In this document: one piece after another, positions 1 to 33,506 of the stretch | How the letters are laid out: every line of letters begins with the position of its first letter | Numbering within the stretch: the stretch's first letter is position 1 | Translations under genes and position numbers: made by a program | Assembly (NCBI GenBank): GCA_019694855.1 | Contig: JAIBBD010000022.1 | Location: forward strand, 1-33,506 | DNA from: Dehalococcoidia bacterium | GTDB taxonomy: Bacteria; Chloroflexota; Dehalococcoidia; UBA2979 | Direction of reading: 5' to 3' | Length of the DNA stretch: 33,506 bases | The notes under the pieces: model-generated | Told to the model about the DNA's origin: nothing | Seen by the model: only the letters and a program-made list of their open reading frames with translations | Databases searched by the model: none

Positions 1-280
1 TCTCGAGGATTTCTTCCCGCATGAGGCCGTTGTTGAGGGCGACCTGGACGTGGATGCGGAGTTCGTGCGGGCGGTTGAGGGCCGTGAGCATCGAGAGGGT
101 AGCGATGCTGCGGTCGCGCCGCGAGATCACGTCGCGGGCCCAGATGGTGCCCCAGACGAAGTCGAGGGCGGCATCCGAGAAGGCGGCAGCCGTGTCGTCA
201 GCGGGTGGGTTGGCGGGGACGCTCGTGCCGAGGACGGCGCGTCGGACCTCGGTGGCTCGTTCTCGGCGGTCGGCGGTCAT
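1..280 (-). CDS. Carboxymuconolactone decarboxylase family protein (partial, 3' end outside window)
   Basis: The reading frame starts at ATG 280-278 and runs off the left edge, giving about 93 visible codons. A GAGGAG ribosome binding site lies just upstream (on the minus strand). Visible family-like stretches are FVWGTIWARD, SRRDRSIATLSML, RPHELRIHVQVALNNG and REEILE. This is the helical pattern of the carboxymuconolactone decarboxylase/AhpD-like fold, with the usual order 'aromatic-W, R-R-S, L-x-H-x-x-A-L-N-N-G'. Members include PcaC (4-carboxymuconolactone decarboxylase of the protocatechuate pathway) and many uncharacterised small decarboxylase or peroxidase-like proteins. No AhpD-type CxxC appears in the visible part, which favours the PcaC-like side. 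It lies downstream of the DUF35 and thiolase-like genes on the same strand, but a strong hairpin separates them. The family call is good; the substrate is unknown. Confidence 0.8.
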   Translation of the reverse strand, partial: MTADRRERATEVRRAVLGTSVPANPPADDTAAAFSDAALDFVWGTIWARDVISRRDRSIATLSMLTALNRPHELRIHVQVALNNGLMREEILE

Positions 281-307
281 GCGCGTCTCCTCGAAATCGC
301 GGCCTCC

Positions 308-343
308 GTGCTGGTGCTCGAGGGTTAGCTCGAGCACCAGCAC
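308..343 (-). terminator. Perfect 15-bp hairpin after the DUF35 gene
   Basis: Arms at 308-322 and 329-343 are exact reverse complements, with a 6-nt loop. The hairpin lies between the end of the DUF35 gene and the start of the downstream CMD gene. There is no T tract on either strand, so it may act as a terminator, a pause or a 3'-end protector. The downstream gene's ribosome binding site begins about 20 nt beyond it. Confidence 0.6.
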
Positions 344-356
344 GCGGGAGCGCGGG

Positions 357-770
357 TCAGGCGGGCTCGAACTTATACATCGTGAGGTCTTCCGAAGGTG
401 GATCCCAGACGAGTTTCACGGGCATGCCGATGTGCACCTGTTCAGCGTCGCAGTTGACCATGTCGGACATGACGCGGACGCCCTCGTCCAGCTCGACGAG
501 GACGATGGCGTAAGGGACGTCGTTGGCGAAGGCGGGGACGCCGGCGCGGTACTGGACCGTGAAGGTGTAGACGGTGCCGGTGCCAGCCGCCGGCACCTCC
601 CGGCAGTCGGTGGACCAGCAGTTGGAGCAGACCGGCTTCGGCGGGAAGCGCGGGGTGTCGCAGTTTGAGCAGCGCTGGATGAGGAACTCGCCTCGCTTCG
701 TGCCGTCCCAGAAGGACTGCGTCCACGAGGTGCGGAAGGGGAGTGGCTTGTCGGGGATCGCGGTGGTCAC
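357..770 (-). CDS. DUF35 (zinc-ribbon/OB-fold) acyl-CoA-associated protein
   Basis: A 137-residue protein with a GTG start that overlaps the stop of the upstream thiolase-like gene by four bases (GTGA), so translation is probably coupled. An N-terminal rubredoxin-like zinc ribbon has four cysteines at about residues 34, 37, 48 and 51 (CSNC and CSNC). It is followed by an OB-fold segment with GTGTVYTFTVQYR and YAIVLVELDEGVR. This is the standard DUF35 layout and length. DUF35 proteins are obligate partners of thiolase-fold enzymes or of MaoC-like hydratases and are thought to bind the acyl-CoA; the best studied is the ChsH2 DUF35 domain that pairs with the aldolase Ltp2. Here the adjacent partner is the Cys-less thiolase-like protein. 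The family call is firm; the substrate is unknown. Confidence 0.9.
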   Translation of the reverse strand: MTTAIPDKPLPFRTSWTQSFWDGTKRGEFLIQRCSNCDTPRFPPKPVCSNCWSTDCREVPAAGTGTVYTFTVQYRAGVPAFANDVPYAIVLVELDEGVRVMSDMVNCDAEQVHIGMPVKLVWDPPSEDLTMYKFEPA

Positions 771-1960
771 GGGATGTCCCTTCCCAGGACTGCGGTGTAG
801 GAAGCCTGCATGGCGCCGCCCGTGCCGCGAAGCATGGCGAAGGTGGCGTCCTGCACCTGGCGCGCGCCGGCCTCGCGGCGGAGCTGGGTGACGGCCTCGA
901 TGACGGTGAAGACACCGCAGCCCCCGGCGTGGCTGTGCGAGAGGTAGCCACCATCGGTGTTGGTGGGGAGGCGTCCGCCGATTTGCAGCGCGCCCCCTTC
1001 GACGAACGAGCCGCCCTCGCCTTTCTTGCAGAAGCCGGCATCCTCGAGCTCGATGAGGACGTTGATCGTGAAGTGGTCACTGACGCCGGCGAGGTCGATG
1101 TCGTCGTGCGTGAGGTTGGCCTGGCTGAGCGCCTGGCCAGCGGAGTTGTGCGTGTCAAAGCCGCTGAGGCTTCTGGCGTAGTGACGGTCGTTGAAGGGGT
1201 AGTTTTCGCCGAAGCCGAGCAGGAACACCGGGTCATGTCGCAGGCTGCGGGCGCGAGCCTCGCTGGTCACGACGTAGGCACCACCGCCGTTATTGATCAG
1301 GCAGCAGTCGAGGAGGTGCAGGGGGCTGGCGATCATCCTCGAGGCGAGGACGTCATCGATGGTGATGGGGCCACGCGGACCCATGACGGCTTCCGGGGTG
1401 AGGGTCGCATGGTAGCGAGCGGCGACGGCGACCTCGGCGAGCTGCTCGGGCTTCGTGCCGTATTCGTACATGTGGCGCTGGGCGTACATGGCGTAGTCAG
1501 CGATGCGGGTGGTGCCCCAGGGGTACTCGAATTCGCTGCCCAGCATGGACATTCTCGCCACGGCGGAGTCGCGGTCGGCGCCGAGGCCGCCGGCGTGGGC
1601 CATGTCGGGCGCGCCAGCGGCGTTGGCGACGAGCACGACCTCGGCACGGCCTTCGCGGATGGCGGATGCAGCGAGGGCGATGGCGGCACCGGGGGAGCCG
1701 GCACCGACTTTGGCCTCGGCGTAGAAGCGCAGAGGCGTGCCGAAGAGGTCGACGTAGACGCCGTGGGGGTTCCAGAGCGCGGGGTTGCCGGGACCGGCGC
1801 CCACGAGGCCATCGACGTCGCCGGGGGAGAGCCCGGCATCGGCGAGGGCGCCGAGGACCGACTCGACATAAATACTCGAGGTAGTGCGGCCCTCGAGGGG
1901 TCCCTGTTCGGTGACGTAGGTGCCGACGACCGCGGGCGTGCCTGACGCTGTGATCGCCAT
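767..1960 (-). CDS. Thiolase-fold protein (SCP2/Ltp2-like) lacking the thiolase cysteines
   Basis: A 397-residue protein of usual SCP2-thiolase length, starting at ATG 1960 behind a good AGGAGGGAG site. The N-terminus (ESVLGALADAGLSPGDVDGL) and the later segments EVVLVANAAG, GGGAYVVTSEARA and SHSHAGGCGVF follow the thiolase fold. The place where thiolases carry the nucleophilic Cys reads VGAGSPGAAIALA, with no Cys nearby. The second catalytic Cys near the C-terminus (normally C-x-G-G) is replaced in MLRGTGGAM. A true condensing or thiolytic thiolase is therefore unlikely. Known Cys-less relatives such as Ltp2 are retro-aldolases that cleave a beta-hydroxyacyl-CoA side chain in complex with DUF35, and a DUF35 gene follows immediately. 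I infer an Ltp2-like aldolase or a non-catalytic subunit; automatic annotation would probably say acetyl-CoA acetyltransferase. Confidence 0.85.
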   Translation of the reverse strand: MAITASGTPAVVGTYVTEQGPLEGRTTSSIYVESVLGALADAGLSPGDVDGLVGAGPGNPALWNPHGVYVDLFGTPLRFYAEAKVGAGSPGAAIALAASAIREGRAEVVLVANAAGAPDMAHAGGLGADRDSAVARMSMLGSEFEYPWGTTRIADYAMYAQRHMYEYGTKPEQLAEVAVAARYHATLTPEAVMGPRGPITIDDVLASRMIASPLHLLDCCLINNGGGAYVVTSEARARSLRHDPVFLLGFGENYPFNDRHYARSLSGFDTHNSAGQALSQANLTHDDIDLAGVSDHFTINVLIELEDAGFCKKGEGGSFVEGGALQIGGRLPTNTDGGYLSHSHAGGCGVFTVIEAVTQLRREAGARQVQDATFAMLRGTGGAMQASYTAVLGRDIP

Positions 1961-2184
1961 CGCTCCCTCCTTTCATTGGAGGCGGACCGAATGTCCTCGG
2001 AGCGTGGGGCGGGCGTCCTCGGAGCGGGCGTCATCACGTCCGAGTGTGTGGATGGCGGCATTGTAGTACCGGGGGTCGCGGGCGTGTGGGCGGCGCGCCG
2101 CCGTTCAACACGCCGAGGGATTTCGGATATGATGCGCGCGCCCGTGGGAGCCGGGGCAGCGCTCCCACGAGGAAGGGGCGTGAG

Positions 2185-2403
2185 ATGGTCGAGAAGCCGA
2201 CGGATACGGGCGGGTCGCAGGCGGGTCAAACGCAAGCCAGCGGCGGCCTCGGCTACGCCGGGCCGGGCGGTGAGGGCGGCGCGCTCGCCGGGACGAGCGG
2301 GGTCAACCCCGCAACGAGTCCGAATCCGCACCCGCAGCCGACCGCGCCGCCGCCGCAGCAACCGGGCAGCCAGGGTGGCCAGGGCGGACAGGCGACCGGG
2401 TAG
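2185..2403 (+). CDS. Small Gly/Pro/Gln-rich protein with MVEKPT start
   Basis: A 72-residue open frame starting at ATG 2185 with a GAGGAAGG site about ten bases upstream. A longer in-frame start at 2044 exists but is poorly supported, because the extension looks non-coding. The N-terminus is MVEKPTDTGG. The rest is low-complexity: Gly/Ser/Gln-rich, then a Pro-rich patch (TAPPPQQPGSQ), then GGQGGQATG at the end. No hydrophobic segment or cysteine is present, so it should be cytoplasmic and disordered. I do not recognise a family. The downstream small gene begins with nearly the same words (MVVEKPT), and an amidoligase-like gene follows, so the three may belong together. Confidence 0.5.
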   Translation: MVEKPTDTGGSQAGQTQASGGLGYAGPGGEGGALAGTSGVNPATSPNPHPQPTAPPPQQPGSQGGQGGQATG

Positions 2404-2481
2404 CGGCAGCCTGCTGACGTACGACGAGCGTCGCCGGTATGCGCGATGGCTCGTCGCAATGCGGGCCGAGAGCGGGGGTGC

Positions 2482-2742
2482 ATGGTGGTTGAGAAGCCGA
2501 CCGCGAGCACGACCGACGTGTTCCCGGGCGATGTAGTGCCGGTCTCGCTGTCCGATCCGGGCCTGCATCTCACGCCAGAGGAGCAGCGGACGATCCGGAA
2601 GTGGCTGGGATACCTCCGAGGCGAGGCGGGGCTGTCCGACGAGCAGGTCGCGGAGATGAACCGGGATCACGACGGGTTAAGTGAAAGCGCGCGACAGGTG
2701 TGGGACGCGGTCTTTGCCGACGAACTGAAGATCAAGGACTAG
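2482..2742 (+). CDS. Small hypothetical protein with MVVEKPT start
   Basis: An 86-residue frame from ATG 2482; an in-frame ATG at 2446 would add 12 residues. The chosen start is preferred because its N-terminus MVVEKPTAST matches that of the preceding small protein (MVEKPTDTGG). The body is charged and predicted mostly helical, with LTPEEQRTIRKWLGYLR, GLSDEQVAEMNRDHDG and ARQVWDAVFADELKIKD. It has no cysteines, membrane segment or signal peptide. I do not recognise a domain. It ends 40 bases before the amidoligase-like gene on the same strand, so co-transcription is plausible. Confidence 0.6.
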   Translation: MVVEKPTASTTDVFPGDVVPVSLSDPGLHLTPEEQRTIRKWLGYLRGEAGLSDEQVAEMNRDHDGLSESARQVWDAVFADELKIKD

Positions 2743-2782
2743 CGTCGGCACCGCACACTGAACGAGTCGCGGCAAACCTGCG

Positions 2783-4957
2783 TTGACCGTCGCCGCTGCC
2801 GCGCCGCGCTACATCAATGGCGAGCTGCAGCGACTCCTCGGCAGCAGTGAACGAGGCTCCGAGGCGGGGAGTCTGCTCGGGATTGAGCACGAGTTCTACC
2901 TCGTTCGCGGTGGACAGCCGCTCGACTTTCGCCCACTGATCCACACGCTGCCGATTCGCGGCGGGCGCCTGGACCCGGGCGACACGAACTCGTACCGGTG
3001 CGCGTCAGGCATCTCGATCACCTGCGATGAGGCGGAGGCCGAGTTCGCCTCGCCGCCCATCGAGGTGCGACCCGGGTTCATATCGGAGCTCGACCGCTGG
3101 GTGCGCCTCGGGCGTGCCGAGTTGCGGGCGGCGCTGCCCGCGGACGTTGAGATGGTGGGCGCATCGACGCACCTCAGCGTCGCGGTGCCGGACGCGCTCG
3201 GTGACCTCGTGTGTTTCATCCTCGCGCGGGCGTTCGCGCCGGCGCTGATGATGGTGCTCGACCGGCGCGACTCGTTCGGCATCGACCTGCGGCCGCGGGC
3301 GGGCCGGGTCGAGCTGTGCGGGGAGTTCGCGGATGGCCCACGGCTTGGCGCAGCGGCCGCGCTGCTTGCCGGGAGCGTGCGCGCGTGCGTGGCGGCCCTC
3401 GAGGGGGCCGCGGCCCCGCTGCCGCCGTTGCTCCGCGTGCGGGTCGATGAGGCCACCGAGCGCTACGGGTTTCGCGTGCTGCGCCGCGCGTTCGGCGGCG
3501 ACCTGTACGAGGAGGGGCGGGCGGCACGCCTCGTGCAGTCCGACGGTGGCGAGCTGACCGCGCAGGGGCATCTCGAACGAGTGTGGGCAGTGGCGCGGGC
3601 TGCGCCCGGCAATGCGCTGTCAGAGGAGGACGGTGCAGCCGTCGAGGCGATCGTCACGGGACGGCGGTCGCTCGGCATCGAGGAGCACGCTGTCGAGGGC
3701 GTCCCCGACGCCGTCATCGACGACCTCGTGGCGCCCGGGTCCGTGTTCTCGTCGGTCGTTGTCCCGCGCGAGCGGCCCGGATTCGAGGTGCGTCCGCGGA
3801 TCGTGACGTGGGCGTTCGCGGTGCTCGAAGTGCGGGGCGCGGCGAGGACGGTGTTCCTGTGCGCGCCGCGCCCCGCACTTCCGCCGCTCCTCGCAGCACT
3901 GGACCGGGGAGCACTCGACGAGATCGTCGGGCTGTATCTGACGTCACCCCCGCCAGGCCGCCGGCTCGTGTCGGCGGCGGAAACGCACCGAGCGGCGTTG
4001 TGGGACGAGATCGGAAGCCCGGCGGGGCTGCTCGCGGAGGAGTACGAGCTCGACCAGCTTCGCACGGGTGCGGTCGGCCGCGCGCTCGCCCTCGGGAGGC
4101 TGTACCCGCCGCGACGGGAGGCGCTGCCCACGACCGTAACGGCGGCCGCGGAGTCACCCCTCGAACTCGCGACGCATTCCGTCACAGATCGGGCCGCGCC
4201 TTCCGACGAGGGCACGCTTCAGCACGTCGAAACGGCGCCCGAGGCATCATCGTCGCTTCTCGAATCCCGGATCGAGCGAGGGGTGGTCGCCGCGCGTCCC
4301 TCAGCTGTGCGGCGAGGGAAGTTCGTACCCGTCGCGACATCGGCGCGAGAGGAGGCGACGGAGCACCGGCGACCGTGGTTGCTGCTCTTCGTGGGGCTCG
4401 GGCTGTTGCTCCTCGTGGCGACCGTGGCCTGGTTGCTGACACGACCGGAGGAGGCCCCGGCGCCGCGCATCGAGGAGACGCCGGCCGGCATTGCGACAGC
4501 GGTCGTCACGCCCTCGGCGGTCGTCAGCACTCCAACCGCGACCGTCACGGAGACCGCGCCGACGCCGGCGGCACCCGTCCTCAGCGGGGACTACGACGTC
4601 CGGTTGGTGGTGGAGAGCAACCCGGGAGGCCACCCCGCGGACCTCATCGACGTGTCCTCGATCAACCTGCTCGTTGGACGGGACCGGTCGGTCGAGCCCA
4701 ACCCCGTGCGCATTGAACTGCGGATTGGGGACGTGACGCTCGTGGGCGCGACTCAAATCGGGCCATCGTTCGGGGCGGGAGGTGGCTCGTTTACCGCGTC
4801 GGGTGTCGCGCCGTACCGGGGGTTCTCGACGAGCTGGACGTTCGAGGGGAACGTGACCGCAGGACGCGGCCTGAGCGGCACGCTCACTATTGGCGGCGAC
4901 GGGCGGTTGCCCGGCGGCCGGGCGATCGCGTATCGCCTCGACGGGACCAGGCGATAG
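2783..4957 (+). CDS. Membrane-anchored amidoligase-like (GCS2/carboxylate-amine ligase-like) protein
   Basis: A 724-residue protein; the first usable start is TTG 2783, without a convincing ribosome binding site, so the start is uncertain. Residues ~30-450 resemble the glutamine-synthetase-fold carboxylate-amine ligases: LGIEHEFYLV near residue 33 (the G-x-E-x-E-F ATP/Mg motif), then SGISITCDEAEAEFASPP (a D-x5-E-[FY]-x-[ST]-P pattern as in GCS2, YbdK and Pup ligase/Dop) and RVELCGEFADGPRLG. A disordered Ser/Glu-rich linker leads to one hydrophobic helix at about residues 531-555 (LLLFVGLGLLLLVATVAWLL), a Thr/Pro-rich spacer and a ~120-residue beta-rich tail predicted to lie outside the membrane. 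Positively charged residues (EHRRPW) before the helix put the ligase-like part in the cytoplasm. This fusion is unusual for the family. Substrate and activity are unknown; two small MV(V)EKPT proteins precede it. Confidence 0.65.
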   Translation: MTVAAAAPRYINGELQRLLGSSERGSEAGSLLGIEHEFYLVRGGQPLDFRPLIHTLPIRGGRLDPGDTNSYRCASGISITCDEAEAEFASPPIEVRPGFISELDRWVRLGRAELRAALPADVEMVGASTHLSVAVPDALGDLVCFILARAFAPALMMVLDRRDSFGIDLRPRAGRVELCGEFADGPRLGAAAALLAGSVRACVAALEGAAAPLPPLLRVRVDEATERYGFRVLRRAFGGDLYEEGRAARLVQSDGGELTAQGHLERVWAVARAAPGNALSEEDGAAVEAIVTGRRSLGIEEHAVEGVPDAVIDDLVAPGSVFSSVVVPRERPGFEVRPRIVTWAFAVLEVRGAARTVFLCAPRPALPPLLAALDRGALDEIVGLYLTSPPPGRRLVSAAETHRAALWDEIGSPAGLLAEEYELDQLRTGAVGRALALGRLYPPRREALPTTVTAAAESPLELATHSVTDRAAPSDEGTLQHVETAPEASSSLLESRIERGVVAARPSAVRRGKFVPVATSAREEATEHRRPWLLLFVGLGLLLLVATVAWLLTRPEEAPAPRIEETPAGIATAVVTPSAVVSTPTATVTETAPTPAAPVLSGDYDVRLVVESNPGGHPADLIDVSSINLLVGRDRSVEPNPVRIELRIGDVTLVGATQIGPSFGAGGGSFTASGVAPYRGFSTSWTFEGNVTAGRGLSGTLTIGGDGRLPGGRAIAYRLDGTRR

Positions 4958-5028
4958 GGACAAGCGCCTCCGAACGTCTCTGGCGTTCGATGGCAGCCCG
5001 GTGATGGCGAGCGCTCACCGCAGGCGGC

Positions 5029-5052
5029 GGAGCCCGCCGTATGGCGGGCTCC
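5029..5052. terminator. Perfect 10-bp hairpin between convergent genes
   Basis: Arms GGAGCCCGCC (5029-5038) and GGCGGGCTCC (5043-5052) flank the loop GTAT. It lies between the convergent amidoligase-like and solute-binding protein genes and can serve both. Neither strand has a T tract. Confidence 0.65.
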
Positions 5053-5081
5053 AGGCTGGTGACGGACAGCGGCGTGAGGGG

Positions 5082-6815
5082 CTACTTATCGAGCCAGGCG
5101 CCAGCGCCGACGATGGCACCGTCGTCGTAGGAGAGCGAGTTGCCCCAGTTGCCGCCGCGCACGCCTCGGACCCAGGGCTGCAGCGGGGTGAAGCCGTAGC
5201 CGACGGGGGTCGAGAGGCGGTACTGCTTCTCGTTGTGGTAGTCCCAGAGCTTGCGGTGGATCTCGCGGCGCTTCGCGGGGTCGAGCTCGACCTGCTGCTG
5301 CTCCGCCCAGGTGTCGCTCTGGGCGTCCTTGATGCGCCAGCGGTTGCCCGGCGACTTCGAGTGGATCTGGTTGTAGAACCAGTTGTCGGCGTCGAAGCCG
5401 GCGGTTCCCCAGCCGCTGGTGGTGGCGTCCGCGATCTTGGCTCCGACCCACTGCGAGTTGAACTCGGTGTAGTCGGCCTGCTGGTTCTTCAGGGTGACGC
5501 CGACGGCTCGCAGCTGGTCGACCAGGAGGTCGGAGACGCGGCTGTTGGTCGACGTGTACTGGTAGTAGTTGGAGTTGATCTCGAGGCCGGCCGCACCAGC
5601 GGCGTCGAGGAGCCGCTTGCCCTCGGCAGGGTCGAACTTCATGAAGCGGCCGAGCTGGTCGCCGGTGGGGAGCTTGTCGAAGACGAAGGGCCAGGGGATC
5701 GCAGGGAGGGCGAGGCCGAGCTTGTCGAGCACGACGTTGATGATCGTGTTGTGGTCGACGGCGAGGGCGAGGCCCTGGCGGACGCGGTCGTCCTTGTACT
5801 TCGGGAGGTCGAGGTTGAAGGCGACCGTGAAGGTGGTGTTCAGGGGAGCGGACATGAAGAAGCGGACGTCGGGCGTCGTCTTCTCCAGGTTCTTCGCATC
5901 GGTGATGTTGTCGACGAAGGGGTAGCCGTAGTCGATCTGGCGGGAGCGGAAGGCGGCGAGGCGCGCCGCGGGGTCGGGGATGATCTTGTACTCGAAGGCG
6001 TCGAGCAGGACGGGGCGCTGGAAGTACTCGGGATTGCGCTCGAAGTAGGCGCGCTGGCCGTCGATGGCTTCCTTGAGGAGCATCGGGCCGGTGCCGATGG
6101 CCTTCTTCTCGATGCTGCCGTCGTCGACGAGCTCCTTCGGGATGATGGGGATGTAGCGTCCTGCGAGGGGCATGATGAAGTCGGCGACGGGGCGCTTCAT
6201 CGTGATCTTGAGGGTGGTGGGGTTCACGGCGTCGACCGAGGCGACGTTCGCGAAGTAGGACTGCTGGGGGCCGCCCGCGGCGTAGCGGTCATAGGAGAAC
6301 TTGACGTCGTCGGCGACGAGGGTGCGGCCGTTGACGGGCGCAACGTTATGGAACTTCGCGTTCGAGACGAGCTTGAAGGTGTAGGTGAGTCCGTCCGGGG
6401 TGCGCTCCCAGCTCGAGGCGAGCTCTGGGATGAGGTCGAGACGGAAGGGGTCCATGTCGACGCCGCGCTTGAAACCAAGGAGGCGGTTGTAGACAAAGTT
6501 GGTGACCATCAGGGTGCCGCCGGCGGACGTCTTCGCAGGGTCGAAGATCGAGATGGCGTAGGTCGTTCCATAGCGCATCGTGCCGCCGGTCTTGGGCGCG
6601 CCGGCCGGGTCGGGGGCCTGGAAGGGGTAGGGGAGATTGGGGTCGCGGATGACTCCCGGCTCCGCGGTGGCCGCGGCGGTCGCGCTGCTCGAGGCGGCGG
6701 GGGAGCCCTCGTCATCACTGCCGCAGCCGAGCAGCGCGGCGGCGAGGAGGCCTGCTCCTCCGAGGGCGCCGGTGCGCAGCAGCGTCTTGCGGCTGATGAG
6801 CTGGTTGTCGGTCAC
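5082..6815 (-). CDS. Family 5 extracellular solute-binding lipoprotein (peptide/oligopeptide ABC type)
   Basis: A 577-residue protein from GTG 6815, preceded by AAGGTGG; an ATG at 6857 adds 14 residues without a better site. The N-terminus has SRKTLLRTG, a hydrophobic stretch and the lipobox LLGC with Cys at about 31, followed by a Ser/Ala-rich tether. The arginine-lysine pair before the hydrophobic core could also suit Tat export. The mature part has the SBP_bac_5 signature: GGTMRYGT near the start, ELASSWERTPDGLTYTFKL, KFHNVAPVNGRTLVADDVKFS, GTGPMLLKEA, NPEYFQRPVLLDAFEYKIIPD, RQGLALAVDH. Such proteins deliver peptides, nickel-chelates or other solutes to a DppBCDF-type permease. No permease or ATPase gene is nearby, so it is an orphan here; the ligand cannot be told. 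Confidence 0.93.
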   Translation of the reverse strand: MTDNQLISRKTLLRTGALGGAGLLAAALLGCGSDDEGSPAASSSATAAATAEPGVIRDPNLPYPFQAPDPAGAPKTGGTMRYGTTYAISIFDPAKTSAGGTLMVTNFVYNRLLGFKRGVDMDPFRLDLIPELASSWERTPDGLTYTFKLVSNAKFHNVAPVNGRTLVADDVKFSYDRYAAGGPQQSYFANVASVDAVNPTTLKITMKRPVADFIMPLAGRYIPIIPKELVDDGSIEKKAIGTGPMLLKEAIDGQRAYFERNPEYFQRPVLLDAFEYKIIPDPAARLAAFRSRQIDYGYPFVDNITDAKNLEKTTPDVRFFMSAPLNTTFTVAFNLDLPKYKDDRVRQGLALAVDHNTIINVVLDKLGLALPAIPWPFVFDKLPTGDQLGRFMKFDPAEGKRLLDAAGAAGLEINSNYYQYTSTNSRVSDLLVDQLRAVGVTLKNQQADYTEFNSQWVGAKIADATTSGWGTAGFDADNWFYNQIHSKSPGNRWRIKDAQSDTWAEQQQVELDPAKRREIHRKLWDYHNEKQYRLSTPVGYGFTPLQPWVRGVRGGNWGNSLSYDDGAIVGAGAWLDK

Positions 6816-7172
6816 GTTTACCACCTTCGTCGTTCGGTCATCGTGGGGGCGGGCCAAGCCTATTACGAACGATTAAGTGGGGCAATGCTTTACCAGGCCC
6901 CCTGGGCGCCCGACCGACTGAGCGCCGGTGCCGCGGAGCCGATCACTCGTCGGGGGGAGCCGGGTGTCCGGCAAGGAAGCTGGATCGCGCGGGCCACGGA
7001 GACGAGAACGGGCCTCGCCCACGTCTCCCCCATGTCCGCAGGTCATGGCGGACTGGCGGTTCGCTCAGTCTCAGCGCGTGCGCGTGGCACCGGCATATGC
7101 GAGGCGCTCCTGTTGAGCGCGTGCAACCTCTCGCACGGACGATCGCCGAGGGGCGGCAAGAGGAGCACCTCG
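6816..7172. other. Intergenic region, no gene recognised
   Basis: About 357 bases between the divergent solute-binding protein gene and the broken small gene. It should hold both promoters; an AT-richer patch at about 6860-6895 is the likeliest promoter for the minus-strand gene, but no clean -35/-10 pair stands out. A 7-bp inverted repeat (GGAGACG at 6998-7004, CGTCTCC at 7022-7028) could form a weak hairpin. Open frames here lack a ribosome binding site or family resemblance. Confidence 0.4.
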
Positions 7173-7391
7173 ATGCGACTCTTTGGCAAGAAGCAGCATT
7201 CGGCGGCGGTGCAGGCTCCACTGTGCTTGCACCTCGCGATGACGGCGCGCTGGGATAGCGTGGCGGACATGGGCGACGAGTCGAACGTGACTTCGTTCGT
7301 GCGCGCGACGTGAGGCGCGGAGTTCGCTCCAGCGGAGGCCGCTCGAATCCGGGACGCGCAGGCCGAACAGATTCGACGCGACCTCGCCTAG
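7173..7391 (+). pseudogene. Small zinc-knuckle-type protein gene interrupted by an in-frame TGA
   Basis: A good AGAGGAG site precedes ATG 7173. The frame reads MRLFGKKQHS, then CLHLAMTARWDSVADMGDES and TSFVRAT, and meets TGA at 7311-7313 after 46 codons. The same frame continues for 25 coding-like codons (GAEFAPAEAARIRDAQAEQI and beyond) to TAG 7389-7391, directly at the terminator hairpin. From memory, small proteins of this shape in related bacteria have C-x-H, R-W-D-S-x-x-D-x-G and then C-x-x-C-G-x-x-F. Here TGA stands where the second Cys of that C-x-x-C is expected, and the first Cys position is Arg (CGC). I read this as a decaying gene whose metal site is lost. A truncated functional 46-residue protein, readthrough or selenocysteine are less likely alternatives. 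Confidence 0.5.
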
Positions 7392-7425
7392 CGTGAAGGG
7401 GCCGCGACTCGCGGCCCCTTCACGC
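7391..7425. terminator. Perfect 16-bp hairpin terminator
   Basis: Arms at 7391-7406 and 7410-7425 are exact reverse complements around the 3-nt loop ACT. It sits directly at the TAG of the plus-strand small gene and 23 bases past the end of the minus-strand SRPBCC gene, so it can end both transcripts. No T tract follows on either strand. Confidence 0.75.
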
Positions 7426-7447
7426 TGCAGCTGCAGGCCGACGGCGA

Positions 7448-7864
7448 TCAGGCCTCGGCGGCGCGCTTGAAGCCCTGGTTCTCCTTCGTGATGGCGTTCA
7501 GGATGGGTCGACGGAGGAGGACGCCGAGGACGGGGGCGAACGGGCCCTCGATGTCCACCGTCAGGCGGTTCGTCGTGCCCGTGGCGCCCTGGGACAGGTG
7601 GTGGCCGCCGGTCATGCGGCTGCCCATAACCTTCGTGGACCAGACAAAGTGGCGTTTTGGCTCGAGGTCGGTGACGGTCCAGACGCGGGTGCCCTGGGCC
7701 GGCTGCTTGATGCGGGCCTGTGAGCCGACGGCCATCGGGCCGCCGTCGAGGCGTTTGACACTGGTGATGGTGGGCGTCAGCTCGGGCCACTTCTCGACAT
7801 CGAGGGTGAGCTCCCAGACGCGGTCGGCAGGCGCGGCGATTTCGATTGTGTGTTCGATCCTCAT
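7448..7864 (-). CDS. SRPBCC (START/Bet v1-fold) family protein
   Basis: A 138-residue protein starting at ATG 7864 behind GAGAGGAGG. The N-terminus MRIEHTIEIAAPADRVWELT and the motif DVEKWPELTPTITSVKRLDG are typical of the polyketide cyclase/SRPBCC family, followed by VGSQARIKQP, VWTVTDLEPKRHFVW and a C-terminal amphipathic helix. The length matches single-domain members. These proteins form a hydrophobic cavity for lipid-like or aromatic ligands; most, like this one, have no assigned reaction. The gene is divergent from a TetR regulator with a perfect palindrome in the 75-bp gap, so it is probably that regulator's target. Confidence 0.88.
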   Translation of the reverse strand: MRIEHTIEIAAPADRVWELTLDVEKWPELTPTITSVKRLDGGPMAVGSQARIKQPAQGTRVWTVTDLEPKRHFVWSTKVMGSRMTGGHHLSQGATGTTNRLTVDIEGPFAPVLGVLLRRPILNAITKENQGFKRAAEA

Positions 7865-7900
7865 GGCGTTCCTCCTCTCGGGTGGCGGGTGTGCGACGAC

Positions 7901-7916
7901 TGTACCAAATGGTACA
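7901..7916. promoter_or_regulatory. Candidate TetR operator
   Basis: The sequence TGTACCAAATGGTACA has two perfect 7-bp arms (TGTACCA and TGGTACA) around a central AA. It lies in the divergent gap between the SRPBCC and TetR genes, 37 bp upstream of the first and 24 bp upstream of the second. Size and symmetry are those of a TetR-dimer operator, so the regulator probably represses both its own gene and the SRPBCC gene. Confidence 0.7.
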
Positions 7917-7939
7917 CTCAGCGCGCAAGGGAGGCCCTG

Positions 7940-8476
7940 ATGGATGAGGCGCGGGCACAACTGCTGGAGCGGGTGATCGCGGAGGTGAGCGCTAACGGGC
8001 TGGCGGACCGCAGCCTGCGAGAGATTGCCGCGGCTGTGGGCTCGAGTCACCGGATGCTGCACTACCATTTCGGGTCGCGTGCGGGCCTCGTCGCGGCGGT
8101 GGTCGAGGCGGTGGAGGGGGCGCAACGCGAGTTGTTGGTTGAGCTGTCGCGGGAGATCACTGACCCGGTGGAGTTGTCACGCGAGTTGTGGCTACGGACC
8201 TCGACGCCCGAGCTCTTGCCCTTCGTGCGGTTGTTTTTCGAGTGCGTGGGGCTGACGGGCGGGCAGGGGCTCACCGACCCGTGGTTGATGCTGGGACAGG
8301 AGATCGGCGAACGAATCGGCGTGGCGGTGGATGTGGACGAGTTTCGCCTCGGTGTGGCGGTGACGCGGGGACTGCTGATCGACGTACTGGCGGCTGGCGA
8401 CGCAACTGAGGCGACGCGGTCGTTTGAGCGGTTCCTCGAATTGTGGGCGGCATCGCGGATCGACGCGGAGGCGTAA
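7940..8476 (+). CDS. TetR/AcrR family transcriptional regulator
   Basis: A 178-residue protein from ATG 7940 with an AAGGGAGG site; a longer in-frame start at 7850 runs back through the neighbour's 5' end and is unlikely. The N-terminal helix-turn-helix is clear: RVIAEVSANGLADRSLREIA, then AAAVGSSHRMLHYHFGSRAG, with the usual Y-x-H-F-x-S/G-R/K signature. The C-terminal all-helical ligand-binding half (VEGAQRELLVELSREITDPV, LWLRTSTPELLPFVRLFFEC) is not diagnostic of a ligand. It is divergent from the SRPBCC gene and probably binds the palindrome at 7901-7916. Confidence 0.92.
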   Translation: MDEARAQLLERVIAEVSANGLADRSLREIAAAVGSSHRMLHYHFGSRAGLVAAVVEAVEGAQRELLVELSREITDPVELSRELWLRTSTPELLPFVRLFFECVGLTGGQGLTDPWLMLGQEIGERIGVAVDVDEFRLGVAVTRGLLIDVLAAGDATEATRSFERFLELWAASRIDAEA

Positions 8477-8643
8477 CGCCGCCCCGTGTCCCTCGGGGCA
8501 CTTGTTCTGGAAGTTGTGTGACCTCGGACCGGGCGGCACCGGCGCACGGGCTCGTTGGCGAGGATCGGGGCGTCCGACCCGAGCCAGGCGCGGTCGTCGG
8601 CCGAGATACGGGGACAGGCGCCGGAGGGATCCAAGGAGAGAGT

Positions 8644-8679
8644 GAGAGGAGGGACGCCCGATCGGGCGTCCCTCCTCTC
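8644..8679. terminator. Perfect 17-bp hairpin terminator
   Basis: Arms 8644-8660 and 8663-8679 are exact reverse complements around AT. It lies between the convergent tetR-type and VWA genes, 18 bases past the end of the latter. No T tract. The remaining gap from 8477 holds nothing recognisable. Confidence 0.7.
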
Positions 8680-8696
8680 GGTGTGCGTTGGCGGAC

Positions 8697-10190
8697 CTAC
8701 TTCACCGTCACCGCGATGGTGAGCGAGTTGTTCGCAGGCTTGGTGTCGACCTCGGCCAGCGAGACGGTGGCGGTGTTAGTCACCGGACCGGGAGCAGCCG
8801 GGGCCTGCACCGTGACGACGACGGTCTGCTGTCCGCCGACCGCGAGCGAGCCGAGGTTACAGGCGACCTGCACGCCGGCCGCCGAGCAGACGCCGCCGGT
8901 CGTCGTCACGCCGACCACGGTGACGTCGGTGGGCAGGCTGTCCTCGAGCAGGACCGAGGTGGCCGTCGATCCGCTGTTGTTCTTGACCTGGTAGGTGTAG
9001 CGGTACTGTGCACCCGGGGCCGGAGAGCCGGTGCTGGCGGAGCCGGTGATCTGGACGTCAGGGCCACTGGTGGTCGCGCCACCCCGGTTCCGCTTCTGGT
9101 TGTCCGGCGTGGGCGTGCCGCCGGGGACTCCGCCGCCACCACCAGCCGTGACGTTCAGCGTGAGCGCGACGTGTCCGACGTCGAGGCCGTCCGCGAGTGC
9201 GACGAGGTCGTAGGTGTAGGTGCCGGCCGCCGCTCCGGACGGGACGTTCACATTCACCGTCGAGGTGACCGAAGCCGGAAGCGGGAGCGGGCCGAACGAC
9301 GACGGTGAGGTCGAGACCCACGAAGCAGCGCCGGGATCCGGGGAAGCGGACGCAACAGCCAGCCGCAGGTTTGCGACCTCGGAGGTGGTGCCGGTGATCA
9401 GCGGCACGAGCTGCGCCGCGAGGCTGGAGCCGCCGGTGAAGCCTCGTGAGGCCGGGCTGACCTGCAGGGCGAGGAACTGATAGCAGTCGAGCGAGGCACT
9501 GATCGCACCGGGCTCGAGCACCATAAAGAGGGTGCGCGAGGCGGCCGCGAGCGCCGCCAGCGAGGACTTTGTGTTCAGCCCGAAGGGGTCGGAGGAGACG
9601 TCCGTACAGCCGGTGACACCGGCCGCGCCGGCGCCGTGCGGCTGTGCGTCACTGAGGACGATTACGAACTTCGCGGCGGTGGGACTCCAGCCGATCGCGC
9701 CCAGCGAGCCGACGTCCTGGGCGGCCTGCGTGTAGACGAGGTTGTGCGCCTCGGGCGCGTCGCCGCCGCCGCCGGCGGTGAGCCTGCCGAGCGCGGCGGA
9801 GACGAGCGATGCGTCGGTCGTGAGAGACTGCTCGACGCGGTATTCCGGGGCGTCGAGGCGGTCGCGGAACTGGACGACGGAGAAGCGGGCGTTCGGGATC
9901 TGAGCCTGGACGCCGGCGACGAGAGCCGCAGCGTCAGCCTTGGCCTGGGCGATGCCGGAGAACATGGACCCGGTGGTGTCGATCGCGATCTCGATGTCTG
10001 CCTCGGTGAGGGGGGACGACGCCGGCCCGGCCGGAACGTCGATCTGCACCGTGGTGGAGCCGGACGAGCCGGCGGCGACCGTGAGGCTCGTCGCGGCGGG
10101 CGTGACGGCCGCCGAGGCGGTCACGATCGAAGCGAGCGCGACGATGAGCATCGTGACGCCCGCAGCAAGCCATCTGGGTCTCGTTCCCAT
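8697..10190 (-). CDS. Secreted von Willebrand factor A protein with C-terminal DUF11-type repeat
   Basis: A 497-residue protein from ATG 10190, directly behind a perfect AGGAGGT site; a longer in-frame start at 10307 ignores this site. Residues ~8-28 form a signal peptide (WLAAGVTMLIVALASIVTAS-A). A beta-rich stretch precedes a VWA domain whose MIDAS motif is DTTGS (residues 71-75), with the later strand FVIVLSDAQPHG. It is followed by a Ser/Pro/Thr-rich beta region, a glycine-rich linker (TAGGGGGVPGG) and a DUF11/CARDB-like repeat (QYRYTYQVKNNSGSTATSVL, LPTDVTVVGVTTTGGVCSAA, NTATVSLAEVDTKPANNSLT). There is no sorting motif or C-terminal membrane helix, so it is probably released or loosely attached. 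The VWA domain probably binds a protein or surface ligand through a divalent metal. It is divergent from a two-component system. Confidence 0.85.
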   Translation of the reverse strand: MGTRPRWLAAGVTMLIVALASIVTASAAVTPAATSLTVAAGSSGSTTVQIDVPAGPASSPLTEADIEIAIDTTGSMFSGIAQAKADAAALVAGVQAQIPNARFSVVQFRDRLDAPEYRVEQSLTTDASLVSAALGRLTAGGGGDAPEAHNLVYTQAAQDVGSLGAIGWSPTAAKFVIVLSDAQPHGAGAAGVTGCTDVSSDPFGLNTKSSLAALAAASRTLFMVLEPGAISASLDCYQFLALQVSPASRGFTGGSSLAAQLVPLITGTTSEVANLRLAVASASPDPGAASWVSTSPSSFGPLPLPASVTSTVNVNVPSGAAAGTYTYDLVALADGLDVGHVALTLNVTAGGGGGVPGGTPTPDNQKRNRGGATTSGPDVQITGSASTGSPAPGAQYRYTYQVKNNSGSTATSVLLEDSLPTDVTVVGVTTTGGVCSAAGVQVACNLGSLAVGGQQTVVVTVQAPAAPGPVTNTATVSLAEVDTKPANNSLTIAVTVK

Positions 10191-10483
10191 TCGTACCTCC
10201 TGTGTGTCCGCGACCCTGAGGCGCTCGCGGCTGCGAAATGGATGCCGTTGATGGAACGGCGAGCGCGGGAGGGCATTCAATCCGACAATGGTCCTAGGAC
10301 TCCCCAACCGGGCGGCCCTCGATGGCGGATTGCTGCGCAGGACAGGCCGACCGTTGCCGATGGGCGTTCGCGAATGACATCGGAACGGCGCTATCAGGAA
10401 TGCCGTGCGCGGCGTCCTGCGTCGGCATGTGGTCCGCGCCGATGAGCCGCCTTCGCCCGGGGCGGACAGGCGGCGAGGATCCC
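10191..10483. other. Divergent intergenic region between VWA and histidine kinase genes
   Basis: 293 bases carrying the promoters of two divergent units. A 10-bp palindrome GTCCTAGGAC (10291-10300) is a possible regulator site. No clear -35/-10 pair was found. A plus-strand frame from 10322 joins the kinase gene but lacks a ribosome binding site, so it is treated as leader. Confidence 0.35.
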
Positions 10484-11776
10484 GTGTCGGTGCGCCGGGC
10501 GCTGACCGTGTTTGCCGCGTCCGGTCTCCTCGTGCTCGCGGTCGTGGGCGCCGGCGGCGTGATCCTCGCCCGCCGGACCGCGACGGAGGAGGCGGTGCGG
10601 GACGCGCTGATCCTCACGGAAGTCGTCGGGGATTCGCTGATCGAGCCGGCCATCCGCGAGGACCTCGATGCAGGCGACCCGGGGGCGATCAGCGCCGTCG
10701 ATGACGTCGTCCGGGCACACGTGCTGGGCGACTCGATCGTGCGGACCAAGATCTGGTCGCGGGACGGACGGGTGTTGTATTCGGACGAACCGCGGGCGAT
10801 CGGTCAGCGGTTCGAGCTTGGGGAGGATGAGGCGTCACTCTTCGACGGTTCGAGCGCGGATGCGGGCGTGACGGACCTGGGCCGGCCGGAGAACGCGTAT
10901 GAGCGGCACTACGGGAAGCTGCTGGAGGTGTACTACCCGGTGAGTACCCCGTCCGGCAGCCGACTCCTGTTTGAGGCGTATCTGCCGTACGCGACGGTGG
11001 CTGGCAACGGCGCACAGATCTGGGGACGCTTTGCCCCGACGATGTTCGTCGGCCTCGTGACACTCGAGCTGGTGCAGCTGCCGCTGGCGTGGTCGCTCGC
11101 GCGGGCGCTGCGGCATCGGCAGGATGAACGGGAATCGTTGCTGCGCCGCGCCGTAACGGCTTCGGAGCGGGAACGGCGAACGATCGCAGGCGAGTTGCAC
11201 GATGGGCCGGTGCAGGACCTGCTGGGGCAGTCGTACGCGTTGATTGCGACGGCCGACCGACACTCGGACCGTGTTCCTGACCTCGTGGTGCGCGACTTGC
11301 ACGAGATGGCGGCACGCACGCGCTCAACGGTGCAGGCTCTACGTTCCCTCCTGATCGACCTGTACCCGCCAAACCTGCACAGCGAAGGCCTGGGGGCGGC
11401 GATCGACGACCTCGCTGGCCCGTTGCGGGCGCGGGGAGTCACGACGGTGGTGGACGTGGAACCGAGCGCGCCGATCCCGGAACACCTCGAGGCTCTGCTG
11501 TACCGCGTGAGTCGCGAGGCGCTGCGGAATGCCCAGCAACACGCCGACGCGTCGCGCGTGGACGTGACGTTGCGGACGGAGGGCGCCCGCGTTCTGCTCG
11601 TCGTCACCGATGACGGCGTAGGATTGCTGCCTGAGGTCCGCGCTGAACAGCGGGCGGGGGGGCACCTCGGCCTGGAGTTGATCGAGAGCCTCGTCCGGGA
11701 TGCGGGTGGATCCGCCTCGATCGGGGCGGTGGAAGGGGGCGGGACGCGCGTGGTCGTCGAGGTGCCGCTCGCGTGA
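10484..11776 (+). CDS. NarL-type membrane sensor histidine kinase (HisKA_3)
   Basis: A 430-residue protein with start GTG 10484 after GCGAGGAT; in-frame ATGs further upstream would only add a poor leader. A membrane helix at about residues 8-28 and another near 187-206 bracket a ~150-residue extracytoplasmic sensor (WSRDGRVLYSDEPRAIGQRF). Then comes the HisKA_3 dimerisation segment RERRTIAGELHDGPVQDLLG with phospho-acceptor His at about 239. The HATPase domain has the N box EALRNAQQHADASRV, the G1 motif VTDDGVGL and GGHLGLELIESLV. It is translationally coupled to the next gene, a NarL-type regulator, by a four-base GTGA overlap. The signal sensed is unknown; the divergent secreted VWA protein is a possible target. 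Confidence 0.93.
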   Translation: MSVRRALTVFAASGLLVLAVVGAGGVILARRTATEEAVRDALILTEVVGDSLIEPAIREDLDAGDPGAISAVDDVVRAHVLGDSIVRTKIWSRDGRVLYSDEPRAIGQRFELGEDEASLFDGSSADAGVTDLGRPENAYERHYGKLLEVYYPVSTPSGSRLLFEAYLPYATVAGNGAQIWGRFAPTMFVGLVTLELVQLPLAWSLARALRHRQDERESLLRRAVTASERERRTIAGELHDGPVQDLLGQSYALIATADRHSDRVPDLVVRDLHEMAARTRSTVQALRSLLIDLYPPNLHSEGLGAAIDDLAGPLRARGVTTVVDVEPSAPIPEHLEALLYRVSREALRNAQQHADASRVDVTLRTEGARVLLVVTDDGVGLLPEVRAEQRAGGHLGLELIESLVRDAGGSASIGAVEGGGTRVVVEVPLA

Positions 11777-12408
11777 CCGACGTTCCGATCCGAGTTGTCA
11801 TCGTCGATGACCACGAGCTGGTGCGGATTGGCATCAGCCAATTTCTGAGCGGCCAGGCAAACATCGAAGTGGTCGGAACGGCCGGCGATGGCGAGAGCGC
11901 GGTGCGGCTGGCCGGTGAGCTGCAACCGGCGGTGGTGCTCATGGATCTCGCCATGCCGGGCGTCGATGGCGTCGAGGCGACTCGCCGTCTGCAGGAGACA
12001 GCACCAAGCGCGCGGGTGATCGTGCTGACGTCGTTTTCGGACCGCAGTCGTATCCTCGACGCGCTCGACGCGGGGGCAGTGGGCTACCTGCTCAAAGACG
12101 CCGAGCCGGCTGAGCTGATCCGGGGGGTCGAGGCGGCAGCGCGAGGCGAGTCACCGCTCTCGCCGAAGGTGGCGAACGCGCTGCTCGAGGAGCGCCGGGT
12201 GCGAGAGGCCGGGCGGCAGCTCACGCCACGCGAACGCGAGGTGCTGGTGCTGCTCGCCCGCGGCCTGCTGAATAAGCAGATCGCGCGTGAGCTCGGGATC
12301 AGCGAAAAGACGGTCAAGGCCCACCTCGTGAACGTGTTCGACCGCATCGGCGTGTCCGACCGGACTCAGGCGGCGTTGTGGGCGGAGCGACGAGGGCTGG
12401 TGCGGTGA
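11773..12408 (+). CDS. NarL/FixJ family response regulator
   Basis: A 211-residue protein with GTG start overlapping the kinase stop by four bases. The receiver domain has IVDDHE (acidic pair at 12-13), phospho-acceptor Asp at about 58 in VVLMDLAMPG, VIVLTSF and the lysine in GYLLKDAEPAEL. A LuxR-type helix-turn-helix follows: LTPREREVLVLLARGLLNKQ, then IARELGISEKTVKAHLVNVF. It is the cognate partner of the upstream kinase. A short GC-rich hairpin is possible at about 12432-12447 between this gene and the convergent immunity-like gene. Target promoters are unknown. Confidence 0.95.
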   Translation: MTDVPIRVVIVDDHELVRIGISQFLSGQANIEVVGTAGDGESAVRLAGELQPAVVLMDLAMPGVDGVEATRRLQETAPSARVIVLTSFSDRSRILDALDAGAVGYLLKDAEPAELIRGVEAAARGESPLSPKVANALLEERRVREAGRQLTPREREVLVLLARGLLNKQIARELGISEKTVKAHLVNVFDRIGVSDRTQAALWAERRGLVR

Positions 12409-12459
12409 GTCGGGACCGGAGCCGAGGGCGGGCGCCGGGCTCGGCGCGCTGACGGACGC

Positions 12460-12762
12460 TCAGCTTACCGAGCCGTCCGTTTCGAGGATGGCAAGGACGC
12501 GCTCGACGGAGCGCAGGTCGCGAGGACGCCAGCCGCTGCGCAGGGCTGCGAAGGCGTCGCGGACGTCCTCGACCGTTTCGCAGCCTGCGAGCAGCACCCG
12601 GAGCTGGCGGGCGGCCCGCCAGCGTTCCGCGGGTGGGGCTTCCGCGCGGTAGGCGCGGGCGGCGGCCTCGATGCTCCCATGCTCGGCGATGACGTCCTGG
12701 TGGAAGTAGCCGCGCAGCATCTGGCGCAGGCTGTCGGTCCCGGGTGGGCCGCCGCTAGTCAT
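12460..12762 (-). CDS. CdiI-like immunity protein
   Basis: A 100-residue protein from ATG 12762, overlapping the end of the toxin gene by eight bases, so translation is likely coupled; a longer frame to 12798 would run further into the toxin gene. The motif LRGYFHQDVIAEHGSIEAAA followed by PPAERWRAARQLRVLLA is what I recall for a family of contact-dependent growth inhibition immunity proteins (Tyr-Phe-His-Gln-Asp, then an all-helical body). It has no signal peptide, as expected for a cytoplasmic antidote. Its position right after an RNase A-like toxin domain fits a toxin/immunity pair. I infer that it binds and blocks that domain inside the producer cell. The family call rests mainly on the YFHQD motif and context. 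Confidence 0.7.
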   Translation of the reverse strand: MTSGGPPGTDSLRQMLRGYFHQDVIAEHGSIEAAARAYRAEAPPAERWRAARQLRVLLAGCETVEDVRDAFAALRSGWRPRDLRSVERVLAILETDGSVS

Positions 12763-13315
12763 CGGGGTAGCTCGTGAGGACGAACCAGCTCGAGCCATCG
12801 GCGCGCAGGACGACCGTGGCGGCGGTGACGGTGTGGGCGACCGTCTTGCCGCGGGGGATGGAACGGCCGATGACCTCGCCGGCTTCGTAGTCGAGCGCCA
12901 GGTTGGCGCGGGTGCGCCCTTGCTTCACCCAGTCGGCGATCTTCGCCTGGTTGCGCTGCAGGGCCGCGCCTACCACTCGTTCGGCGGTTTCACGGTCGGT
13001 ATAGGTGGAGGCGGCGGAAATGTCGGGTTCGTCGCGCAAGCGCTGGCGGAGTTGTTCATCGGTGCGTCCGACATGGCGCTCGAGGGTATGCCCGCCGGCG
13101 GCTTCGTCGGCCGCGAGGTCGCGCCTCGGAGCCTGCGAACTGGCGGAGCCGGTGGACGCCGTAGGAGTGCGCGTGGACTGCCGTGTCGCGGTGGCCGTCG
13201 TCGCGGCGGGGGTCGCGTCGGTGCCGGCGCCGCCGGACGAATTCGCGAAGAGCAGTCCGGCGAGCACGACCACGAGCGCGATCGCGACGGGGAGCCAGAG
13301 CCTGAGGCGCTTCAT
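12755..13315 (-). CDS. Exported or membrane-anchored protein with bacterial RNase A-like (CDI toxin) domain
   Basis: A 186-residue protein from ATG 13315 with GAGG upstream; a longer frame to 13552 runs into the divergent gene and is rejected. Residues 1-24 (MKRLRLWLPVAIALVVVLAG and on) form a signal peptide or single anchor, followed by a Thr/Ala/Ser-rich linker to ~65. Residues ~70-186 match my memory of the RNase A-like C-terminal domain of CdiA toxins: EAAGGHTLERHVGRTDEQL, DISAASTYTDRETAERVV, LDYEAGEVIGRSI and a final strand FVLTSYP. His76 and the T-x-Y pair (181, 183) are candidate catalytic residues; known members use His, Arg, Thr and Tyr. It has no CdiA filament, no CdiB and no secretion-system domain. 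The overlapping downstream gene looks like its immunity protein. Expected activity is RNA cleavage; direction of delivery is unknown. Confidence 0.78.
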   Translation of the reverse strand: MKRLRLWLPVAIALVVVLAGLLFANSSGGAGTDATPAATTATATRQSTRTPTASTGSASSQAPRRDLAADEAAGGHTLERHVGRTDEQLRQRLRDEPDISAASTYTDRETAERVVGAALQRNQAKIADWVKQGRTRANLALDYEAGEVIGRSIPRGKTVAHTVTAATVVLRADGSSWFVLTSYPDD

Positions 13316-13490
13316 CACTCGTCCTCTGTCTGCGATCGGCTGCGTCGGCGTCGAGGCCGTACGGTAGCAGTTGCTCCCGGGTGAGTTCGAATCGCCGGGC
13401 CTGGCGAGGGGCCACGGCCCCGTTTCGTGGCTGCGATACTGAGCGGACGAGCGTGTGGCCCTGGTGGCCTGATGTGAGGGGGCGTGGCTG

Positions 13491-14189
13491 ATGCGGGTAC
13501 GCGTGGATCTGAACATCTCGCTGGACGGCTTCGCGACGACGACGGACGGCACGCCGGAGGATCCATTCGGGAAGGACTGGTTCCGCCTCGTGGATGCCTA
13601 CACGGCGACGCGGACATTCCGATCGCGGGTACTGGGGGACACGTCGGGGGCGGGTACGGCTGGCGTCGACGACGACTACGCAGCGGCGTACTTCGAGGAG
13701 GTCGGCGCCGAGATCATGGGCGCCGGCATGTTCGGGCTACATCTGTACGGCGACGACCCGGCCTGGCGCGGGTGGTGGGGCGACAACCCGCCGTTCCACG
13801 TGCCGGTGTTCGTGCTCACGCACCAGCCCCGCGCGAGCATCGAGATGGAGGGTGGGACGGTCTTTCACTTCCTGTCCGCGTCGCCGCAGGAGGCGCTGGA
13901 GCGAGCTGTGGCGGCCGCGGGCGGCCTCGATGTGCGCATCGGCGGCGGACCGACGGTGGTGCAGGCGTTCCTCGAGGCGGGGCTGGTCGACCAGCTGCAC
14001 GTGGCGATTGCCCCGATCCTCCTCGGCGACGGGATTCGGTTGTGGGACGGACTGCGGGGGTTGGAGCAGGGCTACGAAGTCAGAGCCGTGGCGGCGGATA
14101 GCGGGACGTTGCATGTGACGTTCACTCGCGCACCGGCGGCCAGCCAGGCCACGGGCGCGCCCTGGCGACCGGAAGGCAACACCCTCTGA
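13491..14189 (+). CDS. RibD C-terminal/dihydrofolate reductase-fold protein
   Basis: A 232-residue protein from ATG 13491 with GAGGGGG upstream. The N-terminus RVRVDLNISLDGFATT is the classic first strand of the DHFR-like RibD_C family (S-L-D-G-x-x-A/T). Later motifs are EEVGAEIMGAGMFG (nucleotide-binding helix), VPVFVLTHQPR, GLDVRIGGGPTVVQAFLEAG (the G-G-G/A-x-x-x-Q/x signature) and VDQLHVAIAPILLGDGIRLW. These proteins bind NADPH; the physiological substrate of the stand-alone members is generally unknown and is not necessarily riboflavin- or folate-related. The gene is alone on its strand, divergent from the toxin/immunity pair and convergent with a membrane methyltransferase-like gene. Confidence 0.92.
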   Translation: MRVRVDLNISLDGFATTTDGTPEDPFGKDWFRLVDAYTATRTFRSRVLGDTSGAGTAGVDDDYAAAYFEEVGAEIMGAGMFGLHLYGDDPAWRGWWGDNPPFHVPVFVLTHQPRASIEMEGGTVFHFLSASPQEALERAVAAAGGLDVRIGGGPTVVQAFLEAGLVDQLHVAIAPILLGDGIRLWDGLRGLEQGYEVRAVAADSGTLHVTFTRAPAASQATGAPWRPEGNTL

Positions 14190-14246
14190 GCCGTCCTCGC
14201 GGGCGTGTTCCGTGGTCGCGATGACGTCGGTCGGCGGCGCGCGGCG

Positions 14247-14732
14247 CTACCCGGACGGCGGTGAGGGACGGAGCCGAGGGAGGAAGCGCGGCGTGCGGCG
14301 CGCGTAGGCGGGGTACGCGGCGAAGCGACGCGTGAGCTGGCGCTCCTCGTACGGGGCCTTGAGCGCGAGGACGGCCGCGAGCCCGGCGAAGGCGGTGAGG
14401 GCGCGGGCGGTGCCGCCGATGAGCGCAGCGCCGGCGGCCCAGAGCAGGAGGCCGGTATAGAGCGGGTGGCGGACGTGACGATAGAGGCCGTCTGTCCGCA
14501 GCTCGGCCGCGGCCGTCGGCGTGGGATGGGGGTGGAGCGAACGACCAAGTTGTCGGGCGGCCGTAGCCATCAAGGCGACGCCGCCCACCGAGAGCAGTCC
14601 GCCGGCGCGTCGGCGCAGGGGGCGGGCTCGCCAAACGCGTCGCAACTCGCCAATCAGGATTGCGACGAGGATGAGCTGGACAGCGACGAGCAGCCACCCG
14701 ACGAGGGAGGCGCGCGGTGCGGGCTCGGTCAT
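14247..14732 (-). CDS. Isoprenylcysteine carboxyl methyltransferase-like membrane protein
   Basis: About 161 residues from ATG 14732; in-frame ATGs at 14753 and 14771 are possible, and none has a strong ribosome binding site. It has four or so hydrophobic segments (LVGWLLVAVQLILVAILIGE, GGLLSVGGVALMATAARQLG, YTGLLLWAAGAALIGG, ALTAFAGLAAVLAL). The signature ELRTDGLYRHVRHPLYTGLL followed by PYEERQLTRRFAAYPAYARR is that of the ICMT/PEMT-like integral membrane methyltransferases. Bacteria lack prenylated CaaX proteins in general, so the real acceptor is unknown and may be a lipid or other small amphipathic molecule. Confidence 0.85.
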   Translation of the reverse strand: MTEPAPRASLVGWLLVAVQLILVAILIGELRRVWRARPLRRRAGGLLSVGGVALMATAARQLGRSLHPHPTPTAAAELRTDGLYRHVRHPLYTGLLLWAAGAALIGGTARALTAFAGLAAVLALKAPYEERQLTRRFAAYPAYARRTPRFLPRLRPSPPSG

Positions 14733-14792
14733 GTCGTTCGTCACTTTGCCCATCGGCCGGGTCGCGTTCAACTGTGGGTTGGCGTCGAAGGA

Positions 14793-15956
14793 CTAGGCCC
14801 GAGCGGCGGCCAGTGCCTGAAATAGGGTGCGGTCGAAGTCGGACGTGTTCTCGGATTCTTCCTTCGCGGCGATCCCCTGGCGAGTCACGACCGTGTCGTA
14901 GCCCGGGAAGACGTAGATCTTCTGATCCATCGCCCCGAGCGCGGCCACCCAGTCATCGGGGGCATTGCGGATGTCACGGCGCCCCATTAGCCACCAGAGC
15001 AGTCCGTAGTCCGCCTTGAGCCGCGATGGCTTCCATGCCTCATCGTACCAGGCAGCCTGGACGATCCGTCTGTCGATCCAGCTACCTCGATGTAGCGACA
15101 CGATGCCAAACCTGGCCATGTCCCGGGCCGTCAGTGCGAGACCCCAGATCGCTGCGCCCGTCGCGTCCTGGTCGGCGGTCGGCCGAGGCGCCCACTTCGC
15201 CGCCGTGGACACACCGATGGTGTCGAAGATCCAGCGGCGCGAGAGGGTGTTGATGTCGGTGGCAGTGGCTTGTTCGAGAAGCGGCCTCGTCTTCTGGTAG
15301 GCATCCGTGTTGTAGTCGTAGACCGTACCGGGGTCGGCGACCTTCTGCAGTGTTCGGGGACTCAATCCGCTGGAATGCGTCATGAGGTGGCGGATGGTAA
15401 TCCTCGCCTCGTCAGCGGTGGAGGCGTTCGACCAGCCGGGGGCGAGGTACTTCGAGACGGGGTCGTCGATCTTGAGCAGGCCCTTGTCCTGCGCGATCCC
15501 CAGCAGAGTGGATGCCACACTCTTCTGGACGGACGCGACGTCGTGCGGCGTCCCGGGGGAGACATCCGCGAACAACTCGACGCCGGGGAAGTAGTTCTCG
15601 GTGACGATGCGACCGCCCGTCACGACCATGAAGGTCGCCGTCTTGTTCTCCTTGACGAACGAGACCAAGCGGTCGATTCCCGCGGCTGACCAGCCCGCCG
15701 CCTTGAGGTCGGTGTGTTCCCAGTCTCCGGTGGGCGGTGGGAAGTAGTCAGCGTTCGCCGAAGGCGTCGCACGCGAGGAGCTGGTGGAGGTTGAGGCAGC
15801 AGTTGCCGTCGAAGCCAAGCCAGGAGTGGCCTCACGGTCCTTACCGTCGGCTTCCCTGGCTCCGCAGGCGAGGAGCGCCGCCGCAGGCAGGACAGCGAGG
15901 TTGGTGAGAAACGCGCGCCTTCCTCGAGTCCGAGTCGCGGTCGGATCGATAGCCAT
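14793..15956 (-). CDS. Class C beta-lactamase-fold serine hydrolase, exported lipoprotein
   Basis: A 387-residue protein from ATG 15956 with a CTGGAGGA site. The N-terminus has a twin-arginine stretch (TRGRRAFLTNLAVL) and a lipobox-like ALLAC with Cys at 31, so it is probably Tat-exported and lipidated. The S-x-x-K motif is at 142-145 (ASVQKSVAS). A Tyr/Asn segment follows (TVYDYNTDAY, ~211-220), as in 6-aminohexanoate-dimer-hydrolase and esterase relatives, then MTHSSGLSPR and GLALTARDMARFGIVSLHRG. The family covers esterases, amidases and D-amino acid peptidases more often than true antibiotic resistance enzymes, so no resistance function should be assumed. The gene is single, with a 16-bp palindrome 79 bases upstream. 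Confidence 0.9.
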   Translation of the reverse strand: MAIDPTATRTRGRRAFLTNLAVLPAAALLACGAREADGKDREATPGLASTATAASTSTSSSRATPSANADYFPPPTGDWEHTDLKAAGWSAAGIDRLVSFVKENKTATFMVVTGGRIVTENYFPGVELFADVSPGTPHDVASVQKSVASTLLGIAQDKGLLKIDDPVSKYLAPGWSNASTADEARITIRHLMTHSSGLSPRTLQKVADPGTVYDYNTDAYQKTRPLLEQATATDINTLSRRWIFDTIGVSTAAKWAPRPTADQDATGAAIWGLALTARDMARFGIVSLHRGSWIDRRIVQAAWYDEAWKPSRLKADYGLLWWLMGRRDIRNAPDDWVAALGAMDQKIYVFPGYDTVVTRQGIAAKEESENTSDFDRTLFQALAAARA

Positions 15957-16034
15957 CGCGTGTCCTCCAGGCGAGCACCACTCAACTCACGATGAGATTC
16001 ATAACACCGGGAGGACACAGCGTGCGTGCTGCAA

Positions 16035-16050
16035 CGACACGATCGTGTCG
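16035..16050. promoter_or_regulatory. 16-bp perfect palindrome, candidate operator
   Basis: CGACACGATCGTGTCG is perfectly self-complementary with no spacer. It lies 79 bp upstream of the start of the serine-hydrolase gene, in a 278-bp region without genes. This length and symmetry suit a dimeric repressor site, but no regulator gene is adjacent. Confidence 0.4.
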
Positions 16051-16139
16051 AGGCCAGTCCCACGGCTCGACGTCGCGGAAGTTGCCGTAACCCTCGGAAC
16101 CTCAGCGCCTGTTTTTCTCGGGGTCGGCGACGATGCGAT

Positions 16140-16235
16140 GCGGACATCGGCACGATCGCGATGATGACTGGGTCACGGCGCACCCGCGTCCGGCCTCACC
16201 CCCGGTATCCAGTTCGACGCTTTGCCGATGTCCGC
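16140..16235. repeat. 13-bp perfect inverted repeat
   Basis: GCGGACATCGGCA at 16140-16152 and its exact reverse complement at 16223-16235 are separated by 70 bases. The right arm touches the stop codon of the alpha/beta hydrolase (TAG at 16235-16237, minus strand), so in its mRNA the arms could pair as a 3' structure. It could also be a relic of a small mobile element, but no flanking target duplication was seen. Confidence 0.5.
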
Positions 16236-17146
16236 TAGGTGCTGGCGAGTTCGGTGACCGTCAGTTGCTGCCGCAGGAACGCGCCGGCGCGGTCGATCGC
16301 CTCCTGGCCCTCGGGGATGACGGGGGCGTAGGCCTGGAAGACATGGATCATCTCGGGCCACACCTCGAGGGTCACGTCGACGCCGGCCTGCCGTGCGCGG
16401 CTGGCGAGCACGGTCGAATCGTCGAGGAAGGCCTCGGCCTCGCCGACCTGGATCATGAGCGGGGGGAGCCCGGCGAGGCCGGCGTAGACGGGCGACGCGA
16501 GCGGATGGCGCGGGTCGGCGCCCGCGAGATAGGCGTCGGCCATCGTATGGATGTTGCCGGCGCCAAAGCGGACGTACGACTCACCGGAAGCGAGCATGTC
16601 CGCCCAGGGGGACATGAGGAGACCGGCCCGCGGCAGCGGCAGGCCACGGTCTCGGACGTTGATCAGTGTGGCGAGCGCCAGCCCGCCGCCAGCTGAGTCA
16701 CCCGCGATCGCCATCGACGAAGCGACCGAGGTGCCCTCGGGGCCGTGGTCGCGCATCCACGCCAGGGCGTGGACGGCGTCGTCGACCGCGGCGGGGAAGG
16801 GCGCCTCGGGCGCGAGGCGGTAGTCGAGGACGAGCACGGCGCAGCCGGAGGCGCGGGACAGGCGGCCGGCCAGCTCGCGATGTGTTGCTGGCGAACCCAT
16901 GACATAACCGCCGCCGTGGAGGAGCAGCAGGCGCCGGCTGGTATCCGCGCCGGGCCAGCAGACCCATTCGCCTCGGACGCCGTCGACCTCGACCGGGTGT
17001 ACGTCGGTGCCAGGGCTGACCGGGAACGCCCGGCCCTCCATCGCGGTGCGCATGGCGCCGAAGTCGGGTGGATCGCCGAGGGGCGGGGCAGCGGCCTGGG
17101 CCGCCTCGAGCCGGACGAGCAGTTGCTTGAATTCCTCGGACGCCAT
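16235..17146 (-). CDS. HSL-family alpha/beta hydrolase (esterase/lipase)
   Basis: A 303-residue protein from ATG 17146 behind GGGAGGAA; an in-frame ATG at 17197 is less well placed. The oxyanion motif HGGGY lies at 77-81 and the nucleophile elbow GDSAGGG has Ser at 151. The catalytic acid is in VGEAEAFLDDS and the catalytic His in EMIHVFQAYAP near 277. This order and spacing are those of the hormone-sensitive-lipase/acetyl-hydrolase family (family IV esterases), which cleave short-chain carboxylic esters. There is no signal peptide, so it is cytoplasmic. It follows the sortase gene by 111 bases on the same strand; a 13-bp imperfect-centre palindrome (17229-17241) sits in that gap. Confidence 0.93.
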   Translation of the reverse strand: MASEEFKQLLVRLEAAQAAAPPLGDPPDFGAMRTAMEGRAFPVSPGTDVHPVEVDGVRGEWVCWPGADTSRRLLLLHGGGYVMGSPATHRELAGRLSRASGCAVLVLDYRLAPEAPFPAAVDDAVHALAWMRDHGPEGTSVASSMAIAGDSAGGGLALATLINVRDRGLPLPRAGLLMSPWADMLASGESYVRFGAGNIHTMADAYLAGADPRHPLASPVYAGLAGLPPLMIQVGEAEAFLDDSTVLASRARQAGVDVTLEVWPEMIHVFQAYAPVIPEGQEAIDRAGAFLRQQLTVTELAST

Positions 17147-17257
17147 GGGTGAGTTCCTCCCGTACTGCGGGGGATGTTGTACCTCGGGCGGGGGCATTTC
17201 AAGCGTGGACGCCGTGAGGAGGGCGTCGCGGCCAATGGCCGTGGTGTACGGAGGGGC

Positions 17258-17977
17258 TTACTCGATGCGTCTGGCCTGCACGACGTCGCGGTCGAGGTAT
17301 TCACCGAAGCGGGAACCCGGTGCATAGACGATGCGACCGCCGCAGGTGATGAGGGTGATCCATTCCTCGTTCCGGGGGCGGGCGCTGGGCCAGATGACTT
17401 CGCCCATAGGAATGGTGGCGTCGTCGTAGCGGACGTTCGTCATGACCTCGTATTTGTACTGGATGCCGTTGTCCATCGTGACGACGATGAGGTCGCCGGG
17501 TACGGCGAGGTGCAGCGCGTAGAAGGGGCCGTGGTTGAGGTTCCAGGTTTCGTGCGCCGAGAAGACCGAATTGGCTCCCCAGCCGGGCTTGGGGTAGTCG
17601 TAGTACCAGCCGATGGCGTAGACGCCGTCGGTGGGCGTCTGCATCTGCCCCCCGATCACGGCGATCGGCTCGACGTAGTTGTTGATGCCGAGTCGTGGCA
17701 TTGAAAGGCGGGCGACGGCGCCATCATAGGGCGGGGGCGTGGGCTCGGGGGTTGGCTCTGGAGTCGGCGACGGGGTCGGGGGCGGGGTGGGGTTGGGGGT
17801 CGGCGCGGCGGTGGGTGTGGAGGCGGGCGTCGCGATGTTCTGCACCCGCGGGTCGGACTCGCCCCCACTCGAGATCGCGAATACGAGCCCCGCGGATGCC
17901 AGCAGCACGATGAGGGCGACCGCGGCGGCGATGGCCTGGTTTCGACGGGTGGCGAGGAGGTGTGGGAGGCGATCCAA
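17258..17977 (-). CDS. Sortase family transpeptidase
   Basis: A 239-residue protein with a TTG start at 17977 and GAGG upstream. An N-terminal membrane helix (AIAAAVALIVLLASAGLVFA) is followed by a Pro/Thr-rich spacer (PTPSPTPEPTPEPTPPP) and a sortase domain. Catalytic His is in VFSAHETWN, Cys in WITLITCGG, and the likely Arg in EYLDRDVVQARR. The beta-barrel strands ARLSMPRLGINNYVEPI and HLAVPGDLIVVTMDNGIQY fit as well. Such enzymes attach LPXTG-like proteins to peptidoglycan or join pilin subunits. No substrate with a C-terminal sorting signal is encoded nearby, so it acts on targets elsewhere or belongs to a different, orphan class common in Chloroflexota. Confidence 0.88.
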   Translation of the reverse strand: MDRLPHLLATRRNQAIAAAVALIVLLASAGLVFAISSGGESDPRVQNIATPASTPTAAPTPNPTPPPTPSPTPEPTPEPTPPPYDGAVARLSMPRLGINNYVEPIAVIGGQMQTPTDGVYAIGWYYDYPKPGWGANSVFSAHETWNLNHGPFYALHLAVPGDLIVVTMDNGIQYKYEVMTNVRYDDATIPMGEVIWPSARPRNEEWITLITCGGRIVYAPGSRFGEYLDRDVVQARRIE

Positions 17978-18205
17978 CGTTCTTGCCTCGTGCCGTGGTC
18001 GGTTTGGGGGAGCGTGCCTTCCAAGCTAACGCGGCGTTCAAGCGGATGTGTGATCGGCAGCGGCATGTGCGCGCGGGTGAGGGATCGTTTCGTGCCCGGA
18101 GGCCTGCGGGAGCTATCCCGTTGTGAAGCAGCAAACGCGCGGCCAAGCTGCCTCCCTGAATCCTTCCTCCACGCCGCAGGTAGGGGGGCAGTCAGGGACG
18201 TCTCG

Positions 18206-18328
18206 GCACGAGTGAGTTTCAAGGGTCAAGTCACGATTCCGCGACCGGTGTGTGACGAACTGACCATCAGGGCCGCAGGCCACCGCTGCGATGGCCTGCA
18301 AACGCCCGACAGCGGGCGAATGCCTAGT
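18206..18328 (+). pseudogene. Remnant of a SpoVT/AbrB-type DNA-binding antitoxin
   Basis: In one plus-strand frame the text reads ARVSFKGQVTIPRPVCDELT, then IRAAGHRCDGLQTPDSGR. This mirrors the AbrB core 'R-V-S-S-K-G-Q-V-T-I-P-x-x-V-R-D-x-L-G-I-R-x-G-D'. Differences from that core include S to F, R to C and G to T, and the expected continuation is lost. A GTG at 18212 could start it, but there is no ribosome binding site. I take it as a decayed antitoxin relic, with no toxin partner visible around it. A chance match is possible but unlikely over about 20 positions. Confidence 0.45.
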
Positions 18329-18533
18329 TATTCGGCCCGGCGGAATCAGGAGTCATCGACGGTACGAACACGCCGAAGGTGTTGGGGTTCTGCGAGCCAC
18401 CCGGCACGAAGAATCCGATGGTGTTCGAATTCGGGTCACCGACGTGAGTCACGTGGCAATTGCTGGCGGCACACGCCGATGCACTGCCGGGCATGAATGA
18501 CAGCGCCGACACGAGGACCACGGCTGCTCCCAC
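18324..18533 (-). CDS. Tiny secreted protein with a repeated F-V-P motif
   Basis: A 69-residue frame from GTG 18533. A CTG codon at 18545 would add L-K-K-F, giving the basic N-terminus a signal peptide should have, and has AAGGG nine bases before it, so the real start may be that non-standard codon. Residues ~1-20 are a signal peptide (GAAVVLVSALSFMPGSASA). The mature part has two Cys (CAASNCHVTHVG) and two similar tandem units, DPNSNTIGFFVPGG and SQNPNTFGVFVPSM, then a Pro/Asn tail. I do not recognise a family; it should be exported. It lies between the sortase and tmRNA genes but has no sorting signal. Confidence 0.5.
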   Translation of the reverse strand: MGAAVVLVSALSFMPGSASACAASNCHVTHVGDPNSNTIGFFVPGGSQNPNTFGVFVPSMTPDSAGPNN

Positions 18534-18683
18534 GAACTTCTTCAGGTCATACCGCCCTTCTCAGGCACTGGTGAGGACGAAAGCTCTAGCACAGGGTCCT
18601 TTGTAGCCGCCTCAGGAGTTGGCAGGCCGGCTCAGTCGCAAGCGGTGGCTGCATCTGAGGATTCCCGGCGCGGGGAACATCAA

Positions 18684-18709
18684 GGAAGCCCGCCAGGAGG
18701 CGGGCTTCC
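18684..18709 (-). terminator. Terminator of the tmRNA gene
   Basis: An 11-bp perfect stem (GGAAGCCCGCC at 18684-18694, GGCGGGCTTCC at 18699-18709) with a 4-nt loop lies 10 bases beyond the tmRNA 3' CCA. On the minus strand TTGATGTTCC follows, a weak T-rich tail. Confidence 0.8.
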
Positions 18710-18719
18710 GAAGCAGGTC

Positions 18720-19073
18720 TGGTGGAGACGGGGGAGAATTGAACTCCCCGTCCAGTGAACCTTCGTCGAGGATCTACTACGGGTGTAGCCAGCGGTTGGT
18801 CTTGCTGCGCGTCCTCCACTGGCCAGGGGCCACGCAGCCAGTCTCAGTGGTCTTAGCCGTCGAGGCCTGAGGCGCACCTCGACAGAGCGGCCCGGCTAGT
18901 CGTCGCCTCGTCCCGGCCCGTCGGGCTGAGGCCGGATGAGACGTCGCCGCTTAGTTAGGCAGCGAGGGCGAGCTTGTTTTCGCCAGTTACTTTTTGCCAC
19001 CTGATTAGCGAGGGTGATGGCACCTCGACCCGCAATCCGCGTCCGTCAGTCCCTGTCGAGTCCTTTCGTCCCC
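18720..19073 (-). ncRNA. ssrA: Transfer-messenger RNA (tmRNA)
   Basis: About 354 nt, one-piece form. The 5' end GGGGACG (19073-19067) pairs with CGTCTCC next to the encoded ACCA at the 3' end (18720-18723), allowing one G-U pair. The T arm has the GTTCAATTC loop flanked by a GC-rich stem, and the 5' part reads GGACTCGACAGGGA, as in other tmRNAs. The tag frame follows AAAAAGTAACT and encodes GENKLALAA before TAA. It rescues stalled ribosomes with SmpB, whose gene lies 40 bases upstream on the same strand. The CCA is encoded. Ends are inferred by pairing, not by alignment. Confidence 0.95.
18955..18984 (-). other. tmRNA proteolysis-tag reading frame (GENKLALAA)
   Basis: Nine codons starting on GGC (Gly) and ending in TAA. 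The resume codon is set by the preceding AGTAACT, aligned with the AATAGTC of E. coli. The C-terminal LALAA is the usual ClpXP degron. A Gly-Glu start rather than Ala is, from memory, seen in Dehalococcoides (GERELVLAG), which supports the class assignment. Confidence 0.8.
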
Positions 19074-19113
19074 AGGTTGGTGTTGCCTCGAGCACTGCTC
19101 GACGCCCACGTTG

Positions 19114-19584
19114 TCAGCGCTGGGCGTGGCGCAGCGCGCGCTGCATGGAGCGTTCGGACTCGCGCTTGGCGATGGCCTGGCGCTTGTCGTAGCTCTTTCG
19201 CCCTCGGACCAGGCCGAGTTCCACTTTGGCGAGGCCTTCATGCAGGTAGAGCCGAAGGGGGACGATGGTCGTCCGCGGCTGTTCCCGCATTTCTTGCTCC
19301 AGCCGGTCGAGTTCGCGTCGATGGAGGAGCAGACGCCGAGGCCTCAGCGGCTCGTGGTTCTCGCGTGCCGGGAGGTAGGGGGCGATGTGCACATTATACA
19401 GCCAGAGGTCGCCGTCTCGGAATCGGGCGTAGCCCTCGGCGATGTTGGCCTTGCCCTCGCGGATCGACTTGATCTCGGAGCCGACGAGGGAGATGCCGGC
19501 CTCGAGCTCGTCGAGGACGTCGTACTCGAACCGCGCGCGACGGTTGGCGGCGACGGTGGTGCCTCGGGGCTCGCGCTTGGGCAC
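19114..19584 (-). CDS. smpB: SsrA-binding protein SmpB
   Basis: A 156-residue protein, the usual length, with a GTG start at 19584. Recognisable parts are the N-terminal NRRARFEYDVLDELEAGISL, VGSEIKSIREGKANIAEGYA, the central YNVHIAPYLPARENHEPLRP, RRLLLHRRELDRLEQEM and the basic C-terminal tail RGRKSYDKRQAIAKRESERS that enters the ribosomal mRNA channel. It binds tmRNA and is essential for trans-translation. It lies between ctpA and ssrA, all on the minus strand. Confidence 0.97.
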   Translation of the reverse strand: MPKREPRGTTVAANRRARFEYDVLDELEAGISLVGSEIKSIREGKANIAEGYARFRDGDLWLYNVHIAPYLPARENHEPLRPRRLLLHRRELDRLEQEMREQPRTTIVPLRLYLHEGLAKVELGLVRGRKSYDKRQAIAKRESERSMQRALRHAQR

Positions 19585-19612
19585 GGGCGTCCTTTCGGTC
19601 GGGCAGGCGGTG

Positions 19613-19634
19613 GGGCGGGCAGGGGAGCCCGCCC
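19613..19634 (-). terminator. Hairpin between ctpA and smpB
   Basis: GGGCGGGC (19613-19620) and GCCCGCCC (19627-19634) form an 8-bp stem. It lies in the 64-bp gap between ctpA and smpB and could be a terminator or a processing/attenuation site. No T tract. Confidence 0.45.
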
Positions 19635-19648
19635 TCTACGTTACATAA

Positions 19649-20914
19649 TTATCTAGTAGCCTGCGGGGTGGGGTTGCGCAGCGCGTCGATAGCGCGGAAG
19701 ACCGCGATGTCGCGCTGCTGGTCGATGTCGTCGGGCGTGAGGGTGACCAGGATGTTGGGGTTCACGCCGGCGCCTTCGATCTGGTTGCGGTTGGGGGTGA
19801 GCCAGCGCGCGATCGAGACGTAGACGGCGCCGCCGTTCTTGAGTTCGCGGACGTGGTTGACCGTGCCCTTGCCGAAGGAGCGGGAGCCGACGACGGTGGC
19901 GCGGCCGTTCTCCTGGAGGGCGGCGGCGAGGACCTCGGAGCCGGAGGCGGAGAATTCGTCCTGCACGATGGCGATGGGCAGGTTGGTCAGCGTGCCGGCG
20001 CGGGCGTCGAAGCGCTGCTCCTTGCCGTCCTTGTCGACCTGGGTCAGCATCGCGCCCTTGTCGAGGAACATGTCGGCGATCTGGAGGGTCTCGTTGAGGA
20101 GCCCCCCGGGGTTCCCTCGGACGTCGATGATGAAGCCCTTCACGTTGCGGTTGAGGGCGTTGCGGATCTCGGTCTGGAGCTCGTTGGGGGTGCGCGAGGT
20201 GAACGAGCTGATGCGGATGTAGGCGATATCGCCGGCCTCGGCGCCGGAGGCGTCCTTGAGCGTGCCGCCGGGCGGGCGGGTATCGACGGAGGCGACGAGG
20301 ACATCGTCACGAGTCAGCTTGTAGGTCTGCTGCGAGCCGTCGGCGTGCTGGAGCTTGAGCTCGACCGTGGAGCCCTTGGGGCCACGGATCTTGAGGACGG
20401 CCTTCTCGACGCTCCAGCCGGTGGCGTCCTCGCCATTCACGGCGAGGACGCGGTCGCCGCCCTGGATGCCGGCGCGGGCAGCAGGGGTGTCGGCGAGCGG
20501 TCGAACGATGACGACATAATCGCCTTCCTTGGCAACGGTGGCGCCGATGCCCTGGAAGGCTCCGGAGAAGTCGTCCTTGGAGAGGGCGTAGGTCTTCGGG
20601 TCAATGTACGTGGAGTGGGGGTCGTTGAGCTGGGTGAAGATCCCCTGGATGGCGCCCTGGTAGAGCAGGTTGGGGTCGGCGACTCGGGATTGGTCGACGA
20701 AGTCCTGCTGGAGGATGGCGATGATGTCCTGAAGGACGCTGGGATCGACGTCGCCAGTCTCGAGCGTCTTTGCGCTCGAGGTGGAGGCCGGCGTGGAGTC
20801 GTTGTGGTCGGGCTCGACGACGACGCGGGTGAGGAAACCGACGGCGAAGAGCATCGAGGCGATGAGGACGGAGACGACCGCCAGCAGCACATTACGGAGG
20901 CCGTTTTGGCCCAT
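19649..20914 (-). CDS. ctpA: C-terminal processing peptidase (S41 family, CtpA-like)
   Basis: A 421-residue protein from ATG 20914 with AAGGAG upstream. A signal anchor is at ~7-28 (VLLAVVSVLIASMLFAVGFL). An S41 N-terminal segment follows (LLYQGAIQGIFTQLNDPHST, YIDPK), then a PDZ domain (FQGIGATVAKEGDYVVIVRP, AGIQGGDRVLAVNGEDATGW), then the protease core. The nucleophile segment is DEFSASGSEVLAAALQENG around residue 325 and the lysine is in RSFGKGTVN about 25 residues later, the Ser-Lys dyad of the family. GFIIDVRGNPGGLLNETLQI is also diagnostic. It degrades or trims exported proteins from their C-termini. Its neighbours smpB and ssrA are also quality-control genes. Confidence 0.96.
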   Translation of the reverse strand: MGQNGLRNVLLAVVSVLIASMLFAVGFLTRVVVEPDHNDSTPASTSSAKTLETGDVDPSVLQDIIAILQQDFVDQSRVADPNLLYQGAIQGIFTQLNDPHSTYIDPKTYALSKDDFSGAFQGIGATVAKEGDYVVIVRPLADTPAARAGIQGGDRVLAVNGEDATGWSVEKAVLKIRGPKGSTVELKLQHADGSQQTYKLTRDDVLVASVDTRPPGGTLKDASGAEAGDIAYIRISSFTSRTPNELQTEIRNALNRNVKGFIIDVRGNPGGLLNETLQIADMFLDKGAMLTQVDKDGKEQRFDARAGTLTNLPIAIVQDEFSASGSEVLAAALQENGRATVVGSRSFGKGTVNHVRELKNGGAVYVSIARWLTPNRNQIEGAGVNPNILVTLTPDDIDQQRDIAVFRAIDALRNPTPQATR

Positions 20915-21309
20915 GGGGGTCTCCTTCGGTGAGCGCGCGTGCTGGTGGGGTGCGGTCAGACGAGTCTATACCGCTTTCGGAGGGCGTTGGGAGAGACACC
21001 AGCCACATGGGGCATTGCGCACTATCTCGGTTATGTACTGCTGAACCAACGCTAGATTGAATGTCGGCCAAGGGATGGTGATTCGGCGAGTCCAGGGGAC
21101 GAGCCGCATCAGAGCCGTGCGCAGCACCGTGAGGCCGGCGGACGCGATGGACCAACTGTGGCGATTGAGGTTCATGGCGTTGCTCCGCGCGCCTCGACGG
21201 CCCCCCTCGCCGCAGCTGCTCGTCTCGGTGGGCGCGCTCCCCTTTCCTGATCAGGTACGCACCTAGGATTGCTCGCGGTTTGCACTCCCCGACTCATGAC
21301 GTCGAGGGG
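20915..21309. other. Intergenic stretch, no convincing gene
   Basis: About 395 bases upstream of ctpA (minus) and of the zinc-ribbon gene (plus). A 69-codon minus-strand frame (20966-21175, start MNLNRHSWSIASAG) has a GGAG at acceptable distance but no family resemblance, so it is left as an unsupported candidate. Base composition is less GC-rich than around it. No RNA gene was recognised. Confidence 0.35.
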
Positions 21310-21337
21310 TTGACCGGGTACCCGGTACGGGTATAAT
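21310..21337 (+). promoter_or_regulatory. Sigma-70-like promoter with palindromic spacer
   Basis: -35 TTGACC (21310-21315), a 16-bp spacer, -10 TATAAT (21332-21337). The spacer start holds the 12-bp palindrome CCGGGTACCCGG (21314-21325). CGGGTA-like words recur at 21315, 21328, 21354 and 21362, surrounding the expected start site, as in a repressor-bound promoter. It drives the small zinc-ribbon gene at 21398, leaving a leader of about 50 nt. Confidence 0.7.
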
Positions 21338-21397
21338 ACGGGGCATACCTATACGGGGTATCGGGTAGGTATGGACGATGGACGGGAGGAAACCACG

Positions 21398-21616
21398 ATG
21401 TGGACGTTGCGAGGTGAACTGCGGTGCCTCGCCTGCGGCCGGTACCTGGGGGACTTCGAGTCGCACCCGGAGCGGCACGGCAAGGATGACCTGCATGTCG
21501 TGGAGCCGGCGTTCGGTGCGCTGCGCGACCACGCGGTCAAGACGACACACGGGCTGCAGTGCTCGCACTGTGGCGGGCGCGTCCTGACTGAGCTGCAGGA
21601 GCGCATCGCGGCGTAG
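21398..21616 (+). CDS. Small zinc-ribbon protein
   Basis: A 72-residue protein from ATG 21398 with GGGAGGA eight bases upstream; an in-frame ATG at 21371 is less well placed. Two CxxC pairs (RCLACGRYLGDFE near the start and QCSHCGGRVLTEL near the end) should bind one zinc. The middle is charged with several His. I do not recognise a named family; such proteins are often small nucleic-acid- or protein-binding adaptors. It stands alone, with its own strong promoter and a good terminator, so it may be highly expressed. Confidence 0.8.
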   Translation: MWTLRGELRCLACGRYLGDFESHPERHGKDDLHVVEPAFGALRDHAVKTTHGLQCSHCGGRVLTELQERIAA

Positions 21617-21644
21617 GCTATACACCCGCGGTCTGATGAGGTGG

Positions 21645-21677
21645 ACGCCGGCGCAACTGCGCCGGCGTTTCGTTTGT
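21645..21677 (+). terminator. Rho-independent terminator of the zinc-ribbon gene
   Basis: A 10-bp perfect stem ACGCCGGCGC / GCGCCGGCGT (21645-21654, 21659-21668) with loop AACT, followed by TTCGTTTGT. It is the most canonical terminator in the window. Confidence 0.85.
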
Positions 21678-21717
21678 CCTCAATTGTCCTCGATCGACTG
21701 GCGCTCTCCGACGGTCG

Positions 21718-22188
21718 TCAGCCGGACTGAAGCGCGGCGAGGACCGCCTCGCCATGGCCCTCGGCGCGGGCGCGTTTCCAGACCTTCGTGAGGACGCCGT
21801 CGGGGCCGATGATGAACGTCGATCGGGTCATGCCGATGGACTTGCGGCCGTAGAGGACCTTCTCTCCCCAGGCGCCGTAGGACGTGGAGACCTCGGCATT
21901 GGCGTCGACGAGGAGCGGGAATGGCAGGTCGTGCTTCGCGCGGAAGCGCTGGTGGGAGGCGGCGGAGTCTGCGGAGACGCCGAGGATTTGCGCGCCGGCG
22001 GCACGGATCGCCAGTTCATTGTCGCGGAACGAGCAGGCCTCCTTCGTGCAGCCCGGGGTGTCGTCCTTCGGGTAGAAGTAGAGGACGACGGTCTGGCCTC
22101 GGTAGTCGCTGAGGCGGTGACGGACGCCGTCCTGGTCGGGGAGGTCGAAGTCGGGGGCGGAGTCGCCTGCCTCGAGGGTGACGGGCAT
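21718..22188 (-). CDS. bcp: Peroxiredoxin (BCP/PrxQ type)
   Basis: A 156-residue protein from ATG 22188. The peroxidatic Cys is at 47 and the resolving Cys at 52 in DTPGCTKEACSFRDN, the PrxQ spacing. Flanking motifs are APDFDLPDQDGVRHRLSDYR, GQTVVLYFYPKDDTPG, VSADSAASHQRFRAKHDLPF and YGRKSIGMTRSTFIIGPDG. It reduces hydrogen peroxide and organic hydroperoxides in the cytoplasm with electrons from a thioredoxin. The gene starts 10 bases after the Lrp-type gene, so both are in one transcript. The ribosome binding site is weak, which suits coupled translation. Confidence 0.96.
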   Translation of the reverse strand: MPVTLEAGDSAPDFDLPDQDGVRHRLSDYRGQTVVLYFYPKDDTPGCTKEACSFRDNELAIRAAGAQILGVSADSAASHQRFRAKHDLPFPLLVDANAEVSTSYGAWGEKVLYGRKSIGMTRSTFIIGPDGVLTKVWKRARAEGHGEAVLAALQSG

Positions 22189-22198
22189 GGGGTACTCG

Positions 22199-22435
22199 CT
22201 ACTCGTTGGGAAAGGCGACGAGGGACGTGGTCGACTGGATGCCGTCCACCGTGCGAATGCGGTCGGAGAGGATGGGCGGGATGTCGGTGAGGGTGTCGGT
22301 GACCAGCTCCACGACGATGTCGTAGGGGCCCATCACCTCGTGGACTGACTGGACATTCGGGATGCCGCGGAGGTGGTCGAGGACGGTACGGGTGGACCCG
22401 GGGTTGGTGACGATCAGGACATAGGCTTTGACCAT
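22199..22435 (-). CDS. Lrp/AsnC-type ligand-binding (RAM) domain protein
   Basis: A 78-residue protein from ATG 22435 behind GGGAGGA; an in-frame ATG at 22486 would add a tail that reads as leader. The whole protein is one alpha-beta RAM domain: MVKAYVLIVTNPGSTRTVLD, HLRGIPNVQSVHEVMGPYDI, VVELVTDTLTDIPPIL, DGIQSTTSLVAF. There is no helix-turn-helix, so it is a stand-alone ligand-binding form rather than a DNA-binding Lrp. Such proteins bind amino acids or small effectors at their dimer interface. It is co-transcribed with the peroxiredoxin and divergent from korA. Confidence 0.9.
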   Translation of the reverse strand: MVKAYVLIVTNPGSTRTVLDHLRGIPNVQSVHEVMGPYDIVVELVTDTLTDIPPILSDRIRTVDGIQSTTSLVAFPNE

Positions 22436-22497
22436 GGAGTCCTCCCGGCCGGAGTAGGTCGAGGGCGATCGGGGCGGTGCTATCATAGCCGCGGACT

Positions 22498-22511
22498 ATG
22501 CCGTTCGGCAT
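22498..22511. promoter_or_regulatory. Palindrome in the divergent lrp-type/korA region
   Basis: ATGCCGTTCGGCAT: 6-bp arms around TT, just upstream of the likely korA -35 box. A dimeric regulator could control both divergent units from here. Confidence 0.4.
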
Positions 22512-22512
22512 G

Positions 22513-22541
22513 TTGAACGTAATCTGCCACGCGTTTGATAC
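22513..22541 (+). promoter_or_regulatory. Likely korAB promoter
   Basis: TTGAAC (22513-22518), a 17-bp spacer and TGATAC (22536-22541). Transcription would start near 22548 and leave a leader of about 150 nt. The leader holds two hairpins: GGAGC/GCTCC (22557-22572) and CGGCCC/GGGCCG (22604-22617). Confidence 0.4.
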
Positions 22542-22696
22542 TGGCGGAGTTTGGGGGGAGCCTCGAAGCTCCGCGGCGTGTAAATGTTGGTCAGCCGAAT
22601 CAGCGGCCCTCGGGCCGTGCGGTTCGTGCTGGCCATGTGTTGCGATAGCCGGTCCCGAGGCGCGTTTCGGGCATTCAGGTAAGGTCAGAGGGATCC

Positions 22697-24403
22697 ATGG
22701 GTACAGACCTCGTAGTCCGATTCGCCGGTGAAGGCGGACAGGGACAGGTGACCGCGGCGGAGGGCCTTGCGCAGGCAGCGGCGCGCGTGGGGTACCACGT
22801 CCAGACGTTCGCGACCTACCCCTCGCAGATCGAGGGGGGCCCCGTATGGGCTCAGACGCGGGTCTCGACCAACAAGATCCTCACCCAGGGCGACCAGCTG
22901 GACGTCCTCGTGGCGCTGAACCGGCAGGCGTACGAGACGCACATCGGTGACCTGCGCGACGGCGGGGTGCTCATCTACAACTCGCGCGACATCGTCGAGG
23001 AGCCGCCGGGGAACGTGATCGGCCTGGACGCCGAGGCGCTGGCCCGCGACACCGGCAACCCGCGCGCGGCCAACATCATCATGATCGGCGCGGTGGCCGA
23101 GCTGGCCTCGATGCCGTCGGAATACTTCGAGGAGTGGATCAAGGAGCGCTTCACCCGCGGGCGGCCGAACGACGCCGAGATCATCGGCGGTAACGTGAAG
23201 GCGCTCGAGGTGGGGATCCAGGCCGCCCGTGCGAGCGGCTACTCCGTCGAGTCGCTGGACGAGCCGCCCGCGATCGAGCGGCAGCGGATCCTCGTGAACG
23301 GGAACAACTTCCTCGCGCTGGGTGCGCTGGCGGCGGGCCTCGAGACGTTCTACGGGTATCCGATCTCGCCGGCGACGACGATCCTCGTGTACATGGAGAG
23401 CAACCTGAACGGGGCCGACAACTTCGTCGGGCAGGCGAGCTCTGAAATCGAGTCGATCGCGGCCATCGTGGGCGCGGGGTATGCGGGCCGGAAGGTGATG
23501 ACCTCGACCGCCGGTCCGGGACTCAGCCTGATGGGCGAGGGCCTGGGCCTGGCGTGGATGGCCGAGATCCCATGCGTGGTGGTGGATGTGCAGCGCGGCG
23601 GTCCGGCGACGGGCCTGCCGACGAAGACGGAGCAGTCCGACCTCTTCGCCGCGTTGAACCCCGGCCACGGCGACATGCGGGTGCCGGTGATTGCCCCCGG
23701 ATCCGTGGCGGAGTGCTTCCAGGCCGGCGTCGATGCCCTCAACTGGGCGGAGCGCTACCAGGGCCCGGTCATCCTGCTAACGGAGATGTCGATCGCCGAG
23801 CGCAATGAGGACGTCGACCGGCCAGACCTCAGCCAGGTCAAGGTCGAGCGGCGCCTCGTGTCGGACGGGTCGATGGGTAACCGGCGCTACGAAGGCGCCG
23901 GGCTGACGCCGTTCCCGGTGCCGGGCAACCCTGGTGCTTATGTCGCGAACGCGAGTGAGCACGACGAGCAGGGCGACACGACGCACCAGCCCTACGTACA
24001 CATCAACATGACCGAGCGTCGCTTCAGCAAGCTGAAGCTGCTCGAGGACGGCACGTACGAGTCGGAGAACACGTCCGCGAGCGTGGCGATCATGCCGTGG
24101 GGCGGCTCGAAGGGGCCGGCCCGCGCGGCGTTTAACCGGCTGTCCGAGGCCGGCGAGGAGGTCGGGTGGTACTACACGATGTACCTGAACCCGCTGCCTC
24201 CGGCGCTGGTCGAGGAGCTGAAGCAGAAAGAGCTGGTGATCGTCCCGGAACTCAACTACCTGGGGCAGTTCTCGAGTATCCTGCGATCGATGGGGATTAA
24301 CGCAGTATCCATTACGCAATATACGGGTCTCCCCTTCAAGGAGCAGTTCCTCGTAGAGCGCGTGCGTGAACACCTGCGGAGCGGAAGGCTGGCTGCTGTA
24401 TGA
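22697..24403 (+). CDS. korA: 2-oxoacid:ferredoxin oxidoreductase, fused gamma-alpha subunit
   Basis: A 568-residue protein from ATG 22697 with GAGGGATCC upstream. Residues 1 to ~190 are the gamma subunit (VVRFAGEGGQGQVTAAEGLA, FATYPSQIEGGPVWAQTRVS). The alpha subunit follows (ETFYGYPISPATTILVYMES, AAIVGAGYAGRKVMTSTAGP, GLSLMGEGLGLAWMAEIPC, QRGGPATGLPTKTEQSDL). This fused order is the known KorA/OorA layout. With the beta subunit encoded next, it makes acyl-CoA, CO2 and reduced ferredoxin from a 2-oxoacid, or runs in reverse. 2-oxoglutarate is the likeliest substrate but is not proven by sequence. It is coupled to korB by a four-base ATGA overlap. Confidence 0.95.
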   Translation: MGTDLVVRFAGEGGQGQVTAAEGLAQAAARVGYHVQTFATYPSQIEGGPVWAQTRVSTNKILTQGDQLDVLVALNRQAYETHIGDLRDGGVLIYNSRDIVEEPPGNVIGLDAEALARDTGNPRAANIIMIGAVAELASMPSEYFEEWIKERFTRGRPNDAEIIGGNVKALEVGIQAARASGYSVESLDEPPAIERQRILVNGNNFLALGALAAGLETFYGYPISPATTILVYMESNLNGADNFVGQASSEIESIAAIVGAGYAGRKVMTSTAGPGLSLMGEGLGLAWMAEIPCVVVDVQRGGPATGLPTKTEQSDLFAALNPGHGDMRVPVIAPGSVAECFQAGVDALNWAERYQGPVILLTEMSIAERNEDVDRPDLSQVKVERRLVSDGSMGNRRYEGAGLTPFPVPGNPGAYVANASEHDEQGDTTHQPYVHINMTERRFSKLKLLEDGTYESENTSASVAIMPWGGSKGPARAAFNRLSEAGEEVGWYYTMYLNPLPPALVEELKQKELVIVPELNYLGQFSSILRSMGINAVSITQYTGLPFKEQFLVERVREHLRSGRLAAV

Positions 24404-25272
24404 GCAAGCGCAATCCTGAGTACGACTTCAAGTGGTGCCCGGGCTGCGGCGACTTCGGTGTCGTGCGCGGCATCGAGCTGGCGCTGGCGGACCGGGTCAA
24501 CCGGCTCAAGGAGCCGATCGAGAACACGGTGCTCGTCTCGGGCATCGGGTGCTCGGGGAACCTGGTGCACCTGCAGGAAGGGCCACAGCCGTACGGATTC
24601 CACGGGATCCACGGCCGGACGCTGCCGATCGCGTGGGGCGTGAAGACCTCGCGGCCGGAGTTGAACGTGCTGATCGCGGCCGGAGACGGCGACTTCCTGA
24701 GCATCGGTGGTGAGCACATCGGGCCGCAGGCGAAGCGCAACCTCGACGTCACCGTGGTGGTGATGGACAACGGCATCTACGGGCTCACGAAGGGCCAGGC
24801 ATCGCCGACCACGGGGTTCGGTGTGATTACGCCGACGACGCCCTACGGCAAGCTGGAAGAGCCGATGCGGCCGCTGGAGCTGTACCTCGCGCTGGGGGTC
24901 TCGTTCGTGGCGTCCGCCGTGTCGTCGCGACCGAAGGAGCTGGCGCAGTTCATCGCGCAGGGCATGGACCACCGCGGCTTCTCCATCGTGCACGTGCAAT
25001 CGCCGTGCACGACGTACAACGACACGTACGAGGCGCTGAAGGGCAACCCGGCCAAGGGCATTGAGCCGGCGGCCTACCCGGTGCCGGACGGTCATGACGC
25101 GTCCGACCTCGACGCGGCGACGCGGCTGGTGCGCCAGAAGGGCGTACCGGTCGGCATCGTCTACCGGAACCCGGACAGCGTGCCGCTGCAGGACCGGCTG
25201 ACCGAGGCGCGGGAGCGCACGAAGGTGCGCACGCGCGACGTGGACGCGCTGCTGACGGGCCTGCACATCTAA
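24400..25272 (+). CDS. korB: 2-oxoacid:ferredoxin oxidoreductase, beta subunit
   Basis: A 290-residue protein whose ATG overlaps the korA stop. Cys13 and Cys16 (KWCPGCGDFG), Cys51 (GIGCSGN) and Cys203 (QSPCTTYND) should bind the 4Fe-4S cluster. The thiamine diphosphate/Mg site is in NVLIAAGDGDFLSIGG and DNGIYGLTKGQ. Length and order are as in KorB/PorB. It carries electrons from the thiamine centre to ferredoxin. A perfect terminator follows 32 bases after the stop. No separate ferredoxin (delta) subunit is present, as in two-gene Kor enzymes. Confidence 0.96.
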   Translation: MSKRNPEYDFKWCPGCGDFGVVRGIELALADRVNRLKEPIENTVLVSGIGCSGNLVHLQEGPQPYGFHGIHGRTLPIAWGVKTSRPELNVLIAAGDGDFLSIGGEHIGPQAKRNLDVTVVVMDNGIYGLTKGQASPTTGFGVITPTTPYGKLEEPMRPLELYLALGVSFVASAVSSRPKELAQFIAQGMDHRGFSIVHVQSPCTTYNDTYEALKGNPAKGIEPAAYPVPDGHDASDLDAATRLVRQKGVPVGIVYRNPDSVPLQDRLTEARERTKVRTRDVDALLTGLHI

Positions 25273-25304
25273 CCCGTCCCTCCTCGACCGCTGTATCGCC
25301 CATT

Positions 25305-25336
25305 CACGAGGGCAGCTCTCACGAGCTGCCCTCGTG
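25305..25336. terminator. Perfect 14-bp hairpin after korB
   Basis: Arms 25305-25318 and 25323-25336 are exact reverse complements around TCAC. It lies 32 bases past korB and 59 bases before the next gene. No T tract. Confidence 0.75.
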
Positions 25337-25395
25337 CCGTCTGCAGCGGCAACGCGCGTCAGAGGGGGAGAGTGGCACGCAGGAAGGCAGGGCAG

Positions 25396-25743
25396 ATGAA
25401 CGAGCTCCAGGGCATCGTGCGGTTCAGGTTCCACGAGGACCAGGTCGAGGAGTTCAAGCGACTCTCGAGGCAGGCGATGGAGATCGTCCGGGCGCAAGAT
25501 ACCGGCACCCTGCAGTACGAGACGTACTTCAATGCGGACGAGTCGGAGGCGTTGGTCCTCGAGCGATTTCGGGACTCGGACGCACTGATCGAGCACGGGG
25601 AGCATATGGCGGCACTGATGGAGCCGATCCTGGCCACGGGGACGGTCTCAGGTGAGCTCTGCGGGGAGTTGAGCCCGGCGCTGCGCGCGCTGATGACCGG
25701 AGACAACCCGCAGCTGTTCACGACGCTCTTCATGTCGCTCTAG
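25396..25743 (+). CDS. Antibiotic biosynthesis monooxygenase (ABM)-domain protein
   Basis: A 115-residue protein from ATG 25396 with AGGAAGG upstream; an in-frame start at 25372 is less likely. A dimeric alpha-beta ABM fold is indicated by GIVRFRFHEDQVEEFKRLSR, IVRAQDTGTLQYETYFNADE and ALVLERFRDSDALIEHGEHM. The conserved aromatic/Glu positions of the YgiN-type quinol monooxygenases are partly kept (Y-E-x-Y, E-x-F/Y-x-D). The substrate is not predictable. It precedes the PTPS-like gene by 14 bases (to ATG), so the two are co-transcribed. Confidence 0.85.
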   Translation: MNELQGIVRFRFHEDQVEEFKRLSRQAMEIVRAQDTGTLQYETYFNADESEALVLERFRDSDALIEHGEHMAALMEPILATGTVSGELCGELSPALRALMTGDNPQLFTTLFMSL

Positions 25744-25757
25744 GAAGGGCGGTGGCC

Positions 25758-26255
25758 ATGACCTCGGAACATCATGTGACGGTGGAGGGGGTGCGGCTGC
25801 GGTTCGCGGCCGCGCACATGGCGACGCTCGGCGATGAGCTGGAGCCGCTGCACGGGCACAACTACGAAGTGCGCTGTCGCGTTGAGGGTGGGCTCACCTC
25901 GGACCGCTGGGTGATCGACTTCAGCGTGCTCAAGCGCCTCGTACGCGAGGCGTGCGAGGCGCTCGACCACCGGTTCCTCCTGCAGCGCGATTCGCGGCTG
26001 CTGGCGATTGAGGAGCGCGAGGAGGGCTGGACGGTGCGCTTCGGAGGGCGGGTGTACTCGTTTCCCGCCTCGGACGTGGTGGCGCTGCCGATCGAGAACA
26101 CGACGGCAGAGCTGCTCGCGCGGTGGATCTGGGAGCGGGTGGCGGCTGGCCTCAGGGCGGCCGCGGGGCACGAGCACATCGTGGCGCTGGCTGTGGACGT
26201 GGAGGAGATGCCGGGGCAGTCCGCGGGATATCGAGGGGCGCTGGGCGCGGATTGA
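25758..26255 (+). CDS. 6-pyruvoyl-tetrahydropterin synthase/QueD-like protein without the usual cysteine
   Basis: A 165-residue protein; ATG 25758 is nine bases after GGAAGG and is preferred over GTG 25752. Zinc ligands are His20 (FAAAH) and His32/His34 (LHGHNYEV). The catalytic-type LDHRFLL and the ENTTAELLARWIWERV segment are present. The catalytic Cys that lies four residues before the first His of H-G-H (as in C-x-x-L-H-G-H of QueD) is replaced (GDELEPLHGH). The protein therefore may be a PTPS variant using another residue, or may act on a different pterin-like or aldehyde substrate. No queuosine or folate genes are nearby. Confidence 0.88.
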   Translation: MTSEHHVTVEGVRLRFAAAHMATLGDELEPLHGHNYEVRCRVEGGLTSDRWVIDFSVLKRLVREACEALDHRFLLQRDSRLLAIEEREEGWTVRFGGRVYSFPASDVVALPIENTTAELLARWIWERVAAGLRAAAGHEHIVALAVDVEEMPGQSAGYRGALGAD

Positions 26256-26306
26256 CACGATTCAGGCCCGCCGTAGGATCGGTGAAACGGGCTGAGGGAG
26301 CCGAGG

Positions 26307-26852
26307 ATGCAAATCAACTGGGAAGAAGCGATCAATCGGATCTTCGCCGATCACCTCGTGTGCCCTCGATGCGAGCAGACGTTCGAGACGCTCGTCGTGG
26401 GGTACTCGCGCAAGCCGTCGTTGAATGCGTTTGCGCCGCGGCATCGCAACTGCCCTCGCGGCGAGGAGTGCGAGGCGCGGAAGCTGATCACGTTATGTGC
26501 CGAGTGCGCCCGCCTCGAGCGGCTGCGCGGGACGCCGGTCGATGCCTCGCAGGCCCTCGAGACGTACATGCTGGACTGCCGCCGGGACCTCGAGGAGTCG
26601 CTCGACTACCTGGCGGAGTACTGGCGTGACGAGGTGGAGCTGGCGGACGAGGATCTCGACCGGCCGCTGGAGGACGTCGACCCCGAGGCATTCCGCGAAG
26701 AGAGCGAGTGGCGGCACCGGCTCGAGGAGGAGTACCTGATGTACCACCACGAGTTCCGTGAGCGCAGCCGACGCATCCCCTCGCCGGGCTGGCGCTCGGA
26801 ATACGTGGAGGAGATCCGTGACCTGGGGTACGACACGCTGCTGGGTGACTAG
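26307..26852 (+). CDS. Hypothetical protein with N-terminal six-cysteine region
   Basis: A 181-residue protein from ATG 26307 with GAGGGAG upstream. The N-terminal third has Cys at about 19, 22, 49, 55, 64 and 67 (LVCPRCEQTF, RNCPRGEECE, TLCAECARLE), suggesting one or two zinc sites. The rest is acidic and helical (DLEESLDYLAEYWRDEVELA, EDVDPEAFREESEWRHRLEE) and ends in WRSEYVEEIRDLGYDTLLGD. No membrane helix or signal peptide. I do not recognise a family. It is the last gene of the plus-strand run and is followed by a hairpin. Confidence 0.8.
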   Translation: MQINWEEAINRIFADHLVCPRCEQTFETLVVGYSRKPSLNAFAPRHRNCPRGEECEARKLITLCAECARLERLRGTPVDASQALETYMLDCRRDLEESLDYLAEYWRDEVELADEDLDRPLEDVDPEAFREESEWRHRLEEEYLMYHHEFRERSRRIPSPGWRSEYVEEIRDLGYDTLLGD

Positions 26853-26900
26853 CCGAGCGCGTGCCTTGACGGGCCGCTCCCCTGCTGGAGTACGTGAGCG

Positions 26901-26924
26901 ACGGGCCGCGGCGATGCGGCCCGT
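26901..26924. terminator. Perfect 9-bp hairpin between convergent genes
   Basis: ACGGGCCGC (26901-26909) and GCGGCCCGT (26916-26924) around GGCGAT, followed on the plus strand by TACGTTATGT. It ends the six-cysteine gene and may also end the molybdenum hydroxylase unit. Confidence 0.65.
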
Positions 26925-26933
26925 TACGTTATG

Positions 26934-27197
26934 TCATCCTCCACCAATGGCGGGGAGGATCTGGACTTCGGCTTCCTCGGCGACTTTGGCCATGAGGCCA
27001 GTCGTGGCGACCTCGCCGTTAATGGCGAGGGCCAGGCCGGGGCGGACGCGGCCGTCCTGGACGATCAGGTCCTTGATGCCGGGGTAGCGCGCGTCGAGGT
27101 TGTCGACCACCTGACGGAGCGTGCTGCCCTCGATGGGCACGCGGTCCTGATTCTCCGTCATGTTGCGCATCAGGGATGGGATGAAGACGAGTGGCAT
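26934..27197 (-). CDS. MoaD/ThiS family ubiquitin-like sulfur carrier
   Basis: An 87-residue protein from ATG 27197 with TGAGG upstream. It has the beta-grasp order PLVFIPSLMRN, STLRQVVDNLDARYPGIKDL, RPGLALAINGEVA and ends VQILPAIGGG. MoaD proteins end in Gly-Gly, which is activated as a thiocarboxylate; here the end is Gly-Gly-Gly, so the last residue may need trimming or be tolerated. It lies 105 bases downstream of the Mo-binding subunit on the same strand. It could supply sulfur for molybdopterin or for another pathway, since no other molybdenum-cofactor gene is in the window. Confidence 0.9.
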   Translation of the reverse strand: MPLVFIPSLMRNMTENQDRVPIEGSTLRQVVDNLDARYPGIKDLIVQDGRVRPGLALAINGEVATTGLMAKVAEEAEVQILPAIGGG

Positions 27198-27302
27198 AGC
27201 CTCAGTCTACCTCTCGCACGCGAGACCGTGGAGATGACGCGAGGGGCACGGCGGATAGCCATGCCCCTCGCGAGTGCGTTCCTGCGGAACGACAGCGGCC
27301 GA

Positions 27303-29570
27303 CTAGGCCTCCGGCGGCAGCATCTCCTCGAGGAGGTTGCGCGGGTTCGCCGGGAGCTTGCGGACGCGGACGCCGGTGGCGTTGTAGATCGCGTTGGCGA
27401 CCGCGGCCAGCGGCGGGATGATCGGCACTTCGCCGACGCCACGGACACCGTAGGGGTGGCCGGGGTTCGGGACCTCGACGAGGATCGTGTCGATCATCGG
27501 GAGGTCGAGCGTCGTGGGCATGCGGTAGTCGAGGAAGCTCGAGTTCCGCATGACGCCGTTCTCGTCGTAGAAGTACTCCTCGCTGAGCGCCATGCCGATG
27601 CCCTGCGAGGCGCCACCCTGGATCTGGCCCTCGACGTACGAGGGGTGCACCGCGGTCCCGACGTCCTGGACGGCGGTGTAGCGGAGGATGGTGACCTTGC
27701 CGGTGTCGGGGTCGACCTCGACGTCGCAGATGTGGCCGGCGAAGGCCGCACCGACGGTGGTCGGGTTGACGTCGGCGTGGCCGGAGATGGTGCCCCCGGT
27801 GTGCGGCAACTGGGCGGCGAGCTCCTTGAAGGAGAAGACCTTGCCGTCCGGGCCGTGCACGGCGCCGTTGTCGTAGTGGACCTGGTCGCGGTCGACTTCC
27901 CAGATCTTGGCGGCACGCTCTTCCATCTGGACACGGATGTCCATGGCCGCCTCGTAGACGGCCCAGCCACCCGCGAAGGTGGTGCGGCTCCCGCCGGTGA
28001 CGCCGGTCCAGCCGATGGAGTCAGTGTCGACCACGTGCGGCTTCACGTCGTCGTACGGGATGCCGAGGGTCTCAGCGAGCTGCATGGCGTGGCTGGCGCG
28101 GGTGCCACCGATGTCGGTGGCGCCGGTGACCAGGGCGACAGTGCCGTCGGAGACGACGGTCGCGTAGGCCGCGGACTCCATGCCGGCGTTGAACCAGAAG
28201 CCCATGGCGACACCACGGCCGCGGTTCTCACCCTCGAGCTCCGACTTGTAGTGCGGGCTGTCCTTGATGGCTTCCATGACCTGGACGTTGCCGATGACGC
28301 CCATGGTGGCGCCGTCCGGGCGACGGGTGCCCTCGACGGCAGCGTTCTTGAGCCGCATGTCCATCGGGTCCATGCCGATGCGCTCGGCGATTTCGTCGAT
28401 GACCGATTCGACGGCGTACTCGGACGCCGGCGCGCCGGGACCGCGGTAGGCGGCGACCTTCGGCCGGTTCACGACCACGTCGAACCCCTCGACGAAGGCG
28501 TTCGGGATCGAGTAGGGGCCGAGGGCGCACATGGCGCCGGCGCCGACCGGGGAGCCCGGGAAGCCGCCCGCCTCGAAGGCGAGGTGGACGTTGGCGGCCA
28601 TGAGGGTGCCGTCGTTCTTGGCGCCGATCTTGACGCGGCTATAGGTGCCGGAGGTCGGGCCGGTGGCCTCGAGGACTTCCTCGCGGGTCATCCACATCTT
28701 GACCGGGACGCCGCCGAGCTTCTTCGAGAGGAGCGCCGCGTGCGGCTCGAGGTAGACCGGGATCTTGCCGCCGAAGCCGCCACCGATCTCCATCGGGACG
28801 ACTTTGATGGACGACACAGGAACCCCGAGGATCATGGCGCTGGCCGTGCGCACCGAGAACGTGCCCTGGGTGCTGGTCCAGATGGTGATGTCGCCGTCTT
28901 TGTTCCAGAGGGCGGTGGCGTTGTGCGGCTCGATGTAGCCCTGGTGGTACATCGCGGTCTCGAACTCGCGCTCGATGACGATGTCGGACTGAGCGAAGCC
29001 GGCGTCGACGTCGCCCATCTCGAACTCGACGCGGTTGGCGATGTTCGAGGGGCGCTTACCCATGTCAGCGGCGGTGAGGCCACCGGTGAGCTCGTTGCCG
29101 TGGATGAGCGGCGCGGACTCGAGCATCGCGTCGCGGACGTTCATGACCGGGGGGAGCACCTCGTACTCAACCTCGATGAGGTTGAGGGCGTCCTCGGCGG
29201 TGTGGAGGTCGGTGGCCGCGACGGACGCTACCGCGTGGCCCTTGTAGACGACCTTGTCGCCAGCGCAGACGTTGTCGAGCATGAACTTGAGGTTGACCGG
29301 GGGGCCCTCACCGATGTCGATGAGTCCGGGGCCAGCCTCGCGGAAGTCGGCGCGGGTGACGACGGCCTTGACGCCCGGGAGGGCGAGGGCCTTGGAGGCG
29401 TCGATCTTCTTGATGATGGCGTGGGCATGCGGGCTGCGCTTGACGCGCGCGTAGAGCATGCCAGGGAGCTTGATGTCAGAGCCGTAGGCGGCACGTCCGG
29501 TGACCTTGTCCACCCCATCGGGGCGGACGGGGCGGGTGCCGACAATCTTGTATGGCTCAGTCGCGACCAT
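27303..29570 (-). CDS. Xanthine dehydrogenase family protein, molybdopterin-binding (large) subunit
   Basis: A 755-residue protein from ATG 29570 with AGGAG upstream; an ATG at 29654 would span the hairpin before it. The N-terminal domain begins IVGTRPVRPDGVDKVTGRAA, and YARVKRSPHAHA follows. The cofactor motif EIGGGFGGK is near residue 263, the active-site loop AYRGPGAPASEYAV near 375, and the catalytic Glu in RGVGEVPIIPP near 714. The loop lacks the Cys of true aerobic CO dehydrogenase (A-Y-R-C-S-F-R), so oxidation of CO is not supported. Closest in type are aldehyde oxidases, 4-hydroxybenzoyl-CoA reductase-like and form II CoxL proteins. It hydroxylates a carbon centre of an unknown aldehyde or heterocycle. 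Subunit order: FAD, 2Fe-2S, then this gene. Confidence 0.95.
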   Translation of the reverse strand: MVATEPYKIVGTRPVRPDGVDKVTGRAAYGSDIKLPGMLYARVKRSPHAHAIIKKIDASKALALPGVKAVVTRADFREAGPGLIDIGEGPPVNLKFMLDNVCAGDKVVYKGHAVASVAATDLHTAEDALNLIEVEYEVLPPVMNVRDAMLESAPLIHGNELTGGLTAADMGKRPSNIANRVEFEMGDVDAGFAQSDIVIEREFETAMYHQGYIEPHNATALWNKDGDITIWTSTQGTFSVRTASAMILGVPVSSIKVVPMEIGGGFGGKIPVYLEPHAALLSKKLGGVPVKMWMTREEVLEATGPTSGTYSRVKIGAKNDGTLMAANVHLAFEAGGFPGSPVGAGAMCALGPYSIPNAFVEGFDVVVNRPKVAAYRGPGAPASEYAVESVIDEIAERIGMDPMDMRLKNAAVEGTRRPDGATMGVIGNVQVMEAIKDSPHYKSELEGENRGRGVAMGFWFNAGMESAAYATVVSDGTVALVTGATDIGGTRASHAMQLAETLGIPYDDVKPHVVDTDSIGWTGVTGGSRTTFAGGWAVYEAAMDIRVQMEERAAKIWEVDRDQVHYDNGAVHGPDGKVFSFKELAAQLPHTGGTISGHADVNPTTVGAAFAGHICDVEVDPDTGKVTILRYTAVQDVGTAVHPSYVEGQIQGGASQGIGMALSEEYFYDENGVMRNSSFLDYRMPTTLDLPMIDTILVEVPNPGHPYGVRGVGEVPIIPPLAAVANAIYNATGVRVRKLPANPRNLLEEMLPPEA

Positions 29571-29626
29571 GCAGGAGTCTCCTAACGTCGAAGTGAGCGA
29601 CTGCCGGGTGGTTGGCCGACATTCTA

Positions 29627-29663
29627 CTGGATACGGTGCGTTTATTCGACGCACCGTATCCAG
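29627..29663 (-). repeat. 14-bp perfect inverted repeat inside the hydroxylase operon
   Basis: CTGGATACGGTGCG (29627-29640) and its exact reverse complement (29650-29663) around a 9-nt AT-rich loop. It lies in the 117-bp gap between the 2Fe-2S and Mo subunit genes. It could attenuate or process the mRNA so subunits are made in different amounts, or be a regulator site. Confidence 0.75.
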
Positions 29664-29687
29664 CGAACCACGTATGTATATGCGCGG

Positions 29688-30161
29688 CTAGGCGGAGCGC
29701 TCCGCGGCGTGCTGGACGGCGCGGATGATCTTGTCGTAGCCGGTGCAGCGGCAGAGGTTGCCGGCGAGCCAGTAGCGGATCTCGTGCTCGCTGGGGTGGG
29801 GGTTCTGCTCGAGGAGCGCGGTGGCGGCGACGAGGAAGCCGGGAGTGCAGATACCGCACTGGAGGGCGGCATCCTCGAGGAAGGTCTGCTGCAGGGGGGT
29901 GAGCTCACCACCCTTTGCGAGGCCCTCGACGGTGGTGATGTTGGCGCCCTCGGTCTCGGCGGCGAGGACGAGGCAGGAGTTGACCAGGCGCCCGTCCATG
30001 ATCACGGCGCAGGCGCCGCAGTTGCCGTTGTTGCATCCCTCTTTGACGCCGGTGAGTCCGATGCGCTCACGCAGCGCCTCGAGGAGGCTGTCGCGCTCGT
30101 CAGCGAGGAACTCGGTCGGCTCCCCGTTGATGACGGTGTTGATGATGATGCGGTTGCTCAA
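29688..30161 (-). CDS. Molybdenum hydroxylase 2Fe-2S (small) subunit
   Basis: A 157-residue protein with TTG start at 30161, three bases after the stop of the FAD subunit; GGAG lies in that gene's end. The plant-type ferredoxin cluster Cys are 43, 48, 51 and 63 (EGCNNGNCGACAV, NSC). The second helical-domain cluster uses Cys102, 105, 137 and 139 (LQCGICTPGF, NLCRCTGY). Length and order are typical of CoxS/IorA-like subunits. It passes electrons from molybdopterin to FAD. Confidence 0.97.
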   Translation of the reverse strand: MSNRIIINTVINGEPTEFLADERDSLLEALRERIGLTGVKEGCNNGNCGACAVIMDGRLVNSCLVLAAETEGANITTVEGLAKGGELTPLQQTFLEDAALQCGICTPGFLVAATALLEQNPHPSEHEIRYWLAGNLCRCTGYDKIIRAVQHAAERSA

Positions 30162-30164
30162 GGC

Positions 30165-31046
30165 TTAGTGCTCCAACGCTTCGCCACGAGCGCGGTGAGC
30201 CGCGTCGCGGATGGTCCGCTCGGTGAGGACGTACGAGAGGTGCTTGCGCTGCCGGACGGAACCGCGCATGTCGTCGATGGGCGTCGCGGCGTCGCGCGAT
30301 GCGCTGGCGGCGGCGGCGATGGACTCGTCCGTAAGCGGCTTGCCCACGAGAGCGGCGCCAGCGGCGGGGACGAAGAGCGGCCTGGGAGCGACGGCGCCGA
30401 TGGCGATGCGAGCGGCGACGACGTTGTTGCCCTCGAAGCGGAGGGACGTGGCGGCGTTGACGACCGCGATGTCCATCTCGTTGCGGGGGATGAAGCGGAG
30501 GAAGCGAGCGCCGCTGTTGGGCTGCGGAGCCGGGAAGCTCAGCGAGACGAGGATCTCACCGGCCTCGAGGACGTTGCGGCCTGGAGCGGTGCAGAAGTCC
30601 TCGACGGCGACGGTGCGTTCACCGTTCGGCCCGACGATGCGCGCCTTGCCCTCGAGGACGATGAGCGAGGGGATGCTGTCGGCGGCCGGACCGGCGTTGC
30701 AGAGGTTGCCACCGAAGCTGGCGCGCCCCTGGACGGCGGTGCCGCCGATGAGCGAGGCGGAGTCGACGAGGCAGGGGTAGAGCCGCTGAATCGTCTCGTT
30801 GCGGTAGATCTGGTAGAGAGGCGTGGCGGCGCCGAGGGTGAGGCCTTCGCTCGCGTCGAAGCGAATGCCCGTCAGCTCCGGGATGGCCTTGATGTCAACG
30901 AACATGCTGGTGTCACGGCGCCGCTCCCGGGCCATGACGATGATGTCCGTGCCGCCCGCGAGGACACGAGCCGTAGGGCCGTTGTCCTTGAGCAGTTGCA
31001 CCGCCTCTTGCAAGGTGGCGGGCCGACGGTATGTAACGTCCTGCAA
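30165..31046 (-). CDS. Molybdenum hydroxylase FAD-binding (medium) subunit
   Basis: A 293-residue protein with TTG start at 31046, six bases after AAGGAGAGG; a longer ATG frame to 31100 lacks a site. FAD motifs are VLAGGTDIIV (28-37) and GRASFGGNLCNAGPAADSIP (108-126), both standard for CoxM/FAD_binding_5 proteins. The C-terminal CO_deh_flav_C part is present (RIAIGAVAPRPLFVPAAGAA). It is first in the operon; the promoter must lie in 31047-31243. It transfers electrons from the 2Fe-2S subunit to an external acceptor. Confidence 0.95.
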   Translation of the reverse strand: MQDVTYRRPATLQEAVQLLKDNGPTARVLAGGTDIIVMARERRRDTSMFVDIKAIPELTGIRFDASEGLTLGAATPLYQIYRNETIQRLYPCLVDSASLIGGTAVQGRASFGGNLCNAGPAADSIPSLIVLEGKARIVGPNGERTVAVEDFCTAPGRNVLEAGEILVSLSFPAPQPNSGARFLRFIPRNEMDIAVVNAATSLRFEGNNVVAARIAIGAVAPRPLFVPAAGAALVGKPLTDESIAAAASASRDAATPIDDMRGSVRQRKHLSYVLTERTIRDAAHRARGEALEH

Positions 31047-31197
31047 ATCGCCTCTCCTTCTCGTGCTGCACGGCCCTGCGGGCCGCCGCGCAGCATACAC
31101 CTATCAGGCACGTGTAGTACGACGCGCGTAGTCTGCCACGTTGGGACATCGTCCGCTACTGACGTTCGTCCTGTCCGACGCGCCGTCGCGTCGCGCT

Positions 31198-31223
31198 GTA
31201 CGGGGGGTGCGCGGCACCCGTAC
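31198..31223. promoter_or_regulatory. Bulged hairpin in the divergent region 31047-31243
   Basis: GTACGGG and TGC pair with GCACCCGTAC, leaving a GGG bulge and a 3-nt loop. It lies 20 bases upstream of the small membrane-protein gene and could be in its leader or be an operator. No clear -35/-10 pair was found in the 197-bp gap. Confidence 0.3.
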
Positions 31224-31243
31224 GATGGAGCCGAGGAGTCCGG

Positions 31244-31504
31244 GTGAACGAACGACAACAGCTGCGATTTGCCCTCGCGGCGCTCGCCGCCGGGGTGGCC
31301 TGGGGATACTTCCGCCATCGCGGCGGGAAGCACCCGATCACGCACGCCGTGCTGCAGGGCATCGAATGGTTCGTGGCTTACGGGGGAGCGGTGGCGCTGA
31401 TCTCGGGGTTGCGGGAGCGGCTGCAGGAGGTGGAGCCGGAGATCGAGGAGCGGATCACGCACTTCCGGCAGGTGGTGACCGAGCACACCGGCACCGACGG
31501 CTAG
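31244..31504 (+). CDS. Small hypothetical membrane protein
   Basis: An 86-residue protein with GTG start at 31244 behind GAGGAG. One hydrophobic stretch at ~8-22 (RFALAALAAGVAWGYF) and another at ~41-55 (EWFVAYGGAVALISGL) predict two short membrane helices, then a charged helical tail (RERLQEVEPEIEERITHFRQ). No recognised family. Its stop is three bases before the flavodoxin-like gene, so they are co-transcribed. Confidence 0.7.
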   Translation: MNERQQLRFALAALAAGVAWGYFRHRGGKHPITHAVLQGIEWFVAYGGAVALISGLRERLQEVEPEIEERITHFRQVVTEHTGTDG

Positions 31505-31507
31505 ACC

Positions 31508-32014
31508 ATGTCAGCCACGGTCCTTGTGATCTACGACAGCCGAGAGGGGCTCGTAGCCGAGCTGGCGCGCGCCGTGTGCTCCGGTGTGAACTCGGTCGAA
31601 GGTGTCGAATTGCGAGCGCGGACGGTCGACGAGGCACGTCCAGAGGAGCTGATCGAGGCGGACGGGTTGATCCTCGGGTCGCCGAACTGGACGGGCATCA
31701 CCGGGAAGCTGAAGGAGTGGATGGACCGCAGCGGAGACCTGTGGGAATCGGGTGAGCTGGCGGGGAAGCCGGGCGGCGCGTTCACCGCAGGCTGGTCGCC
31801 GCACGGGGGGCTGGAGGCCACCCTGCTGCAGCTGCTGCACCTGATCCTCGGGCACGGGATGGTGTTCGTGGGGCTGCCCTGGTCGGAACGGATGCGGCGG
31901 TCTGGCTCGTACTACGGGGCGACGGCGCACGCGAGTGTGACGAATGACGACCGCGAGCAGGCCCACGCCCTCGGACGGCGGGTGGCGGAGTTCGCCGTCA
32001 GGCTGCAGTCGTGA
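31508..32014 (+). CDS. Flavodoxin-like/NAD(P)H:quinone oxidoreductase-type protein
   Basis: A 168-residue protein from ATG 31508. It has the FMN phosphate loop region (VLVIYDSREGLVAELARAV), DGLILGSPNWTGITGKLKEW (the G-S-P-x-W/Y motif before the isoalloxazine loop), KPGGAFTAGWSPHGGLEATL (WrbA-like third loop) and a C-terminal helix. The P-loop T/S-x-T-G-N-T of long flavodoxins is modified to YDSREGLV. It likely binds FMN and reduces quinones or acts as an electron carrier. The ribosome binding site is weak, fitting coupling to the preceding gene. Confidence 0.88.
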   Translation: MSATVLVIYDSREGLVAELARAVCSGVNSVEGVELRARTVDEARPEELIEADGLILGSPNWTGITGKLKEWMDRSGDLWESGELAGKPGGAFTAGWSPHGGLEATLLQLLHLILGHGMVFVGLPWSERMRRSGSYYGATAHASVTNDDREQAHALGRRVAEFAVRLQS

Positions 32015-32859
32015 GCTCGACCGACGAGCGGGTGGAGCAGCGGACTCGGATCAGTGAGGCGGCACGCGCGCTCCTCGAGGCCGCGCCGTGGGACGAGATC
32101 GCCTCGCGGACGTTGCTGGTGCTCGTGCGACCGCCCGACGTGGAATGGGCCGCGACGAGCGCGCCGCCGCTGCTGTGGTTGATCCTCGATGGGGCCGAGG
32201 CGCGGGCGCTGCGGCCCGAGTTGCGGAATCCGCTGGTGCGCGATGGGTCGACGCTGGTGCACGTGCGCGCGACCGATGCCGCCCCCGCGATGCAGCTGGC
32301 GGCGATGACCTCGGAGGCGGTCGGGCGACACCTCGAAGGGGTGACGCGGCGATCGCTCGAGATGAAGTGGCTCGCGCGGTACAGCGAGGCGTTGCACGAC
32401 CCGCTGCACCGTTTCGACTCTTTGCGGGGGATGGCAGCACGGCTGCCGGCGGATGCGCTGGAGCGAGTGGCGCGGCCGCTGTACGTGCAGGCGGCGCAGT
32501 CGCTCGAGGCCCTCGCGGGGGCGCCGATGGCGGCGGAGGGCGCCGACGACGGGGCCGTACTGCCGGCAGTCGAGGCGGCCGGGGCGCTGTGCCGTCTCGC
32601 CTGCGTCCTCGAGGGTGGGTCGCATCCCCCCGCGGAGTGGCTGCTGGCGGCGGCGCGAGAGACGACGCTCGGCAGGCGTCTTGCCTCGTGGCTCGACGAT
32701 GTGCCAAGTGCGGTCTCCGGCGACCAACGGCCGGCACGGTGGATCCGCGACAGCGGCGCCGGGGTGCTGCGCGAGGCCGCCGCGGCACTGCGGGCGGAGT
32801 TCGCCGGGCGGGATTGGCTGGACGACCCGATCGCGCAGACGATCCGCGCGGCGCGGTAG
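32011..32859 (+). CDS. Hypothetical helical protein, possibly nucleotidyltransferase-related
   Basis: A 282-residue protein with GTG start overlapping the preceding stop (GTGA). It has no cysteine pairs, no signal peptide and no membrane helix. The N-terminal part is short and beta-containing (LLWLILDGAEARALRPELRN). A helical region follows with EMKWLARYSEALHDPLHRFD, SLRGMAARLPADALERVARP, GGSHPPAEWLLAAARETTLG and RRLASWLDDVPS. The pattern 'R-Y-x-x-x-L-H-D-P' and 'P-P-x-W-L' recalls C-terminal halves of some nucleotidyltransferase-fold proteins, but the catalytic G-S-x-x-x-D-x-D is not visible, so the call is tentative. It sits in a tight four-gene run before a methyltransferase. Confidence 0.55.
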   Translation: MSSTDERVEQRTRISEAARALLEAAPWDEIASRTLLVLVRPPDVEWAATSAPPLLWLILDGAEARALRPELRNPLVRDGSTLVHVRATDAAPAMQLAAMTSEAVGRHLEGVTRRSLEMKWLARYSEALHDPLHRFDSLRGMAARLPADALERVARPLYVQAAQSLEALAGAPMAAEGADDGAVLPAVEAAGALCRLACVLEGGSHPPAEWLLAAARETTLGRRLASWLDDVPSAVSGDQRPARWIRDSGAGVLREAAAALRAEFAGRDWLDDPIAQTIRAAR

Positions 32860-32874
32860 GCGGGGCGCCGGGCG

Positions 32875-33506
32875 GTGGACGCCGCCGACCTCGAATGGCT
32901 GCAGACGGCGGGGGGCCGGGCGGCCGCCGAGGAAGCGACGAATCTCCTCGATCGTTCGGGTGAGCTTGTGGCGCTGCGCCAGCTCGGGCGGCGGCTCGAT
33001 GCTTCGCGCGCACGGGCGGCGGTGGCGCTCGCGGCAGGGCGACGGGCCGCACGGGGGAAGATGGAGGACGCGGCGCTACTGTTTTGCGACCGCGAGGCAG
33101 CGGAGCAGGCGAGTCCGGACCTCGTTGCGCGGCATATTGCCCAGCGGTTTGCGAGCTTCGACGCGGTCGCGGACCTCGGTTGCGGGATGGGCGGGGACGC
33201 GCTCGGGATCGCGCGGGTGGCGCAGGTGCTGGCCGTGGACCGAGACGATGCGCGGCTGGAGATGGTGCGGGCGAACGCCTTGGTGCGAGGTCTCACGAAC
33301 CGGGTAGCGACGCAGCAGGCCGATCTGGAGTCGTGGTCACCGGGGGCACAGTACGAGGGGGTATGGGCCGATCCGGCGCGGAGGGATGCCTCGGGGCGGC
33401 GGCTGGAGCCGGAGCGGTGGTCACCGTCGCTCGCGCGGGTGCTGGAACTGACAGCGGGGCGGCGCGGGGCAGGGATCAAATTGGCCCCGGGGATCGACCT
33501 CGAACG
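32875..33506 (+). CDS. THUMP-like class I SAM-dependent methyltransferase (partial, 3' end outside window)
   Basis: The frame opens at GTG 32875, 15 bases after the previous stop, and runs off the right edge (210 codons visible). The N-terminal helical part (LDRSGELVALRQLGRRLDAS) is followed by KMEDAALLFCDREAAEQASP and then SAM motif I AVADLGCGMGGDALGIA, the acidic motif II VLAVDRDDARLEMVRANA, and the motif IV-like WADPARRDASGRRLEPERWS. The late GIKLAPGID is typical of the THUMP-like methyltransferase family. The acceptor is unknown, perhaps an RNA. Its start has no strong ribosome binding site, which suits coupling. Confidence 0.85.
   Translation, partial: MDAADLEWLQTAGGRAAAEEATNLLDRSGELVALRQLGRRLDASRARAAVALAAGRRAARGKMEDAALLFCDREAAEQASPDLVARHIAQRFASFDAVADLGCGMGGDALGIARVAQVLAVDRDDARLEMVRANALVRGLTNRVATQQADLESWSPGAQYEGVWADPARRDASGRRLEPERWSPSLARVLELTAGRRGAGIKLAPGIDLE

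Follow-up and report, generated by a model that had tools for sequence, protein, structure and literature searches.

The question raised by this locus is why two small proteins with the same N-terminus are encoded directly before a membrane-anchored enzyme of the GS fold, and whether they could be its substrates or partners. We analysed the window, which is the whole stretch of 33,506 nucleotides from a Dehalococcoidia bacterium (contig JAIBBD010000022.1), together with the relatives of the enzyme in other genomes.

Genes of the locus

The three plus-strand genes of the original prediction were all recovered. Small tagged protein 1 (2185..2403, 72 aa, disordered) starts with MVEKPT, small tagged protein 2 (2482/2485..2742) has 86 or 85 aa, and both are proposed to be substrates or partners of the third product, a putative membrane-anchored PafA/Dop-like GS-fold ligase of 724 aa with a TTG start (2783..4957). 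Translation of the second small gene from the ATG at 2482 gives MVVEKPT and from the GTG at 2485 gives MVEKPT; the match between the two N-termini is exact for the GTG start. The pattern RTGGBNGARAARCCNAC, coding for M[GVA]EKPT, was found in the host genome only at the two window sites and was absent from 19 relatives.

The flanking genes looked ordinary when their translations were judged by eye: thiolase-like and DUF35-like genes on the left and a peptide ABC-transporter binding protein on the right, all in the opposite direction. None of the three window genes matched a Pfam, NCBIfam or PADLOC family, and no PADLOC model of known anti-phage defence was matched. For the 724-aa protein, Pfam gave no family at E <= 1 and a sequence search of the PDB gave no match; the small proteins had no significant PDB match either.

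Fold of the enzyme and its known relatives

A GS-type ligase fold had been predicted from short sequence words. The AlphaFold2 model, built from a 13-sequence alignment (pLDDT 88.6), places the catalytic GS-fold domain at residues ~25-420 (2855..4042, plus strand). Foldseek matched it best to PafA (4bjr, 1.3e-7) and Dop (~1.2e-6), followed by YbdK (5e-5). VIA-align gave Z 18.9 to Dop over 322 residues (model 29-383), Z 17.8 to PafA over 318 residues and Z 17.8 to YbdK (1tt4) over 243 residues, with glutamate-cysteine ligases at Z 14-16 and glutamine synthetases at ~10. The fold match is strong, and best to PafA/Dop. The PafA/Dop alignments reach model residue 380-403, whereas those of YbdK and glutamate-cysteine ligase end at 310-327. 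Only PafA and Dop align much past residue 320, so they alone match what follows the GS core. A small C-terminal domain of ~70 residues follows the GS-type domain in PafA/Dop (PMC3511204).

The profile-profile alignment to PafA/Dop is very weak (hhalign, probability 7%) but in register, with GIEHEF on GIETEYG and TCDEAEAEFASPP on YVDHAHPEYSSPE. At this low probability, D82 aligns with Dop's catalytic loop Asp, a residue described as a base or nucleophile (PMC3511204; PMC8599861). PF03136 was matched at no enzyme locus of the family; the same search detected ordinary PafA/Dop in seven actinomycetal carriers, besides the family enzyme, and in none of the 15 Chloroflexota carriers. As modelled, the enzyme has PafA/Dop as its closest structural neighbours and probably works like them, without being a PF03136 member.

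The likeness to PafA/Dop includes the fold, with an alignment that continues past the GS core, the GhExE motif, the active-site loop Asp, two active-site Arg, and the gene position beside a small, often disordered partner. It extends to membrane anchoring, known in some Pup ligases (a four-TM insert in Plesiocystis/Rhodopirellula, PMC2588565). In contrast to PafA/Dop, the family enzyme has ~12% identity with them and no PF03136 sequence match, a single TM helix with an outer stalk, no recognised proteasome genes beside it, and diverse partners, several per genome, which are conserved at the N-terminus and, L034 excepted, lack a GGE/GGQ end. Among the 42 tagged proteins collected, a Pup-type G[EQ] end was found only at L034 (GGE) and L072 (TGE).

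YbdK and GCS2 enzymes (PF04107) have in common with the family the GS-fold core, the GhExE motif and the architecture of the first 300 residues, but the family enzyme has no Pfam match, the structural match stops at ~residue 310, and YbdK/GCS2 substrates are small molecules; no tagged partner genes are known for YbdK/GCS2. UBact is likewise a small disordered protein encoded beside a PafA-type enzyme. Unlike the partners described here, the modifiers of UBact and of the Pup systems in other phyla are homologous to Pup and end in G[EQ], and their ligases belong to the PafA family. Pup itself occurs outside actinobacteria (PMC2588565).

The nearness to Dop also raises the opposite activity, in which the bond at the tag would be hydrolysed (deamidation or deconjugation) rather than made. 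Dop has the highest Z (18.9), and the active-site loop has the Asp-to-Glu spacing of Dop (D-x4-E), not that of PafA. However, PafA comes first by Foldseek, no second, bond-making enzyme is encoded nearby, and the stretch from E37 to D82 (45 residues) is near that of PafA and shorter than in Dop with its extra Dop-loop, making removal very unlikely in our estimate.

Spread and conserved residues of the enzyme family

We detected the enzyme family at 27 loci in 24 genomes of Chloroflexota and Actinomycetota, with a sporadic distribution that is universal in no clade. Profile searches matched 9 of the 393 genomes of the host's class, including G116, which was spurious on inspection. A GTDB scan gave 11 loci, Actinomycetota included, and further ones came from the classes of those hits and from the phylum. 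The weak matches in G116 (L012/L023), which are antisense of a P450-like gene, and the weak match in G928 (L190) were rejected as enzyme loci on inspection. The sequences are nearly all from draft genomes, mostly metagenome-assembled, and genes were called with a purpose-made simple coding model.

The predicted G-x-E-x-E-F word was located as GIEHEF at residues 33-38. The second word, proposed as D-x5-E-[FY]-x-[ST]-P, is better read as TCDEAEAEFASPP, in which neither D82 nor E87 varies among the 22 aligned sequences. The GhExE motif, G-[ILV]-E-x-E, is invariant in the 22 sequences, and the invariant residues include G33, E35, E37, D82, E87, S128-T129-H130, R170, R172, R175, E177 and R227. In the window protein these are the catalytic-domain residues of GIEHE (E35, E37), the catalytic-loop D82, E87, STH (H130), R170/R172/R175/E177 and R227. 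They agree with the arrangement that Iyer et al. (PMC2588565) defined for PafA as a GS-fold carboxylate-amine ligase, except for the strand-4 motif, where H-x-S is commoner than H-x-N.

A second enzyme copy is present on another contig of the host genome, with 40% identity over residues 19-450, and is cut by the contig end. This truncated ligase (L003:13481-14900, G000:C26) belongs to a second copy of the system, has an RVGK/RPGK linker, and the copy adjoins an isoleucyl-tRNA-synthetase-like gene. The ligase genes of L073, L034 and L069 look rearranged or frameshifted, suggesting possible decay or assembly errors; at L073 (oriented 1867-2973) the C-terminal part precedes the N-terminal part.

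Conserved N-terminal tag of the partner proteins

The N-terminus common to the two window proteins proved to be a feature of the whole family. At 23 of the 27 loci, a small gene with an M-x(0-2)-E-K start was found next to or near the enzyme gene, so the small genes consistently accompany the relatives of the enzyme, while ~2 of ~407 other called genes in the same regions (~0.5%) start in this way. The M-x(0-2)-E-K start beside the enzyme is not due to chance. The commonest forms are MGEKG and MGEKE: MGEKG was detected at L026, L027, L065-L071, L073 and L189, and MGEKE/MGEKA at L003, L015-L018, L020 and L021. The other forms are MEKGN (L028, and three in tandem at L064), MSEKP (L019), MGEKP (L030, divergent) and MVEKPT, twice in the window. 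MGE without Lys starts the partners at L072 (MGELG) and L034 (MGESP), and a tagged small gene is absent at L022 (a fragment) and L074 (a contig edge). The two partners without the tag Lys (L034:5667-5891; L072, oriented 5090-5686) end in GGE and TGE, respectively, like the C-terminus of Pup, and the L034 protein is Cys-rich and zinc-ribbon-like.

The tag Glu is present in 42/42 and the Lys in 40/42 of the collected tagged proteins. Most of these were collected because they match the tag, and therefore the weight rests on 25 of the 27 enzyme loci. A late case was a relative in G1135, an AT-richer Chloroflexota genome, which was found by the enzyme profile only and has an MGEKGQ gene preceded by a clear ribosome-binding site, AAAGGAGATAAAA. 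The GGQGGQATG end of small protein 1, to which the original prediction had drawn attention, is not conserved, the conserved part being the N-terminus; a Pup-like role of this end was dropped because the C-terminus is not conserved among the tagged proteins.

The codons of the tag vary (GAG/GAA, AAG/AAA, GGC/GGT, with ATG or GTG starts), indicating selection on the peptide, and a nucleotide-level signal was ruled out on this basis. The same evidence bears on the idea of a YbdK/GCS2-type small-molecule ligase with unrelated neighbours, the tag being a feature of translation initiation or of the mRNA. Amino acids are common substrates of GS-fold ligases of comparable size, and the structural match to YbdK agrees with such a role. 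However, the tag is conserved as protein in spite of these alternative codons and follows the enzyme across phyla, also in unlinked genes; this explanation was already disfavoured and is highly improbable.

Partner bodies and unlinked tagged genes

Most of the bodies that follow the tag are unrelated to each other, being disordered, helical, zinc-ribbon-like or built of repeats. Several modules are common to tagged proteins across phyla: NLNSSKSN, INTTRSNIKN / INTSHSNIKN, KSKSNITNN, GIAIDEEGVQR, FIKMGSVEGE and GTLTVSGTPGG. The 208-aa MGEKET protein encoded at L003:12826-13452 has seven SN-containing repeats ([LIV]N-x-S-[KRH]-SN and variants). The tagged proteins of L071 and L164, which come from different Chloroflexota classes, have the module GTLTVSGTPGGTAVG / GTLTVSGSPGGSATG in common. 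In G327, the MGEKE protein of 624+ aa at L169:2511-4382 has a stretch, AAHEAAHVVQQRE, that weakly matches the eCIS core domain PF13699 (E 0.022), together with repeats of GKTAIGDPDFDLLSA.

Such repeats bring in the main rival explanation, a RiPP-like maturation in which the M-x-E-K start would be a leader or recognition sequence, the ligase would make amide links within the repeats, and the modified peptides would be released. Several tagged proteins are multi-repeat, with short modules common to genera and even phyla, their spacers are acidic or Pro-rich as in multi-core precursors, and one enzyme would serve several precursors per genome. Repeat-bearing precursors beside an amide-forming ligase are also a feature of the graspetide/microviridin systems, but the enzymes of those systems are ATP-grasp proteins of another fold, and the family has many partners without repeats and no accompanying protease or transporter. 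The tagged proteins without repeats include both window proteins, those of L026, L027 and L073, and the zinc-ribbon-like ones of L019 and L034, and no peptidase or exporter recurs beside the genes at the family loci. The residue before SN varies (K, R, H), so no single side chain of the repeat is the obvious ligation partner, and anchoring in the membrane with the active site in the cytoplasm would be unusual for RiPP enzymes. We consider this maturation unlikely.

In three enzyme-bearing genomes, G109, G343 and G831, pattern scans also detected free-standing tagged genes at sites distant from the enzyme; G109 has two of them together next to uvrB and one more at another place. Most unlinked MGEK[GE] matches lie inside longer reading frames or lack a ribosome-binding site, and the count was restricted to matches called as free-standing small genes. 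The linkage to the enzyme, the conservation of the tag across phyla and these genes elsewhere lend strong support to the proposed role of the small proteins as substrates or partners. MGEKE genes were also found in G304, G317, G327 and G351 (69-82% complete), where the enzyme was not detected, which argues against strict dependence on it. Tagged genes stand beside uvrB at L172, L170, L020 and L021, with the ligase there in some only; the site is possibly a hot spot or a remnant of ligase loss.

Membrane part and the R-x-G-K motif

The predicted membrane helix is present at residues ~530-548 (4370..4432, plus strand). It is preceded by an RRGK motif in the cytoplasmic linker (residues 510-513, 4310..4321, plus strand) and followed by a predicted extracytoplasmic Thr/Pro-rich stalk and C-terminal domain (4433..4954, plus strand); the outer part folded alone and with no alignment gave pLDDT 44, so the beta-rich outer domain put forward in the original prediction is a tentative description. 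Most relatives have the same order of catalytic domain, linker, one membrane helix and outer Thr/Pro-rich stalk, and Cys hairpins (CPPGQVC, CTPGPNC) are frequent in the stalks. In L018, L067, L068, L070 and L071, the stalks have repeated C-x(4-6)-C hairpins (CTPGPNC, CLPGEVC, CPAGVAC).

R-x-G-K occurs in 11 of 16 linkers of the fused family members, in 18 copies, compared with a mean of 0.33 and a maximum of 4 in 5000 for shuffled linkers. The catalytic domain stands alone, with a membrane protein encoded adjacent, at L028, L064, L065, L066, L069 and L074. The cytoplasmic N-terminus of the separate membrane protein has R-x-G-K at L069 and L074, and at L028 the membrane protein is of reversed topology with the cytoplasmic end ...DRPGKGAGG. 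From these positions, the catalytic domain is predicted to share its side of the membrane with the tag proteins and R-x-G-K. The L067/L068/L070/L071 subclade and the split loci L065/L066 lack R-x-G-K, which rules the motif out as an acceptor for the whole family; in that subclade another acceptor must exist.

The position of this motif also bears on the possibility that a small amine (an amino acid, polyamine or similar) is ligated to the tag Glu, a labelling rather than a protein-protein conjugation. The structural matches next in rank, YbdK and glutamate-cysteine ligase, act with small amines, and a constant tag on varied bodies would be explained with no need for a protein acceptor. Such labelling leaves both R-x-G-K beside the membrane helix and the extra region matched by PafA/Dop only unexplained, and appears quite unlikely.

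Discussion

Taken together, the enzyme and its M-x-E-K partners point to an undescribed protein-tagging or peptide-modifying system of Chloroflexota and Actinomycetota. The best explanation, to which we give slightly less than an even chance, is a membrane-bound GS-fold ligase that recognises the N-terminal tag and joins the tag Glu to an amine, tethering the small proteins. Its observed part is the fold, the family, the linkage, the tag conservation and the position of R-x-G-K.

The proposed enzyme would be an ATP-dependent carboxylate-amine ligase that a single helix anchors at the inner side of the membrane, its stalk lying outside. It would recognise proteins with the short tag M-(G/V/S)-E-K, whose genes are adjacent to its own and in some cases at other genomic sites. 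If it acts as PafA does, it would phosphorylate the invariant tag Glu on the side-chain carboxylate and then join this Glu to an amine. The likeliest acceptor would be a lysine on the enzyme's own side of the membrane, and the R-x-G-K lysine next to the helix is the first candidate; PafA self-pupylation is a precedent for self-modification (PMC4783102). The outcome would be diverse small, mostly disordered proteins covalently tethered to the membrane anchor. Catalysis, Glu as the donor, Lys as the acceptor and tethering as the outcome are what we infer in this scheme. The repeats in many partners (LNSSKSN, SNIKNN, GIAIDEEGVQR) suggest something beyond tethering.

A more specific proposal is a Pup-like conjugation unrelated to proteasomal degradation, in which the Glu of an N-terminal MGEK-type tag, and not a C-terminal Glu, would attach many different small proteins covalently to a lysine close to the membrane. 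The membrane-anchored ligase would act in trans on several tagged proteins of each genome, in lineages mostly without Pup. We regard it as a possible, though rather doubtful, version. Neither the family nor the tag was found described in the open-access papers searched.

The best-studied joining of proteins by a GS-fold enzyme is pupylation. If the proposed activity is true, the short M-x-E-K tag would be directly testable and the catalytic Asp open to mutation, and a new N-terminal bioconjugation tool would be possible. The family would then be a second, separate one with its own short N-terminal tag, meaning that GS-fold chemistry would have been recruited more than once for protein modification.
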